Source of the DNA: Ignavibacteriales bacterium
Lineage (GTDB): Bacteria > Bacteroidota > Ignavibacteria > Ignavibacteriales > Melioribacteraceae
Direction of reading: 5' to 3'
Length of the DNA stretch: 64,000 nucleotides
Assembly (NCBI GenBank): GCA_021740915.1
Contig: JAIOYW010000010.1
Span: 62,001-126,000 of the forward strand
Made by a program: the position numbers and the translations under genes. The notes beneath the pieces were generated by a model that did no database searches, had not been told where the DNA came from, and saw nothing but the letters and a program-made list of their open reading frames with translations. Every line of letters starts with the position of its first letter. Position 1 is the stretch's first letter. Of this stretch, positions 1 to 64,000 are shown one piece after another.

Positions 1-753
1 AACACACTGAGTTTTGCAATATTTGTCAGCATAATAATCCTTCTTTTATTTATTATTAAGAAAATTATTTATAGTTCGAGATCACTGGATTCTGCATCCA
101 AATTCTCAATAAATAAACTCACCAAATATATAATTATTATCTTTTCGTTCGTTACAAGCCTGCACTTGCTGGGATTCAATATTTCAGTGTTGCTCGCCGG
201 ATCTGCGGCCATTCTGGTTGGTATGGGTTTTGGGTTGCAAAATCTTTTCAGCGATTTTATCTCTGGCATTGTTCTTCTCCTCGATAAAACACTTAAAGTG
301 GATGACATTATTGAAGTGAACTCTATGATCTATAAAGTCAAAGAAATTAATTTCCGGTCAACAAAAGTGCTTGGCAGGGATGAAAACTACATTATACTTC
401 CCAATTCCGAACTAACAAGCAATAGAGTGATAAACTGGACTCACAGCGAAATCTCATCAAGATTTAAAGTCACAGTGGGAGTTGATTATTCGACTGATAT
501 TATCATTTTGATTAAAACTCTAAAAGAAGTTGCCCAAATACATCCTAAGGTATTAAAGCAGCCTGAACCTTTTGTAAGATTTGAAGACTTTGGTGATTCA
601 GCGCTTGTTTTCTCAGTGTTTTTCTATACCGATGAAGTTTTCAGAGTGGAAAACATCAAGAGTGAAATCAGAGTTGAAATTTTTAAGGCATTACACAACC
701 ATAAAATAACAATACCGTTCCCGCAACGCGTATTGCACATAAAAAACGAGTGA
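1..753 (+). CDS. MscS-family mechanosensitive ion channel (5' partial)
   Basis: The frame is open from the first base, so the start lies outside the window. The visible 250 residues begin with hydrophobic segments (about residues 4-20 and 42-60). The MscS pore helix and beta domain follow: a run around residues 58-85 with GSAAILVGMGFGLQNLFSDF, which resembles the TM3/pore signature of the family, and then a soluble beta-rich domain. Channels of this family sit in the inner membrane and relieve osmotic downshock. The stop is 3 bases before the TTG of a second MscS-like gene, so the two look co-transcribed. The family call is strong; the exact subfamily and the missing N-terminus cannot be judged. 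Confidence 0.85.
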   Translation, partial: NTLSFAIFVSIIILLLFIIKKIIYSSRSLDSASKFSINKLTKYIIIIFSFVTSLHLLGFNISVLLAGSAAILVGMGFGLQNLFSDFISGIVLLLDKTLKVDDIIEVNSMIYKVKEINFRSTKVLGRDENYIILPNSELTSNRVINWTHSEISSRFKVTVGVDYSTDIIILIKTLKEVAQIHPKVLKQPEPFVRFEDFGDSALVFSVFFYTDEVFRVENIKSEIRVEIFKALHNHKITIPFPQRVLHIKNE

Positions 754-756
754 ACT

Positions 757-1655
757 TTGGAAGAATTCATTAAATCTTATTTATTCAACCCGACTGTTGG
801 CAAGATAATTTCAGTTCTTATGGTATTAGCGTTATATGGGCCCTGATAAAATCAGTTCAAAGAAATTTCTTATCGAAGATAAAAGAAAATGATAACCGTT
901 ATCGGGCAAAGAAATTTAGCGGATTTATTGGATTTATACTTTCGCTGGTTCTTATTTCAGTGGTTTACAGCGATAAACTTGGAGGACTGACTGTCGCTCT
1001 CGGTGTTGCAGGTGCTGGTATTGCATTTGCCCTGCAGGAAGTTATTGTATCATTTGCCGGCTGGCTGACTATTATGTTTGGGGGTTTCTATAAATCCGGT
1101 GACAGAGTTCAGCTTGGTGGTATCAAAGGCGATGTAATGGATATTGGAGTTCTTCGCACAACAATTATGGAGACCGGACAATGGGTTGACGGTGATCTCT
1201 ATAATGGCAGGATAGTCCTTGTTGCAAATAGTTTTGTATTTAAGGAACCTGTTTATAATTATTCCGGGGAATTCCCCTTTCTCTGGGATGAAATAAAAAT
1301 ACCCGTTCAATATGGCAGCAATTACGAAAAAGCAAATGAAATTTTTCTTGAAATTGCCGGGGAAGTAACAAGTAATTTATCAGGGAAATCAAAAGAAAAC
1401 TGGGAATCTCTGAAAAATAAATACAGACTGGAAAATGCACAGACAGATCCAATGATCTCATTGGTGGCCAATGATAACTGGGTTGAATATACTATCCGCT
1501 ATGTCGTTGACTATAAACAACGGAGAAAAACAAAGACCCTGCTATTTACAAAAATCCTTGAAAAAATTGAAGCAACGAATGGCGAGATCAGGTTTGCATC
1601 GGCTACTTTCCATCTGGTCGAAGCGCCTGAAATTAAAGTGAAAATCAATTCGTGA
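757..1655 (+). CDS. Second MscS-like channel, interrupted by an apparent 1-base frameshift near 838-846
   Basis: A TTG at 757 (GAG about 7 bases upstream) opens a frame reading MEEFIKSYLFNPTVGKII, a plausible MscS N-terminus, which ends at a TGA at 844. The next frame carries on directly with ALIKSVQRNFLSKIKE and runs to 1655 through the pore-like VALGVAGAGIAFALQEVI and the cytoplasmic beta domain. One extra G in the G3C3 tract at 838-843 would restore a single protein of about 300 residues. The window does not show whether this is a real mutation or a homopolymer sequencing error. If real, only the C-terminal part from the GTG at 960 could be made, lacking the first membrane helix. It is tandem with the preceding channel and probably in the same transcript. 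Confidence 0.75.
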
Positions 1656-1706
1656 TCTGATTGCGGAATAAATTCTAAGTAAATTCCCTTATTTTTCCGG
1701 GTAATG

Positions 1707-1734
1707 AAAGTAAGAATTCCCGACTTCTTACTTT
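1707..1734 (+). terminator. Stem-loop terminator after the MscS pair
   Basis: A perfect 10-bp inverted repeat (aaagtaagaa / ttcttacttt) with an 8-base loop is followed by a short T run. It sits 50 bases after the second channel gene and 115 bases before hemH. The stem is A/T-rich, so its strength is uncertain. The rest of the 195-base gap shows nothing else I can name. Confidence 0.5.
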
Positions 1735-1850
1735 TTCAGTGATGTCGGCAGCGGGAGCAGTGTGTTTCCATATCCCCTCATTCTCCATTGCCCCTAATTT
1801 TTTGTAAATTTGGAAGTTAAAAACCAAATATTCCACAGAAAGGGAAATCA

Positions 1851-2816
1851 TTGAAGAAAAGAGCTGTTGTACTTTTCAATCTGGGGGGACCAGATTCACT
1901 AAAAACAATTGAACCATTTTTATTTAATTTATTCTCAGACCCTGACATTTTTAAGATACCCTTTTTCCAGGGTCAGTTTGCAAAACTGATCTCGCGTCTG
2001 CGGGCGCCGAAAGTTGCAGGTCAATATGAAAAAATCGGCGGCAAATCCCCTCTGAACGAATGGACTGAAATTCAGCGCGGTAAGCTGGAAGATTTGCTCC
2101 GGAAAGATATTCCCGGGATCGATGTTTTCACCGCTATGCGTTACTGGAAACCGCTTAGTGACGAAACCGCCGAGAAAGTAAAAGCCGGCAATTACGATGA
2201 AATACTTCTGCTGCCTCAGTATCCTCATTATTCAATCGTTACTACCGGATCATCTTTTAATGAATGGAACAGAAAGTTCAGACCGGGCAAAGCGAAGCAG
2301 CTGCTTGTTGAAGAATACTGTGAACACCCCCTCTATCTTCAGGCTCTCAACGAAAGGATTGATGAAGCCCTGGGAAAATTCCCCGAAGAAAAAAGGGATA
2401 AGGTTTTACTGATGTTCAGTGCACATTCAACTCCCGAAAGTCTCTGGAAAAAAGGCGACCCTTACCGCGACCAGATTGTCCGGACAATGAATGCAATTAT
2501 GAGAATGCGCAGTAACGATCTTGAGCATCATTTATGCTTTCAGAGTAAAGTCGGTCCTGTCAAGTGGCTTGGACCTTCAACCGAAGAAAGCATTCAGGAA
2601 ATGATCAAAACGGGCAAAAAGAATCTTCTGCTTATCCCGGTAAGTTTTGTCTCCGATCATATCGAAACCCTTTTTGAACTTGGTGTTGAATACAGACATG
2701 TTGCTGAAGAAGCAGGAGTTGAAAACTATATCGTAACTGAGGGTTTTAACGGAGGCGATACTTATGTGCAGGCTATGGCAGTGATTGCCAGGAAATATTT
2801 TGCTTCAAAATTCTGA
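1851..2816 (+). CDS. hemH: Ferrochelatase
   Basis: Inserts ferrous iron into protoporphyrin IX to make protohaem, the last step of the protoporphyrin-dependent haem pathway. The protein has 321 residues, a normal bacterial length. Near residue 190 is the active-site histidine context LMFSAHSTPESLW; near 264 is the second conserved motif SFVSDHIETLFELGVEY with its acidic ligand. The N-terminal VVLFNLGGPDS is typical of the family. The start is a TTG with a purine-rich AAAGGGA about 7 bases upstream. It is the first gene of a four-gene haem operon and is followed after 6 bases by hemY. Without a long signal or membrane helix it is probably cytoplasmic or peripheral to the membrane. Confidence 0.95.
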   Translation: MKKRAVVLFNLGGPDSLKTIEPFLFNLFSDPDIFKIPFFQGQFAKLISRLRAPKVAGQYEKIGGKSPLNEWTEIQRGKLEDLLRKDIPGIDVFTAMRYWKPLSDETAEKVKAGNYDEILLLPQYPHYSIVTTGSSFNEWNRKFRPGKAKQLLVEEYCEHPLYLQALNERIDEALGKFPEEKRDKVLLMFSAHSTPESLWKKGDPYRDQIVRTMNAIMRMRSNDLEHHLCFQSKVGPVKWLGPSTEESIQEMIKTGKKNLLLIPVSFVSDHIETLFELGVEYRHVAEEAGVENYIVTEGFNGGDTYVQAMAVIARKYFASKF

Positions 2817-2822
2817 AAAATT

Positions 2823-4229
2823 ATGGAAAAGAAAAAAATAAAAATCGCAATCCTTGGAGGCGGGATCTCTGCATTGACAGCCGCATTCCAACTTGAAAAA
2901 TCGGGTTACAGCGCTGTAATTTTCGAGCAGAATAGTGAACCGGGTGGTTCAATGATAACCCGGAATGAGGAAGGTTATCTGCTCGATTTTGGTCCAAACA
3001 GCGGACTTGAGACAACACCGCTTATCGCTGAGATAGTGAATGAAATCGGGATGGCTGACGAGATGGTTTACGCCAATGAAAAAGGAAATAAACGCTATAT
3101 TCTGAAAAATGGCAAATTAATCCCGCTGCCTATGTCACCGGCTGCATTCTTTAAAACACCTCTCTTTTCAGCAAGGGCAAAATTCAGACTTCTTGCAGAA
3201 CCGTTTATTAAAAGAAGCCATGACGGATATTATCAGTCTATAGCCGATTTCGTCCGCAGACGGCTTGGCACGGAATTCCTCGATTATGCAATAAATCCAT
3301 TCGTAAGCGGAGTATTTGCAGGTGACCCCGAGAAACTGAGTGTTAAATCTGCCTTCCCGAAACTCTACGCCCTCGAGGAAAATTACGGAGGACTTATAAA
3401 AGGCACTTTAATGGGCGCAAGGGAAAGAAAGAAACGAAAAGAAGTTGCCAAGCAAAGTGCAAAAATGTTCTCGTTCAGGAATGGTATGCAGTCAATGGCA
3501 AAAAGACTTGCTGAATATCTCAGTTCGGAGATCAAAACTGGGACAGAAATAGAATACGTCAGAAAATCGGAAGAAAAATTCGAAGTCATATACCGAAAAG
3601 ATGGCCAATCAGCAAGTGAATTCTTCGATCTTATCATTTCCGCTATCCCCGCCTATGATGCCGGCAGGATATTTCAATTCGGAGACGAAGACTTTGATCG
3701 TCACTGCTCACAGGTTTATTATCCGCCTGTCGCAGTTCTTTATCTCGGATTCCGGAAAAACCGGATTGCTCAGCCACTGGATGGGTTTGGATTCCTTATC
3801 CCTACAAAAGAAAAAAAAGATTTCCTGGGGGCAATATGGAGTTCAGTGCTTTTTGAAAACAGAGCGCCCGAAGATTATGAGTCATTCACACTTTTTATCG
3901 GCGGAGCGCAGAAACCTGAAATTCTCGATCAGGATGATGAAAACCTTATCGCTAACACCGTCGCAGAATTTAAGAAAATAATGAAAATAGATTCCGATCC
4001 GGAATTTGTAAAAATCAGGAGATGGGAAAAAGCCATCCCGCAGTATAATCTTGGTTATATCGAGCACGAAAGGTATTTTGAATCGTTCGAAAACAACAAC
4101 CCGGGTGTATTTCTTTCAGGAAATTTCCGGGGCGGTATTTCAGTCGGTGATTGCTTTAAAAATTCCAGCCTTACAGCTTCACGAGTACTCGAATATATTA
4201 ATAAAATAAGCAAACCAACGGAGAATTAA
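2823..4229 (+). CDS. hemY: Protoporphyrinogen oxidase, oxygen-dependent HemY type
   Basis: FAD enzyme oxidising protoporphyrinogen IX to protoporphyrin IX. The 468-residue length matches the HemY/PPOX family and not the short HemG or the HemJ membrane type. The dinucleotide-binding fold is at the N-terminus ([14 protein letters not shown], residues about 9-22) with a downstream acidic [10 protein letters not shown] stretch. The C-terminus carries a typical FAD-closing segment, [19 protein letters not shown]. It lies between ferrochelatase and hemB, so the function is supported by context as well as sequence. Some enzymes of this fold oxidise coproporphyrinogen III instead. The neighbouring HemH does not settle which branch is used. 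Confidence 0.92.
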
Positions 4230-4230
4230 T

Positions 4231-5214
4231 ATGTCAGAATTTCCAATAAAAAGATTAAGAAGATTAAGATATAATGCTACCGTCAGGGATATGGTACGCG
4301 AAACTTCTTTGAGCAAGGATGATTTTATCTACCCGCTCTTTGCTGTCCCTGGAGAAAATATCAGAAAAGAAATAAAATCGATGCCCGGCGTTTTCCAGAT
4401 GTCTATAGATGTTCTTGTGAAAGAATGCGTTGAAGTTGAAGCGCTGGGAATTCCCGCCGTCATTCTGTTCGGGATACCTTCTCACAAAGATGAAAAAGGT
4501 TCTGAAGCATACGATGATAACGGGATTATCCAGAAAGCAGTAAGAGCGATAAAAAAAGCCACAAAGCGTCTGCTTGTTATTACTGATGTCTGCCTTTGCG
4601 AATATACTTCGCATGGTCATTGCGGTTTACTTCACGGTGAAGAAATTCTAAATGATGAGACACTCGAACTGCTCGCAGCCGAGGCGCTCTCCCACGCAAA
4701 AGCAGGAGCAGATATTATCGCCCCTTCTGATATGATGGATGGAAGAATTGCTGCGATAAGAAAAATTCTGGATGATAACGGATTCTATAAAATACCGGTT
4801 CTAAGTTATGCGGTGAAATATGCTTCCGGATTTTATGGTCCTTTCAGGGATGCTGCCGAATCTGCCCCCGCTTTCGGCGACAGAAAATCGCATCAGATGG
4901 ATCCTGCAAACAGTGATGAAGCCCTCCGCGAAGCCCAAAGCGATATTGATGAAGGCGCTGATATTATTATGGTAAAACCCGGGATGCCTTATCTTGATGT
5001 TATTCGCAGACTTAAAGATAATTTCAACCTGCCTATCGCTGCTTACCAGGTAAGCGGTGAATACGCAATGATAAAAGCAGCGGCTGGAAACGGCTGGCTC
5101 GATGAAGAAAGGGTCATGATCGAATCGCTGACGGCAATCAAAAGAGCCGGCGCCGATATGATCCTAACTTATTTCGCTAAGGATGCGGCAAATTATCTTG
5201 ATAGACAAAAGTGA
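4231..5214 (+). CDS. hemB: Porphobilinogen synthase (delta-aminolevulinate dehydratase)
   Basis: Condenses two 5-aminolevulinate molecules to porphobilinogen. At 327 residues it has the normal length. The two Schiff-base lysines are visible: one in [13 protein letters not shown] (about residue 195) and one in [11 protein letters not shown] (about 248). A cysteine-rich stretch [14 protein letters not shown] near residue 118 supplies three cysteines, indicating the zinc-dependent form. It begins 1 base after the hemY stop and its stop abuts hemL, consistent with translational coupling. The product is expected to be a cytoplasmic octamer. Confidence 0.97.
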
Positions 5215-5228
5215 TCGTTGGAGAAATT

Positions 5229-6518
5229 ATGAATTTTAAAAAAAGTGAAGAACTCTTTTCAGAAGCTAAAAAATATATACCGGGGGGAGTAAATTCTCCT
5301 GTAAGGGCTTTCAAGGCAGTCGGCGGTAATCCTGTTTTTATGAAAGGCGGTGAAAAAGCCCTCTTATTCGATGTGGACGGAAATAAATATATCGATTATA
5401 TCGGAAGCTGGGGTCCCCATCTTTTTGGTCACAATCCGCCGTTTATTAAAAAAGCGGTGCTCGGGACAGCCGAAAACGGCACGAGTTTTGGCGCTCCGAC
5501 AGAACTTGAGATCAGGATGGCAAAACTGATAACTGAGCTTGTACCTTCAGTTGAAATGGTCAGGATGGTAAACAGCGGCACCGAAGCAACTATGAGTGCA
5601 GTAAGACTCGCAAGAGGTTTTACCGGAAGAAATAAGATAATAAAATTTGAGGGCTGTTATCATGGTCATGCTGATTTCTTCCTTATCAAAGCCGGATCGG
5701 GTGCACTGACGCTTGGCGTTCCGACAAGTCCCGGTGTGACACCTGCCAATGCTTCAGATACTCTTCTGGCTTTATTTAATGATATTGAATCCGTCAAATC
5801 ACTGGTTGCAGCGAACAAAAATGAAATTGCCGCCATAATAATTGAACCCGTTGCCGGGAATATGGGAGTTATTGCAAGCCGCGGTGATTTCCTCAGAGAC
5901 CTGCGCCGCATTTGTGATGAGGAAGGCATCGTTCTGATCTTCGATGAAGTTATGACCGGTTTCCGCCTTTCACCTTCCGGAGCTCAGGGTATCTACGGAA
6001 TCGCACCTGATATTTCCGTTTTTGGAAAGATCATTGGCGGAGGTCTGCCAGTTGGAGCTTTCGGAGGTAAACGTGAAATTTTTAACCAGCTTGCACCATT
6101 AGGACCGGTTTACCAGGCAGGAACCCTCAGCGGTAATCCACTTGCTATGTCCGCAGGATATGCGGCTCTTTCCTATATTGCTGAAAATCCCGGAATATAC
6201 CGGACACTTGAAGAGTATTCAGGCGCTTTGGAAGATGGTTTCAGGGAGAACCTTGCAAAACTCGGTCTTGGTTATCAGATCAACAGGGTTGGATCAATGA
6301 TGTGTATGTTTTTTACGAATAAAGCGGTAACTGATTTTGCATCGGCTCTCACTTCGGATACAGCTCTTTATGCAAAATATTTTCATAGTATGCTGGAATC
6401 AGGAGTATATCTGCCTCCTGCACAGTTCGAAGCGCTTTTTGTTTCCACCGTGCACGATGGTTCACTTATCAAAAAAACTATTGAGGCTCATTTTAACGCA
6501 TTAAAGAGCCTGGGATAA
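5229..6518 (+). CDS. hemL: Glutamate-1-semialdehyde 2,1-aminomutase
   Basis: PLP enzyme of the C5 pathway producing 5-aminolevulinate, so this organism makes ALA from glutamyl-tRNA. The PLP lysine is in SVFGKIIGGGLPVGAFGG (about residue 267), and the N-terminal YIPGGVNSPVRAF is diagnostic for the family. I chose the ATG at 5229 because GGAG lies 5 bases upstream (5220-5223). An in-frame GTG at 5211 overlaps the hemB stop and would add six residues of unfamily-like sequence. From 5229 the protein has 429 residues, the usual size. It is the last gene of the haem operon; hemA, hemC, hemD and hemE are not in this window. Confidence 0.97.
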   Translation: MNFKKSEELFSEAKKYIPGGVNSPVRAFKAVGGNPVFMKGGEKALLFDVDGNKYIDYIGSWGPHLFGHNPPFIKKAVLGTAENGTSFGAPTELEIRMAKLITELVPSVEMVRMVNSGTEATMSAVRLARGFTGRNKIIKFEGCYHGHADFFLIKAGSGALTLGVPTSPGVTPANASDTLLALFNDIESVKSLVAANKNEIAAIIIEPVAGNMGVIASRGDFLRDLRRICDEEGIVLIFDEVMTGFRLSPSGAQGIYGIAPDISVFGKIIGGGLPVGAFGGKREIFNQLAPLGPVYQAGTLSGNPLAMSAGYAALSYIAENPGIYRTLEEYSGALEDGFRENLAKLGLGYQINRVGSMMCMFFTNKAVTDFASALTSDTALYAKYFHSMLESGVYLPPAQFEALFVSTVHDGSLIKKTIEAHFNALKSLG

Positions 6519-6537
6519 ACAGTCACACTTTAAGGAA

Positions 6538-6569
6538 AACTGGACCTCACTTCAATCTGAGGTTCAGTT
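6538..6569. terminator. Stem-loop between convergent hemL and GHL10 gene
   Basis: A 12-bp inverted repeat (aactggacctca / tgaggttcagtt, one G-T pair) with an 8-base loop lies at the junction of two converging genes. The right part overlaps the last codons of the minus-strand gene. It could end both transcripts. Neither side has a long T run, so this is a candidate only. Confidence 0.4.
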
Positions 6570-8235
6570 CCTTCCCTCCGGATGCAAAAATAATCTTTAT
6601 TCCCGAATTTGCTCCGGCTGGCAATTTCAAAATGTTATCTCCCCTGAAAAGGTTAAATGCTGCAGTTGAATCTTTTTGATCTTTCCTGCTGACAATCACT
6701 CTTACAGAATCATTTTTATCAGAACGTAACACAATAAATTGTCCTTCTTTCTCTCTGACAAGATATGCCCCCGGCTCTTTCCCCTTTTCAAGCAGTGAGT
6801 TAAGCTTTTTATCAAGAATTTTAATGGTTTCGCTCGTAAAGCTGCTTTCCTCCCATAGCCTGTTCATTCCCTTCAATGTAAGATAGTATTCTATTTTTCT
6901 TTTATTGCCGAGAGGCAGAGTTCTTTCCCTTTCAGTATAAGGAATAATCGTCAGCAGATTATCCGACCCAAGCGGTGATCCCTCCGATTCGGGCGAATAG
7001 ACAGAAATATAATATGGAGGCTCACCTGTTGACCCGTAGTCGTCCCACTTAAGAAATAATCCGGCGCCCTTTCCTGAATAATCAATTGATGCATAAAACA
7101 GATCAGGAGCTGTCGGTTTTTGAATCTCCATCCATTTTGCCGGAGGCGGAAGCGCTTTCTCGGCAAATGCAGGGATAACCGCATTTTTAATATTGGAATA
7201 TCTGAAAAATGCCACGCCCTCTGATCCGGCTCTGCGCGAAAATTCTATCATCCCGGGAATATCAGGAAAAACTTCATCTTTATACGCCGCGATGCCAAGC
7301 ACAATGTGCCGCCCGTATTTATTTTTCAGCCACTCGGCGGCTATTGCATCAAACGGGTATCTGCCTCCTCTCTGCCAGTATATCTGCGGTACGATATAAT
7401 CTAAAAGCCCTTCCTCAAGCCATTTTTCCGAATCCTGATAAACATCGTTATATCCTTCCCAGCCTTTTACTTTGCCGAAATTCCGCCTTATCCCTATCGG
7501 TGCCGAACCAACCTTAATATAAGGCTTGATACTTTTAACCCTCGAATTTATCTCCCTGAGGATTCGCGTCAGGTTTTCCCGCCTCCATGAGCCTTTATCC
7601 ATTGTGCTGCCTGAACTCCTGAACTCGTTATCGTCATTAAACGATTTTCCGGGATATCTGAAAAAATCAAGGTGAATTCCGTCAAAATCGTATTTAGTCA
7701 CAATTTCAGAAAAAAGATCTGCAAAATAAGCGCCCAGTCCGGGTTCCGCAGGATTAAACCAATACTGTGTTTTTCCTTCTTCTGTCCAGCTTTTCACCCA
7801 TTCTCTTCGGCTGTTATATGGGTGGTTTCTGTTCTCAAGCACACGGTTTTCCGCTCCGCTGTAAATTCTTATCATGTTAACCCAGGCATGTATCTCAAGT
7901 CCGAATTCTCTTGCCAGGGATACAGCGAGGCTGCAGGGATCATATGAAGGTCCCGCTCCGTTCCTGCCCGTAAAATAGTGCGTCATCGGTTCAATCTGTG
8001 AATTATAAAGCATCGTGCCGTTCGATCTTATCTGGAAATAAACAGTGTTATAATTCTTTTCTTTGAGATTCCTGAAAATTTCCCTTAATGATTCCATTTG
8101 CCGCTGTTCATCAAGAGTCGGCGGAGGCCAGTCAAGCCTGAAATTGGTAGTCAGCCATACGGCTCTCACTTCCCTTTCCACCTGAGCGGAAATAACAGAA
8201 GCAATAAACAGAGTGAACAGCAGGAATCTTTTCAT
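6547..8235 (-). CDS. Exported GHL10-family (DUF187) glycoside hydrolase-like protein
   Basis: The N-terminus MKRFLLFTLFIASVISAQ is a clear signal peptide. Residues about 22-400 match the GHL10 family (EVRAVWLTTN near the start, VYFQIRSNGTM, EIHAWVNMIRIY, a DGIHLDFFRYPG stretch and YIVPQIYWQ), a TIM-barrel group that includes the peptidoglycan glycosidase DigH. The last 160 residues look beta-rich and may be an accessory domain. The likely role is hydrolysis of cell-wall or surface glycans in the periplasm or at the cell surface, but the substrate cannot be read from sequence. It starts 1 base after the aroB stop, so it is probably the distal gene of the aroK-aroB transcript, with no obvious metabolic link. 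Confidence 0.85.
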   Translation of the reverse strand: MKRFLLFTLFIASVISAQVEREVRAVWLTTNFRLDWPPPTLDEQRQMESLREIFRNLKEKNYNTVYFQIRSNGTMLYNSQIEPMTHYFTGRNGAGPSYDPCSLAVSLAREFGLEIHAWVNMIRIYSGAENRVLENRNHPYNSRREWVKSWTEEGKTQYWFNPAEPGLGAYFADLFSEIVTKYDFDGIHLDFFRYPGKSFNDDNEFRSSGSTMDKGSWRRENLTRILREINSRVKSIKPYIKVGSAPIGIRRNFGKVKGWEGYNDVYQDSEKWLEEGLLDYIVPQIYWQRGGRYPFDAIAAEWLKNKYGRHIVLGIAAYKDEVFPDIPGMIEFSRRAGSEGVAFFRYSNIKNAVIPAFAEKALPPPAKWMEIQKPTAPDLFYASIDYSGKGAGLFLKWDDYGSTGEPPYYISVYSPESEGSPLGSDNLLTIIPYTERERTLPLGNKRKIEYYLTLKGMNRLWEESSFTSETIKILDKKLNSLLEKGKEPGAYLVREKEGQFIVLRSDKNDSVRVIVSRKDQKDSTAAFNLFRGDNILKLPAGANSGIKIIFASGGKELNLRLK

Positions 8236-8236
8236 A

Positions 8237-9316
8237 TTAAAAATTTCCGTTTTCTATTATTTCTTTCAGATAATTCTCAGGAGCCGTTATCTCAGGCAGT
8301 ATTTCTCCCGGGAGACACGGCAGTACAAATGAAATTTGTCCATCCTGATTTTTCTTGTCTGATATCATCACACTCCGCATCGAATTGAATGTCAGATATT
8401 CCGGTTTTGCAGGGAGTGAAAATTTCCCGATCAGTGTTTTTATCCGCTCATAGGTTTCGGCATCCATTAGATTCATCTTTCGCGATAACCCCGCTGCTAG
8501 CCGGCATCCGTAAAGGACGGCTACTCCATGCTTAATCTGGTATCCTGAAAGTGACTCAATACCATGTGCAAAAGTATGCCCAAGATTCAGCACTTTTCTT
8601 ATCCCGGATACTTCTTTCTCATCCTTCTCCACTATCCCGCCTTTTATCCTGATACATTCAGGGATAATTTCACCGGATAAAATTCTGTCGTCAATTTTCA
8701 GCGGTTCAGCTATTCCGGCCACTTTCTCAAAAAGATCGCCGCCGGTTATTAAAGAATATTTAACGATTTCGCCCCAGCCGCATAATTTTTCTTCAGTTGG
8801 AAGGGTAGATAAAAATCCCGGATACACAAAAACGGCAAAGGGCTGATGAAATGCTCCGGTAATGTTCTTAATGCCCCCATGATTAACCCCGGTTTTCCCA
8901 CCGATGCTGCTGTCAACCATCGCAAGCAGTGTGGTCGGAATGTGAACATAACTAATTCCGCGGGCAAAAACTGCAGCGGCAAATCCTGCAATATCACCTG
9001 TAATTCCACCGCCGATTGCAATAAGAATGGAGTCACGGTTAATTTTTTTTGAAACCATGTCCCCAAGTATCAAAGAGAGAGATTGAAGAGATTTGTTGTT
9101 TTCAGAAGCCTCAAAGCAATACTGCTCAGATTCTCCATCTGCCCTCAGTCTGTTTATCAGTTCTGAATGGTCTTTTAATACATTAGAGTCGGTAACAAAA
9201 TACCGCTTTTTGCCTTTGAAATGTTTATCCAGAAATCCGGAAAAAACAGCAGCGATATCATCATTAATAATAACACTGTATTTTCCCGAAGGAGCATTGA
9301 TTTGTATATCAGCCAT
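8237..9316 (-). CDS. aroB: 3-dehydroquinate synthase
   Basis: NAD- and metal-dependent conversion of DAHP to 3-dehydroquinate, the second shikimate-pathway step. Family motifs are all present: the glycine-rich GGGITGDIAGFAAAVFARG, PTTLLAMVDSSIGGKTGVN, the metal glutamate in GWGEIVKYSLI and the metal histidines in LNLGHTFAHGIE and KHGVAVLYG. I start at the ATG at 9316, giving 359 residues (MADIQINAPSGKY). The frame is open 34 codons further upstream, but that part lies within aroK and does not resemble AroB. The 8-base overlap with aroK indicates coupling. Confidence 0.96.
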   Translation of the reverse strand: MADIQINAPSGKYSVIINDDIAAVFSGFLDKHFKGKKRYFVTDSNVLKDHSELINRLRADGESEQYCFEASENNKSLQSLSLILGDMVSKKINRDSILIAIGGGITGDIAGFAAAVFARGISYVHIPTTLLAMVDSSIGGKTGVNHGGIKNITGAFHQPFAVFVYPGFLSTLPTEEKLCGWGEIVKYSLITGGDLFEKVAGIAEPLKIDDRILSGEIIPECIRIKGGIVEKDEKEVSGIRKVLNLGHTFAHGIESLSGYQIKHGVAVLYGCRLAAGLSRKMNLMDAETYERIKTLIGKFSLPAKPEYLTFNSMRSVMISDKKNQDGQISFVLPCLPGEILPEITAPENYLKEIIENGNF

Positions 9317-9872
9317 AAATTTTTCTGCTAACTTTTTTAACGAGCGAGTCAACTGTAACTCCGATTGGAGAAAGATCTGTGCGCATAGAGATATCAGCCA
9401 GCCTGTAATATGCTTCACGTTCTTTCATCAACTGATTTATTCTTTTCTGAAAATCAGCCTCGGGCGATTCATCCAGAACGAGATCCCGGAAAATCGGTCT
9501 GTCAATTTTATTGCGCAGCCTTCGGAAAATTGTTTTCTCTGATGCCTCCAGATAAATGAGCAGACCCTTCTGCTTAATAAGCTGACGGTTTTTCTCCGAA
9601 TTCATTGTGCCGCCTCCAAGCGAAATTACGATCTCTTCTTCACACGAAACGGCATCAAGATGTTTTTCTTCTGTCTCTCTGAAATATTTTTCGCCTTTCT
9701 GCTCGAATATCGATGTTATTTCAAGATTTTCTGCACTTTCAATAACACGGTCAAGATCAGCATATTTCCAGCCAAGAACATTGGCGAGAATTGGTCCAAT
9801 CGTACTCTTACCGCTTGTCATAAAACCGGTCAGATAAATTCTCACTGTTTTTTCTTTCATCAAATTCTGCAT
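9309..9872 (-). CDS. aroK: Shikimate kinase
   Basis: ATP-dependent phosphorylation of shikimate to shikimate 3-phosphate. A Walker A loop (GFMTSGKSTIG, about residues 16-26) is followed by the shikimate-binding DLDRVIE and, near residue 83, the SLGGGTMNSE motif. The lid arginine region RPIFRD is also visible. It has 187 residues, normal for AroK. The ATG at 9872 shares one base with the stop of the upstream barrel gene (TGATG), and a second ATG four codons in is possible. It is co-transcribed with aroB downstream. Confidence 0.95.
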   Translation of the reverse strand: MQNLMKEKTVRIYLTGFMTSGKSTIGPILANVLGWKYADLDRVIESAENLEITSIFEQKGEKYFRETEEKHLDAVSCEEEIVISLGGGTMNSEKNRQLIKQKGLLIYLEASEKTIFRRLRNKIDRPIFRDLVLDESPEADFQKRINQLMKEREAYYRLADISMRTDLSPIGVTVDSLVKKVSRKIYG

Positions 9873-10588
9873 CAGAAAAAAAATGAGCTGCCGATTGTAA
9901 AGGCGACACCATCAATATTCACTTTAGTATCAAAACTTTCTGTAGGAATCACATAATTACTTTTTTTGTACTGAAAATTATCTCCCGAATAACCCGAAAC
10001 GTTTTTGATCTCCGGGTCCCGGAAACGCATTTCTCCTTTGACTGAAATATGATCTATGATTTTGTACTCCAAACCTGCTACAACCTGAATTGCAAACCCC
10101 ATTTCCACCTTTTTTGAAACCGCCTTAATATCGGCAAATTCTCTCTCAAATTGTCCGGGATAAATGCCGAAACCACCGCCCATATAAAAACGGAAACGCT
10201 CGCCTGAAAAAGGCATGATATAATAGGCAGTAAGTTCAACCGGGAAAGCTGAAAAACCATCAACTGTTCTTATCCTTGTTGCGCCTTCAGGACCTATTAC
10301 TATCAATTCATTCAATAATCCGGAGCCGTAAATATAACCTGCGTTAAGCCCGATGTCCAACGATTTTAATACATTAAACTTAAATTCAAATGACCAGCCT
10401 TTCAGGTGATTCAATTGCTCGTATTGCCCTCTGAACACCGGATCAGGTGAATTTGGGAAATAAAATACTCTCGAAGTGGTAGTATAAAAATAGTTTGCCG
10501 ATAAATTAAATTTGTACCAGTTATCCTGGGCTTGCGTCACAAAAGTAATACACAAAAAGACTGATAATATAAAGGTTAATTTCAGCAT
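9872..10588 (-). CDS. Small outer-membrane beta-barrel protein, function unknown
   Basis: A signal peptide (MLKLTFILSVFLCITFVTQAQ) is followed by about 215 residues with alternating hydrophobic and polar strands and aromatic girdles. The chain ends in FTIGSSFFF, a terminal phenylalanine typical of barrel insertion signals. The size fits an 8- to 10-strand OmpA/OmpW-like barrel. I cannot name a family or ligand. It overlaps aroK by one base and heads the aroK-aroB-GHL10 transcript. That arrangement is probably transcriptional convenience rather than shared function. Confidence 0.7.
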   Translation of the reverse strand: MLKLTFILSVFLCITFVTQAQDNWYKFNLSANYFYTTTSRVFYFPNSPDPVFRGQYEQLNHLKGWSFEFKFNVLKSLDIGLNAGYIYGSGLLNELIVIGPEGATRIRTVDGFSAFPVELTAYYIMPFSGERFRFYMGGGFGIYPGQFEREFADIKAVSKKVEMGFAIQVVAGLEYKIIDHISVKGEMRFRDPEIKNVSGYSGDNFQYKKSNYVIPTESFDTKVNIDGVAFTIGSSFFF

Positions 10589-10616
10589 TACTGAAAATAA
10601 ATAATTAATAAGTACA

Positions 10617-10643
10617 AGGAAAGGGAAATGGCATCCCTTTCCT
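10617..10643 (-). terminator. Stem-loop after the alkaline phosphatase gene
   Basis: A perfect 10-bp inverted repeat (aggaaaggga / tccctttcct) with a 7-base loop lies in the 100-base gap between the alkaline phosphatase stop and the barrel gene start. On the minus strand it is followed by an A/T-rich tract rather than a clean T run. It probably separates the two transcripts. Confidence 0.55.
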
Positions 10644-10688
10644 CAATTACCTGAGTATGAATGATTTGAGAATCAGCAGTTCGTCCTA

Positions 10689-12212
10689 TCAGTCTTCTAT
10701 TTCAAATTTTTGTTTATTAATGATTTTGAACAGCACTTCAACTTCTTTTTCTGTCAGTTTATAACTCATGTTTTCATCAAGCATTGTTCTGAGTTCATCA
10801 GACGTTTTCGCAGTATTAAAAATCCATGGCAAAGATTTTTTCTGATCTTTCAGTTTAATAAACTGCTCGAAAAATAACGGATCAATTTTGTTATGATAGG
10901 TTAATCCCGATTCCAGAGTTTCATCAAATCTGTCTTTCTCCGGCATACCCTGATATGTAAATGCTATACCGCCTGTTTCATGATCTGCAGTGAAAACAAG
11001 CAGAGTTTTTTCAGGATTTTTTCGCTGGTAGTCATAATAAATCTTTAATATTCTGTCTAATTCAAGCACGGCTTTATAAACTGCTCCTGCATCATTATTG
11101 TGCCCTTCCCAGTCGCTTCCGGAACACTCCGTCATAAGAAAAAATCCCTCTCCCCCTGAGGAAAGAATATCAAGAGCTTTCATAGAGCATAAATCCAGCC
11201 CCGGCTCGCCTGTATCTTCATCATCCCTGTTTATCGTAGAATTTAATCCTCCGGGCGAAAATAATCCAAGAACTTTTTTATCCGAAGAAGTGATTTGCTT
11301 AAGTTCATCCGAGGTGTTTATCACCTTATAATTTTTATCTCTGAATTCAGAAATTATATCCCTGTTATCATCACGCGCAGATTCAGATCGGCTATAAACT
11401 TTGTAATCCTGAAATTCCGGATAATCCTGAAGAATGCTGCCTTCCGGAATAAACCACTGTGCTCCCCCGCCGAAAACAACTTCAATTTCAACACTGTCAA
11501 TCATCTGTGAAGCGATCAGCGATTTATTCTTTCTGTCGATAGTGCTTCCATAAAATCCTCCGGGAGTTGCATCAACTATTTCAGCATCGCTTATCAAGCC
11601 TGTCTTTTTCCCGAGTTTTTCAGCATGTTTCAGAATTGACTTTGTGGGATAACCCTTATAATTCATACCGACCATATACATCCGCGCTTTTTCACCTCCT
11701 GCAATTGCAGTTCCCGCAGCGGCACTTTCGGTAACCAATCCGCCGGCAGGATTTGTCAGAACAAAGGCAGTTGAACCTTCACGGGTAATTTTCTCAAAGT
11801 ACGTGCTTTCATTATTCCCAAGAGCGTAATTTATGTAAGAAGGAAGCGTCATCTGAGTGCTGCCCATTCCATCCCCGATAACAAGGATAACATTTATCCC
11901 ATCGCTGAGGGCATCCTTCAGAACCGGGGCAATATCAGTATTTGAGATTATCCCTCTAAGCCGCGATGTATATTTTTCCGGACCGATTGCTCCAAGAGGA
12001 ACCGGAGACGAAGTATGATTTCCGGATATCCAGTTGATCTGTGACTCTGCTGCAATTGAACGGTCAAGATAGAAAATTGGTTTCTTACTTTCTGACCAAA
12101 ACAGCGATCCTTTATAACCAAGTACATCATCTTTGTTTTGTGCAAAACTGCTCAGCGAAATTGCTAATACTAAAAGAAAACTTGTTTGAATTTTTCTGTA
12201 CGACACTTTCAT
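10689..12212 (-). CDS. Alkaline phosphatase (PhoA family), exported
   Basis: Hydrolyses phosphate monoesters in the periplasm or at the surface. The signal peptide is MKVSYRKIQTSFLLVLAISLSSFAQ. The metal-binding VILVIGDGMGSTQMT, the nucleophile context TESAAAGTAIAGG (serine near residue 164), the ATPGGFYG stretch and the C-terminal metal motif TADHETGG are all present, so the active site looks intact. At 507 residues it is close to the E. coli enzyme, with a C-terminal insertion. It overlaps the upstream phosphoesterase by one base (TAATG), implying a two-gene phosphatase operon. A phosphate-starvation operator would be expected, but I could not identify one. Confidence 0.92.
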   Translation of the reverse strand: MKVSYRKIQTSFLLVLAISLSSFAQNKDDVLGYKGSLFWSESKKPIFYLDRSIAAESQINWISGNHTSSPVPLGAIGPEKYTSRLRGIISNTDIAPVLKDALSDGINVILVIGDGMGSTQMTLPSYINYALGNNESTYFEKITREGSTAFVLTNPAGGLVTESAAAGTAIAGGEKARMYMVGMNYKGYPTKSILKHAEKLGKKTGLISDAEIVDATPGGFYGSTIDRKNKSLIASQMIDSVEIEVVFGGGAQWFIPEGSILQDYPEFQDYKVYSRSESARDDNRDIISEFRDKNYKVINTSDELKQITSSDKKVLGLFSPGGLNSTINRDDEDTGEPGLDLCSMKALDILSSGGEGFFLMTECSGSDWEGHNNDAGAVYKAVLELDRILKIYYDYQRKNPEKTLLVFTADHETGGIAFTYQGMPEKDRFDETLESGLTYHNKIDPLFFEQFIKLKDQKKSLPWIFNTAKTSDELRTMLDENMSYKLTEKEVEVLFKIINKQKFEIED

Positions 12213-13747
12213 TATTCCTTAACTGTAATTATTTGAGATGTTGTATATTCATTTTTTCCATCGAATGCTGTTGCTCTGATAACATGTATTCCTGCACCAG
12301 TCCCTTCCGGCACCGGAGCCTTCCAGATACTTCTTGTTTTCTGTGGACGAACCCAGCTTTTGAGTTTATCTTTATTTGCATCATAAAGTCTCGCAGTAAA
12401 TGGATCAACTTCATAAACATTTTCTGCCTGCAGGAGTTGATCATCAAAAAATATTTTAATCTGCCAGTTTTTATCGCCGTTAAAAACTTTCAGATAAACT
12501 GACGAAGTATCTATCCCCGATAACGTAGTTTCTGCTTCCGGATAAGAGATACGCATCTGATAATCGGAGGAGAATCTTGCAGCCTTATAACTTAGATAAT
12601 AATCTGTACCGTCAAACTCAGCAATTGCATAACCATTCGGGCTGCCGTCAGTCATCTCTGCCACAGGTATTCCCCGCTCGTCCTTGGGACCGCTCCACCA
12701 GGAACCGCAAACCGCACCGCATATTTTCTGAAATACCGGAACAGGGCTTTGCCTGCCGAAGTCTGATCCGAGTTCAGTCGATTCAAGTGTATGTGTATGC
12801 CCGGCAAGAACAAGAACATTATCAAAATTATCGAGAATCTTCATCGTCTCTTTGAGATCTTCAATACCATGCCTTCCATTTGAATATACAAATGGAATAT
12901 GCACATTAATTACAACAAGATTATCCGCAGGAACAAATGAAAGATCCTTTTTAAGCCATTCAAGCTGCTTTGTGCCGATTTTACCAATATACTTCCTGTC
13001 ATTTTGTTCGCCGAGATATTCGACATTATCCAGCACAACAAAGTGAACTTTCCCCTCATTGAATGAGTAAGCAGTAGGACCATATACCGAATGAAATGTC
13101 TCGGTTGCCAGTGAATCATTCTCAACATCATAATTTTCATCATGATTTCCGGCTACATTAAAAATCGGTATTTCGATTTTAGACATCACCTCATTATAAT
13201 AATTATAAAACGACAGATCATCAAAAAGAATATCGCCAAGAGCAATTCCGAAATCAAATCTGCTGCCTGCCAATTCCGAAGCCACATCATTCTTTATGTA
13301 ATCAACTTCTTCAATATACTGAGGCTGAGGATCACCGAGAAGAACGGCTGAAAAGCGGGTTTTTACTTCACTTTTAAGTAGCGGGAAATGGATATATTCT
13401 TCATAAATGCTCCCTTTGATTCCCGGAAATTCAAGATCAGCCGGCGATCCTTTCAGGTTTACATGCCTCCAGAAAACCGGCAGATTATTTTTATCAACGG
13501 GTAAACGGTAGCCGGCAGGTTTTACAACAAAAACGATATCAGGATCGTTGCATTCTATCGTAAATTCACCGTTATTATCTGTTTTTGTAAAATCTGTTTT
13601 ATTCGAGATTATAACACCTGGAATAACTGACTCACCCTCATTAAATTTTCCATCAGAATTAGTATCCTCAAAAACAACACCTCTCATTGTCTGGGCATAT
13701 AGAAACTGTGTGAGAATGATAATTATCAGTGCAAAATATTTTTTCAT
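12212..13747 (-). CDS. Exported calcineurin-like phosphoesterase with N- and C-terminal accessory domains
   Basis: The signal peptide MKKYFALIIIILTQFLYAQ is followed by a carboxypeptidase-regulatory or MetallophosN-like beta domain (residues about 20-110, GVVFEDTNSDGKFNEGE). The metallophosphoesterase core has all its metal motifs: LLGDPQPQ, IALGDILFDD, NVAGNHDEN, INVHIPF and LAGHTHT. Residues about 360-511 form a MetallophosC-like region. The family hydrolyses phosphodiesters or monoesters; this architecture is common in Bacteroidota surface proteins. Pairing with alkaline phosphatase suggests stepwise release of phosphate from organic esters, which is inference. It is the first gene of its operon, with a 300-base upstream region. 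Confidence 0.88.
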   Translation of the reverse strand: MKKYFALIIIILTQFLYAQTMRGVVFEDTNSDGKFNEGESVIPGVIISNKTDFTKTDNNGEFTIECNDPDIVFVVKPAGYRLPVDKNNLPVFWRHVNLKGSPADLEFPGIKGSIYEEYIHFPLLKSEVKTRFSAVLLGDPQPQYIEEVDYIKNDVASELAGSRFDFGIALGDILFDDLSFYNYYNEVMSKIEIPIFNVAGNHDENYDVENDSLATETFHSVYGPTAYSFNEGKVHFVVLDNVEYLGEQNDRKYIGKIGTKQLEWLKKDLSFVPADNLVVINVHIPFVYSNGRHGIEDLKETMKILDNFDNVLVLAGHTHTLESTELGSDFGRQSPVPVFQKICGAVCGSWWSGPKDERGIPVAEMTDGSPNGYAIAEFDGTDYYLSYKAARFSSDYQMRISYPEAETTLSGIDTSSVYLKVFNGDKNWQIKIFFDDQLLQAENVYEVDPFTARLYDANKDKLKSWVRPQKTRSIWKAPVPEGTGAGIHVIRATAFDGKNEYTTSQIITVKE

Positions 13748-14047
13748 TCAGAAACCTGTTTATTAATTCATAAAATTAAGTCATTTCTATAAAAGTAACC
13801 AATCAAACGAAAATCTTAATTTTTTATTAATATGTAAAATCAAGAATAAAAATATACGATTTCTTATAAATCATTACTCTTAAAAACCTTACTAATCCGA
13901 CACTTCAGGCTTTATAACTCAATTTTATGCGTTCGGAATAAGACTGCGGATTCACGAACTACTTCTAATAATTAAACTTTATTCTTCGTTGGGTTGTTCA
14001 GATTTAATATTTTTAAATTTATAACTTTTCGAAAAAGATAAATATTC
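13748..14047. other. Divergent intergenic region (phosphatase operon / mevalonate operon)
   Basis: This 300-base A/T-rich spacer sits between two divergent operons and must hold both promoters. I see no gene, tRNA or clear structured RNA in it. I could not identify a convincing -35/-10, TAnnTTTG-type or Pho-box element by eye. Confidence 0.6.
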
Positions 14048-15034
14048 ATGGAAATTAAAGCAAAAGCTAACGCGAATATCGCTCTTGTAAAGTATTGGGG
14101 CAAACGTGACGAAAAATTGAATTTACCGGCAGTTGGTTCAATCTCTGTCACTCTCGATCAATTGACAACGATAACAACAGTAGAAACAGATGAATCACTT
14201 ACTGAAGATGAAATAATTATTAACGGAAAAACCCCGACAGATAAGGAAATCCTGAGAATCTCCTCCTTCCTGGGAAAAATAAGATCAATGGCGCACCGTG
14301 ATGAAAAAGTCCGGGTTTCGTCCCGTAATAATTTTCCTACCGGCGCCGGGCTTGCTTCCTCGGCCTCCGGTTTTGCAGCGCTCGCACTTGCCGGGACGAA
14401 AGCTTACGGACTCGATCCTGACCCTCAGGAATTATCTATACTCGCGCGAAAAGGCTCCGGATCAGCCGCCAGATCTTTTTTCGGCGGTTTCGTTGAAATG
14501 ATCCGCGGTTATTCCGAAGACGGCATCGATGATTTTGCTATGCAGATTGCCGATGAGAATTACTGGGATCTTAAAGCACTTATCCTTATTACTTCCGAAG
14601 AAAAGAAAAAAGTAAGTTCAACAACAGGAATGATACATACTTCTTTTACTTCCCCATATTTTCAGGCATGGGTCGATTCTTCGGATGAGGATATTCAGGA
14701 AGCCAAATTCGCCATCTATGAAAAAGATTTTGAAAAACTTGCAGAGATATCTGAATTAAGCTGTCTTAAGATGCATGCGCTCGCACTCTCTGCAAAACCC
14801 GGTCTTATCTACTGGAACGGCAGCACTATCGATCTTATTAACGAAGTTCGCCGAGGCAGGGCTAACGGCATTCCTATGTTCTTTACTGTTGATGCAGGTC
14901 CGCAGGTAAAAGTGTTTACAACTGCAGCCTATGTGGAAAAGGTCAAAGGTTTATTCGAAGGACATCCCGGCATTACAAAAATATTAACAGCCGGAATAGG
15001 ACCTGATGCAAAAATCCTCCGGGATGAAGACTGA
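14048..15034 (+). CDS. mvaD: Diphosphomevalonate decarboxylase
   Basis: ATP-dependent decarboxylation of mevalonate 5-diphosphate to isopentenyl diphosphate. The N-terminal motif ANANIALVKYWGKRDEKLNL is diagnostic. The GHMP phosphate loop reads TGAGLASSASGFAALA (about residue 98), and the substrate-gripping serine/arginine region GSGSAARSFFGGFVEM follows. At 328 residues it has normal length for the bacterial enzyme. It is the first gene of the mevalonate operon and overlaps the next gene by one base (TGATG). The presence of a decarboxylase of this type indicates the classical eukaryote-like lower mevalonate route, not the archaeal variant. Confidence 0.96.
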   Translation: MEIKAKANANIALVKYWGKRDEKLNLPAVGSISVTLDQLTTITTVETDESLTEDEIIINGKTPTDKEILRISSFLGKIRSMAHRDEKVRVSSRNNFPTGAGLASSASGFAALALAGTKAYGLDPDPQELSILARKGSGSAARSFFGGFVEMIRGYSEDGIDDFAMQIADENYWDLKALILITSEEKKKVSSTTGMIHTSFTSPYFQAWVDSSDEDIQEAKFAIYEKDFEKLAEISELSCLKMHALALSAKPGLIYWNGSTIDLINEVRRGRANGIPMFFTVDAGPQVKVFTTAAYVEKVKGLFEGHPGITKILTAGIGPDAKILRDED

Positions 15035-16101
15035 TGATCCAGGCGATTGCGCCGGGCAAATTGGTGATATGCGGTGAATATGCCGTGCTCGATGGCGCAC
15101 CGGCTATTGTCGGAGCATTTAACAGATATGCAGTTGTTAACGTCTCGGAAAATCGTCAGGGGAATTTTTCAATCGAATCTCCGGATTTCGGGATAGACAG
15201 AATATTTTTTGAGATAAAAGATGGAAATATCAGTTTCCTTAATTCGCTTCCTTCTTATATACTTAGCAAATTAACATATTTTATCAGACTTTTTGAGATC
15301 ACTCTGAAGGAGATCAGGGAACTTGGGAGCGAGATATATCCTTCCGATATCACGATTGACACAAAATCTTTCTTCAAAAATTCATCTTCAAAAAAATTGG
15401 GTCTCGGTAGCAGCGCGGCGCTCGCAGTCTCTCTTATCGCTGCCCTGAGGAGATCGGTTTGGAAAAACTCGGATACAGATAATCAGGAGCTTTTTAAAGC
15501 CGCTCACGAAGCACATAACAAAACACAGGGTAAGAATGGAAGCGGTATCGATATCGCCGCAAGCGTTTATGGCGGGATTCGAAGATTCGAAGTTCTTTCC
15601 CGGGCTGAAAAAAAAGATTACAAAAATATACCGGATTCTATCCCTGAAGGCATTTATTATTATCCGGTCTGGACGGGTGAGGCTGCATCAACACCCAATA
15701 TGATGCAGACAGTAGGAGACTTCCGGGAAAATAATCCGAAAGAGTATTACCGCATTATGCAAAAGCTTTTTCAGGAAGCGATCAGCGCCGCGGATTCTGC
15801 TTCCGGTAACAATCAGTCCGGATTTCTCGGTTCAATTGAAAACTATTATCAGCTATTAAAAGAACTCGGGATCAGATCCGGCACTGATATTGTTTCTGAA
15901 TCTCATTTGCGGATTCATGGAATAGCTGATAAATTCGGCTGCATTTATAAACCATCCGGCGCCGGCGGCGGTGATTTCGGGCTTATTTTCACAACCGACC
16001 CTGATAATGTAAACCGGATCAAACCCGAACTTCAAAAATTCAGCTATGAGATAATGGATCTCAAAGTAACAGATCACGGAATATTGGTAAAAGAGTTTTA
16101 A
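15034..16101 (+). CDS. mvaK2: Phosphomevalonate kinase (GHMP family)
   Basis: Phosphorylates mevalonate 5-phosphate. The N-terminal IAPGKLVICGEYAVLDGAPA and the ATP loop KLGLGSSAALAVSLIAAL (about residue 120) mark a GHMP kinase. KNGSGIDIAASVYGGIRRFE and the C-terminal PSGAGGGDFG are the features that favour phosphomevalonate kinase over mevalonate kinase. A mevalonate kinase domain already exists in the next gene, so assignment by elimination agrees. It has 355 residues, normal size, with 1-base overlap with mvaD and 3 bases to the following fusion gene. A role as a second mevalonate kinase is less likely. Confidence 0.88.
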   Translation: MIQAIAPGKLVICGEYAVLDGAPAIVGAFNRYAVVNVSENRQGNFSIESPDFGIDRIFFEIKDGNISFLNSLPSYILSKLTYFIRLFEITLKEIRELGSEIYPSDITIDTKSFFKNSSSKKLGLGSSAALAVSLIAALRRSVWKNSDTDNQELFKAAHEAHNKTQGKNGSGIDIAASVYGGIRRFEVLSRAEKKDYKNIPDSIPEGIYYYPVWTGEAASTPNMMQTVGDFRENNPKEYYRIMQKLFQEAISAADSASGNNQSGFLGSIENYYQLLKELGIRSGTDIVSESHLRIHGIADKFGCIYKPSGAGGGDFGLIFTTDPDNVNRIKPELQKFSYEIMDLKVTDHGILVKEF

Positions 16102-16104
16102 CAC

Positions 16105-18354
16105 ATGGAAAAATCAAGATTTCCCAAATTCTATCAGCTTTCGGTAACACAGCGGCTCGAGATGCTCAGGGATAGAGGCGTTATCACTGCTGAGGATTTT
16201 CAGCTTCTGAAAGCTGGTAAAAAAGTATTAAAAGTTGATGAAGCCAATAAAATGATTGAAAACGTCATTGGAGTTTTTGGCTTGCCGTTAGGACTCGGTT
16301 TAAATTTCCTTGTTAACGGCAGATCGCATATCGTTCCGATGGTTGTTGAGGAACCATCTATTGTGGCAGCCGTAAGTTCAGCAGCCAAACTTATAAGGGA
16401 ATCAGGCGGTTTCACAAGCAGCTATTCCGAGCCTCTCCTGTTCGGGCAAATTCAGGTCGTTAATGTCGATCACTTTTCTAAAGCGAGGTCGGCTGTACTG
16501 CAGAATAAAGAGGAAATCCTTAATCTTGCAAACGGTCTGCACCCCAATATGGTCGCAAGAGGCGGAGGAGCAAAAGATATTGAAGTTGTCGTTCACACAG
16601 GCAATCCAGGAAGATCGGATATGATGATTGTAAACCTGCTTGTCGATACAAGAGACGCTATGGGGGCAAATCTTGTCAACAGTATGTGTGAAGGCGTAGC
16701 TCCGCTTATTGAAAAGATCACTAACGGCACGGTTTTCCTCAGAATTTTATCCAATCTTGCCGATAGAGCTCTTATCAAAACAAAAGCTGTGATCAATGTT
16801 ACTTCCCTCGGGATGAACGGCTACAAAGGAGAGCAGGTGCGCGATGGGATTATCCTCGCAAACGACTTCGCATGCATCGATCCATACAGGGCAACAACCC
16901 ACAATAAAGGCATAATGAACGGGATTGATGCAGTTGCCATTGCCACCGGTAACGATTTCCGGTCGATTGAAGCTGCCGCTCATGCTTATGCCTCAAGGGG
17001 AAACAAATATACTTCTCTTACTCAGTGGTCAAAAAATGAGGATGGCAATCTCGAGGGATATATTGAACTGCCAATGAAAATCGGCACTGTCGGAGGATCG
17101 CTCGAATCGAACCCTGCCATTAAAGTTGTTCATAAAATCCTCGGCATAAAAAACTCTGCTGAACTTGCAGAAATTATGGGCGCAGTCGGACTTGCACAGA
17201 ATTTTGCAGCCCTCAAGGCGCTTGCCACTGATGGGATTCAGCGTGGTCATATGAGTCTTCATGCGCGGAGTGTTGCGATGGCTGTAGGTACACCTGAGGA
17301 TATATTTGATGAAGTGGTGGAAAAACTTATTGAGAGCAGCGAAATAAAAAACTGGAAAGCTATGGAAATTACCCGGGAGCTCAGAGAAAGAAAAAGAATC
17401 AGAGAAAAACTTACACCGGATGAAAGTTTTCAGAATTATCTGCCTTCAGGATTCGGGAAAATAATTTTGCTGGGCGAACATGCTGTTGTGTATGGAAGCC
17501 ACGCAGTTGCTGCCCCGATACCATTGGCTATTGAGGCGAAAGTCGAAGATTTTCATAAGGGCATTCACCTTGTGATACCCCGATGGGGAGTTGAACAGAC
17601 ACTTCATAAAGGCATTGAGCATAAACATTCGGTATTTAAGTCGCTCGATCTGATTCTTGAAAGCCTGAATCTTACTGATAAAGACGTCCGCATCGAGGTC
17701 TTCCCGCATATACCGCGGGCGATGGGTCTCGGCGGCTCGGCGGCGCTTGCCGTCTCCATTATCAGAGCGCTCTCAGAGCATTTCAAACTGAACCTCTCCG
17801 ATGAGGATGTGAACAGAATTGCATATGCTTCCGAACAGGTCGTGCATGGAACCCCTTCAGGTATAGACAACACTATGGCAACCTACGGGAAATTTATTCT
17901 ATATAAGAAAGGTGATCCACCTTTGATTAAAAAACTGCACATCCGGGAACCAATTCCAATTGTTATTGGTCTTAGCGGTGTTGAAGGACTTACCGCAAAA
18001 ACTGTTGCTGATGTCAGGAAAGCCCACGAGGCGAATCATGACCTTTACGACAGGATATTTTCCGATATCGACAGCCTTGCTCTTGAGTCAGTAAAGGCGC
18101 TTGAAAAGTATGACCTTGCAAGACTCGGAGAGCTTATGAACATTAATCAGGGATTGCTTAACGCCATTAAAGTTTCCACGTGGGAACTCGAAGAGCTTGT
18201 TGAAATAGCAAGAAGAAATGGCGCTCTCGGCGCTAAACTTACCGGCGGCGGCGGCGGCGGTGCGATGATTGCACTCTGCCCCGATCACCCTGAAGAAGTT
18301 GCTTCAGCAATAAAAAATGCAGGCTATAAAGCCTTGATTGCTCAGATTGGTTAA
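16105..18354 (+). CDS. HMG-CoA reductase (class II) fused to mevalonate kinase
   Basis: A single 749-residue frame carries two consecutive pathway enzymes. Residues about 1-430 are HMG-CoA reductase: ENVIGVFGLPLGLGLNF and the catalytic glutamate in VEEPSIVAA (82-83), the lysine in LADRALIKTKAVI, the aspartate in AIATGNDFRSIEAAAHAYA and the C-terminal histidine in RGHMSLHARS. Residues about 445-749 are a GHMP mevalonate kinase: GFGKIILLGEHAVVYGSHAV, the ATP loop MGLGGSAALAVSIIRAL, HGTPSGIDNTMATYG and the C-terminal LTGGGGGGAMIAL. Between them lies a charged linker (RELRERKRIREKLTPDESF). The expected activity is reduction of HMG-CoA to mevalonate and its phosphorylation within one chain. No stop or start lies at the junction, so this is not two overlapping genes. 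Confidence 0.93.
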   Translation: MEKSRFPKFYQLSVTQRLEMLRDRGVITAEDFQLLKAGKKVLKVDEANKMIENVIGVFGLPLGLGLNFLVNGRSHIVPMVVEEPSIVAAVSSAAKLIRESGGFTSSYSEPLLFGQIQVVNVDHFSKARSAVLQNKEEILNLANGLHPNMVARGGGAKDIEVVVHTGNPGRSDMMIVNLLVDTRDAMGANLVNSMCEGVAPLIEKITNGTVFLRILSNLADRALIKTKAVINVTSLGMNGYKGEQVRDGIILANDFACIDPYRATTHNKGIMNGIDAVAIATGNDFRSIEAAAHAYASRGNKYTSLTQWSKNEDGNLEGYIELPMKIGTVGGSLESNPAIKVVHKILGIKNSAELAEIMGAVGLAQNFAALKALATDGIQRGHMSLHARSVAMAVGTPEDIFDEVVEKLIESSEIKNWKAMEITRELRERKRIREKLTPDESFQNYLPSGFGKIILLGEHAVVYGSHAVAAPIPLAIEAKVEDFHKGIHLVIPRWGVEQTLHKGIEHKHSVFKSLDLILESLNLTDKDVRIEVFPHIPRAMGLGGSAALAVSIIRALSEHFKLNLSDEDVNRIAYASEQVVHGTPSGIDNTMATYGKFILYKKGDPPLIKKLHIREPIPIVIGLSGVEGLTAKTVADVRKAHEANHDLYDRIFSDIDSLALESVKALEKYDLARLGELMNINQGLLNAIKVSTWELEELVEIARRNGALGAKLTGGGGGGAMIALCPDHPEEVASAIKNAGYKALIAQIG

Positions 18355-18369
18355 TTTGGAGACCCGATA

Positions 18370-18933
18370 ATGAACGATAACCTTGTTTCTTTCAGTAATG
18401 AACTCCTTATCCTCGTTGATGAGAACGACAGAGTTGTGGGATATAAGACCAAAAACGACTGCCACAATGGGGATGGAATTCTTCACAGGGCATTTTCGGT
18501 ATTCATATTTCGGAAAAACGGTAAATTGATACTTCAGCAGAGAAGCGCGGTTAAAAGGCTTTGGCCCGGATTCTGGTCGAATAGCTGCTGCAGCCATCCG
18601 CGCAAAGGCGAATCTTATGAGGTCTCCACTCAGAGGAGGATTCTCGAAGAACTCGGACTTAAAACTGAACTTAAATACCTTTATAATTTCGTTTATCAGG
18701 CAAAATTTGGCGACATAGGTTCCGAATACGAAAACTGTGCTGTATTTATCGGGTCATGTGATGATGATCTTCATATCAATCCAAATGAAATTTCTTCGGT
18801 TAAAGAAATATCCCCTGATGATATGGACCGCGAATTTGAGACGAATAGTGAACTTTATACCCCCTGGTTTAAGTTAGAATGGAAAGCCCTCAGGACTCAG
18901 CACTGGGCTGAAGTGGAAAAATTTTTCAAGTAA
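18370..18933 (+). CDS. idi: Isopentenyl-diphosphate delta-isomerase, type I (Nudix fold)
   Basis: Interconverts isopentenyl and dimethylallyl diphosphate. The 187-residue protein has the IDI type I signature: VDENDRVVGYKTKNDCH near the N-terminus, HRAFSVFIF, the catalytic cysteine in FWSNSCCSHPRKGE, and the Nudix-like RRILEELGL with its metal glutamates. It follows the fusion gene by 15 bases with GGAG at 18358-18361 upstream of the ATG. It completes the route from HMG-CoA to both C5 building blocks within one operon; acetyl-CoA acetyltransferase and HMG-CoA synthase must be encoded elsewhere. Confidence 0.95.
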   Translation: MNDNLVSFSNELLILVDENDRVVGYKTKNDCHNGDGILHRAFSVFIFRKNGKLILQQRSAVKRLWPGFWSNSCCSHPRKGESYEVSTQRRILEELGLKTELKYLYNFVYQAKFGDIGSEYENCAVFIGSCDDDLHINPNEISSVKEISPDDMDREFETNSELYTPWFKLEWKALRTQHWAEVEKFFK

Positions 18934-18947
18934 ATTATTTTTAAGCG

Positions 18948-19391
18948 ATGAAGTTCATAACAATATTTATCATTATTGTATCAGTCTCCTTCGCCGGAGA
19001 AATTACAAATAATTATTCCGGTCCCAAAGCCGGGAAATTAGTAATAGTGATCAGAGGTTTTCAGAGCGACAATGGTTCGGCAAAGGTTGCTGTTGCAAAT
19101 TCTGAAAGCAATTATCATAATCACAGAGAGCCGTTTATCGGTCTCACTCTCGATATTAAAACCGGAACTGCCGAAACAGTTCTTGAGGATCTCACTCCCG
19201 GATATTATGCTCTCAAAATTTTCCATGATGCCGATGATAATAATGATCTAAACACTAATTTTATTGGTTATCCAATAGAAGATTACGGCTTTTCCAACAA
19301 TGCATCCGGAATTTTCGGCATCCCTTCATGGAATAACGCAAAATTTTACTTTGACGGATCACAGAAAATTGTTGAAGTTGACATTAATTAG
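18948..19391 (+). CDS. DUF2141 family exported protein
   Basis: A signal peptide (MKFITIFIIIVSVSFAG) precedes a domain of about 125 residues. It contains the family pattern YYALKIFHDADDNNDLNTNF, then IGYPIEDYGFSNNA, then a C-terminal FYFDGSQKIVEVDI strand. These match DUF2141 (PF09912), a small periplasmic beta domain of unknown function that is frequent in Bacteroidota and Proteobacteria. It starts 15 bases after idi and could be the tail of the mevalonate operon, though no functional link is evident. Confidence 0.82.
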   Translation: MKFITIFIIIVSVSFAGEITNNYSGPKAGKLVIVIRGFQSDNGSAKVAVANSESNYHNHREPFIGLTLDIKTGTAETVLEDLTPGYYALKIFHDADDNNDLNTNFIGYPIEDYGFSNNASGIFGIPSWNNAKFYFDGSQKIVEVDIN

Positions 19392-19562
19392 CCGGGTATC
19401 ATTTTTTTTTAATTCTATTTGCCATAAATATCCTCCGGCACAATTAAAAACAATTTTACTCATTACTTTCCTCTTTTGGCTTTTTTTGAGTATTTTAATT
19501 CTATCTCAGATATACTTCTATCCCCGCAAATTATTAATTGAAAAACCGGGAAATAAACGAAT

Positions 19563-20102
19563 ATGAGCGCTAAGATAACGGTCCCGATAGATGAACTTTC
19601 TATCAAATTTAATGATACATGGCAGCGCAAGTGGCTGCTTATAACTTCAGGTGATTTTGCGGCGGGCGCATTTAATATGATGACTGTCGGCTGGGGAAGT
19701 TTCGGGAATATGTGGAATAAACCGGTCGTAACTGTAGCAGTCCGCCCGACACGTTATACTTACGAGTTTACAGAGAAGTATGATTCTTTTACAATTTGTG
19801 CTTTTCCGGAGAAATACCGGCATGTCCTGAAATCTCTGGGCACAAAATCCGGCAGATATGAAGATAAAATCAACCGGTCAGGACTAACTCCTGTCGCCTC
19901 CGAACTGATCTTATCTCCTGCATTTGCTGAGGCTTCTCTTATTCTTGAGTGCAGAAAAATTTACTTTCATGACCTGAATCCTGAAAATTTCCTGGCTGCC
20001 GAAATAGACACAAATTACCCCTCAAAAGACTACCACAGAATTTACTACGGCGAAATACTTCACGTTTCCGCCGATGAAGGAAGTATGACACTTTTCCCGT
20101 GA
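19563..20102 (+). CDS. Flavin reductase-like FMN-binding protein
   Basis: The 179-residue protein resembles the flavin reductase/flavoredoxin family. WLLITSGDFAAGAFNMMTVGWGSFGNMW is the typical opening (split here for reading: WLLITSGDF, then FNMMTVGWG), followed by KPVVTVAVRPTRYTYEF and SFTICAFPEKYRHVLKSLG. The family binds FMN and transfers electrons from NAD(P)H or partner proteins. The physiological partner is unknown. It is 170 bases from the preceding gene in an A/T-rich spacer without a clear hairpin, so it may have its own promoter. The soluble sequence without a signal suggests a cytoplasmic location. Confidence 0.82.
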   Translation: MSAKITVPIDELSIKFNDTWQRKWLLITSGDFAAGAFNMMTVGWGSFGNMWNKPVVTVAVRPTRYTYEFTEKYDSFTICAFPEKYRHVLKSLGTKSGRYEDKINRSGLTPVASELILSPAFAEASLILECRKIYFHDLNPENFLAAEIDTNYPSKDYHRIYYGEILHVSADEGSMTLFP

Positions 20103-20198
20103 CAATTTGTTACAAACGTTTACGAAACCCTGACAACTCAGGCGCTCACCCCTCCGTCTTAATTATCAGAAATAACAAATTTTAACACGGAGGAAAAA

Positions 20199-20582
20199 AT
20201 GAAACACTTCAATTACTTTTTAGCCTTAACAGCAGTTTTGGTTCTGCTGAATACTTCGAATTATGCGCAGAATAGTTTTGATGATATAAGAGACAAAAAA
20301 ACGGCTATTGCAAATCTTCAAATGGCGCTTGATTCTGATAACAGGGGTTTGAAAAATTCAGCAATATTTTTAGCGGGTAAATACAGAGTCACTGAATTAA
20401 GCAGCAGTCTGATTGATGAATACTATAATGAAGAAGACATATTTGTTAAAAAACTTATCGTAAGTTCTTTATACCGGATTGCTGATGACAATTCAGATGC
20501 TTTTATGGCAGAGATCTGCTGCAAAGAAAAAAATAGAACAGTACGGGAATTCGCTCTCAGTCATTATATAGCTTCACGATAA
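20199..20582 (+). CDS. Small secreted HEAT-repeat-like protein
   Basis: The start is decided by a strong GGAGG six bases before the ATG. A signal peptide (MKHFNYFLALTAVLVLLNTSNYAQ) leads to about 100 residues of alpha-helical repeats: IANLQMALDSDNRGLKNSAIFLAGKY (positions roughly 37-62) and VKKLIVSSLYRIADDNSDAF resemble paired HEAT/armadillo helices. No enzyme motif is visible. Two adjacent cysteines occur near the C-terminus (EICCKEK). The likely role is protein-protein interaction in the periplasm, which is inference. A clear terminator follows. Confidence 0.75.
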   Translation: MKHFNYFLALTAVLVLLNTSNYAQNSFDDIRDKKTAIANLQMALDSDNRGLKNSAIFLAGKYRVTELSSSLIDEYYNEEDIFVKKLIVSSLYRIADDNSDAFMAEICCKEKNRTVREFALSHYIASR

Positions 20583-20607
20583 TTCTTATACCCGATATCC
20601 CCCTTAA

Positions 20608-20641
20608 ATAAAAAAAAGCCCTGCATTGCGGGGTTTTTTTT
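20608..20641. terminator. Bidirectional intrinsic terminator
   Basis: A G/C stem (ccctgc / gcgggg with one T-G pair, 3-base loop) is flanked by an A run on the left and a T run on the right, which also pair with each other. It sits between the converging HEAT-protein and hybrid-kinase genes and can serve both strands. Confidence 0.85.
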
Positions 20642-20689
20642 ATAATTTGACATTTGCACAATGTCAGTATGTGCTCAGGATGATAAAAT

Positions 20690-22306
20690 CTAAAGAGTAA
20701 AATACTGGTCCAGTAAAGTCACCAATGCATGGCTCATTATAGGCTTGGAAATATGATCATTGAAGCCGGCTTCAATAGCCTTCTTCCTGTCACCGCTAAG
20801 CCCATAGGCAGTCTGTGCAATTATTATCACATCCTTATTGAACTGCCGTATCTGATGCACTGCTTCATATCCATCCATTCCGGGCATTTTGATATCCATT
20901 AGAATTAAATCGATATCCGGATTATCCCGGCTGATCTCAACTGTTTTGGCTCCGGTTTCTGCCCTTCTCAGTTTATTAGTATATTTTTTAAGTATGGTTT
21001 CCAGATACAGATAATTCGGTTTGTCATCCTCGGCGATCAGTATTGATAATAATTTCTTTTTACGGAGAACCGCCGGATTACTTTTTATTTCCAGGATTTT
21101 TTCACCATTTCTGACAGGAATCGTAATAAAAACGGTAGTGCCCTTATTTCTTTCCGACTGAATCGATAGACTTCCTCCCAATAATTTTGCTATTCTGTCG
21201 GCTACACTCAAACCAAGTCCGCTGCCTTCATGCCCCCGCGTGTTTGCGTAGTTTTCCTGCATAAAAGCATCCAGAATACGTTTCTGAGCCTCAACTGAAA
21301 TTCCAATACCGGTATCTTTAACAAAAAACTGTATCTGGTCGTCTTTGGGTTCGCAGCCAATAGTAATACTGCCGCTTTTCGTAAACTTGAGTGAATTGTT
21401 TACTATATGCGAAAGTGCTTTGAGTAAAAGCTCTTCATCAGAAAAAAATGAAAAATATTTTGGGAAAGTTGAATCAGCAATTTTGAATTCAAGATTTTTC
21501 CTGGCGCTCTCTCCGCTGAATTTGTCAGATAATTGCAGCATTATTGCAAAAAGAGTTATGCGGTCGGTTTTAACGTTCATATTTCCGGATACAATAAGCG
21601 ACATATCCATAATATCAGTTACGGTATTAATAAGCCTTTCGCCGTTTTCATTTATAAGCGAGAGATATTCTTCCTTCTCTTTCTGTGAGATTCCCGGTTC
21701 TACTACAAAAGGTGAAAAACCAAGAATTACGTTGAGAGGAGTCCGGATTTCGTGGGAAATATTATTCAGAAAAGCAGTTTTTAGCCGGTTGCTTTCCTCA
21801 GCCTTATTTCTCGTAATTAATAATTCTTTGTTGGATAACTCCAATTCCTGTGTTCTTTCCTCAACTTTCTCTTCAAGAATCTGATTCTGATTTTCAAGCT
21901 GCTGATGGAGGTATTTAATCTCGAGAAGGTTTTTTATTCTTAATACAACTTCAATAAGGTCGAAAGGCTTGGTGAGAAAGTCTCTCGCACCGTTCGAAAG
22001 CGCCTTTTGTCTGGTCTCAGGTGAAATATCCGCCGTCAGCACAAGAATTGGAATAAATGTCTGCCCGGCAACCAAAGGCTTTATCTGATCCATAACTTCA
22101 AACCCGGATAAATGCGGCATCATCAGATCGAGGAGAATCAGATCAGGTTTGAATTCAGAAAGCAGACGATTCACATCACGCGGGTCGGTTGTTGATTTTA
22201 CATTAATATAGCCTTCAATATCGAGCAAACCTAAAAGAATATTAATATTAGCTTCCTGGTCATCGACGATCAGGATATTTGCGTTTTTCAAAGTCGAATC
22301 AATCAT
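20690..22306 (-). CDS. Hybrid histidine kinase: receiver - HisKA - HATPase - receiver
   Basis: The 538-residue cytoplasmic protein has four modules. An N-terminal receiver (residues about 9-125) has phospho-acceptor context LILLDLMMPHLSG. A coiled coil (about 130-180) leads to HisKA with the phospho-histidine in NNISHEIRTPLNVILG (about 190). The HATPase domain follows, with NNSLKFTKSG, DTGIGIS and GSGLGLSVADRIAKLLGG. The C-terminal receiver (about 415-535) has LILMDIKMPGMDGYE. There is no membrane segment. The N-terminal receiver implies that it takes a phosphate or signal from an upstream kinase, and the giant kinase gene lies 134 bases upstream on the same strand. No DNA-binding output domain is present, so a further partner is needed. 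Confidence 0.93.
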   Translation of the reverse strand: MIDSTLKNANILIVDDQEANINILLGLLDIEGYINVKSTTDPRDVNRLLSEFKPDLILLDLMMPHLSGFEVMDQIKPLVAGQTFIPILVLTADISPETRQKALSNGARDFLTKPFDLIEVVLRIKNLLEIKYLHQQLENQNQILEEKVEERTQELELSNKELLITRNKAEESNRLKTAFLNNISHEIRTPLNVILGFSPFVVEPGISQKEKEEYLSLINENGERLINTVTDIMDMSLIVSGNMNVKTDRITLFAIMLQLSDKFSGESARKNLEFKIADSTFPKYFSFFSDEELLLKALSHIVNNSLKFTKSGSITIGCEPKDDQIQFFVKDTGIGISVEAQKRILDAFMQENYANTRGHEGSGLGLSVADRIAKLLGGSLSIQSERNKGTTVFITIPVRNGEKILEIKSNPAVLRKKKLLSILIAEDDKPNYLYLETILKKYTNKLRRAETGAKTVEISRDNPDIDLILMDIKMPGMDGYEAVHQIRQFNKDVIIIAQTAYGLSGDRKKAIEAGFNDHISKPIMSHALVTLLDQYFTL

Positions 22307-22440
22307 AGTTTATCCGGTTTTGTCTTTCAATTTTTTTTTGACAAAAATTATGAATCTCAAGTAAATACGACTTTAACTCAGAAAAGAACTGATTACTAAA
22401 ACTGTATTTACGAAAATTCCGCAAATTATTCCGTGACATT

Positions 22441-25400
22441 TTAATCCTGCTTTTTGCCGATCCAAAAATCAAGCGTGTTAATAAAATTAACAACATCAAG
22501 CGGTTTGGTCAGGTAATCTTTAGCTCCTGATTTCATAAGCCTTTCCATCTGATGCGGCATGGCATCGGCGCTTAAAACAACCACCGGAATTGCCGCCGTT
22601 CTTGGATTTGCCTTAAGCATTTTCAGAACATCCTTTCCATAAATATCGGGCAGATTCAGATCGAGCAGAATCAAATCAGGATTATGTTCTTCGGCTAATT
22701 CCACGGTCTGTTTTCCGTGCATATTCGAGATCATCCTCACACCGGGACACTGATTTTTAAGAATTTGCTCAACAAGTTCAACATTCGAAAGGTTATCTTC
22801 GATATATAGGATCAGTCCTTGAATATTATTTAATACAGGTTCAGTATCTGCCTCTCCCAAAGATGATTTATAATTTTCAATCTGACTGTCTGTTAATGGG
22901 AATTCGATCCAGAAAGTGCTGCCTTCTCCGACAGTACTAATCAAACCAATATTCCCGCCCATAGCTTCCATAAGACGTTTCACTACTGCAAGTCCGAGAC
23001 CAGTGCCTTCAGTCTCTGTTTTCTCAGCTCCGATTCTTTCGAAAGGTGCAAAAATCTTGGAATGATTCTCTTTCGAAATACCGATTCCTGTATCTTTTAT
23101 AGATATTCTTGCAATGTGTTCCGAAGTTTCTGTTCTGATCTCTACCCTACCGCCGTCCTGATTATACTTTACTGCATTGTTTAATAGATTTAATAACACC
23201 TGTTTTAGTCTCTGCCTGTCTGCCTTGATAAAAATATCTTTATCCCTTCTGTTGAAAAATTCAATCGTGATTTTTCTCTTTTCGGCTAAAGGATTTACAA
23301 TATCTATCATTTCGCTGATGCTGTTATTCAGCAGAACGGGTTCAAGTGAAAGCGAAACCCGACCCGATTCAATCCGCGCGATATCGAGCACTTCATTTAT
23401 CAGACCAAGCAGATGCCGCCCGCTTTTCAGGATGTGTTTAACCCCTTTGCTCTGTGAGGCATTGAGCTCTCCCATCTCCAATAACTGAGCAAATCCCAGG
23501 ATCGAATTCATCGGAGTGCGAAGTTCATGACTCATTCGTGAAAGGAATTCGCTCTTGGCAAGGTTCGCCTCTTCAGCTTCTGCTTTTGCCTGAAGAAGTT
23601 CTGCCTCTGCCTGTTTGCGCTCGGTAATATCAACCATCATCGTCAGTAAACATTTTTCTTCGCCGATATAAATCAAATCGGCAGAAAAAAGTCCCGTGAT
23701 TATTTTTCCGGATTTTGTTTTAGCAGTAAGTTCAATATCCCTTACATCTATATCCTGCTTTAATTTTCCTATCAAAGCGTCTCTGATTTCGGGGCTGTCA
23801 AAAAGTCTGAGATCCCCTGATGTATGTCCGATTACCTCTTCACGTGAAAATTCCAGGGCGTTAATAAAAGCTTCATTGACATCGATGAAAGTTCCTTTTA
23901 AGTCTGAAATTGCCATCATGGCTGCGTTACTATGAAATGCTTTGGAAAACTTTTCTTCTGATAGCTTTATTTTTGAAATGTCCTTAGTAACCCCGAAAAT
24001 AACAGGATGCCCATCCCAAAAACCAGATTTAACTCTGGTCTCCACCGGAATATAATTACCCGATTTTGTAAGGAGCGGGACTGGGCAGAAATCAGCAGTC
24101 CCTTCGAGCATTTCCCCGACAATACGACCAGCCTCTTCACGATGTTCTTCCGGATGTACAATTAAAACAGATTCCCCCAGCAATTCTTCAGTACTATATC
24201 CGAGCCGGTTTTTCACTGTATTATTAATATGCAGCATATTTCCCTGTTCATCCAGAACGAACAGAAAATCGTCTATTGTATTAAAAAATGTTTCATAATT
24301 CTTCCGTGTCTGATCCAGCACCTGGTCAATTCTCTGTTTACTCAGAATTCCCGCCAGCATATTGCTCCAGACTTTCAGATTGTTCACTTCAAAATCATTG
24401 TAAATTTTCGGTTTTTTAACAGCATCGAGCCCGACAAAGCCAATAAGTTTATTTGAGTCCAAAATAGGTACGGCAATCAATGATTGAATACCCTGGGGTT
24501 CCAAAACTTCCCGCAATGCTTTCTGAGATTCCGGTAAATTTTTTACCGAAGGAATCAGCATATTTTCCTGGCGGCGTAACGTTTCCATCCATATTGGAAA
24601 AGCATCGAGCGGAACACGCTGCAGATTATCTATTTCAGACTGGATTCCGTCATTACACCATTCGTATGTGTTGCTCATACTGTTATCGGCTTCATCAATT
24701 TCGAATATATAAGCGCGGTCGGCTTTCAGCAGAAAACCAATTTTCCCTAATGCTTTATTGATTGCATCCAGTATTTCATTGCCGTGAACACTTGTCATCT
24801 GGACTGATAACCGGAGCAATTCCCTTTCAAATTCTGCAGCGCGTTTTTGTTCGGTCAGGTCCATATTTGTACCTGTCACCCTGAGAGCTTTTCCCGTTTC
24901 ATCCCGGGTGATAAATCCCCTCGAAAGGATCGGCACATAATGTCCCTTTTTATGCAGCATCCTGAATTCCGCCTCATAGCTTTCTTTCGTGCTCTCGAGG
25001 GCTTTCCGGAAAACTTCATTCACATGTTCAATGTCATCGGGGTGTGTCAGATTTTCCCAAAGCTGAGAAGTTGTACTAAGTTCTTCGGGCTCATAGCCAA
25101 GCTGCTCCCACCATCTGCTTGAATAAAAGATCTGATCGGTAACAAGATTCCAGTCCCAGGGTGCATCATTTGAACCTTTAATAACCAGGTCAAGCCGCTC
25201 ACGGCTTTCCAAAAGTGCAGCCTCAATATTTTTTCGTTCGGTGATCTCCTGATGTGTACCGGACATAAGTAATGGCTTACCTTCTGAATCCCATTCATGC
25301 ACTTTTCCCCGGTCCAGAACCCAAACCCATTCGCCATTCTTATGTTTCATCCTCGATTCGAATGTATAATAGTCGATCTCGCCTCTGAAGTGTTTTTCCA

Positions 25401-28400
25401 ATAATTCTCCTGAAACGATTAAATCCCCGGGGTGTGCATATTGCATCCATGTTTTAATGCTCACCGGTGATATTTCATCAAGTGTATAGCCGATAATATC
25501 AGCCCATCTTTCATTAAAAACAGTTTCTCCGGTCTGAATATTCCATTCCCATGTGCCGACATTGGTGCCTCTGAGAATTGATGAAAGCCTCTGTTTTTCC
25601 CGTTCAAGTTCTGCTTCGATCGACAAACGATTCCTGATCTCTATTTCCAGATTTTCATTTGTCCTCGTAATCTCTGATGTCCTCTCTTCTACTTTTTGCT
25701 CAAGATTTGTATTTAGTTCAAGGATTTCCATCTCAGTTTTTTTTCTGTCAGTAATATTTCTGACCAGGGTAAAAACTTTTTCCTTTCCAAACGGTGTAAG
25801 TCTTGCTTCATAATAACCGATCGAATCAGCAGAACCGAGTATATATTCGTACGTTAAATTCTCCTGCTCCTGAATACATCGTTTAATTTTTTCGAGATGA
25901 TATTGTGAGGTTTCTTCATCAAATACCTCGGAGATATTCATACCAATTATCTTATCCGGCGGTACTATAAGGGCTGCAGGATTGGAATGATAGAATTCAA
26001 TGTATGTTCCTTCCTTATCAATTACAAAAATCAAATCGGGGATTGTACTTATAATTGCATTCAGCCGCTCGTTTTGCTGCCTGATATTCTCTTCAGTAAT
26101 TTTCTTATCTGTTATATCTATATTTACCCCGCTGAGCGAGACAAGGGTTTCACCCTCAAAATGGGGGACAATATTGTTCTGCACCCAGATCACCTTATCA
26201 TCCGGAAGAATAAGGCGCAGATCAACGCTTGCCGGTTTCCGGTTTTTTAATATCTCAGTAAGTTTCTCATCGAGTAGGTACCTGTCATCTGGGTGTACCA
26301 TTTTGTCAAATGTGTCTGAAGCAACTTCTTTCCCATCAGGTTTACGACCGACGAGATTGTAGTAATTTGCCGACCAGCGGGTTCTGCCTGTAATAAGATT
26401 ATATTCCCAACTGCCCATTTTTGCAGTTTTCTGAGCATAATTTAATTCTTCTTCACTTTTCCGCAGTGAATTTTCGGCTTCTTTTATTTCTGAAATATCA
26501 ATAACTGAAGCTGACATATACTCAGGCTGATTTTTACTGTCGAAAATTGCCCTGCCGTTCATTAGTGTCGGAAATACAGAACCGTCTTTTCTCGTGTGCC
26601 AGATTTCCATGTTCGAAAACCCGCCATCTTTTTTCATAAGTTCCAGAGCTTCATGCACACTGATCAGTTGCTCTTCATCGTGTAGCATCGAGATATAATT
26701 CCCTATCAAATCCGATACTTTATGTTTATGCATCCGGGCAAAAGCATCGTTCGAATACGTAATAATGCCATCAGGATCAATAATTACGCTGCCGTAATTT
26801 GCCTGGTCAGAAATTGTCCGAAACTTGAGCAATTCTTCTTCCGCTGATTTTTTTTCTAAAATTTCCCAGGCAAGATCAGCCAGCGATATAACAATGGAAA
26901 TATCTTTTTCATTATAATCAGTCGGCTTATTGCCGATTCCAACAATAGCCACAATAAGCTCATTGCGGAAAATAGGAACAATAAGTTCACGGGTAACAGG
27001 GGCGTGTCCCTCCGGCATACCCTTACGATGATCAAGGTTCTGATAGTTGTTATGGATAACAGGTTTCCGCTGCCTTACACAATCAACCCAAACCCCTGCC
27101 ATATCAATACTATAATGCTCATTAGCGCCTTCGGCAGTACACATTGTCTCAAGGGTGTTTGTTGACCAGTTCTGGAGTGTAAGAGTTTTCTGATCTGCAT
27201 CTACCACATGAAAGAATCCGATGCTGCTTTCTGTTAATAATTCAAGTTCATCTAATAGATTTTGCTGTAGTTCGCTTCGGGAATGTTTCTGAGCGAATTC
27301 AGTAAGCCGGAGCCGTGCTTCAAGAATCTGTTTGGATTGTCTGCGTTCGGTAACGTCCCGGATAGTAACAAGGGTTCCGGCTGCATCACCGCCCCTGAAT
27401 TGGGAACCATTTATTTCACCAATAAATATAGACCCGTCCGATCGTTTCATGCGGTATTCATCAGATAGTAAAAATTTCTGACTTATCATATTTTCAAAAC
27501 AGCGGGCGGCTCTTTCTAATTCTTCTTCTGCAACAAAGTCAATAAAGTTTTTACCTAACATTTCACCGGGCAAAATCCCGAAGATCTCAAACGACGAGGG
27601 AGACGCATAATTAATAAATCCTTTTCCGTCTGTAATAGATATAAAATCGCTGGTTTGCTCGGTTATAGCGCGGAATTTTTCTTCGCTTTCCCTTAATTCT
27701 GTTACAGCCTTATTGCGCTCTGTAATATCCTGCATAATAATTATGAGATTAAGGTTCCCGCTCTGATCAGTATAATGAGACATATATTTTTCAAAAAGCC
27801 GCTTTTCACCATCAGCGCGTATCAGCCAAAATTCATAATGTTTTTCGTATGTCCCGCCTTTAACAAATTTCTGAAAATTTGAGACAACAAAATCAATTGA
27901 ATCCGGATGCAGGAAACCGATAAATGATTCAGCCGAATAAACCTGTTCCTCAGTATAACCTGATGATTGCAGCATAGCCTCATTCACCCAGATAACTTTG
28001 CCTGAAACATCAAGAATGCAGATAGAATTGGATGAATATTCCGATATAGCCCTGAATCGTTCTTCGTTTGCGCGTATAATTTCTTCTTTCTGCTTATACT
28101 CGGTAATATCCTGAAAAACCCCGAACATCTCCGAAGCATTCCCTTCTTCATCAAATTTGAGTTCCGCCTTTGAAGTAATTATCCTTGCAGGTGAACCATC
28201 CGCCGGCTGAATAAGATACTCAAGGTCATAAGGCACCCCATTATTCAACAATTCATATGATGCGTTCCGTACTTTTTCTTTTTCAGGAATACAGGATTCT
28301 ACTTTCTCTGACGTAAAATCATCAGGATTGCTGCCTAATCCAAACAGCCTTAAGGATTCCGATGATCCCTTCAATTCTCTCGTTTTCAGATTGTACGACC

Positions 28401-30630
28401 ATGAGCCGGTATGCCCTATCTCCTGAGCCATCGAAAGCTGATTATATGCTAACGCAAGTTCATTGCTGCTTTTTTTAAGTTTTTCTTCTGCCTGCTTCCT
28501 CTCAGTAATATCACGCACCACAAATACCATCGCTTTAGGGGTTCCATCCTCTTCCCTCATGATCTCCCCGTTCACCTCAATGCATATCAGAGTATTATCT
28601 GACCTTACACCTCTGTATTCACCAGTCCCGCTATAAATCCCCTGCTGCATTTTTATTATTTCAGTCTGTGCGCGTTCCCTGTCTTCAGGAACAATAAACT
28701 CACTTAAATTACGCCCGGTCAGTTCTCCGGCATTTCCATAACGAAACATTTCAAGCGCTTTGGGTGAGGAAAAAAGAATTGTTCCGGTTAAATCGGTAAT
28801 AGTAATATTATCGGGAGATGCGTTTATCACTGCTTTATAGAGCGCTTCACTCTTGGTACGGGCAAGTTCGGCATTTTTATAAGCTGAAATATCATTGATG
28901 CTTGAAAGTAAACAGAGTTCGTTCTCAAGAATTATCGTCTGTGCAGAAAGAATTCCGTGTAAAATGTCTCCGTTTTTATTTTTAAATTGGTATTCTGTGC
29001 CCGTAAATATTTTGCCCTCCAGGAGCAGGGAAACGACTTCATTGCGGTCTTCTGCATTTACCCAGAGGTCAAGACTCGTAAATGAACCCGAAAAAATTTC
29101 TTCCCTCGAATAACCGGTTGCAAAAACAAATGCATCATTTACATCAATAAATTTACCGTCAGTTAATCTTGTGATACTTATTGCATAAGGGGATGTCTGA
29201 AAAGCTTTTGAGAATTTTTCTTCGCTCTCGATCAGATTTTTGTCATAGCGTTTTTTTTCGATAAAATTACTGAGCCGCTCGGCGATAGAAAAAAGCAGAT
29301 CAACTTCTTCAGGTAAAAATAATTTTTCAGCAGCAGGCAATTTATCCTCGTCAAGAGATACTTCAATCATGCCGCTTATCTGGCGGTTAATTAGCAGATC
29401 CTGTTTCAGGTTAAACCGGCTTTCCACATAATTTTCTGTCTGACAAACCAAATCGTCAATTCTGATCCTGGCTCCGGTAATTTCCGGGAATTGCCAGCCG
29501 GAAGAGATAATGAGAACAACCTGTTTACATACTTCTTCAACGGATATATCCGGATCGCTCATAACCTCCGAAATCCGGTTATGGCAGTCCAGTTCTTTTA
29601 AACGCTCACGCAGCTCGTATTCGAACTTTTTCCGGCTGGTAATATCGTGTACGTGCGAAATTAATAGTGTATCCTTGCCAAACTGTATTGGTCCTGAATA
29701 AACTTCCACGTCCCGAACTCTTCCATCGGCAAGCTTGTGCTGGAAAATGAAATAATTGCGTTCTTCGGCTTTTGCTCTTAGCATCTCCGATTTAAGCTGA
29801 TCTTCCGGAAGCGGATTTATCTCTGTTATTTTCTTCCCGCATAATTCTTCATGGGACCAGCCGTAATAATTACAGGCAGCTTCATTAGCGTCCCTAATAT
29901 CCCCTGACACCGGGTCGATCAGCATCATCACCGAATGATTGTCATCAAATAATGATCTGTACTGATCTTCGCTCTGATGTATTTTTTTCTCTGCCTGAAC
30001 CAGTTCGGTAATATCGTTAACAGTCAATAAGCATAAACCCGGATTATTTACGATTCCGGAAAGAAAAACATCGGTTTCTCTGCCATCCTGAAGTGATAAA
30101 ACCAAATTGCAGTTTTCTTTCTTTTCATTCTTCAAAAGCCGGACGAAAAACTGATCAAAAACCGGAATCGTATCCGCACTGACAAAACTTCTGAAAGATT
30201 TTTTAATCAGTACAGATCGGTCAATCCCAATCATAGAGGCTCCCGAAAGGTTCACCTCATTAATTAAGCCCTTTTGATCGAGCAGAAAATAACCGGATGG
30301 CGCAAACTCGAACAATTCAAGGTACTTTTCTTCAGCAGATCTTCTGTTTTCGATTGCAAGCATTAATTCTTCATTCTGCAGTTCAAGTTCAATCTGATGG
30401 ACATCCAGTTCATGAATGAGTTTCTGAATATCGGCTTCGGAGCTTTTGGATACCGGGTCGGATAGTTTTTCATGTATCAGGCTTTCGGCTTTTTTCCGGA
30501 GTGATGTGCTAACAGATTTGTCCGATTTATTAACGGCAGATTCATAGAGTTTCTGCAGTGAATCGTATTTTGACTTCAATTCCTGCAGCTCAATTATAAG
30601 TTCGTCCCTGGTTCTGTTCTGATTACTCAT
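22441..30630 (-). CDS. Giant cytoplasmic hybrid sensor kinase with about 14 PAS and 3 GAF domains
   Basis: A continuous 2729-residue frame. By counting PAS starts (patterns like FRAISEYSSNSICILD) and the closing DITERK-type motif, I find this order: coiled N-terminus (1-102), PAS1 and PAS2 (103-340), a degenerate GAF-like region (345-465), PAS3-PAS7 (470-1095), GAF (1100-1250), PAS8-PAS10 (1255-1620), coiled coil (1620-1665), PAS11-PAS12 (1670-1920), GAF (1925-2085), PAS13-PAS14 (2090-2330). The output modules follow: HisKA with SRMSHELRTPMNSILGF (histidine about 2366), HATPase (NAVKYNQDGG, DTGIGIS, GTGLGLAVVKRLMEAMGG) and a receiver with LILLDLNLPDIYG (about 2657). There is no signal peptide or membrane helix, so it senses intracellular cues. 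Several PAS modules may be recent duplicates. It is probably co-transcribed with the hybrid kinase downstream. Confidence 0.93.
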   Translation of the reverse strand: MSNQNRTRDELIIELQELKSKYDSLQKLYESAVNKSDKSVSTSLRKKAESLIHEKLSDPVSKSSEADIQKLIHELDVHQIELELQNEELMLAIENRRSAEEKYLELFEFAPSGYFLLDQKGLINEVNLSGASMIGIDRSVLIKKSFRSFVSADTIPVFDQFFVRLLKNEKKENCNLVLSLQDGRETDVFLSGIVNNPGLCLLTVNDITELVQAEKKIHQSEDQYRSLFDDNHSVMMLIDPVSGDIRDANEAACNYYGWSHEELCGKKITEINPLPEDQLKSEMLRAKAEERNYFIFQHKLADGRVRDVEVYSGPIQFGKDTLLISHVHDITSRKKFEYELRERLKELDCHNRISEVMSDPDISVEEVCKQVVLIISSGWQFPEITGARIRIDDLVCQTENYVESRFNLKQDLLINRQISGMIEVSLDEDKLPAAEKLFLPEEVDLLFSIAERLSNFIEKKRYDKNLIESEEKFSKAFQTSPYAISITRLTDGKFIDVNDAFVFATGYSREEIFSGSFTSLDLWVNAEDRNEVVSLLLEGKIFTGTEYQFKNKNGDILHGILSAQTIILENELCLLSSINDISAYKNAELARTKSEALYKAVINASPDNITITDLTGTILFSSPKALEMFRYGNAGELTGRNLSEFIVPEDRERAQTEIIKMQQGIYSGTGEYRGVRSDNTLICIEVNGEIMREEDGTPKAMVFVVRDITERKQAEEKLKKSSNELALAYNQLSMAQEIGHTGSWSYNLKTRELKGSSESLRLFGLGSNPDDFTSEKVESCIPEKEKVRNASYELLNNGVPYDLEYLIQPADGSPARIITSKAELKFDEEGNASEMFGVFQDITEYKQKEEIIRANEERFRAISEYSSNSICILDVSGKVIWVNEAMLQSSGYTEEQVYSAESFIGFLHPDSIDFVVSNFQKFVKGGTYEKHYEFWLIRADGEKRLFEKYMSHYTDQSGNLNLIIIMQDITERNKAVTELRESEEKFRAITEQTSDFISITDGKGFINYASPSSFEIFGILPGEMLGKNFIDFVAEEELERAARCFENMISQKFLLSDEYRMKRSDGSIFIGEINGSQFRGGDAAGTLVTIRDVTERRQSKQILEARLRLTEFAQKHSRSELQQNLLDELELLTESSIGFFHVVDADQKTLTLQNWSTNTLETMCTAEGANEHYSIDMAGVWVDCVRQRKPVIHNNYQNLDHRKGMPEGHAPVTRELIVPIFRNELIVAIVGIGNKPTDYNEKDISIVISLADLAWEILEKKSAEEELLKFRTISDQANYGSVIIDPDGIITYSNDAFARMHKHKVSDLIGNYISMLHDEEQLISVHEALELMKKDGGFSNMEIWHTRKDGSVFPTLMNGRAIFDSKNQPEYMSASVIDISEIKEAENSLRKSEEELNYAQKTAKMGSWEYNLITGRTRWSANYYNLVGRKPDGKEVASDTFDKMVHPDDRYLLDEKLTEILKNRKPASVDLRLILPDDKVIWVQNNIVPHFEGETLVSLSGVNIDITDKKITEENIRQQNERLNAIISTIPDLIFVIDKEGTYIEFYHSNPAALIVPPDKIIGMNISEVFDEETSQYHLEKIKRCIQEQENLTYEYILGSADSIGYYEARLTPFGKEKVFTLVRNITDRKKTEMEILELNTNLEQKVEERTSEITRTNENLEIEIRNRLSIEAELEREKQRLSSILRGTNVGTWEWNIQTGETVFNERWADIIGYTLDEISPVSIKTWMQYAHPGDLIVSGELLEKHFRGEIDYYTFESRMKHKNGEWVWVLDRGKVHEWDSEGKPLLMSGTHQEITERKNIEAALLESRERLDLVIKGSNDAPWDWNLVTDQIFYSSRWWEQLGYEPEELSTTSQLWENLTHPDDIEHVNEVFRKALESTKESYEAEFRMLHKKGHYVPILSRGFITRDETGKALRVTGTNMDLTEQKRAAEFERELLRLSVQMTSVHGNEILDAINKALGKIGFLLKADRAYIFEIDEADNSMSNTYEWCNDGIQSEIDNLQRVPLDAFPIWMETLRRQENMLIPSVKNLPESQKALREVLEPQGIQSLIAVPILDSNKLIGFVGLDAVKKPKIYNDFEVNNLKVWSNMLAGILSKQRIDQVLDQTRKNYETFFNTIDDFLFVLDEQGNMLHINNTVKNRLGYSTEELLGESVLIVHPEEHREEAGRIVGEMLEGTADFCPVPLLTKSGNYIPVETRVKSGFWDGHPVIFGVTKDISKIKLSEEKFSKAFHSNAAMMAISDLKGTFIDVNEAFINALEFSREEVIGHTSGDLRLFDSPEIRDALIGKLKQDIDVRDIELTAKTKSGKIITGLFSADLIYIGEEKCLLTMMVDITERKQAEAELLQAKAEAEEANLAKSEFLSRMSHELRTPMNSILGFAQLLEMGELNASQSKGVKHILKSGRHLLGLINEVLDIARIESGRVSLSLEPVLLNNSISEMIDIVNPLAEKRKITIEFFNRRDKDIFIKADRQRLKQVLLNLLNNAVKYNQDGGRVEIRTETSEHIARISIKDTGIGISKENHSKIFAPFERIGAEKTETEGTGLGLAVVKRLMEAMGGNIGLISTVGEGSTFWIEFPLTDSQIENYKSSLGEADTEPVLNNIQGLILYIEDNLSNVELVEQILKNQCPGVRMISNMHGKQTVELAEEHNPDLILLDLNLPDIYGKDVLKMLKANPRTAAIPVVVLSADAMPHQMERLMKSGAKDYLTKPLDVVNFINTLDFWIGKKQD

Positions 30631-31039
30631 TAATTAACCCGGCTATAGATTTAACAAAGAAAATACTCATTTTCTGGTTCGTTTTCAATAATGAAGTTCA
30701 TTGGAAAATTATTTCCTAAAAAATATTTTAAAATAACGGAAGTAAAAGTCTAATTTGAATGGAGTTGGGTTGAAAAAATACTATCGTAAAAATTTGTAAA
30801 CAAAATTTTTGGATAAGTTTAGGGTAAAAAGTGTATGTTCGATAAATATTCGAGCTGAACGATAAGTACATTCCGGGGTGAATCCGACGATGCACTTATT
30901 TTGTAAGAGTTTTCGGCTTCTGTGGTGAATTCATTGCAAAAAAAGATAAAATTTATCTGGCGATAAATCAGCGATCTCAACGATTAAGGCAAAGGGTCTT
31001 TTGATTTAATTTCCTTTTCCCGGAAATTAAATATCGTAT
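30631..31039. other. Intergenic region upstream of the giant kinase, rich in short dyads
   Basis: This A/T-rich region has no gene I can support. It holds a 15-base palindrome (agataaaatttatct, 30944-30958) and, nearer the right end, an 11-bp inverted repeat described separately. The giant kinase promoter should lie here. I did not recognise a known riboswitch. Confidence 0.5.
31004..31032. repeat. Perfect 11-bp inverted repeat, operator or terminator candidate
   Basis: Arms atttaatttcc (31004-31014) and ggaaattaaat (31022-31032) are exact complements with a 7-base loop. It ends 8 bases before a short plus-strand open frame. Without a T run on either side it resembles an operator or an RNA hairpin more than an intrinsic terminator. 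Confidence 0.5.
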
Positions 31040-31216
31040 ATGTTACGCCTTGATCCTGAGAGGAAAGATGAAATTATATTGCGGCAGGCCGAAGAAATTA
31101 CTTCACACAAACACCCTGAAAGCAAACAATTTTGGCAATTATTATTGGAAAAATGTGGTTGTCTTTTTGATAATTTTAAAACTTCGCTTTGTATTATCCC
31201 TCAAATTTCAGTTTAG
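31040..31216 (+). CDS. Possible small protein of 58 residues, unknown
   Basis: An ATG opens a 58-codon frame with a protein-like composition: a charged helical first half (MLRLDPERKDEIILRQAEEI), a middle of alternating hydrophobic residues with FWQLLLEKCGCLF, and no low-complexity tract. It ends tail-to-tail with the minus-strand nuclease gene, sharing 4 bases. No Shine-Dalgarno is visible, but many genes in this genome lack one. The upstream inverted repeat could regulate it. I do not recognise a family. It may be a chance frame. Confidence 0.3.
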   Translation: MLRLDPERKDEIILRQAEEITSHKHPESKQFWQLLLEKCGCLFDNFKTSLCIIPQISV

Positions 31217-31974
31217 TCCTCCTCGAAATATTCACCCTGAGGACTCAAAAGCTCTTTCTGCTTGTTGGCATCGCCGAGGAATTTAAACATTTCAAGGATA
31301 ACCGGGCGGAAATAATCTGTTTTGTATTCAATCGTATCTTTTTCTGTAAGATGAAGGATCATCGTTTCTTCCACGCGCAGCCCGTAATATTCCTCAAGCA
31401 GATAGCGGTAAATTGAAAGTTGAAGCGAATACCTGATAAAATTGCAATCCATAAGATTGGAAGTGGGCGCTTCTGTGCCTGTTTTACCGTTAAATGACCA
31501 GAGATCGATAGTTTTATTTGTTTTCCAATCGTAAATGCACCAGGTGTTTTTGGATTTTTTATGAACAAGCAGATCGATAGTTCCGGCAAGTCCCATTTCT
31601 TCAGAAAAAACTTTTACTTCCGAAAAGAATTCCCTGTCGTTCGAAAGTCTTGTATTTAACCATCCGGCAGCAGATTTAGCCTTCAGATATTCGGGGTGAA
31701 CACCTTTCGAAATGTAATTATCTATTTCTTCGTGGATTTTTGTTCCTTCATCTCTGGCGTTTTCCCAGAGCCCGATAAGTTCGGCGGCTGTCTTGCCGAT
31801 ATAATTCGGATGAGTTGATGTTAAATGATTCGCAATCCGGACTGAATCAAATTTCTCAAAAAACAGGTCAATAAATCGTGTGCAGCTAATAAATTCAACT
31901 TCAGGCTTATCCCTAAGAAAGTATTTATGACCTTCAGCATTCAGGCAAATATTATCTGTAAAAAGTTTGTTCAT
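31213..31974 (-). CDS. Stand-alone PD-(D/E)XK (RecB-like) nuclease
   Basis: The 253-residue protein shows the ordered RecB-family nuclease motifs. A histidine-containing helix (GTKIHEEIDNYI) comes first, then an acidic strand (FSEVKVFSEEM), then GLAGTIDLLV with the metal aspartate, then IYDWKTNK with the catalytic D-x-K. The final motif is the glutamine/tyrosine helix YSLQLSIYRYLLEEYYG. It lacks helicase or other domains, so it is a single-domain exonuclease-like enzyme of the type found in phages and in Cas4/AddB relatives; there are no four cysteines as in Cas4. No phage or CRISPR genes are nearby. Its role may be DNA repair or a relic of mobile DNA, which sequence alone cannot tell. Confidence 0.8.
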   Translation of the reverse strand: MNKLFTDNICLNAEGHKYFLRDKPEVEFISCTRFIDLFFEKFDSVRIANHLTSTHPNYIGKTAAELIGLWENARDEGTKIHEEIDNYISKGVHPEYLKAKSAAGWLNTRLSNDREFFSEVKVFSEEMGLAGTIDLLVHKKSKNTWCIYDWKTNKTIDLWSFNGKTGTEAPTSNLMDCNFIRYSLQLSIYRYLLEEYYGLRVEETMILHLTEKDTIEYKTDYFRPVILEMFKFLGDANKQKELLSPQGEYFEED

Positions 31975-32179
31975 AGAGGTGCAACTATATTTTCGGTTTA
32001 TTTATTCTTCGTCTTGTTCAAAAAGATACAAAAATAATCGCACAAAATGAACTGAATCTTAAAAAAAAAGAATTTTACAGCCTTATCAGGATCAATTTTC
32101 GTTTAAGAGCATCCATTTTTGAAATCTTTCAATTAATAGTCACAGATTTTAGATCATCTGCCTTAAAGGCCAAATCAGG

Positions 32180-33061
32180 TCAGATCTCAGATTCCCAATT
32201 CCCCTTTCCTGCCTGATAGAATCCATCGCAGATATTCTTATAAGTACCCTGATCGAGAGAACCATTCAGAAATTGTGATAGATTAGCTTCAAGATTTTCT
32301 GATTTTGAAATACCAACAAGTCCTGATGTAACACCCGGAGTAAAAAATGTGAACCGCGCTGCAGTTTTTTCAGGACTCACACCAGTAAAATCTTTCATAA
32401 TTTCCCATCTGCGCCGGTATTCTTCGTGATAATCTCCCGGGGAGGCTCCGCCATATTTCCAGAAATAATTTGCAGTACTTCTTTTGGCAATAAATCCTTC
32501 TCCGTTTCTGATTATTTGCGGAAGTACGGATTCTATCACTTTCTGATCGCAGATGTTCAGTGAACCCATAAAAATATCAAAACTTCCGGTATCCGCCGCG
32601 TATGCAAGCGCCTGATTATCACCGGAATAACCCGAATATCGGATTTTCCCCTGATGTTTCAATTTTTCAAGGGCGGAATAGATATCCTCTCTCCCTAAAA
32701 GTTCGGATGAGCAGCTATGCAGAAAAAAAATATCGATATAATCCCTTCTCAGCTTTCTGAGCGATGCCTCTGCACTTAGGATCACAGCATCGTAAGTCCA
32801 GTCTTCCGCTCCCCCGATACCGTAACCGCCTTTTGTTGAGATAATAACCCTGTCCCGGAAACCGCTCAGGAATTTACCGAATCTTTCTTCCGAGAGTCCA
32901 TAACTTATAGCGGTATCGAAATAATTAATACCCTTTTCGAAAGCATCAGTAAGAACCTGCCCTGCCTGATAATCCGTAATATGCTCACTTCCGATTCTCC
33001 CGCCTCCAAACCCAAAAGCTGAAAGCCACAGGTCTGTTCCTCCGGCTTTTCTGTATTCCAT
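32180..33061 (-). CDS. Aldo/keto reductase
   Basis: The (beta/alpha)8 NAD(P)H oxidoreductase family is clear: YRKAGGTDLWLSAFGFGGGR at the N-terminus, the catalytic aspartate and tyrosine in INYFDTAISYGLSEE, the lysine in VIISTKGGYG and the histidine in DIFFLHSCSSE. The C-terminal third contains the usual cofactor-binding TPGVTSGLVGISKSENLE. At 293 residues it is close to normal length. The substrate cannot be inferred. It shares one base with the stop of the upstream barrel gene (ATGA), so the two are probably co-transcribed. Confidence 0.9.
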   Translation of the reverse strand: MEYRKAGGTDLWLSAFGFGGGRIGSEHITDYQAGQVLTDAFEKGINYFDTAISYGLSEERFGKFLSGFRDRVIISTKGGYGIGGAEDWTYDAVILSAEASLRKLRRDYIDIFFLHSCSSELLGREDIYSALEKLKHQGKIRYSGYSGDNQALAYAADTGSFDIFMGSLNICDQKVIESVLPQIIRNGEGFIAKRSTANYFWKYGGASPGDYHEEYRRRWEIMKDFTGVSPEKTAARFTFFTPGVTSGLVGISKSENLEANLSQFLNGSLDQGTYKNICDGFYQAGKGNWESEI

Positions 33062-33768
33062 CAGAATTTAATAATATTTGCAGTGAAGCCTAACTGCACT
33101 GATTCTGCAGGTCCAAAATCGTTTAAGGAAGTATAATAAGCTAAATCCAATGCCAGATCGGGATTAAGCAGATACGAGATGCCAAGATCCAGCCCCAAAA
33201 CCGGGGAGTTCGACTTTCTGAGCTCTCCGAAAATCTCTGCATAAAAACCGAAATCGCCTGATAGCACAGGACTTAGCAGGATAGCATATGTCGAATAGAA
33301 ATCGTCCGTTACAAGGTCGGGTATGTAAACTTCTGCTATTGTTGAATGAATGTTTACCAGTTTTGTCGGGATAAAAAACACATAATACCCGGTATATTTG
33401 CCGCCTAATCCCTTTAAGGATTCCAACTGAAGCCCGAAAGTGCCGTTATATCCATCACCTGTAAAGGCTCTGTATTTAAACTGAAATCCGGGGTCTCCGC
33501 TCCTGCCTTTTGCATTTTTTGCTTTCTGATACAAGCCGTTTATCAGCAATCCTGCCTGAAACCTCTCGGAAACTCCATATTTCAGAAGTGCCGGAAAGGA
33601 TGACAACGCTGCATCGTGACTTAATCCAAATTCAAGTTCAAGTTGTCTAAACTGTGTGATAAACGCATTATCGCTTACAGATGGTCTCTGGGGATTGACC
33701 TGTCCATGGTGCATTTGCGGAAAAATGGCAAGCACAATCACGACAATAATTAATGTAGAAAATCTCAT
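33061..33768 (-). CDS. Exported outer-membrane barrel-like protein
   Basis: I place the start at the ATG at 33768 because AAGG lies 6 bases upstream and the resulting N-terminus MRFSTLIIVVIVLAIFPQ is a good signal peptide; an in-frame start 13 codons earlier gives a poor one. The 235-residue mature region alternates strands and turns (GLSHDAALSSFPALLKYGVS, VLGLDLGISYLLNPDLALDL), as in the phenol-degradation MetA-type or transporter barrels of PF13557. The chain ends in LGFTANIIKF with terminal phenylalanine. The ligand is unknown. It overlaps the aldo/keto reductase by one base. Confidence 0.65.
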   Translation of the reverse strand: MRFSTLIIVVIVLAIFPQMHHGQVNPQRPSVSDNAFITQFRQLELEFGLSHDAALSSFPALLKYGVSERFQAGLLINGLYQKAKNAKGRSGDPGFQFKYRAFTGDGYNGTFGLQLESLKGLGGKYTGYYVFFIPTKLVNIHSTIAEVYIPDLVTDDFYSTYAILLSPVLSGDFGFYAEIFGELRKSNSPVLGLDLGISYLLNPDLALDLAYYTSLNDFGPAESVQLGFTANIIKF

Positions 33769-33901
33769 AATAACCTTATATTTATTGAAACGTTTTAGTG
33801 ATCTCACTTTATAAGCTGGAGATAAATAAATTGTATATCCGGAAATTTAATGATCTTCCGGTAATTTCTGTTTGGAAATAATTTTGGCGGAACAAAACTC
33901 T

Positions 33902-35434
33902 TTGAAAATTACAGCAGCTCTGATCCTGATAATTCTTGCTTCGATCTCAATACATGCGCAGGATTCCCTCCGCAGCCAGGCTTTTCGTGAACCTGAACGA
34001 TTTAACAGATCGCCTGTTACCAAACCTCAATATTCCAATTATCCGCTCATAGCCGGATATATTCTTCAGAAAGATGCGAATTCAGGCGACCCCTTTGCAA
34101 TGCACGAACTGGGCATCCGCTACCTTATCGGGGCAGGTTTCCCTTCTGATACCGCCAAAGCTTTTTACTGGATCTCACGCGCTGCCGAGCGGAATATTAC
34201 TTCAGCCATGTTCAATACCGGGATAATGTACAGTAACGGATACGGAACAGGCTGGAATCCCTTCACAGCTTTCGAATATTTCCTCGGAGCCGCTCAGGCC
34301 GGGATGCCCGAAGCCATGTTCGCGCTTGGAATTATGTATCTCGATAATCTGACTGTCAGCAGAAATTTACAGAAAGCTTATGATCTCATTTCGCAATCTG
34401 CTAAATCGGGATTTCTGCCAGCTTCGGAAACTCTGAAGGAATTAAAACAGCGGGGAATTCTTAATCTTGTTGATACAACATATACAGCGCAGAATTCCGC
34501 ATCAAATGCCGGCATCCTGAATACAGGTACTATGGTAATGAGCCCTCCGGTTGAGCTTGATTTCTTAGACCTCGATTCAGACGAGAAGGAAGAAAAATTT
34601 TCAGATTCATCGCTGGATTCTCTTTTTATTGATAAATTGAGGCTTATTGATGAACTTGGGATCTATGATTCGGCAATATCCGCTTCTTCCCCTGCGGAAA
34701 TAATCGCACTTGCCGAATCTAACGGTAGTCCGGAAGCGCTCCTGATTCAGGCACTTATATATCAATCCGGATACCAGAAACCAAAAGACAATATTAAGGC
34801 TGCATATTACTTTTTCCGGTCATACAGGGCCGGGAGCGGGAAAGCCCTAGCAGGATTGATGAAACTTCTGGCTTCAGAGGAATTCAGGAAAGAACTTATC
34901 AAACGATCAAAAACTAATGAACCGCTTCCGAAATTCCTGCTTGCATCGCTAACTGTCTATAATCTTTTTGTGGTTTCCGACAATGAAGCTTCTGTGAATG
35001 TCTTAGAAAACCTTTATGCTTCAGGCTATGAACCGGCAGGACTTGAACTGGCTTCTATATATTATGCCGGCGCTGCTGTAGAGAAAAATATTGATAAGGC
35101 TGTGGAATTGTGGCGCAGTCTCATGAATAAGGGCAATAAGGAAGCGCAGATTAATCTCTCTATTCATGCCGTTCGTTTTTCAATCAATTATCTTGTTATA
35201 AAGGAGGCTGTCACAGGACTTCTTGATGCTTCAATGCTTGGTTCAATATCTGCATTAACTGTCATCGGTTATTGTCATGAACAGGGCATTTACTTCGACA
35301 TAAACAAAGCAAAAGCGGAAAGATATTATAAAAAAGCCGCTGTCAGAGGTTATCTGCAGGCTTCGGACGCTCTTAAAAATCTTTACGACGATTTAAGACC
35401 ATCTGATCCCCGTTTCGAGATTTTCGATAATTAG
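33902..35434 (+). CDS. Exported Sel1-repeat protein
   Basis: From the TTG at 33902 the protein begins with a signal peptide (MKITAALILIILASISIHAQ). TTG codons at 33872 and 33884 are alternatives but put non-signal residues first. Residues about 70-190 contain clear Sel1/TPR-like repeats (GDPFAMHELGIRYLIGAGF, ITSAMFNTGIMYSNGYG, PEAMFALGIMYLDN). A second block lies in the C-terminal half (PAGLELASIYYAGAAVEKN and ITVIGYCHEQ-type repeats near the end). An acidic spacer with LDLDSDEKEEKF lies between them. The role is probably scaffolding in the periplasm. Its stop lies 1 base from the stop of the converging phosphatase gene. Confidence 0.8.
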   Translation: MKITAALILIILASISIHAQDSLRSQAFREPERFNRSPVTKPQYSNYPLIAGYILQKDANSGDPFAMHELGIRYLIGAGFPSDTAKAFYWISRAAERNITSAMFNTGIMYSNGYGTGWNPFTAFEYFLGAAQAGMPEAMFALGIMYLDNLTVSRNLQKAYDLISQSAKSGFLPASETLKELKQRGILNLVDTTYTAQNSASNAGILNTGTMVMSPPVELDFLDLDSDEKEEKFSDSSLDSLFIDKLRLIDELGIYDSAISASSPAEIIALAESNGSPEALLIQALIYQSGYQKPKDNIKAAYYFFRSYRAGSGKALAGLMKLLASEEFRKELIKRSKTNEPLPKFLLASLTVYNLFVVSDNEASVNVLENLYASGYEPAGLELASIYYAGAAVEKNIDKAVELWRSLMNKGNKEAQINLSIHAVRFSINYLVIKEAVTGLLDASMLGSISALTVIGYCHEQGIYFDINKAKAERYYKKAAVRGYLQASDALKNLYDDLRPSDPRFEIFDN

Positions 35435-35435
35435 A

Positions 35436-36536
35436 TTACTTTTTCTTTATGACAAGAAACGTGATATCATCGAAGATTCCGTCATCTTCCCTGAAATTCG
35501 AAAGGGCTTCAATTATCCGTTTCTTGATCTCATCAGCATCTTTATCCTTGGTACGAAGCAGAATATGCTTTACTCGGTCGATGCCAAATTCCCTTCTTAA
35601 AGGATTCATTGCCTCAACCAGACCGTCTGTGTAAAATAAAAGAATATCATCCGGATTAAGTTTTAATTCTGCTTCCTCAATAACCGATTCAAATAATCCT
35701 TTGTCATTCAGCCCGATAGCTATCCCTTTGGGGTTTATTTCCGTGAATTCATTCTCTTTGCTCTTATATAGCAGAATTGGATTGTGTCCGGCGTTTGAAA
35801 GTTTTATCGAGCCGTCCTGACTTAAATTCGCAGCAGTTATTGTCAGAAAGTAACCGGCATTCAGATTTTTAAGAAATATGTTTTTTAATCCAATCAGAAC
35901 TTCTTTTGGAGATTGCGATCTATCCAGTATTGCATGAATTATAGCCTGAACTCTAACCATATACAGAGCCGCCGCAAATCCTTTCCCTGAAATATCCCCG
36001 ATAACGATCATTGAGTTATTATCGGAAATTCGAATAAAATCGAGGTAATCACCCCCTACGTCCCTTGCTGATTCATAGTATTCGGCAATACTATAGCTGC
36101 CCTGTCCGTTCTGTATTTTAGGCAGAAGACTATTCTGGATTTTTTTTGCAATTTTGAGATCATCTTTGAGTGTAAGTTTATCTGCTAATTCAAAAACAAG
36201 AAGTAAATTCATGATCAAAAACGAGAGCAGATAATAGATCGGCAATGACTGAATAAAAGCCACAAAAAAGAATAAAACCGCAGAGAGATAGAAAATCCTT
36301 CTGGCAGGAGATATCCTTAGTATGAAGGCATTAAACAGATTGCGCACGAAGAACAATATTCTGGCTGGTTTATTGGCAGGATAATCCTCTTTTCTTATTC
36401 CGCCTGCAAAATATTCATACACATCCGATGCATCACGTTTAATTAATTTTTCAATTTCATTAAACGTCATGTCGCTGGTATATAATTCGAATATCCTAAC
36501 GAAAGGATTTACTTTCTTTTCCCTGTTGCTGTTCAT
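35436..36536 (-). CDS. Membrane-anchored PP2C/SpoIIE (RsbU-like) phosphatase
   Basis: The N-terminal 90 residues are soluble. Two membrane helices (IFYLSAVLFFFVAFIQSLP and YYLLSFLIMNLLLVFEL) follow, then a short linker helix (KIAKKIQNSLLPKIQNG) and a SpoIIE-type phosphatase domain (about residues 150-366). The metal aspartates are in ARDVGGDYLDF, VIGDISGKGFAAALYM, LLFYTDGLVEA and DDGIFDDITFLVI, so the enzyme should be active. The family dephosphorylates anti-sigma-factor antagonists in partner-switching pathways. No anti-sigma or STAS gene is adjacent, so the target is unknown. Confidence 0.9.
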   Translation of the reverse strand: MNSNREKKVNPFVRIFELYTSDMTFNEIEKLIKRDASDVYEYFAGGIRKEDYPANKPARILFFVRNLFNAFILRISPARRIFYLSAVLFFFVAFIQSLPIYYLLSFLIMNLLLVFELADKLTLKDDLKIAKKIQNSLLPKIQNGQGSYSIAEYYESARDVGGDYLDFIRISDNNSMIVIGDISGKGFAAALYMVRVQAIIHAILDRSQSPKEVLIGLKNIFLKNLNAGYFLTITAANLSQDGSIKLSNAGHNPILLYKSKENEFTEINPKGIAIGLNDKGLFESVIEEAELKLNPDDILLFYTDGLVEAMNPLRREFGIDRVKHILLRTKDKDADEIKKRIIEALSNFREDDGIFDDITFLVIKKK

Positions 36537-36626
36537 AACTTATTACCGTCTGGTACAAATCTTTAGACGGATAGAACGCAGGAATGTTTGCCCCGGCAGG
36601 AAATCAGAATGCCTGAGGGACTTCTA

Positions 36627-36989
36627 TCAAATCCAAAGTTCCTTTTGTCTGATTTTCGGCAAGCCCCTGACAACAAGATCGTAGGAATTGTCAACCCATG
36701 ATTTTACCAGATTGTCCTTTAGTTTGCCCTCGAGGTCAACCGTAATCCAATGCTTTTTATTCATGTGATAACCCGGACCCACTTCCTTATAATCTTCTAT
36801 CAATTCGAAAATCTTCTCCGGATCACATTTAATATTGATCGAGAGTGGCAGAGTAATATTCGTTAAGAGAAACATTTTATCAAGTACTTTAAATACAAGA
36901 GTCTCCTTATCGAAAGGGAATGATTCCGTTACACCTTTTTTTGTAATACAGTATTGCCTGAGTTCCTCAAGTGTCATTTGGTATTTCAC
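36627..36989 (-). CDS. MmcQ/YjbR family protein
   Basis: The 120-residue protein matches the YjbR/CyaY-like fold: EELRQYCITKKGVTESFPFD at the N-terminus, VFKVLDKMFLLTNI, the INIKCDPEKIFEL strand-helix, YHMNKKHWITVDL and the C-terminal SYDLVVRGLPK. It has been described as a DNA-binding or double-wing fold family without established function. An ATG 4 codons downstream (36977) is an alternative start. It is transcribed toward the phosphatase gene, 90 bases apart, and is probably cytoplasmic. Confidence 0.85.
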   Translation of the reverse strand: MKYQMTLEELRQYCITKKGVTESFPFDKETLVFKVLDKMFLLTNITLPLSINIKCDPEKIFELIEDYKEVGPGYHMNKKHWITVDLEGKLKDNLVKSWVDNSYDLVVRGLPKIRQKELWI

Positions 36990-37199
36990 TCAAAATTTTT
37001 TGTCAAAATAAACTTAAATATTATTTCAGGTCAATACCAAAATGTATGGTTTCATAAGAACCTGAAAAGGATTATTTTACAGAAGGAATAATACTTATTG
37101 TTTTAGATCAATTTACGGATCACTATATCAGTTTTGTGAAACTATTCTTCAACAGGATTGTTTCACATTTTAATAATTTTCTCATTCAACGGAAAAAAT

Positions 37200-39272
37200 A
37201 TGCGAAATTTAATTGTCCTGATGATATTTTCAATTCTGACTGTAAATTGCCAGGCGCAGGAAATCGATAAGCTTAAAGAGGAGAATGAAAAGATAGATTC
37301 GACTCTTGTTCTTGCAGGTGATTCACAGCATTCAAAAGAAAGCCAGGTTATTTACAACCTGCTCGAACGATATCATTTCAGTAAAGTTAATGTCAATGAT
37401 TCTGTTTCCGCAGTTATTTACGATAACTATATCACTACCCTCGATAACAATAAACTTTATTTCCTGCAGAAAGACATAGATAAATTCAAACAGGACAGGG
37501 AAAATATAGATGATTACCTCAAAGCAGGCAATCTCGATTTCGCTTACAACGTTTTTAATACTTTTAAACAGCGTGTTTACGAAAGAACTGATTATGCAGT
37601 CAAAGCCCTTACTAAGGGATTTGATTTTAATGGAAATGACGAATTCCAGTTTGAGCGGGAAGACCTTCCCTGGGCAAAGGATAAAAACGAATTGGATCAA
37701 CTCTGGGATCAGCGCCTCAAAAATGATGTGATCACATTTCTTCTGCGGGATGAAAAAGCTGAAAAAGCTTATGAAACTCTGATAAAAAGGTACAGAAATT
37801 TTCACAAAACAATTCTTCAGTATAAATCAGAGGATCTTTTTCAGTTATACATGAATGCGTTTACTGAAGCAGCCGATCCTCATACATCTTACTTTTCACC
37901 GATTACTTCGGATAATTTTAAGATTACAATGAGTTTATCGCTCGAAGGCATCGGCGCCCAGCTTACTTCGAAAAACGATTATACAACGGTTTCTAAAATT
38001 ATTCCAGGCGGTCCAGCTTTTAAGGATGGCAGACTTAAGGAAGAAGACCGTATTGTTGCCGTCGCTCAGGGTGAAGATGGTGAAATGATTGATGTTGTCG
38101 GCTGGAGGCTTGATGATGTCGTTCAGTTGATACGCGGTAAAAAAGGAACGCTCGTTAGATTGAGTGTTCTTAAAGCCAATGAACCGCTTGATGCAAAACC
38201 TGTACTGATTAAAATAATCCGTGAAAAAGTTAAACTCGAAGATCAGGCAGCAAAAAAGGAGATAATCGAGATCACTGAAAATGGCGCAACCGGAAAAATC
38301 GGGGTTATTATTATTCCCGGCTTTTACAGCGATTTTGACGGGAAAAACCGCGGCGATGCAGAATACAAAAGCACAACCCGCGATGTAAGGAAACTGCTTG
38401 AGGAGCTAAATGCCGAAGGCGTGGACGGAGTTATTATCGATCTGAGAAATAACGGCGGCGGATCACTTGATGAAGCTATCGAACTCACAGGACTCTTTAT
38501 CAAAGATGGTCCGGTTGTACAGGTAAAACAGATCAGCGGTAATGTCGATCTGGGGAACGATCCTGATCCTGAAATAGTATATTCAGGCCCTCTGGCTGTT
38601 ATTGTTAACAGGTTCAGCGCTTCCGCATCGGAAATTTTTTCCGCGGCAATTCAGGATTACGGCAGAGGTATTATCCTCGGAGACCAGTCTTATGGCAAAG
38701 GAACCGTTCAGAATCTTCTTCCGCTTGAAAGGTTTATCCGCGCCGGAAATCAAAAACTCGGTCAGTTAAAAATCACTATCGCAAAATTTTACAGAATCAC
38801 CGGAAGCAGCACCCAGCACCGCGGTGTTTTGCCTGATATTCAGTTCCCTTCTGCTTTTCCGGCAGATGAATATGGCGAAAGTTCCAAACCTTCTGCACTG
38901 CCCTGGGATCAGATAAAATCAACTCCTTTCACAAAATATGCAGATATATCAGGACTCATTGAGAAATTGAAGAAAAAGCATGAGAAAAGAATTGAGAATA
39001 ACATAGAATTCAAATACCTCATGGAAGATATCAACGAAATGAAAGAAGCGAGAAGCAAAAATTCCTTATCGCTGAATCTTGAAGAACGCAAGGATGAAAA
39101 TGCCAAATCCGAAGCAAAACGCAAAGCCCGTGAAGAGGCAAGGCAGAAAGCTTCGGGACTGACTGTAAAAGATAAAGCAGAAGTGCCGGATACCGATAGA
39201 GAAAATGATGACCCGATTCTTGAGGAATCAGGTCATATCCTGATGAATTTTATCGCTCTGATAGAGAGCTGA
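37200..39272 (+). CDS. prc: Carboxy-terminal processing protease (Prc/Tsp, S41A)
   Basis: The ATG at 37200, with CGGAA just upstream, gives a 690-residue protein with an N-terminal signal (MRNLIVLMIFSILTVNCQAQ). A cysteine sits near the end of the signal, but the lipobox is imperfect. A long N-terminal helical domain precedes a PDZ domain (about 235-330, LEGIGAQLTSKNDYTTVSKI, RIVAVAQGEDGE). The S41 core has the nucleophile in NRFSASASEIFSAA (about 473) and the general-base lysine in GDQSYGKGTVQN (about 499). The charged C-terminal tail with KRKAREEARQKAS matches tail-specific proteases of the E. coli Prc type. It degrades or trims periplasmic proteins. A terminator follows, so it is monocistronic. 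Confidence 0.93.
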   Translation: MRNLIVLMIFSILTVNCQAQEIDKLKEENEKIDSTLVLAGDSQHSKESQVIYNLLERYHFSKVNVNDSVSAVIYDNYITTLDNNKLYFLQKDIDKFKQDRENIDDYLKAGNLDFAYNVFNTFKQRVYERTDYAVKALTKGFDFNGNDEFQFEREDLPWAKDKNELDQLWDQRLKNDVITFLLRDEKAEKAYETLIKRYRNFHKTILQYKSEDLFQLYMNAFTEAADPHTSYFSPITSDNFKITMSLSLEGIGAQLTSKNDYTTVSKIIPGGPAFKDGRLKEEDRIVAVAQGEDGEMIDVVGWRLDDVVQLIRGKKGTLVRLSVLKANEPLDAKPVLIKIIREKVKLEDQAAKKEIIEITENGATGKIGVIIIPGFYSDFDGKNRGDAEYKSTTRDVRKLLEELNAEGVDGVIIDLRNNGGGSLDEAIELTGLFIKDGPVVQVKQISGNVDLGNDPDPEIVYSGPLAVIVNRFSASASEIFSAAIQDYGRGIILGDQSYGKGTVQNLLPLERFIRAGNQKLGQLKITIAKFYRITGSSTQHRGVLPDIQFPSAFPADEYGESSKPSALPWDQIKSTPFTKYADISGLIEKLKKKHEKRIENNIEFKYLMEDINEMKEARSKNSLSLNLEERKDENAKSEAKRKAREEARQKASGLTVKDKAEVPDTDRENDDPILEESGHILMNFIALIES

Positions 39273-39290
39273 TGATTTGCTAATTGTTAT

Positions 39291-39317
39291 AAAAAGCCCC
39301 GCTCGACGGGGCTTTTT
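39291..39317 (+). terminator. Intrinsic terminator after prc
   Basis: Perfect 11-bp stem (aaaaagccccg / cggggcttttt), 5-base loop and T run, 18 bases after the prc stop. This is the clearest terminator in the window, and because of the A run on the left it could act on both strands. Confidence 0.92.
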
Positions 39318-39429
39318 TATTGACTGTTCATGCTTGAAGAGTTGTATATATTAATTCTGCCGGGATAAAATAATTACTGAAACATTAAATATTTTGCAAT
39401 TTTAAGTAATTTATTTAAGTGGAAAAACT

Positions 39430-39726
39430 TTGGCGGAAAACCGGAAAATTGACCCCTCTCTTTTCCGGGATATAAGTTTTAATGAGCTGGATTTTGAGAA
39501 AAATGCAAGACAGGTTATTGCCACGCTGATCATGAGGAGATCATTTTCGGACTGGAAAACAATCCTCGATTACTATGGCGTTGAACGATTAAAAGAAGAA
39601 GTGGTTGAAATCAGAGACTTAGATAAACGCACATTTAGTTTTTGCAGCGCATATTTCGAAATTCCCGGGGAGAAATTCAGATGCTTCAATACAGAGCCGT
39701 CTATCCGGAAACTTTGGGATTATTAA
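39430..39726 (+). CDS. Small DUF6922-like protein, orphan
   Basis: A TTG start gives 98 residues. The pattern is a conserved opening (SLFRDISFNELDFEKNARQV), a middle IATLIMRRSFSDWKTILDYY, then GVERLKEEVVEIRDLDKRTF and a C-terminal FCSAYFEIPGEKFRCF. From memory this resembles DUF6922, small helical proteins often found next to AbiEii-type nucleotidyltransferases, where an antitoxin role is suspected. Here no such gene is adjacent: the neighbours are prc and a TonB receptor, and the AbiEii remnant lies 12 kb away. It could be an orphan antitoxin or an unrelated small regulator. The family assignment is moderate because I cannot search. Confidence 0.6.
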   Translation: MAENRKIDPSLFRDISFNELDFEKNARQVIATLIMRRSFSDWKTILDYYGVERLKEEVVEIRDLDKRTFSFCSAYFEIPGEKFRCFNTEPSIRKLWDY

Positions 39727-39823
39727 AAAGCTGATGCGGAATCCTGCATTTAAAGACTAATCCCGCGGGAGGAACAGCAATAGTTTTGCAAGTGGGAAAA
39801 ATTCGTAATAAGTAATTATTAAT

Positions 39824-39851
39824 CCGAACAGGGAGTCCTCTCCCCGTTCGG
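39824..39851. terminator. Stem-loop between convergent DUF6922-like and TonB receptor genes
   Basis: Arms ccgaacaggga and tccccgttcgg form a 10-bp stem with one A-C mismatch and a 6-base loop. It is 22 bases from the receptor stop and 97 from the small gene's stop. There is no strong T run, so efficiency is uncertain. Confidence 0.5.
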
Positions 39852-39873
39852 AAATTAAAGCCTTGTACATCAA

Positions 39874-42285
39874 TTAATAAGAACCCCGGAGAGTCAGAAC
39901 TAAATTCCTGCCGGGTGCGCCTATATTCGAAGCAAACTGACGATAATTCTGATCAAGAATATTTTCGAGCGCAAGCTGAATCCGCAAATACTGATTAATC
40001 TGATATCCGGCTCTCAGATTTAGGGTGTACCAGGCAGGCGTATATCCGTTCACGGGATCAGCCGAGTAAGCCTGATTATCCTCGCCCGAAAGATTATAGT
40101 CTTTTGCATTCTTTGCCCCGTTATACATCACAAAAAATTCACCTGTAAATTTGTTGAGCTTCAGCAGAAAACTGCTTCTGCCAAATACAGGCGGTATGTG
40201 ATCGAGAGGATAATCTGTCGTATCAGTTTCAATTCTGCCGTAGGTATAATTGACGCTGTTGGATATCGAAAAATTATCAGAGATATCTGCATTCAGAAAG
40301 ATGCTGAATCCGTAAAGGTATGCTTTTGCTGCATTCACTGTTGTGATTACATTACTCAACACACCATCATAAAGAATGGTATTGCTCCCGGCAAAGGTCC
40401 CGGGCTGAACGGTAATAGCATTTCTGTACCATGTATAATAAGCATTACCTCCGAGAGTTATTTCCCCATCAATCGTTTTTTGAATACCAAGGTCAAGATT
40501 ATAGGTATATTCAGGTTCAAGATCAGGATTCGGAATAATGACGCTTCCCTGAACGGATTCAAATACCTTGCTCAGATCGTCCACATTTGGAGCACGGAAA
40601 CCGGTAGCTCCTGTCATTGTGAATCTCCAGTCATTTCTGGGAGAAAAAACAACTCCAAGGTTTCCGTTTACTGCAGTGTTTTTCTGCGATACTTCGCTGA
40701 ATGGAAAGGGAAAAAATGTTTTGTCATTGAATTTAGCATCAAGCTGCACATAATTGATCCTCAATCCATCGTTCAGAATTAAATTATCGCTGAATTCGTA
40801 CGCATGTGAGATATATGCAGCAATGCTCGACATTGACGAACCCCCGTCAGGATATCGAGTATCGAGGCTGCTCCTTGCACCCGTGAGTATATCTTCAAGT
40901 TCAGCCGTTGAATTTACTTTATTATACCAGCCGTCAAGTCCGAACCTTATTTCGTGTTTTTCGATTTTTTTAGCAAGATCGGCATTAAATGTGAAAATAT
41001 CGAGTTTCTCAGTTCTGTTGTTACGATTATTATTAAAACTCCTGTCATGACGGCTTTCTTTCACGTTCTGATAACCTGCGATAAACCGTGCGTTATCGTA
41101 AAATTCCGAATCCTCAACAAGATTAAGCGTATAGGCAGTAAAGAATCTTTCCTGCGGACCGTAATACCATTCAGCAAATCTCGGCTTTCCGTTTCTGAGT
41201 ACTGTGAGCCTGTCGTACCTGGGGATATCTGACGATGTGGAATATTGAAAATTGAGAACGTGCGAAATTTTTGTGCTTTGCCGGAAAAGAAATTTCTGGA
41301 GAAAATCGTATTGTTTGTAACCCGATTTTTTCTGAACATCCGGATCGGCGTTCATCACCATGCTGTCTTTTGTTCCAAACCGCTCTGAATACCATAGTCG
41401 CTTTCCCCAATCGCCATAAAAAGGATTGCGGTTACTACCCTGCACAAGATCGCCAAAATCGGAATATGTAAAACTTGTCAGTGACCCAAAGGCATCGTTC
41501 CCAAGCGAAAAATCAATATGCCCTGTTTTCTCATCATAGGCGGAGGAATATCGTGTAAATGCATTTACTTTTTCAGTCCATACATTATCAAAGCACAGAA
41601 CAGGGTTTTTTGTATAGAAATGCATCACGCCGCCCAGCGCATCACTCCCGTAAATTACAGATCCGGGACCGAATACAACTTCAATTTTATCCATCACAGC
41701 ATTATCCAGTGTGATAACATTCTGAAGATGACCGCCGCGGTATATTGCATTATTCATCCTTACGCCATCGACAACCATTAGTACTTTATTCGTTTCAAAA
41801 CCTCTGATAACAGGGCTGCCGCCCCCGAGCTGGCTTTTTTGAACAAGAATATTGCTGCTGTGCTGTAAAACATCGGCAGTTGTCTGCTGACTCAGGTTTT
41901 CGATCTGCCTGGCTTTCAGCACCTGAATCTGCTGGGGAATATCGGATAACTTCTCCTCAAATTTATTTGCAGAAACAACAACCTCATCGAGAGCCTGGAG
42001 ACTCTCGGTCATTATCACCCTGAAATCTATTGACCTGAGCTGCTCATAGCTTAAAATAGCCTGTTTATACCCTACATAACTGAATACAATGCTGGAGGCA
42101 TTCCGGAATGCGGAAACGTCCGCTTCTCCTTTTGCATCGGTTACAGCGCTTGCTTTGGGACTTGCGCTGTATATGTTTGCTGCCGGCAGCGGATTCATTG
42201 TAGCTTTATCTAAAACTGTGACTGTCTGTGCGAAAAACGAAATATTCATCAGCAAGACACACACTGCCACGAAATTTTTTTTCAT
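39874..42285 (-). CDS. TonB-dependent outer-membrane receptor, haem/haemoglobin type
   Basis: I start at the ATG at 42285 (MKKNFVAVCVLLMNISFFAQ, a good signal peptide) rather than 10 codons upstream. Residues about 20-100 are a CarboxypepD_reg-like domain, then a TonB-box-like EVVVSANKFEEKL, a plug (about 115-230) with VIRGFETNKVLMVVDGVRMN and GPGSVIYGSDALGGVMHFYT, and a large beta-barrel ending in RNLVLTLRGSY. The GFETNKVLMVVDGVR plug sequence is typical of haemoglobin/haem/transferrin-type receptors. The ligand could instead be a siderophore or another metal complex. The upstream small membrane protein is on the same strand 85 bases away. The haem-uptake guess fits the haem-rich respiratory genes here but is inference. 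Confidence 0.85.
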   Translation of the reverse strand: MKKNFVAVCVLLMNISFFAQTVTVLDKATMNPLPAANIYSASPKASAVTDAKGEADVSAFRNASSIVFSYVGYKQAILSYEQLRSIDFRVIMTESLQALDEVVVSANKFEEKLSDIPQQIQVLKARQIENLSQQTTADVLQHSSNILVQKSQLGGGSPVIRGFETNKVLMVVDGVRMNNAIYRGGHLQNVITLDNAVMDKIEVVFGPGSVIYGSDALGGVMHFYTKNPVLCFDNVWTEKVNAFTRYSSAYDEKTGHIDFSLGNDAFGSLTSFTYSDFGDLVQGSNRNPFYGDWGKRLWYSERFGTKDSMVMNADPDVQKKSGYKQYDFLQKFLFRQSTKISHVLNFQYSTSSDIPRYDRLTVLRNGKPRFAEWYYGPQERFFTAYTLNLVEDSEFYDNARFIAGYQNVKESRHDRSFNNNRNNRTEKLDIFTFNADLAKKIEKHEIRFGLDGWYNKVNSTAELEDILTGARSSLDTRYPDGGSSMSSIAAYISHAYEFSDNLILNDGLRINYVQLDAKFNDKTFFPFPFSEVSQKNTAVNGNLGVVFSPRNDWRFTMTGATGFRAPNVDDLSKVFESVQGSVIIPNPDLEPEYTYNLDLGIQKTIDGEITLGGNAYYTWYRNAITVQPGTFAGSNTILYDGVLSNVITTVNAAKAYLYGFSIFLNADISDNFSISNSVNYTYGRIETDTTDYPLDHIPPVFGRSSFLLKLNKFTGEFFVMYNGAKNAKDYNLSGEDNQAYSADPVNGYTPAWYTLNLRAGYQINQYLRIQLALENILDQNYRQFASNIGAPGRNLVLTLRGSY

Positions 42286-42369
42286 AGAATTTTCCCGTAT
42301 GATATAAAAACACAATTAACCGGATATTTTCAGCATTATCCGGCGATTATAGATATTTACAATTGTATT

Positions 42370-42921
42370 TTATACCAGCCGGGGAGGCGGAGTTTTTATG
42401 CTGCGAAATATCGATTTGTAATTTTCCTGGATTTGAAGAAATTCTTCCTGCCCTGATTCTGGCACCACAATCTTAAAAGGCTCTTCAGGAAAATAATTTT
42501 GAGAGAATACTTTTGCAATAAGTTTTGCTGATTTACCGGCAGCGGATCCATCATTTGCCAGTTCCTGAGCAACAAGTCTGTCGAGATTTTGAAAAAGGCG
42601 GGATTCCTCTTTATCATTAATGCATTGATAAATTATTCCGCCAGAAATTTTTCTGCTTTTAACAATGTCAAATAATTGGTCATTCAACCGGAATTCCTTA
42701 CCCTCCCTTATCCAATCAGGGTTTTCTCCCTTCATAAATGTTATCTCATGCAATTCCTGCTCTGGCACTCCTGTTTTGATCATCCCTTTAATCTGCTGCC
42801 GCGCCTGATACTGTAAAAGTTTGAAAACAGGATAATACCCCGCTGAACTCAGAAAAAGTATGATAATCAGAAATATTGAAAATGTCCGTTTGATAATGAT
42901 CCGTCGGGTTTTAAAATTCAT
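42370..42921 (-). CDS. Uncharacterised small membrane-anchored protein upstream of the TonB receptor
   Basis: The 183-residue protein has an N-terminal arginine-rich end followed by one hydrophobic helix (TFSIFLIIILFLSSAGYYP), which acts as a signal anchor. The rest is a soluble domain with VPEQELHEITFMKGENPDWI and EGKEFRLNDQLFDIVKSRKI. No enzyme motif is visible. I recall similar small proteins beside TonB receptors and metal genes in Bacteroidota, where they have no assigned role. Its position upstream of the receptor suggests it belongs to the same uptake unit, perhaps as a periplasmic accessory; this is inference. Confidence 0.65.
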   Translation of the reverse strand: MNFKTRRIIIKRTFSIFLIIILFLSSAGYYPVFKLLQYQARQQIKGMIKTGVPEQELHEITFMKGENPDWIREGKEFRLNDQLFDIVKSRKISGGIIYQCINDKEESRLFQNLDRLVAQELANDGSAAGKSAKLIAKVFSQNYFPEEPFKIVVPESGQEEFLQIQENYKSIFRSIKTPPPRLV

Positions 42922-43451
42922 TTCAGAAAGGCTTTAAACATAATATTTTTAGTATAACCAAAAAAGATCAAATGTTTCGGATATAGAGTCCTTATTCGGT
43001 TTTCACTTCACCAGGATTCATTCTTCCTGCTGCAAATATTTTTGATGCGGAGGCTGACCAGATAAGCCGCCGATCGCTCTTAATAATTTGATAATATTTT
43101 TTCAAAAACATAAATAATGAGAATCTGAATTATGAAGAGTTCGCATTTACTTAACAGCGTTTTAGTCACGGGAGATTTGATCAAAATATAGTCATTGTAC
43201 ATTTACACTTTCTGAACAGCTTCAAAGCAAAATTCACTAAAAACAGCCGCACCAAATTCACACTGGTTTTTTGGGCAGTTCTGCTTCCTATTGTTGAGAA
43301 TAAATCTTAAATTTAAGTGTTGGAAAATATTATAAAATAACGGATATTCTATCCTAAATTATTATTATAAAACAAATCAAACGGGAATTTCTGAAAGACA
43401 GGAGTAATGGCATAAAGTTTGATACCCTAAAGTATCTAAGGCGGGAATAAT
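42922..43451. other. Intergenic region before the cbb3 operon
   Basis: This 530-base divergent spacer separates the receptor unit and the cbb3 operon. No gene longer than 20 codons stands out. I see two short dyads: tttgatcaaa (43187-43195 region) and ggata-ttc-tatcc (43342-43354). The first lacks the 4-base spacer of an FNR box. The operon promoter, expected to respond to oxygen, should be here, but I cannot identify it. Confidence 0.5.
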
Positions 43452-45878
43452 TTGATCCAGGGAACACTCGATATTAACACCGAAAAAAAATTATGTTATC
43501 ATTGCGGCGAGACCTGCCCCGATGATTCATATTCCAAGGGCGATAAGCTGTTTTGCTGCCTTGGCTGCAAGACGGTTTATGAGATACTGGAAGAGAAAGA
43601 CCTGTGCAACTACTATACATTCGATAACACTCCGGGACAAAACCAAAAAGCTAAGGCTATCCGGAATTATGATTTTCTCGAAGACAGCGGTGTAAAAAGC
43701 AAATTTATTTCATTCAGCAACGGCAAAACTGCGCTTGTGAATTTTATTATTCCAAATATGCATTGTTCCTCATGTATCTGGATACTCGAACATTTATACC
43801 GCTTTAACCCCGCTATATTATCTTCCCGCGTAAATTTTCTGCGAAAATCTATTGCTATTACATTTGATGAAACCCATATTAAACTAAAAGAAATTGTTTC
43901 TATACTTGATTCTATTGGTTACGAACCTCTACTGAACCTCGAAGGTGTTTCAACTGCCGATCACTCAGAAAACAGAAGCCTTTATTATAAAATCGGTATA
44001 GCGGGATTCTGTTTTGGTAATATTATGATGCTGAGTTTCCCGGAATATCTGGCACTCGGCGATCCGCAGGATCTTTATCTCCGGAAAATATTCTCTTATA
44101 TAAACGTTGTCCTCTCGCTCCCTGTTTTCTTTTACGGCGCTTCCGACTATTTCGTCTCCGCCTGGAAGGGCATCCGAAAACGTATTGTAAATATCGATAT
44201 TCCTATTGCACTTGGTGTCCTTGTTCTTTTTCTGCGCAGTCTTATTGAAATCTTTGCCGGTATTGGTCCGGGTTACCTCGATTCACTTTCTGGTCTGATA
44301 TTTTTTCTTCTCATTGGGCGGGTGTTTCAGAATAAAACTTATGAATGGCTGAACTTTGAGCGAAATTACCGCTCCTATTTTCCGATATCAGTTCATATTG
44401 TTCTTAAGGATGGTACTGAATCGAGCATGGCAGTCGAAAAAATTGAACCGGGTACCCGCGCACTCATAAGGAATAATGAAATAATCCCGGCGGATTCGAT
44501 TCTTATCAAGGGGCTTGGAAAAATTGATTACAGCTTTGTAACAGGAGAAGCGGCGCCGGCTGATATTCAAAATGGTGAATTTATTTATGCCGGCGGAAGA
44601 CAAGCCGGAAGCGCCATTGAAGTTGAATTTGTTAAAAGTGTTTCTCACAGCTACCTGACGCAGTTGTGGAATAATTATCTTTACTCGGGTGAAAAAGAAA
44701 GCAGAACAACCCAGCTTGCAAATAATGTGAGTAAATACTTTACTCCCGCCATCATTCTGCTTGCCTCAGGAGCTGCGGTTTACAACTATTTTGTCCACCC
44801 TGCACTTATCTGGGATGCGTTTACTGCTGTTCTAATAGTTGCCTGTCCTTGTGCGCTTGCATTATCAACACCTTTTACTCTCGGCAATGCGCTAAGAATC
44901 CTCGCAAAAAATAAATTCTTTATGAAAAACACGGTTGCTCTCGAATCTCTCAGCGAGATCGATCATGTCGTTTTTGATAAAACCGGAACTATCACTGAAC
45001 CCGGCAGAAGCGATCTTAAATATTTCGGCATTAATCTCACCGACGAACTTAAGCAGGCAATAAAGGCTCTTGTTAAAAACTCATCACATCCGCTCAGCAA
45101 AGCTATTTTTGACAATATCGATATTGAAACTCAGATTATTCCTGAGAATTATACCGAGGAACCCGGTAAAGGAATATCCGGTACGGTTGGTGATATTACT
45201 ATTATGCTTGGCTCTCAGGATTTTGTGGGAAATTATCTGCGTAAATCATCCCCACACGCGCCGGAACATACAACTTCCGTTTATGTTTCAATTGACGGAT
45301 CAGTTTTCGGTTATTTCTATATCAATAATCATTACAGGCAGGGTTTATCAACTATTAAAAAATACTTCCGCAAAAGTGCTGCGATCAGTATTCTTTCGGG
45401 GGACAATGATACAGAATCCAAAAACTTACAGGAGCTTTTAGGGGAAGATGTTGAATTGCGTTTTAAACAATCACCCTTCGATAAACTTGATTACATAAGA
45501 ACACTTCAGGCTAAAAGAAAAAAGGTTCTTATGTTCGGTGACGGTTTGAATGATGCCGGAGCTCTCCGGCAAAGTGATGTCGGTATTTCTGTCTCGCAGG
45601 ATGTGAACAACTTTTCTCCGGCAAGTGATGGTATCCTTTCAGCCGATTCTTTTGAAAAAATTCCGATATTTTTTGATTTTATAATTAGTGCAAAAAAAAT
45701 AATTATTGTAAGTTTTGCAATATCTTTTATTTACAACTTAATTGGCATATTTTTCGGCTTCAGCGGTCAGCTCACCCCTCTTGTTGCCGCAGTGCTGATG
45801 CCTTTAAGTTCAATTTCGGTCGTAATTTTTACAACCGTTGCAGTAAGTGCTGCTGCCAGAAAAAATGGGATACTCTGA
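43452..45878 (+). CDS. ccoI: Copper-exporting P1B-type ATPase CcoI for cbb3 oxidase assembly
   Basis: An 808-residue heavy-metal ATPase starting at a TTG with AAGGCGGG upstream. The N-terminus has the cysteine-rich CcoI/FixI domain (LCYHCGETCPDDS, FCCLGCKTVYEIL), then an HMA domain with MHCSSCIWILE. The membrane core has the metal-site motif IVACPCALALSTPF, the phosphorylation motif FDKTGTITE, and the hinge GDGLNDAGALRQSDVGISVS. These features and the position before ccoS and ccoNO identify CcoI, which delivers copper across the membrane for the CuB centre. It overlaps ccoS by one base. Confidence 0.94.
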   Translation: MIQGTLDINTEKKLCYHCGETCPDDSYSKGDKLFCCLGCKTVYEILEEKDLCNYYTFDNTPGQNQKAKAIRNYDFLEDSGVKSKFISFSNGKTALVNFIIPNMHCSSCIWILEHLYRFNPAILSSRVNFLRKSIAITFDETHIKLKEIVSILDSIGYEPLLNLEGVSTADHSENRSLYYKIGIAGFCFGNIMMLSFPEYLALGDPQDLYLRKIFSYINVVLSLPVFFYGASDYFVSAWKGIRKRIVNIDIPIALGVLVLFLRSLIEIFAGIGPGYLDSLSGLIFFLLIGRVFQNKTYEWLNFERNYRSYFPISVHIVLKDGTESSMAVEKIEPGTRALIRNNEIIPADSILIKGLGKIDYSFVTGEAAPADIQNGEFIYAGGRQAGSAIEVEFVKSVSHSYLTQLWNNYLYSGEKESRTTQLANNVSKYFTPAIILLASGAAVYNYFVHPALIWDAFTAVLIVACPCALALSTPFTLGNALRILAKNKFFMKNTVALESLSEIDHVVFDKTGTITEPGRSDLKYFGINLTDELKQAIKALVKNSSHPLSKAIFDNIDIETQIIPENYTEEPGKGISGTVGDITIMLGSQDFVGNYLRKSSPHAPEHTTSVYVSIDGSVFGYFYINNHYRQGLSTIKKYFRKSAAISILSGDNDTESKNLQELLGEDVELRFKQSPFDKLDYIRTLQAKRKKVLMFGDGLNDAGALRQSDVGISVSQDVNNFSPASDGILSADSFEKIPIFFDFIISAKKIIIVSFAISFIYNLIGIFFGFSGQLTPLVAAVLMPLSSISVVIFTTVAVSAAARKNGIL

Positions 45879-46066
45879 TGTCTGTTATCCTTATTCTCAT
45901 TGGATTTAGCCTGCTTGTTGCCCTTGGCTTTCTGGGGGCATTTATCTGGGCAGTTAAAAACGGGCAGTTCGATGACAGATATACACCTTCTATCCGTATT
46001 TTATTCGATGAACGGAAAGAAAAAGTAAAAGAAGAAAAAAAAAATAATTCAACTAAACAGTCATAA
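45878..46066 (+). CDS. ccoS: cbb3 oxidase assembly protein CcoS
   Basis: A 62-residue protein with one N-terminal membrane helix (VILILIGFSLLVALGFLGAF) followed by the CcoS signature FIWAVKNGQFDDRYTP and a lysine-rich tail. CcoS is required for cofactor insertion during cbb3 maturation. The gene starts at the last base of ccoI (TGATG) and ends 30 bases before ccoNO. It is a short gene whose identity is carried by the NGQFDD motif and context. Confidence 0.93.
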   Translation: MSVILILIGFSLLVALGFLGAFIWAVKNGQFDDRYTPSIRILFDERKEKVKEEKKNNSTKQS

Positions 46067-46096
46067 TTCAACAATCTTTTTACGGGAGCCGGATAA

Positions 46097-48211
46097 ATGA
46101 ATGTAGAAAAATTCAGTTATGATAACCAGGTCGTACGATTGTTTGCAATCGCCTCTCTTATTTTCGGAGTGGTGGGCATGCTCGTCGGGTTATTGATAGC
46201 ATTCCAGATATTCATTCCTTCTCTGAACTTCAATTTCCAATACACGACATTCGGCAGAATTCGTCCCCTGCATACTAATGCAGTGATTTTCGCTTTTGTC
46301 GGGAATGCGATTTTCGCAGGAGTATATTACTCACTCCAAAGACTTACAAAGTCAAGAATGTTCAGCGATTTTCTTAGTTATTTCCATTTCTGGGGATGGC
46401 AGGCAATTATTCTTTCAGCCGCTATTACACTCCCTTTGGGAATCACAACGAGCAAAGAATACGCTGAACTTGAATGGCCGATAGATATTGCAATTGCAGT
46501 TGTCTGGCTTGCTTTCGGAGCCAATATGTTCGGCACCATCATCAAGCGCCGCGAAAAACATATGTATGTTGCAATCTGGTTCTATATTGCAACCTTTGTA
46601 ACAGTTACTGTGCTGCATGTCGTCAATTCTATCGAATTACCAATCTCTTTCCTGAAGAGTTATCCGGTCTATGCCGGAGTGCAGGATGCTTTGGTTCAAT
46701 GGTGGTATGGTCATAATGCTGTGGCTTTCTTCCTGACGACTCCTTACCTGGGACTGATGTATTATTATCTCCCGAAAGCAGTTAACAGACCGGTTTACAG
46801 CTATAAATTGTCTATACTGCATTTCTGGGCTCTGATATTTCTCTATATCTGGGCAGGCCCACATCATCTGCTTTACTCTGCACTACCCGACTGGGCTCAG
46901 TCACTTGGAACTGTTTTTTCGATAATGCTTATAGCTCCTTCATGGGGCGGTATGATTAACGGGCTTCTTACTCTTCGCGGTGCATGGGACCGTGTCCGTG
47001 ATGAACCCACACTTAAGTTTATGGTGATTGCAGTTACGGCATACGGTATGTCAACTTTTGAAGGACCGATGCTCTCACTTAAAAATATTAACGCAATTGC
47101 CCATTTTACTGACTGGATCATTGCTCATGTTCATATCGGAGCTCTCGGATGGAATGGCTTCCTTACTTTCGGAATGCTCTATTGGATGATCCCTCAGATG
47201 TATAAAACAAGTCTCTTTTCCAAAAAAATGGCGAATTTTCATTTCTGGATAGGTACGCTTGGAATTGTATTCTATGCCGCTCCGCTTTACTGGTCTGGTA
47301 TTACACAGGCTTTGATGTGGAAAGAATTCAGCCCGCTTGGTATTCTGCAATATCCGAATTTCCTTGAGACAGTGCTTCAGATAGTGCCTATGTACATTAT
47401 TCGCGGTATTGGTGGTACTTTATATTTCACCGGCGTTATCATAGGAATATATAATCTTGTAAAAACAGCTAAACAAGGAAATTTCGTTGCTCAGGAAGAG
47501 GCTGAAGCTCCGCCTCTTGAAAAAATTGACGACAAACTGCAGAAGGGCAATATCCACAGATGGCTCGAAAAGAGACCGGCTCAGTTCGCAGTTCTCGCAA
47601 CAGTTGTTATTCTCATTGGCGGTGCAGTCGAATTTATCCCGACTTATCTTGTAAAATCGAATATTCCGACAATAGAAAGCGTCAAACCATACACGCCTCT
47701 GGAACTGCATGGACGTGATCTGTATATACGAGAAGGCTGCAACTCATGCCATTCACAACTTGTAAGACCTTTCAGATCAGAAACAGAACGCTACGGTGAG
47801 TATTCAAAAGCCGGCGAATTTGTTTATGATCATCCTTTCCTCTGGGGTTCGAAAAGAACAGGACCCGATCTTCACAGGATAGGCGGCAAGTACTCGAATC
47901 TCTGGCATTACCTCCACATGGAAAACCCGCGGAGTATGTCCCCCGGTTCACTTATGCCTCCTTATTCCTGGCTGCTTGAGCAGGATCTGAATATGGAAAA
48001 CACAGAAGCTAAGATATCAGCTATGAGAACTCTGGGAGTTCCTTATGAGGAAGGATACGAAAAATACGCCCTTGCTGATTTGAATAAACAGGCGGAAGCC
48101 ATTTCTGAAGATCTTGCAGCAAGCGGCGCAGCCGTTGAACCAGGTAAAGAGATAATTGCTCTTATTGCTTATCTGCAGCGCCTGGGTACAGATATAAAAG
48201 GGAATAAATAG
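46097..48211 (+). CDS. ccoNO: Fused cbb3-type cytochrome c oxidase subunits I and II (CcoN-CcoO)
   Basis: Residues about 1-470 are CcoN: many membrane helices, haem ligands in RPLHTNAVIFAFVGNAIF, the active-site region VQWWYGHNAVAFFLTTPYLG with the CuB histidine and cross-linked tyrosine context, AGPHHLLYSALPDW, and HVHIGALGWNGFLTFG. Residues about 500-704 are CcoO: a membrane anchor, one c-haem motif EGCNSCHSQLVRPFR, and the methionine ligand region NPRSMSPGSLMPPYSWLL. The single frame without an internal stop shows a genuine fusion, as known from other Bacteroidota. This subunit reduces oxygen to water with high affinity and pumps protons. Confidence 0.95.
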   Translation: MNVEKFSYDNQVVRLFAIASLIFGVVGMLVGLLIAFQIFIPSLNFNFQYTTFGRIRPLHTNAVIFAFVGNAIFAGVYYSLQRLTKSRMFSDFLSYFHFWGWQAIILSAAITLPLGITTSKEYAELEWPIDIAIAVVWLAFGANMFGTIIKRREKHMYVAIWFYIATFVTVTVLHVVNSIELPISFLKSYPVYAGVQDALVQWWYGHNAVAFFLTTPYLGLMYYYLPKAVNRPVYSYKLSILHFWALIFLYIWAGPHHLLYSALPDWAQSLGTVFSIMLIAPSWGGMINGLLTLRGAWDRVRDEPTLKFMVIAVTAYGMSTFEGPMLSLKNINAIAHFTDWIIAHVHIGALGWNGFLTFGMLYWMIPQMYKTSLFSKKMANFHFWIGTLGIVFYAAPLYWSGITQALMWKEFSPLGILQYPNFLETVLQIVPMYIIRGIGGTLYFTGVIIGIYNLVKTAKQGNFVAQEEAEAPPLEKIDDKLQKGNIHRWLEKRPAQFAVLATVVILIGGAVEFIPTYLVKSNIPTIESVKPYTPLELHGRDLYIREGCNSCHSQLVRPFRSETERYGEYSKAGEFVYDHPFLWGSKRTGPDLHRIGGKYSNLWHYLHMENPRSMSPGSLMPPYSWLLEQDLNMENTEAKISAMRTLGVPYEEGYEKYALADLNKQAEAISEDLAASGAAVEPGKEIIALIAYLQRLGTDIKGNK

Positions 48212-48218
48212 GTTATAT

Positions 48219-48413
48219 ATGTTCTCAAAATATTTATCATCTATCAAAGATATTGAAGTATTCCCGATCATTTCACTGATATTATTCTTTCTTGTTTTTG
48301 TGGCGATTATTATTTGGATCGTCAGAATGGATAAAACATATTTAAGGAAAATGGAAAACCTCCCTCTGGAGGAAGATCATGTCACTGAAAAAACACAAAA
48401 TTCAGGTTATTAA
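48219..48413 (+). CDS. ccoQ: CcoQ-like small cbb3 subunit
   Basis: The 64-residue protein has one membrane helix (VFPIISLILFFLVFVAIIIW) and a charged C-terminus, matching CcoQ/FixQ in size, topology and position between ccoNO and ccoP. The sequence is too short for a certain family call. Its end overlaps the beginning of the ccoP frame by 35 bases if the upstream ccoP start is used. Confidence 0.8.
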   Translation: MFSKYLSSIKDIEVFPIISLILFFLVFVAIIIWIVRMDKTYLRKMENLPLEEDHVTEKTQNSGY

Positions 48414-49251
48414 GATGAGATATATAAAAGTTTATCTTTTTACAGCACTAATAATTTTCTTCTCGGCATATTCCGATTTTTTTGCGGCAGGTGATGAAAC
48501 TCTTGAAAGCGTCATGCGCTTTATGGCGATAATCACTGTTTTAATGGTCGCACTGATTTTCTGGCTCGTTATGGTTTATGCCGAAAAAGAGGATAACAGC
48601 GGCGATCTTTTCTTCAGGCCGTTCAAAAACTTTATGCGGATGCTCACAAAATCCACACCGATTGAACAAGAAAAAGATATTATGTTCGATCACGATTTTG
48701 ACGGCATACAGGAACTTGATAACAAGATTCCGCCATGGTTTACTTTTCTCTTTTATGGCACTATTGTTTTCTCGATTATATATATGATCAGTTTTCATAT
48801 GGTCGGGAGCGGAGATGTTCAGCGCGAAGAGTATATGGGTGAAATAAAACAGGCTCAGATGGAGCGTGAACTGCTTATCAGGAGCGGCGCTTTCCTGAAT
48901 GAAGAAACCGTAACACTCGCCACAGATGCAGCCACCCTTTCGAATGGTAAAGACATTTTTCTTAAAAATTGTGCTTCCTGCCATGCAAACGATGGCGGCG
49001 GACTTGTCGGACCAAATCTGACAGACAATTACTGGATACATGGCGGCGGTATCAAAAATGTATTCAAAATTATTAAATACGGAGTTCCTGCCAAAGGTAT
49101 GATTTCATGGCAGACACAGTTGAATCCAACCCAGATAAAGGAAGTAGGCAGTTTTATTATTTCTTTGGAAGGGACAGTACCCGCGGTACCGAAAGCGCCC
49201 GAAGGCACTATTTGGACTGAAACTCCTGAGAATTCAGACACTAATATTTAA
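48379..49251 (+). CDS. ccoP: cbb3 oxidase subunit III CcoP, mono-haem cytochrome c
   Basis: Two starts are possible. ATG 48379 has a strong GGAGGAAG 4 bases upstream but lies inside ccoQ; ATG 48415 directly follows the ccoQ stop but has little Shine-Dalgarno. I keep 48379 because of the ribosome site. The protein has two membrane helices near the N-terminus and one near residue 130 (TFLFYGTIVFSIIYMISFH), then a single cytochrome c domain with NCASCHANDGGGLVGPNLTD and a methionine in KGMISWQTQL. Only one CXXCH is present, whereas the classic CcoP has two. It transfers electrons to CcoO. Confidence 0.9.
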   Translation: MSLKKHKIQVIKMRYIKVYLFTALIIFFSAYSDFFAAGDETLESVMRFMAIITVLMVALIFWLVMVYAEKEDNSGDLFFRPFKNFMRMLTKSTPIEQEKDIMFDHDFDGIQELDNKIPPWFTFLFYGTIVFSIIYMISFHMVGSGDVQREEYMGEIKQAQMERELLIRSGAFLNEETVTLATDAATLSNGKDIFLKNCASCHANDGGGLVGPNLTDNYWIHGGGIKNVFKIIKYGVPAKGMISWQTQLNPTQIKEVGSFIISLEGTVPAVPKAPEGTIWTETPENSDTNI

Positions 49252-49266
49252 TAAGGACAGGACAAT

Positions 49267-50685
49267 ATGTATCAGCCTGAAAACGATGAGACTTTCAGGG
49301 ATTCGATTGCAACAGTTACTCAGGAAGGTAAAAGAAACTGGATTTTTGCTAAAAAACCTTTCGGCAAATTTTATAATTATCGTTCAGTTGTTAGTTATTT
49401 ACTGATAATTTTTCTCTTTGGGGCGCCCTTCATTAAAATTGACGGGCACCCTTTTATTCTTCTTGATATTGTTCACAGAAAATTTATAATATTCGGAATT
49501 CATTTCGGCCCGCACGATTTTCACCTCTTCGGGCTTGCAATGATTGCAGTTTTTGTATCTGTTTTTCTTTTCACAGTTGTTTATGGCAGAATTTTTTGTG
49601 GATGGATTTGTCCGCAGACAGTTTTTCTTGAAATGGTTTTCAGGAGAATAGAATACCTCATTGAAGGTGACGCCAATAAACAGCGTGCTTTGCAAAAAGC
49701 CCCTTGGACTGCTTCCAAAATCGCCAAAAAGTTTTCCAAGCAGATCATTTTCGCCGTTATCTCAATAATGATCGGGAATATCTTCCTCGCATATTTTGTG
49801 GGTGTTGATAAACTTTGGCAGATGGTAACTGATGGTCCTTCCGCTCATTCAGGCACTTTCATTTTTGTGGTTGCGTTTTCTGCTATTTTTCATTTTGTTT
49901 TCTCATGGTTCCGCGAGCAGGCTTGCACCATTGTTTGCCCCTATGGCAGGCTGCAGGGTGTTATGCTCGACCAGAACTCGATTGTCATTGCCTATGACCA
50001 TATCAGAGGCGAACCGCGTGGAAAACTAAAAAAGAGTGAAGATCAGACAGGCAAAGGTGATTGTATCGACTGTCATCTTTGTGTGGATGTGTGTCCTACC
50101 GGAATTGATATCCGCAACGGAACACAACTCGAATGTGTTAATTGTACAGCCTGCATTGATGTCTGCGATGATGTTATGTCCAAAATCGGCAGGCCGAAAA
50201 AACTGATAAAATATGCTTCGAAAAATGAAATTGAGACAAGAGTAAGAAAAATCTGGACTCCCAAAGCAATTGGTTACACGACTATCCTTGTTCTGCTCCT
50301 GAGTCTTATAACATTCCTGCTCTTAAATCGCAGCGATTTCGAATTAAGCATTCTCCGGACTCCGGGTCTTCTCTATCAGCAGATGCCCGATGGTAGGATC
50401 AGCAATATTTATGACGTCAAGATTATTAATAAAACTTTTAATGAACTCCCTGCCGAACTCAAACTTAAAAATATTGAGGGCGAGATCAGGCTGATAGGCA
50501 AAGATCTGAATGTTGATCCCCAGGGTGTTGCAGAAGCTAAATTTTTTGTTATCCTTGGAACCGATCAGATCAAAAAACTGAACACTCCAATTGAAATTGG
50601 TGTTATATCAGAGGGAAGAGAAATTGATGTAATAAAAACCTCATTTCTTGGTAAAGTTGATAAAAATAGTCTGAAAGGAGGATAA
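49267..50685 (+). CDS. ccoG: cbb3 oxidase accessory protein CcoG (polyferredoxin)
   Basis: A membrane polyferredoxin of 472 residues. It has several hydrophobic helices in the first 260 residues, including the FCGWICPQTVFLE motif typical of the family. Two 4Fe-4S clusters are indicated by CIDCHLCVDVCPTGIDI and CVNCTACIDVCDDVM. A C-terminal soluble domain with an immunoglobulin-like fold follows the last helix. CcoG (RdxA/FixG) participates in copper handling for cbb3 assembly. It starts 15 bases after ccoP and ends 1 base before ccoH. Confidence 0.94.
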   Translation: MYQPENDETFRDSIATVTQEGKRNWIFAKKPFGKFYNYRSVVSYLLIIFLFGAPFIKIDGHPFILLDIVHRKFIIFGIHFGPHDFHLFGLAMIAVFVSVFLFTVVYGRIFCGWICPQTVFLEMVFRRIEYLIEGDANKQRALQKAPWTASKIAKKFSKQIIFAVISIMIGNIFLAYFVGVDKLWQMVTDGPSAHSGTFIFVVAFSAIFHFVFSWFREQACTIVCPYGRLQGVMLDQNSIVIAYDHIRGEPRGKLKKSEDQTGKGDCIDCHLCVDVCPTGIDIRNGTQLECVNCTACIDVCDDVMSKIGRPKKLIKYASKNEIETRVRKIWTPKAIGYTTILVLLLSLITFLLLNRSDFELSILRTPGLLYQQMPDGRISNIYDVKIINKTFNELPAELKLKNIEGEIRLIGKDLNVDPQGVAEAKFFVILGTDQIKKLNTPIEIGVISEGREIDVIKTSFLGKVDKNSLKGG

Positions 50686-50686
50686 G

Positions 50687-51133
50687 ATGTTTAAATTAAA
50701 TTGGGGTAAATCCATCGCTATATTCTACATAATGTTTGTACTTTGGCTGCTCGGATTTGCTCTTTACACAAAAAGCGAAGATGTTAACCTGGTTACTGAA
50801 AATTACTACGAACAGGAATTACAGTATCAGGATCAGATAAATAAAATTAACCGGACGAAGAATTTGCCTGAACAGGTCAGCATTAAATATTCCGGTGATC
50901 AGATCGGTCTGACCTTCCCTGATATTTTCTCAAAAGATGATATTGCAGGAAAAGTGCATCTTTACCGCCCATCGGATAATAAATTGGATTTATTTGAAAA
51001 TATTGAGCTTGATGCAGCAAATCAAATGGAGATACCTGTTTCCAAACTTGCAAAAGGATTATGGAAAGTTAAGGTTGACTGGCAGGTAAAATCCGATGGT
51101 TATTTTAACGAACAAATAATACTCGTGAATTAA
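50687..51133 (+). CDS. ccoH: CcoH/FixH-family protein
   Basis: The 148-residue protein has one N-terminal helix (SIAIFYIMFVLWLLGFALYT) and a periplasmic domain with the FixH features DVNLVTENYYEQELQYQDQI and a C-terminal WKVKVDWQVKSDGYF. It lies after ccoG, the usual position, separated by a single base, with GGAGG just before the ATG. FixH proteins stabilise the cbb3 complex and CcoI during assembly. Confidence 0.9.
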   Translation: MFKLNWGKSIAIFYIMFVLWLLGFALYTKSEDVNLVTENYYEQELQYQDQINKINRTKNLPEQVSIKYSGDQIGLTFPDIFSKDDIAGKVHLYRPSDNKLDLFENIELDAANQMEIPVSKLAKGLWKVKVDWQVKSDGYFNEQIILVN

Positions 51134-51134
51134 A

Positions 51135-51839
51135 TTGGAAGCCTGGACAGGATTTCTGATCGGCTTATTCGGCAGTCTGCATTGTATCGGGATGTGCGGT
51201 CCCATTGCGCTTGCACTTCCGCTCACATCCGATTCGCAGATCAGAATACTTTTTTCAAGAGTTCTTTACAATCTCGGAAGAATTATCACTTACACTTTTA
51301 TGGGGCTGATACTCGGCGCACTTGGGCATCGGCTCTATTTCTGGGGATTTCAGAATTATCTCTCTATCATCATTGGTGTGATAATCCTGATTTTTCTATC
51401 TATACCTAAAAAAATCCGCACGCGATTCACCCAGACAGGAATTGCATCAGCAGTTTTAGCAGGATTTCGGAAAATCTTCAGCGGCTTTTTCAGAATTCAG
51501 AATGACTGGGGTTTTCTTTTTATCGGAATCATGAATGGCTTCCTCCCATGCGGACTCGTCTATGCGGGGCTTGCAGGCGCTATCTCAACAGGCGATACAA
51601 TAAAGGGCGCCCTTTTTATGCTTTCTTTCGGTATCGGAACATTTCCTGTTATGCTTGGCGTCTCATTCCTGGGCAGATATCTCTCAGCCGAAACCCGGTC
51701 AAAATTTGCAAAATTGGTTCCGGTATTCGCCTTTATACTCGCACTTCTTTTTATCCTGAGAGGGTTAAATCTGGGAATTCCCTATATCAGCCCTTCAATC
51801 AACCTTTACACACCCGAAGGAACATATATCTGCCATTAA
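51135..51839 (+). CDS. DsbD_2/TauE-SafE-like membrane protein at the end of the cbb3 operon
   Basis: The 234-residue integral membrane protein begins at a TTG right after ccoH. The opening GLFGSLHCIGMCGPIALALP is characteristic of the DsbD_2 group (PF13386), followed by about six helices, with NGFLPCGLVYAGLAGAISTG in the middle. Family members near cbb3 genes are thought to be involved in metal or thiol handling during cytochrome oxidase assembly. The paired CXXXC/PCG cysteines are compatible with a redox or copper role. Transport of sulfite is a less likely alternative. Confidence 0.85.
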   Translation: MEAWTGFLIGLFGSLHCIGMCGPIALALPLTSDSQIRILFSRVLYNLGRIITYTFMGLILGALGHRLYFWGFQNYLSIIIGVIILIFLSIPKKIRTRFTQTGIASAVLAGFRKIFSGFFRIQNDWGFLFIGIMNGFLPCGLVYAGLAGAISTGDTIKGALFMLSFGIGTFPVMLGVSFLGRYLSAETRSKFAKLVPVFAFILALLFILRGLNLGIPYISPSINLYTPEGTYICH

Positions 51840-51948
51840 AGCTTTTTGCTTACCACACTTAAGCTATAAGCAGTAATAAACATAGTGTCGCGGGAATTAT
51901 TGAAGAATTTTTATTCTTTTACTTTATTACCCATCTTTGAATACACAA

Positions 51949-53021
51949 TCAACTTTCAAACGTTTCCAATTCGTAAATTTTATACCAATAAAAAAATGAT
52001 TCCGGGTTCGATTTTTTCAAACGATTTAGTTTTAAGTTTAGCGGCTCATTAATGAACCAATCTTTCATTTCGGAAGGGTGACTGTATTTTTGAATCTTTT
52101 CCGCATCATGCTTTATTAAAGCTGCAAGATATGCCGTTTTTGAGGCATGGATAATTGCTTTTTCGATATGGTAGTTTTCGGAGAAGATAAATCCGGAAAC
52201 ACGCAAAATACCTTGCCGTAATTGGTCAAAATCACCCCTCCCGTCACTCCCCCTGGTTACAATACACAGTCCGGTTTGATAAATATCTTCCAAAACGTCT
52301 CTTTCTGAAAGGTCGTTCATTTCTCTATATTCAAGTTCCTTTTCGGCAAATATTTTAAATGTAATTTTTACTGTTTCTAAATCGGTGACATTATCAAATA
52401 AATTGCCAATATCAAACAATTGTTTGATGATTTCCATACTCATGTTATCCTTACCCTTAAAGTATGGAATGCCTGTAGTATTTGGAGCAAAAGCTGTAAG
52501 TTTGTCGCCTAAAATATCTTCTAAACTTGCTGTTTTTACAATAACTGGATATCCCTTTTCAGGTAAAAAAGATGAGCGTATTTCTTGCTCAACGAGGTTT
52601 TTATATTGTGATTCTTCAAAAAGAATATCAAGCAATATATAGTCTTCGTCTATCCTCGTTTTGTGTATGGGATTATAATAAAATTTGTAGTGTGCTTTTT
52701 AATTCTTGTAAATGACTTTCGTTGCTGAAATTCTTTCCTCTGAAATCCCTGTGAAAAAGCAGCGCTATCAAGTAATTCATTCAGTTTTTCAGGAATTTCA
52801 GATAGAACAATATCAATGTCAATTGATAACCTTTTTGATGAATTAAAATGAAGCATCAATGCTGTGCCGCCTTTGAATACAAACGAAAGCTCATGAATAA
52901 CCAAACCTTCCAATAATAAAAAAGCTCAAATAACCTTTTCAACTAGTATCGGATCAGTATTTCGGTTTTCTTTTGAAACCTTATTGATCCAGGTCGTGGT
53001 TAGTTTTTGCAGATCTATCAT
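51949..53021 (-). pseudogene. AbiEii-type nucleotidyltransferase toxin, disrupted by a stop and a frameshift
   Basis: Read from the ATG at 53021 the frame gives MIDLQKLTTTWINKV, then meets a TGA at 52928-52926 where the family would have an ordinary residue, and continues in frame with AFLLLEGLVIHELSFVFKGG. The catalytic signature is complete: FKGGTALMLHF followed by SIDIDIVL. Near 52696-52700 a run of five A (on the coding strand) should be six: adding one joins IKK to AHYKFYYNP and the long C-terminal frame ending at 51949. Two independent lesions make this a pseudogene unless sequencing errors explain them. Intact AbiEii toxins are nucleotidyltransferases of type IV toxin-antitoxin and phage-abortive systems. 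The upstream gene encodes the DUF6577-like partner. Confidence 0.85.
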
Positions 53022-53051
53022 ATCTTGTTGATAGGTGATTATTTAACATTT

Positions 53052-53792
53052 TCAAAGCATTTGGAAAATCGTATTGAGATATTCACGAAAACTTTCCTTT
53101 CTTCCTCTTCTATCGGCGTATCGTATCAGTCTGTTTTCATTAACAGTGTGATTTTTTATCGCTTCTTCGAAAATAGTTCTCATTTCCGATCCTTGTTGAG
53201 CTGAAAAAATAACATCGTCACAAAAAATATCAACCAGAATTTTTTCAATTGTTGGAACGATGATCCCGTTTTTTAACTGTAAGGGAGATTCTGTAACAAG
53301 TGAGCTTACAATCACAGTTTCTTTCATTTCCGGTAGATATTTTTCAATTAAATCCATCGTGGGGTGAATAAAAACCGGATATTTATTCTCTCTTAAATTA
53401 AAAAAAACTGATTGTGCAGCACTTTTATCCACTTCAATGAGTAAGTAAAATCTTCCTGGCTGATGAATCATAAACTTATTTAAGCAGGAAGTATCCCATA
53501 TGCATATTTCCAGGTAGGGGAATTCATTTTTGAGTTTTGTATGGATTAATTCTATTTTAAGAGATATATCCGGGGAAAAAATTCGATTCGGACCAAGTGC
53601 ATATTTTCCTCTTCCAATCCTGTTTATTACCCCCGATTCAACTAAATTATAAATTCTCCAATTGATCGTAGTAATTCTGACTGCAGGTTCTATTTGCAAA
53701 TAGAACTCAGTAATATCGGAGGTCTCAAAACTTGCCTTATCTTTGAAATATTCCTTTAAACGGTCAATATGTAATTTATTTTTTGCGATAAT
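53052..53792 (-). CDS. DUF6577-like partner (likely AbiEi-type antitoxin/regulator) with no standard start codon
   Basis: The open frame runs from 53840 to the stop at 53052, and family-like sequence begins around 53786 with KLHIDRLKEYFKDKASFETS. It continues through EFYLQIEPAVRITTINWRIY and NLVESGVINRIGRGKYALG, a winged-helix-type start. The middle and C-terminus are intact. There is no in-frame ATG or GTG upstream of the domain; the nearest are ATT/ATC codons at 53792-53787, and the TTG at 53699 would remove the first 30 or more residues. I set 53792 as a working start. The gene lies 30 bases upstream of the AbiEii pseudogene and directly downstream of the inverted repeat. It may itself be partly decayed. 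Confidence 0.65.
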   Translation of the reverse strand: MIAKNKLHIDRLKEYFKDKASFETSDITEFYLQIEPAVRITTINWRIYNLVESGVINRIGRGKYALGPNRIFSPDISLKIELIHTKLKNEFPYLEICIWDTSCLNKFMIHQPGRFYLLIEVDKSAAQSVFFNLRENKYPVFIHPTMDLIEKYLPEMKETVIVSSLVTESPLQLKNGIIVPTIEKILVDIFCDDVIFSAQQGSEMRTIFEEAIKNHTVNENRLIRYADRRGRKESFREYLNTIFQML

Positions 53793-53824
53793 TAAAAATG
53801 TTAAAATTGAAATATCTAAAGATA

Positions 53825-53865
53825 CTATAATACGGCAGTATTATACAAATTTTGCCGTATTATAG
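53825..53865. promoter_or_regulatory. Operator-like inverted repeat upstream of the AbiE-type genes
   Basis: Exact 13-base arms ctataatacggca (53825-53837) and tgccgtattatag (53853-53865) flank a 15-base spacer. Inside, gcagtattatac (53836-53847) is a third, imperfect copy of the right-arm sequence. On the minus strand the spacer contains a TATAAT-like hexamer in GTATAATAC. AbiEi-type proteins are known to repress their own promoters through inverted repeats, so this is the expected position and shape of such an operator. Confidence 0.6.
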
Positions 53866-54192
53866 TTATTTATTATGCGGATAATTACCAAATATTTACA
53901 TTTTTCATGACATAATCTGGTTAAATCGTAACGGTATTTAATTTTTATGGAAATCAGTAAGCAGGATTCCGTAACCTCCCAGGGACGAATGAATAACGAT
54001 GTTCTTCAATCCTCCTTTTTGTTGTCAGATATCAAAATCTGTTCACGGAGTGACTGAATCGCTGATTTTACAGGTTAATAGACTATGCTCTTATTAGAAG
54101 AAAGTCTAACATATAAATTTTAAGGCTTTATGCTTTTTCCGTGGTGCCTTTATCCTTTTGTCCGTGGAAATTAAAACGTTTAATAGACTAAT
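53866..54192. other. Intergenic region between AbiE remnant and CotH gene
   Basis: This stretch holds no gene I support. A 36-codon plus-strand frame at 53947-54057 (MEISKQDSVTSQGRM...) is too short to judge. An 11-base direct repeat ttaatagacta occurs at 54075-54085 and 54180-54190, the second copy touching the CotH stop. It could be left from an insertion or deletion. Confidence 0.4.
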
Positions 54193-56550
54193 TTATTTTA
54201 ATATGACGATTTTATGCGCCGCAGTCAATTCACCGTAATTTAAAACGACAAAATAAATCCCGCTTGATAAGCTGTAATTTCGTGTGTCGAATTCGACTTC
54301 ATAAATTCCAGGTTTTTTATCCCCGTTGAAAAGTATTGCTATCTCCTTACCAAGCAAATCGTAAACTTTTATGGTTGTCCGCGGTGTGCTGCTGTGAGAT
54401 ATTTCCTGTGCCGGGGAAGGCAGAGTGAATCTTATTTTTGTTGCCGGATTAAATGGATTAGGATATGATGCTAATCCAAAACTGTTCGGAATTATATCCG
54501 GATATTCAACCGATGTCACCCAATTATCTGTGAGAGGTGTCGGTGGTGTGAATCTCCAGTTGTCACTGCCGCTCGGACTTCTTGAGTAGGATATATTTCC
54601 TGTTTGTGCTCCGAATGTGATCGAATCTAACAGTGTCAGACCGTCTGCTGCAGAAAGACCAATAAATTCACCATCGGCGCTCAGTTTAAAATTAGTATGC
54701 AGCCCTGTCTGAGTCGGTTGTTCATCGCACCAGACAAGCAGGTAGCCTTCCGGTGCAATTTTAACTCCCTGCGGGAATCGCCATTTATTAAGATTATCTT
54801 TTTTATCAGTCAGATACATTAAGCTCAGATCGAGAGTGTCGTCGGATGTATTATAGAACTCTATCCAGTCGTCATTTTCACCATGGGGATCGGGGTAGAT
54901 TCCGTCATTCTTTGCTAAGAATTCATTTATAACGACAGCCGACTGGCTATTTCCCGTGACAGAAATATTTATTCTGCGGCTTCGGGGGTATGTTAATACA
55001 TTGCTATTGTTATCAGTAATTATAACTTCATAACTTCCGTTTCCACCTTCACCTAATGCAGGAATAACACCTATCCATCTATCGGCGTCTTCAACTCTTC
55101 TTGTATCGGCAACAGGCGAATATATCATCTGGTAAATCTCGGTACCGCCGGTGATCCCATTATAAAATTTTAGCTGAATATTCGAAATACCGGCATGGGA
55201 GAAAGCTGAAAGATGCACCTGAATTGAATCGGAGGGTGATATTGATTTCGGAAAGTGTTCAATATTATACGCTAATGGTTTGGAAGACACATAATTTAGT
55301 ATTCCCGGGAGCGTTGCATTTTTAATGTTTATGAACTCCTTTATCCCTCTTTTTACATGTAATTTGTTATAACCTGTAGCAGAAAAAGAATTATGAAAAT
55401 CCGCCATATTAAATCCATAATCAAGAGTCCGGAATGAGTCGGCAATTACATAATTTGTGATCCTATTCTTTAAAGAATCAATGTTCCCTGTCCAAAGATA
55501 ACCGAGAAAAACTTCTTCCCTGTAAAAATTTAAGTAGCGGGTCAGCAAATTTCTATACTCCGGAACACTCATCAGCCTTGTGGATAATGGTCGCACCGAA
55601 TTATCTATATTGGCATATGAATAAGGATTTATCCTGGACCAATCAATATTAAACCAATCTATGCCGAAAGTGTTATCATAATCATAAGGGATAAGATAAA
55701 TTAAGTCTTTATCAGGCTGATGATACAAATAATAATTATTTTTCAAAAAGCGATAATCATCCCATCCGCCGACTAAAACGTTCATTGCGTAATACTTCAA
55801 TACAGACGATACGTCAATTACCTTTTCAAGTGAATCAGGCAACAGATCAATCGGAGTCTGATTAAGTACTTTTATAAATCTTGCCAAAGCAGAATAATCG
55901 TTCAACGTTTCATTTGTCGAAAGTTCATAAACGGGTCTTCCGCCTGAAAGTAATTTATACAGATCAGGATCATCCCCCAGATAATTTAAATCAGCAGGAT
56001 ATAAGCATTTCCATAAATTGCCTGAAGAGTTTAAGAAATTCTTTTTCAGAAATTCATCATCAATGTGCTCAATATTAATATAAAGGCCGTAATATTTTCC
56101 GTTAATATAAACTGCGGCGTGAGCAGAGCGGCTTGCTATCATCCGGGCATCTTCAAATAAATCGAAACACAATTTGCTCCGGATGATTGATGGATCGTTA
56201 TGCTCGCCGTTCAGATTAAGTTTATCTACGCCGTAAAACTCCCGTCCCGGTACAAATGTATTAAACGATACCTTTAATGATTTTTTCTGCGCATCACGCG
56301 AAGTATTTCCCCTTATTCTGATTGCAATTGATGAAACGGAGTCATCAATAAATTCATTTACAAACCGCATCGAGGCGATGTGCATTGAATCGCTGTGAGG
56401 ATTATCGAACATCCATGCAACATCTTCCGGATCTGCCCAGATGTATATCTCCGCAACTTTGGAATCATCATACAATTTCCAACTTTCACTGTAGCTTTGA
56501 GCAAAATTAAAAGATGTGCAGGCAAAAAGTATAAACAAAAACTTCTTCAC
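54193..56550 (-). CDS. Secreted CotH kinase-like protein with lamin-tail domain and T9SS sorting signal
   Basis: A 785-residue secreted protein with signal peptide MKKFLFILFACTSFNFAQ. Residues about 30-430 resemble CotH protein kinases (IAIRIRGNTSRDAQKKSLKV, DKLNLNGEHNDPSIIRSKLC, GKYYGLYINIEHIDDEFL, LIPYDYDNTFG). A lamin-tail domain follows (about 540-660; VVINEFLAKNDGIYPDPHGE, DWIEFYNTSDDTLDLS). The end (about 690-785) is a T9SS type A sorting domain: YPNPFNPATKIRF, TTIKVYDLLGKEI, GIYFVVLNYGE. The protein is therefore expected at the cell surface. CotH kinases phosphorylate spore coat proteins in Bacilli; in Bacteroidota the target is unknown. Confidence 0.9.
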   Translation of the reverse strand: MKKFLFILFACTSFNFAQSYSESWKLYDDSKVAEIYIWADPEDVAWMFDNPHSDSMHIASMRFVNEFIDDSVSSIAIRIRGNTSRDAQKKSLKVSFNTFVPGREFYGVDKLNLNGEHNDPSIIRSKLCFDLFEDARMIASRSAHAAVYINGKYYGLYINIEHIDDEFLKKNFLNSSGNLWKCLYPADLNYLGDDPDLYKLLSGGRPVYELSTNETLNDYSALARFIKVLNQTPIDLLPDSLEKVIDVSSVLKYYAMNVLVGGWDDYRFLKNNYYLYHQPDKDLIYLIPYDYDNTFGIDWFNIDWSRINPYSYANIDNSVRPLSTRLMSVPEYRNLLTRYLNFYREEVFLGYLWTGNIDSLKNRITNYVIADSFRTLDYGFNMADFHNSFSATGYNKLHVKRGIKEFINIKNATLPGILNYVSSKPLAYNIEHFPKSISPSDSIQVHLSAFSHAGISNIQLKFYNGITGGTEIYQMIYSPVADTRRVEDADRWIGVIPALGEGGNGSYEVIITDNNSNVLTYPRSRRINISVTGNSQSAVVINEFLAKNDGIYPDPHGENDDWIEFYNTSDDTLDLSLMYLTDKKDNLNKWRFPQGVKIAPEGYLLVWCDEQPTQTGLHTNFKLSADGEFIGLSAADGLTLLDSITFGAQTGNISYSRSPSGSDNWRFTPPTPLTDNWVTSVEYPDIIPNSFGLASYPNPFNPATKIRFTLPSPAQEISHSSTPRTTIKVYDLLGKEIAILFNGDKKPGIYEVEFDTRNYSLSSGIYFVVLNYGELTAAHKIVILK

Positions 56551-57129
56551 TTAATATCCTTTTTAAACTGCTGAATAAAATTGCAGTAATGCAGTTTATT
56601 TTTTATTAGTAGTTAATCCAAATTTACTCAATTTTTATAACAACTGTCCGCTACCACTGTCTCGGTAAACTATCATATTTCGGATTGTCCTGAAATTACC
56701 CGTCAAATGACGCAAATAAAGGGAAACGTTCCGGCCATTATCGGCATTATAAGAATAAGTTTCACGACACACCGTTATATCGTGGAGCCGGGCAGTAACT
56801 CCTCTCATAACTTTCGGCATATTAGTAATTGATCGTAAATGCAGGATTTGCAAACAATGATTAACAGCTAAATTGAATTCTGCACTGTTTTGGAAAAAAA
56901 TTATTGTTATTGATCAGGAAGCAGTTGAATGTTTGTAAAAAACAAACTGAAAAAATATTGCAGCGCTGTTGATTACTATTTGATGCTCAGTTTTATGCGG
57001 CTCTGAAAAGTTCAGCAATGAGCATTGAAGCAACTTGCCGGCGTTCTGTTAAAATCACTATTTTGTAACGCAGCCGCACATTAAAACATAGTCTATTTCG
57101 TGCCCCTCACGTCAAATCACCACACTTCC
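56551..57129. other. Intergenic region between CotH and Nudix genes
   Basis: About 580 bases without a gene I can support. A minus-strand 72-codon frame (56635-56853) exists, but its sequence has no family resemblance, is arginine/threonine-rich and has no ribosome site. The region may be a decayed gene. No tRNA or hairpin terminator is obvious. Confidence 0.4.
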
Positions 57130-57552
57130 CTATCCCTTCAGTTCTCTCTCTGTAAATGTATTCAGTATTAGGATCAGTCTTTCATTATCAACAACTTTGG
57201 AGACTTTTTCGTGGTCAATAAAAATGCGTTTGCGCAAATTTTTTTCAGGCCAGGAATCTAATTTTTCGGTTACTTCCATAAGAAAATATTGGACTTCGCA
57301 AGTGCCGCCCCATTTCTCATAGAGATAATTCTCGGAGATACCAGCCACAACAATGCCTTTAATACCGGCTTCCTCATAGGCTTCCTTAAGCGCCGATTCC
57401 TCCGCCGAAAGGTGATTTTCTATTATTCCTTTCGGGAAAATCCATCGTTTTCTTTTCCTCGAGGAAACCAGGACTATTTTTAATTTCCCGTCCTCTTTGT
57501 AAAATGGTATCACACCGGACTGGCGGTAGAAAAAATCCGGTCTGTTTTTCAT
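57130..57552 (-). CDS. Nudix hydrolase
   Basis: The 140-residue protein contains a Nudix box: GIIENHLSAEESALKEAYEE followed by AGI, matching G-x5-E-x7-(R/K)-E-U-x-E-E-x-G-U. The N-terminus FFYRQSGVIPFYKEDGKLKI and RKRKRWIFPKG, rich in lysine and arginine, resemble diphosphoinositol polyphosphate or diadenosine polyphosphate hydrolases. A phosphate-bound nucleotide substrate is likely, but the exact one is not readable. It is transcribed divergently from ypdA with a 126-base spacer. Confidence 0.88.
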   Translation of the reverse strand: MKNRPDFFYRQSGVIPFYKEDGKLKIVLVSSRKRKRWIFPKGIIENHLSAEESALKEAYEEAGIKGIVVAGISENYLYEKWGGTCEVQYFLMEVTEKLDSWPEKNLRKRIFIDHEKVSKVVDNERLILILNTFTERELKG

Positions 57553-57678
57553 AGCGTATTCAAAACCTTTCTTTCAATATTATTGTTATTATAAAAATAG
57601 AAAATATTTCACTGTTTTCAGCTTAATAAAAGCCAATAATAATTTGATGTTTAAATTTATTCAATCAATCAGGATCAC

Positions 57679-58659
57679 ATGAAAAATATTACTGAAGATA
57701 AATACGATGTACTTATAATAGGCGGCGGACCAATAGGGCTTTCCTGCGGAATTGAAGCCGTTAAGAAAGGATTAAGCCATATAATTCTCGAAAAAGGCAG
57801 CCTTGTAAATTCAATCTATAATTTTCCTGCATATATGACCTTTTTTTCCACTTCCGAAAGACTTGAACTGGGAGATATTCCTTTCATTTCCCATGGAAGT
57901 AAACCAACGAGGATAGAAGCGCTCGAATATTTCAGAAGAGTAAAGCAGGGCTGGAATCTTAACGTACATACAAATGAAAAAGCTCTTAAGATTTCCGGGA
58001 AAAGAGGCTCCCTTAAAGTATATACCGATATTGGATTATACCGGGCTGCGAATATTATACTTGCAACCGGGTTTTATGATTTACCGAATCTCATGAATAT
58101 ACCTGGCGAACATCTTCCGCATGTTCATCATTATTTCAAAGATGCTCATCCCTTTATTGATAATAATGTGACTGTTATCGGCGGAGGTAATTCTGCCGTT
58201 GATGCGGCTCTTGAATGTTTCCGAAAAGGAGCGAAAGTAACTCTTATTGTTAAAAAACCGGAATTGGATAAAGGAATAAAATACTGGGTTCGTCCTGATA
58301 TTGAAAACAGAATAGCAGATGGATCAATAAAGGCTTTTTTTAACTCGACAGTCACTAATATCCGTGAAAATTCAGTTGAAGTGCAGACTCCAGAAAGCCT
58401 GATAAATCTGGATTGTGATGCCGTTCTTGCTATGACCGGATTCCTCCCCGATACTGCTTTCCTATCTTCGGCAGGAATTATAATCGATGATAATAACGAT
58501 AAAAAGCCGGTTTACAATGCTGATACTTTTGAAACAAATATTCCCGGTATATTTGTGGCAGGAACAGTCTGCGGAGGATTAAATACATCAGAATGGTATA
58601 TCGAGAACTCACGTTTCCATGCAGAAAAAGTGATGGTTTGTATCGCAGGGAATAAATAA
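57679..58659 (+). CDS. ypdA: YpdA-type FAD-dependent bacillithiol disulfide reductase
   Basis: The 326-residue thioredoxin-reductase-like flavoprotein has two Rossmann motifs, VLIIGGGPIGLSCGIEAVKK (residues about 10-29) and VTVIGGGNSAVDAALECF (near 165), but no redox CXXC. The context NFPAYMTFFSTSERLELGDI and VRPDIENRIADGSIKAFF match YpdA/Bdr proteins. The C-terminal segment FVAGTVCGGLNTSEWYIENS is also typical. YpdA reduces bacillithiol disulfide with NADPH, so the organism may make bacillithiol. It ends 12 bases from the converging MGMT-like gene. Confidence 0.88.
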   Translation: MKNITEDKYDVLIIGGGPIGLSCGIEAVKKGLSHIILEKGSLVNSIYNFPAYMTFFSTSERLELGDIPFISHGSKPTRIEALEYFRRVKQGWNLNVHTNEKALKISGKRGSLKVYTDIGLYRAANIILATGFYDLPNLMNIPGEHLPHVHHYFKDAHPFIDNNVTVIGGGNSAVDAALECFRKGAKVTLIVKKPELDKGIKYWVRPDIENRIADGSIKAFFNSTVTNIRENSVEVQTPESLINLDCDAVLAMTGFLPDTAFLSSAGIIIDDNNDKKPVYNADTFETNIPGIFVAGTVCGGLNTSEWYIENSRFHAEKVMVCIAGNK

Positions 58660-58671
58660 ACACAAGTGAAT

Positions 58672-59148
58672 TTACTGCATCCGTGAGGTATCGAGTTGAT
58701 CGGCAAAATCCTTGACGAAAAACCTGCTTCCTTTCCGAATTATAGTATGACCCTCGGCTTCAAGTTTTAGTATCTGCGCCTGTATGCCTCCCGGGAATTT
58801 TTCGTTCAGTTCGCCTTTTGCCCGGAGTGTTCTCCAGTAAGGTATTGGATCTTTCCCTTCGGCGGCGGCAATTTCTTCGGCGGCGTTGGCAGAAATTCCA
58901 GTAAAGATTCCCGTAGTCAGCGGACAGCCGATATCGGCATTATGTTTAGCGGCAATTATCTGGCGTATCTCTGAAGCAGTGAGCAGTTTGCCGTATGAAA
59001 CTCCTGACATAATCTCATAAACTTCGAGAGGCGCCGGTATAGCCATCAACACTTCCCCCCACTTCGCTGCCGCTTTGCCCTCAAGTCTCTCCACTTTAGG
59101 CAGATCGCCGCTGCTGTAAAGCTTCTCCCTCCATGTTTTCTTTCCCAT
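58672..59148 (-). CDS. MGMT-family (alkyltransferase-like) protein without the PCHR motif
   Basis: The 158-residue protein begins at the ATG at 59148, which overlaps the methyltransferase stop (TAATG) with AGGAG upstream; a start 7 codons earlier is less likely. It has the DNA-binding-1 fold of MGMT/ATL proteins: ASEIRQIIAAKHNADIGCPL, TTGIFTGISANAAEEIAAAE and PYWRTLRAKGELNEKFPGG. The usual alkyl-acceptor PCHR is absent; the only nearby cysteine is in GCPLTTG. A related MGMT-family group with CPLTTGIF is known to me, with no clear function. It probably recognises modified DNA rather than repairing it directly. Confidence 0.75.
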   Translation of the reverse strand: MGKKTWREKLYSSGDLPKVERLEGKAAAKWGEVLMAIPAPLEVYEIMSGVSYGKLLTASEIRQIIAAKHNADIGCPLTTGIFTGISANAAEEIAAAEGKDPIPYWRTLRAKGELNEKFPGGIQAQILKLEAEGHTIIRKGSRFFVKDFADQLDTSRMQ

Positions 59149-59972
59149 TAGTTCTCCTTTTTTTTGCATTTAATACATACAAAAGGTACAGTTAAAGTAA
59201 CAATTCCACCTTCGTTCATAAGCGCTGTCACCTGTTCCAGATATTTTCTCATTCCATTGCCGGGTAATAACCCGATCCAGGAAGGAAGAAATGCAAGCCG
59301 GATAAAACTATGACTGAACAGACTCTCCGCATCTGCAAAATGATAACTGAATTTATCGTAATCCGCCGATATCAATTCAAATTCTGTATTTTTCAGAATA
59401 GTCAGATAAAATTCTGTATTTTTTCTTTTAAAATGAATATGTTCGTCAAGCAGCCTCAGCCCTTCATTTTCGCCGGCAGATTCCATCACTTCCCGCAGCA
59501 AAGTGTAGAATTCATACATTGTCTCAGGCAGATTAAAAGTAAAAATAAATGAACCGCCGTGTTTTAATTCACGCGAAATTTTCCGGATAACCTGCTCCTG
59601 ATCCGGAATATTGTTAATGCCGTTATTCGAGACAATAAGATCGAAAGAATTTTCCGGGAAATCCTCTAAAAGATAATCATTCTGCAAAAGCGTAACATTA
59701 GTGATCGCGCCAAACTCAATTTTTTTCCTTATCCGGTCGATCGCCGCCTTCCACATATCCACTCCGGTTAAGTGTGAACTTTGCCCTAAGCGCATCGCAA
59801 GTTCAATCAGCGGGTAACCGGTGCCGCAGCCAATATCGAGAACATTCATACCTTTACGATATTCCGCTCTATCCAGAATATGTCTGCCGAAATATGATGA
59901 CCATAAAGGCAGTTCATCATAATTTCCGGCAATCAGATCGCTGCCGGGGTCGAATGGGATTATCTCAAACAC
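59148..59972 (-). CDS. Class I SAM-dependent methyltransferase
   Basis: The 274-residue protein has motif I in GMNVLDIGCGTGYPLIELAM (about residues 39-58), an acidic motif II region LTGVDMWKAAIDRIRKK, and FDLIVSNNGINNIPDQEQ as motif IV/V, typical of small-molecule UbiE-like enzymes. The C-terminal part (HFADAESLFSHSFIRLAFLP) suggests a lid. The substrate is unknown. It lies in an operon with a DUF190 protein upstream (16 bases) and the MGMT-like gene downstream (overlap). Confidence 0.9.
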   Translation of the reverse strand: MFEIIPFDPGSDLIAGNYDELPLWSSYFGRHILDRAEYRKGMNVLDIGCGTGYPLIELAMRLGQSSHLTGVDMWKAAIDRIRKKIEFGAITNVTLLQNDYLLEDFPENSFDLIVSNNGINNIPDQEQVIRKISRELKHGGSFIFTFNLPETMYEFYTLLREVMESAGENEGLRLLDEHIHFKRKNTEFYLTILKNTEFELISADYDKFSYHFADAESLFSHSFIRLAFLPSWIGLLPGNGMRKYLEQVTALMNEGGIVTLTVPFVCIKCKKKEN

Positions 59973-59988
59973 TAAACACCTGCAAGTT

Positions 59989-60339
59989 TCATTTTTCGGC
60001 TGTTCTGTAGAAAATCACCTCTGCTTTCTCAAGGGTGGCTATTCCGCCAAGATTATTGTTTTCAAATAATTCGGTGACAAAAGGAAGGAATTCCATGAGT
60101 TTATTAATCTCATCAACTATCTCAATAATGACCGGAAGGTCTTCGGAAAGCCTTAATATTTTAGACGAATGTATGCGGCTTGAACGCCCGTAACCCATAA
60201 TACCTTTGAAAACCGTAGCGCCTGCAAGTCCTCTGTCCCTGGCTTCTATTACAATTTTTTCGAAAGCGGGCACTTTACCCGCCTTGTCCGTTTCACCGAT
60301 AATTACCCTGAGTAATGCAGCATCTTTTTTTATTTCCAC
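59989..60339 (-). CDS. DUF190 family protein
   Basis: The 116-residue protein matches DUF190 (PF02641): ALLRVIIGETDKAGKVPAFE, IVIEARDRGLAGATVFKGIM, GYGRSSRIHSSKILRLSEDL and a C-terminal helix with TLEKAEVIFYR. This PII-like alpha/beta fold is frequently encoded next to the fluoride channel CrcB, as here, where it overlaps crcB by 10 bases. Its role may be to regulate fluoride resistance. Confidence 0.93.
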   Translation of the reverse strand: MEIKKDAALLRVIIGETDKAGKVPAFEKIVIEARDRGLAGATVFKGIMGYGRSSRIHSSKILRLSEDLPVIIEIVDEINKLMEFLPFVTELFENNNLGGIATLEKAEVIFYRTAEK

Positions 60340-60752
60340 AATCCCCTTCCGTTAATAATATTGCTTAAAATAAATGCCAAAAAAACAGCCAGCAAGGTCA
60401 GAAGAACATTAGAAGTGATATTAATAAAAAATAATAATATTTCCGAATCTTTCAGAAGCTGGAAAGATTCATAGCTGAAAGTGGAAAAGGTTGTAAGTCC
60501 CCCGCAAAGACCAGTGGTAAGAAAAAGTTTTGTCCGCGAGTCAATCATTTCATTTGAATCGAGATAAAACATAACAATGCCGATAATAAAACTGCCGACA
60601 AAATTTACTGCAAGCGTACCTGACGGAAAAACCGGGCTGCTGAATTTCTGAACGAATCCTGAGAGCCAGTAACGTAAAACTCCGCCGATTGCTGAACCGA
60701 AAAAAACAAATAAATAATTGATTGTAAATTCCCCGAAAATTATGTTATTCAA
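60330..60752 (-). CDS. crcB: Fluoride ion channel CrcB/FluC
   Basis: The 140-residue protein has four membrane helices (LFVFFGSAIGGVLRYWLSGF, FPSGTLAVNFVGSFIIGIVM and two more) and the diagnostic GLCGGLTTFSTFSYE with the phenylalanine-box residues and the sodium-binding region. It exports fluoride passively as a dual-topology dimer. The start is TTG with no obvious ribosome site. No fluoride riboswitch is apparent in the 236 bases upstream. Confidence 0.93.
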   Translation of the reverse strand: MNNIIFGEFTINYLFVFFGSAIGGVLRYWLSGFVQKFSSPVFPSGTLAVNFVGSFIIGIVMFYLDSNEMIDSRTKLFLTTGLCGGLTTFSTFSYESFQLLKDSEILLFFINITSNVLLTLLAVFLAFILSNIINGRGLWK

Positions 60753-60988
60753 TCTATTGAGAAGCGGGAAAAATACAAAACCAATCGGCGTCCGGCAATA
60801 CCGGCAAGTATAATTTAGCTGAAAATAATTTCAAATCAGATAAGATTCGATATTAGAATACATTTGGAAGGTATTAAAAAGTGCATAAGCTGAAAATGGA
60901 GGATCTGCAAGTTCTGTAATCGATAGAAAGAATTGAAGTGACGCCGGATACAATATTCTGCTTAAGGGAGTACCCGTCCGGTTGAGAA

Positions 60989-62152
60989 TTATCTACTGAA
61001 AATTGTCTCCCTTCTCAGTTCGAATTTCTCAACCTTTTCTTCAAGCACAGCAACGCCGATACCGGGTCCTTCGGGAATATCGATATACCCGTCCTGGTCA
61101 AGTTCAACCGGAGGAGATACAATATCCTCTGCGAAATACCGCTTAGTCTCCGATGTATCACCGGGGAGTGTGAAGGCTGCAGATGACTGTAAATGCAGGT
61201 TAAATGCCCTGCCGATTCCCGTTTCATCCATTCCGCCTGACCATACAGGAACACCCATTGACCGCGCATAATCAGCTATTCTGAGGGCTTCTATCATTCC
61301 CCCGACCCGTCCCTGTTTTATATTGATGATACGGCAGCTTCCAAGCTCAATCGCAGATTTAGCGTCCTCGAGCGAATGAATTGATTCGTCCAGGCATAAA
61401 GGAGTTTTGATTTCCTTCTGCAACTTTGAATGGAAATAAATATCGCTGTAAGAAAGTGGCTGCTCAATCATAGTAAGATCAAATTCATCGAGCTTTTTGA
61501 GATGCTCTGCGTCATCAAGACTGTAATCCCCATTTGCATCAGCCATTAACGGGAGATCAGGAAATTTCTCCCTTACTGCGGCAACCCATTCAATATCCTT
61601 CCCTTTTTTGATCTTCATTTTCACGCGGTGATATCTGAGGTCCACTGCCTCCTGCACCGAACTAATAAGTTCCCCGATACTATCTTTTATCCCGATACTG
61701 ATACCCGACATTATCCGGCAAGGCTGAAGTCCTAATAAATCGTAAAGAGGCACACCTTTAATTTTAGCTGTCAAATCGAGTAATGCGTTTTCAACTGCAG
61801 CTTTAGCCATCATATTACCGCGAACCCGCCCTGCGTATTCGATATACTCGGCCAGGTTTTTCGAAGCAGTAAGCTGCGGGATAAGAAATTCTTTAATTAT
61901 ATATTGGCTGGAAACTGTTGTCTCAGGACTATAGAACGGGTCGGGATCAGCTACACATTCACCCCAGCCGGTATAATTCCCGGCTTTTATTTTAATAAGA
62001 AGCGCTTCTTTTCCGGTCCATGTGTATGAACTTATCGAAAAAGGCGAAACAAACGGCAGATCAACAATAATAACCTCAATCAGATCGATCGCCGGTATTT
62101 CGGAAGCTTCCCCCAAAACCCGCTGAAAATTGTCTTTCTTTAAATACTTCAT
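60989..62152 (-). CDS. menC: o-Succinylbenzoate synthase-like enolase-superfamily enzyme
   Basis: The 387-residue enolase-superfamily protein has the general-base KMKIKKGKD (K-x-K), the metal ligands in MADANGDYSLDDAEHL, the glutamate in MIEQPLSYSDIYFH, the aspartate in LCLDESIHSLEDAK, and the lysine IKQGRVGGMIEA. These match the OSBS/N-succinylamino acid racemase group, so menaquinone synthesis is the first guess. The racemase alternative cannot be excluded because no other men genes are adjacent. The N-terminal stretch with FQRVLGEASEIPAIDLIEV is longer than typical. A cbb3 and menaquinone respiratory chain would fit. Confidence 0.85.
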   Translation of the reverse strand: MKYLKKDNFQRVLGEASEIPAIDLIEVIIVDLPFVSPFSISSYTWTGKEALLIKIKAGNYTGWGECVADPDPFYSPETTVSSQYIIKEFLIPQLTASKNLAEYIEYAGRVRGNMMAKAAVENALLDLTAKIKGVPLYDLLGLQPCRIMSGISIGIKDSIGELISSVQEAVDLRYHRVKMKIKKGKDIEWVAAVREKFPDLPLMADANGDYSLDDAEHLKKLDEFDLTMIEQPLSYSDIYFHSKLQKEIKTPLCLDESIHSLEDAKSAIELGSCRIINIKQGRVGGMIEALRIADYARSMGVPVWSGGMDETGIGRAFNLHLQSSAAFTLPGDTSETKRYFAEDIVSPPVELDQDGYIDIPEGPGIGVAVLEEKVEKFELRRETIFSR

Positions 62153-62204
62153 CCCAGTGCGGAATTAAATAAAATGAATTCGTTCTCTCTTTGCCTGAAT
62201 ATTC

Positions 62205-63200
62205 TCAGAACTTTACCCCAACCGATATCCTCTGTACATTCGGGAGAAGGTCATAAACTGAATAAGAATAATCAAAACTAAGCAGCGTCCCCGATAACGG
62301 GAAATTTGTTCCTGCACCGAAACCAAACTTATCGTCATCATAGTTTATTCTGTAGCCGCCGCGCAAATAAATCCTGTCGAAAACAGAGATTTCAGTCCCG
62401 ATATTAATCCTTTCAACATTATCGTTTGGATGCGTTACGTCCAACCCGCCTCTGACCTTCATAAAATCAGCCGTGTATAAATCCATTGCTATCCCTACCT
62501 GAAAATGCAGCGGCAACGGAAACTCATCTGTCTGTAAACTTCCGGGAGCAAGCCGGCTTAGCGGCAGAGTTTGATCCTTGCTGTATGTGATATTCAAATC
62601 AGGTCCTTCAAATTTCATATCTGGTCCGAAATTTGAAAAGCTCATGGCAATAATAAGGTTATTCATCCCCAGATTATATTGCGTTCCAACATCGAATGCA
62701 AAACCATCTGCAACCTCATTCCATATTCTCTGGTAAACATATTTCGCGGTAATTCCAACCGAGAACATTTCCGTGAGTTTTCGTGAAAAAGAAACACCGA
62801 AAAGATTATCGCTTGCATCAAAATAACCGCCAGTTCCGTTCGGCTGTGATTCGGTGGTAATTTCCATTTTCTCCGATGTGACCGATACCAGCCCGACAGT
62901 AAACACTCCGATATCTTCCAGGTTGTATGCCACCGATACCGCACTGATATCGAAGAGATCGAACCATTTATGATACGAAAAATGAGCATCCCAGTTATTA
63001 ACATGGGCTAATCCTGCAGGATTCCAGAAAAAAGCCGAAGCATCATCTGCAAGCCCGATAAATGCACCACCCATTGCAACAGGTTTGGCGCCGATCGGAA
63101 TTTGCAGAAACTGCGCGCCGGCTGATCCAAGATTAGAATACTGTGCCAGGGCTGTCCCGGCAAAAATTATTATCAACAAAAAAAGCTTTTTCATTTTCAT
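62205..63200 (-). CDS. PorV/PorQ-family outer-membrane protein
   Basis: A 331-residue beta-barrel with signal peptide MKMKKLFLLIIIFAGTALAQ. The opening LGSAGAQFLQIPIGAKPVAM followed by GGAFIGLADDASAFFWNPAG is the conserved PorV/PorQ (FadL-like) motif. The remainder alternates strands, ending in VYDLLPNVQRISVGVKF with terminal phenylalanine. PorV-type proteins carry T9SS substrates to the attachment complex. The gene upstream encodes a T9SS-type protein, an arrangement common in FCB genomes. A second start at the ATG for MKKL (63194) is equally possible. Confidence 0.85.
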   Translation of the reverse strand: MKMKKLFLLIIIFAGTALAQYSNLGSAGAQFLQIPIGAKPVAMGGAFIGLADDASAFFWNPAGLAHVNNWDAHFSYHKWFDLFDISAVSVAYNLEDIGVFTVGLVSVTSEKMEITTESQPNGTGGYFDASDNLFGVSFSRKLTEMFSVGITAKYVYQRIWNEVADGFAFDVGTQYNLGMNNLIIAMSFSNFGPDMKFEGPDLNITYSKDQTLPLSRLAPGSLQTDEFPLPLHFQVGIAMDLYTADFMKVRGGLDVTHPNDNVERINIGTEISVFDRIYLRGGYRINYDDDKFGFGAGTNFPLSGTLLSFDYSYSVYDLLPNVQRISVGVKF

Positions 63201-63223
63201 AGCTGTCTTTTTAAGTTTTTCAA

Positions 63224-64000
63224 TTACTTGATAATTGCAAATTTATCGAGATGTTCACCGGCACTCGATTTAACTGAATAAATGTAAATTCCCGGCGCCA
63301 CTTCCCTGCCTCCTTCCGCCCGCAAATCCCATGTCGCGGTGCCGGAAGTGGAAGCATGATAAATTGTCTTAATAAGATCTGCATCCATTGAGAATATGTA
63401 TATCGTACATTCCGGAGGCAAATTGATAAATTTAATCTGTCTTATCGGTTCACGGCGAAGCTCGCCATACTCAATCTCGTAGAGTGATGAAACAAGATAA
63501 GGATTCGGCACAACCTTTATTCCTGACAATTTACTCCGTATAATCTCATTGCTGACCACAGCATCCCTTACCTTAAAGGAAAACCTGTCCCTCAGAGTCG
63601 GGGCAAGAGGGAGCACTGTCTCAAGCGAGTAGATATTTCCGGGAGCAGGTGGATTTACAGAAGGGAAAGTAATCAGTCCTGTGATTCCGTCAAAAGTTAT
63701 TGTCGAAAGTGTAAAAAGGCTGTCCGCAGTTAGGATAACAGTGAGAGAAGAGTCCTTGACTTCAATCGAGATAAATCCTTTTCCATCAGGCAAAGTGCCT
63801 CTGCCTGTGGTAGTTATGAGGTATCTGTTTTTCACGACAGCAGTTTCATTCGAGACAGTAAAATTGATCTCAATATTGTCAGTTCCGCCAACTTTCGATT
63901 GATTCTGAATAATATCAGGCGGATTCATCTCAAAAATAACGCCGTCGCTTGTAGCCTGAGGTTTTCCAAAAAGAAATGCATGAGGTGCAATAACAGTATC
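63224..64000 (-). CDS. T9SS-type surface protein (N-terminus beyond the window)
   Basis: The reading frame is open to the right edge, so the start is missing; a methionine at 63928 is internal. At least 258 residues are visible. The first part is beta-rich (NIEINFTVSNETAVVKNRYL, FISIEVKDSSLTVILTADS). The C-terminus has VVPNPYLVSSLYEIEYGELR and IYIFSMDADLIKTIYH, ending AEGGREVAPGIYIYSVKSSA and FAIIK, which resembles a T9SS type A sorting domain. It is 23 bases upstream of the PorV-like gene on the same strand, so the two are probably expressed together. Confidence 0.8.
   Translation of the reverse strand, partial: DTVIAPHAFLFGKPQATSDGVIFEMNPPDIIQNQSKVGGTDNIEINFTVSNETAVVKNRYLITTTGRGTLPDGKGFISIEVKDSSLTVILTADSLFTLSTITFDGITGLITFPSVNPPAPGNIYSLETVLPLAPTLRDRFSFKVRDAVVSNEIIRSKLSGIKVVPNPYLVSSLYEIEYGELRREPIRQIKFINLPPECTIYIFSMDADLIKTIYHASTSGTATWDLRAEGGREVAPGIYIYSVKSSAGEHLDKFAIIK

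Follow-up and report, generated by a model that had tools for sequence, protein, structure and literature searches.

A giant soluble hybrid histidine kinase with 14 PAS domains, and relatives with the same kinase end and different sensor arrays

The gene and its modules

The window analyzed in this report, a stretch of 64,000 nucleotides from an Ignavibacteriales bacterium (contig JAIOYW010000010.1, positions 62,001 to 126,000), carries on its minus strand a gene for a soluble hybrid histidine kinase of 2729 aa (22441..30630), which has an ATG start and no internal stops and consists largely of a PAS/GAF array. A second kinase gene on the same strand, 134 bp downstream (20690..22306, minus), encodes 538 aa with the order REC-HisKA-HATPase-REC; we refer to its product as the partner kinase. 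An initial annotation had described a single frame of about 8.2 kb encoding a 2729-residue soluble hybrid kinase; its coordinates were right, although the strand (minus) was missing, and the description is borne out by the frame, the domain scans and hydropathy.

The modules follow one another as an N-terminal region, PAS01-02, GAF1, PAS03-07, GAF2, PAS08-10, a 53-residue linker, PAS11-12, GAF3, PAS13-14, HisKA-HATPase and a receiver; all module coordinates below are on the minus strand, and relatives are designated by locus numbers. The N-terminal region (residues 1-102, 30325..30630) is 59% identical to L021, and its Pfam matches are all below cut-off. PAS01 (103-209, 30004..30324), PAS02 (224-332, 29635..29961), PAS03 (473-583, 28882..29214), PAS04 (598-710, 28501..28839) and PAS07 (986-1095, 27346..27675) were placed by the profile and Pfam scans, and GAF1 (333-472, 29215..29634), a short predicted GAF fold invisible to Pfam, lies between PAS02 and PAS03. 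PAS05 (732-844, 28099..28437) is 73% identical to a unit of L011, PAS06 (859-971, 27718..28056) 71% to one of L017, and GAF2 (1096-1269, 26824..27345), assigned by Pfam to the GAF_2 family, 73% to L021. Near relatives of PAS08 (1270-1381, 26488..26823) were found in L130, L131 and L133 only (41-47%). PAS09 (1396-1508, 26107..26445; Pfam and profile) is of the PAS_3 type and PAS10 (1523-1628, 25747..26064) of the PAS_4 type; the 53-residue linker behind them (1629-1681, 25588..25746) is probably helical, its start being helical in a model of PAS09-PAS10. PAS11 (1682-1798, 25237..25587), of a widespread PAS_3 type, is 81% identical to L014, and PAS12 (1813-1927, 24850..25194) occupies a place between PAS11 and GAF3 that is unique to the window among the mapped relatives' rows. 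The array ends with GAF3 (1928-2111, 24298..24849; Pfam), PAS13 (2112-2220, 23971..24297), which is 80% identical to L028, and PAS14 (2228-2337, 23620..23949; Pfam and profile).

Domain parsing agrees with the earlier count of about 14 PAS domains. An iterated PAS profile built in this analysis gave 14, at 26.6-108.9 bits; as it was seeded with the kinase's own 14 units, this count is not independent. Separate Pfam scans yielded a PAS-clan match for every one of the 14 units, 13 of them above a Pfam cut-off (PAS05, alone, is slightly under it, at 24.2 versus 25.6 bits), and the TIGR00229 profile delineated 13 PAS stretches. These 13 are part of 80 TIGR00229 matches in the whole genome, which also has 72 HATPase_c matches; among 20 stretches chosen from its PAS matches, the second-richest frame has 7 PAS.

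Three GAF domains had also been proposed. Two were detected by Pfam (residues 1096-1269 and 1928-2111), and the first is recognisable by its predicted fold only: residues 333-472 have no Pfam match at E 0.1, and their structure, predicted with a pLDDT of 84.8 from a 4-sequence alignment, matches GAF structures with moderate scores (6ob8, E 2e-4; 3ci6, E 2e-3; the NifA GAF 8jrc, E 3e-3; TMq 0.60-0.68 across the GAF structures matched). Judged by this model, the region folds as a GAF domain that escapes Pfam.

The full HisKA-HATPase-receiver output reported earlier is confirmed. HisKA, HATPase_c and Response_reg are all above their Pfam cut-offs, and the kinase His, N, G1 and G2 motifs and the receiver Asp and Lys are all found, a set that by its motifs marks the protein as a hybrid histidine kinase. 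The predicted phospho-accepting residues are His2368 in the HisKA-HATPase_c unit (2338-2590, 22861..23619) and Asp2657 in the C-terminal receiver (2600-2729, 22444..22833). No membrane segment was seen, in line with the initial annotation, the highest 19-residue Kyte-Doolittle window being 1.57, below 1.6; the repeated closing motifs that it had pointed out are present as DITERK-like tails at the ends of units. The giant sensor kinase is real and well formed, and its interest lies in the constant output and exchangeable array of its family.

Relatives of the modules in other kinases

Relatives were initially found with six peptide patterns from the kinase, the best 80 of 92 being retained; PAS11 and PAS12 are over-represented among them, since one search pattern came from each. 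For 13 of the 14 PAS units, the best counterpart in this set is 50-81% identical, and for PAS08 it is 29%, rising to 47% after more genomes were added. All 14 therefore have counterparts in other kinases at 47-81% identity, arranged in other orders. Matches in other frames of the same genome are lower, at most 55% (PAS11). Within the kinase itself, the closest pairs of units are PAS03/PAS14, PAS04/PAS07 and PAS11/PAS12, at 33-36% (36% for PAS03/PAS14, then 34% and 33%), and the median is 17%. The proposal that several units stem from recent duplication within the gene fails on these numbers, as the units are better matched outside the protein (47-81%) than inside it (at most 36%), and we rejected it.

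The counterparts are distributed among several groups of kinases. Among the best 80 of 92, a set made up of L011, L021, L019 and L023 is closest for the N-terminus, PAS01, PAS02, PAS05, GAF2 and the receiver, and a second set (L010, L013, L014, L015, L017, L028 and L030) is nearest or sole for GAF1, PAS04, 06, 07, 09, 10, 13, 14 and GAF3, when weaker matches in a third set (L130, L131, L133) are set aside. PAS08 belongs with this third set, and PAS03, PAS11, PAS12 and the HK have little power to tell the sets apart. The split into two sets, picked by eye from the module map, is descriptive. By sequence identity, module types found in two or more sets of other kinases are combined in the window kinase; part of this patchwork could reflect different losses from a larger ancestor.

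Positions vary along with content. The order PAS06-PAS05 is inverted in L010 and L017, which are sisters, so that perhaps one event is involved; PAS10 is either cleanly present between PAS09 and the 53-residue linker or missing, depending on the relative; PAS12 is placed elsewhere in L014; and two PAS11-type units are adjacent in L011.

Kinase ends, sensor arrays and partner genes

A whole-protein search of 29 genomes, including the window's own, returned the window copy only at E 1e-150, a cut-off that was too strict. With the kinase-receiver end as query (E 1e-85), at least 13 of 391 genomes of the class were positive, the window's own included, a lower bound because four candidates were scored per genome; 13 of the 18 matches were taken further, in 12 stretches. 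Other Bacteroidota and Ignavibacteriales genomes contain frames with this output, 2161-3398 residues long, the relatives being mostly metagenome-assembled genomes.

A tree was calculated from 37 different kinase-receiver ends with a match spanning at least 330 residues; L014:2484, L019:7398 and L029 are missing from it because of inserts between kinase and receiver. In this tree 34 ends, including the window's, form one clade (support 100/100), in which the same kinase end is carried with 1, 2, 3, 7, 11, 14, 16 or 20 PAS (lower bounds where frames are incomplete). The sister of the window kinase is L011 (support 100/97), from a metagenome bin recorded as Chitinophaga pinensis, Bacteroidota. 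NCBI taxonomy places Ignavibacteriales in Ignavibacteriota, neighbouring Bacteroidota; a sister in another phylum hints, by the tree, at possible transfer between lineages. L011 also has 14 PAS, but of the window kinase's types only PAS02, 05, 11 and 12 find a match in it at 60% or more, and 9 of its own 14 PAS have no window module above 40%. The comparison of L010 and L017 (sisters, 100/100) gives a closer view: eleven PAS pair one-to-one at 65-88%, L010 carries one extra whole module, 54% identical to an L017 unit at another position, and a three-module stretch in one occupies the place of five modules in the other, one pair there being 53% identical.

Five related frames with 14-17 PAS (L010, L011, L014, L015 and L017), all labelled Bacteroidota, share module types with the window kinase, but module order and content differ. 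Their kinase-receiver ends are 59-66% identical to the window's in L011, L010, L017 and L015; in L014 the HK is 65% and the REC 59% identical. The simplest reading of these differences is that whole modules were inserted, lost and reordered. Four loci (L012, L014, L015, L019) each have a same-strand run of two or three multi-PAS kinase genes of this type, separated by 17-176 bp; such tandem genes could act as templates for module exchange.

A partner-type gene, with the same first receiver and kinase, was sought up to 9 kb downstream of the kinase, directly or behind another family kinase. Of 37 rows inspected, six with less than 1.5 kb downstream were excluded (L016, L020, L022, L024, L025, L029; among these, L029 has a partner-like match and L020 a receiver). 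The gene is present in 18 of the 31 testable rows, the window included, and three of the loci concerned (L012, L015, L019) have two kinases sharing one partner. By this strict test it is absent from the other 13, among them the giants L010, L014, L017, L021 and L130; L138 was scored negative despite a receiver, and L139 despite a partner-like frame upstream. Local matches to the window's partner are 55-74% identical in the first receiver and 23-53% in the kinase. This better conservation suggests that the first receiver is a kept contact, perhaps a phosphate acceptor.

PAS numbers per protein can be set beside those of the survey by Xing, Gumerov and Zhulin (2023; PMC10468136), in which the average is two, a cyanobacterial kinase reaches 19 and Phytophthora exceeds 14, so that the window kinase is not exceptional by PAS number. 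The multi-PAS kinases of that survey are, like ours, histidine kinases with many PAS, but the combination of a constant kinase end, a varying array and a partner kinase is not described in the parts of it that were available. A genome of the same order as the window's contains a frame of 3398 aa (L130:1120-11313) with the same kinase-receiver end and 20 PAS by our profile or 19 by TIGR00229, which equals or exceeds the 19 of the survey. Among the matches listed from the open-licence PMC literature, no paper on the family was recognised by title or by the start of its abstract, which does not prove that none exists.

That some kinases have a dozen sensors or more is known but lacks an explanation. 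This family constitutes a natural series with the same kinase end, a varied number of PAS and module-by-module differences between close relatives; it permits asking whether the effects of serial sensors sum, which modules could be lost without consequence and whether swapping is made possible by a heptad-phase rule. A broader reading, to which we give slightly less than an even chance, is that a family in Bacteroidota and Ignavibacteriales couples a constant HK-REC output, often with a partner REC-HK, to interchangeable PAS/GAF cassettes, which number between one or two and about 20 per protein and are swapped whole and in phase between kinases. If true, it would be a natural plug-and-play sensor bus.

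Linkers, cofactors and a working model

Gaps are the stretches between the end of one PAS and the start of its successor. The nine adjacent-PAS gaps given by the profile are 14, 14, 21, 14, 14, 14, 14, 14 and 7 residues; the tenth, PAS10-PAS11, was omitted by the profile's end rule and measured separately at 53 (7n+4), so that nine of the ten gaps in this multi-PAS kinase are multiples of seven. A helix is predicted across one linker: in the PAS09-PAS10 model, a monomer with high local and modest overall confidence (pTM 0.49), a single helix runs through residues 1507-1527. The same phasing is found in the relatives' frames (374 gaps: 327 7n, 18 7n+3, 27 7n+4, 2 others), in other frames of the window genome (31 gaps: 26 7n, 5 7n+3) and in loci L130-L141 (61 gaps: 45 7n, 12 7n+3, 3 7n+4, 1 other), with L132 counted twice in these totals because its DNA is contained in L027. 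The rows are not independent and the length of 14 is partly inherited; leaving out 14 itself, there are 14 distinct lengths, and 11 of them are 7n, 7n+3 or 7n+4 (chance about 0.007).

Coiled-coil insertions of three residues are stammers and those of four are stutters (PMC6798134). In the same review, the engineered kinases YF1 and YHF have the build of the window kinase (PAS-coiled coil-HisKA, 7n linkers, stammers and stutters), and YHF, with two sensors in series, shows positive cooperativity in its response; they are designed proteins with one or two PAS, whereas the window kinase is natural and has 14 PAS and three GAF. The S-helix (PMC1592074) likewise joins sensor domains to kinases by parallel coiled-coil segments, but spans about 40 residues, versus mostly 14 in the linkers here. 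Heptad phasing being an established rule, the window kinase is a strong instance of it and not a discovery.

The initial annotation had further suggested that each unit could bind a different cofactor or ligand. The flavin-binding Cys motif of LOV domains, which is also seen in the LOV structure chain compared, was sought as N-C-R/K-F/Y-L/I/M and G-x-N/H-C, and both are absent from the whole kinase; PAS08 has an Ile where that chain has the Cys. The E. coli proteins DosP and Aer were the yardsticks for heme and FAD; the DosP ligand is His69 (His77 in an older numbering), and the FAD-column Trp of Aer is Trp70. None of the 14 units has a Trp at the Trp70 column, the helix-F alignment being uncertain by about one residue; a Trp in helix F marks FAD-binding PAS of the Aer/NifL type, according to the PAS survey (PMC10468136). 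LOV and FAD cofactors were rejected, with no signature in the kinase, as was heme at PAS08, where a helix-F His is one column off the DosP ligand. One unit of 14 has a His at the His69 column, PAS10 (His1578, 25897-25899), in a predicted helix; this residue is kept in 4 of 11 aligned relatives, the three closest included, and since it is missing in the other 7, heme at PAS10 is only a weak lead. For PAS03, PAS08 and PAS10, the closest solved structures were too remote to point to a ligand. By these LOV, FAD and heme residue tests, no PAS of the 14 has a secure cofactor signature. As the module types are conserved separately, a different cofactor in each unit is nonetheless possible, and the integration of several inputs is plausible.

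The reading that we find best, and hold with somewhat better than even confidence, is a coiled-coil signal-integrating rod that would feed one kinase. The protein would be a hybrid histidine kinase of the cytoplasm, probably a homodimer, in which 14 PAS and three GAF are stacked on short coiled-coil helices of heptad-phased length. Each sensor unit would bias one continuous two-helix rod, the biases summing at the single HisKA-HATPase switch, and His2368 would hand its phosphoryl group to the C-terminal receiver, to the N-terminal receiver of the downstream REC-HK-REC kinase, or to both. The parts kept in evolution would be the kinase-receiver end and the first receiver of the partner, with the array rebuilt by in-phase insertion, removal and reordering of whole modules.

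The most serious competitor, which we consider unlikely, holds that most PAS bind no ligand and act as spacers or as dimerisation units for protein docking, that only one or a few sense, and that the main role of the array is to fix the length of the rod or to form a scaffold. The lack of a secure cofactor residue in the 14 PAS by the three tests fits it, as do the kinases with just 1-7 PAS in the same output clade and the reported oligomerisation by PAS extensions in PpsR (PMC3949515); what speaks against it is that each module type is conserved in its own right (47-81%) across proteins and positions, with invariant residues, in alignments of few rows, that a mere spacer would not need. An array grown by tandem duplication in this gene, with later divergence of the units, appears far less probable still: every unit has the PAS fold, three internal pairs reach 33-36% and L011 has its side-by-side PAS11-type pair, but each of the 14 units is nearer to a unit of another protein than to any of its own. 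That the frame is an assembly error or a fusion of neighbouring genes, a caveat raised at the outset for a repeated-domain gene and pertinent to an assembly of 35 contigs, is hardly credible, given one open frame with a single output end, heptad-phased junctions and frames of similar size and build, with the same output, in other genomes.

Two other places in the window deserve mention. On the plus strand, a 749-aa frame (16105-18354) with an HMG-CoA reductase domain followed by a GHMP (mevalonate-type) kinase domain looks, by its domains, like two enzymes of the mevalonate pathway fused into one; no such fusion was found by title among the literature matches listed, and a NUDIX gene (18370-18933) lies close by. 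At 33872-36536, the gene for a Sel1-repeat protein has as its neighbour, on the other strand, one for a SpoIIE-type phosphatase.
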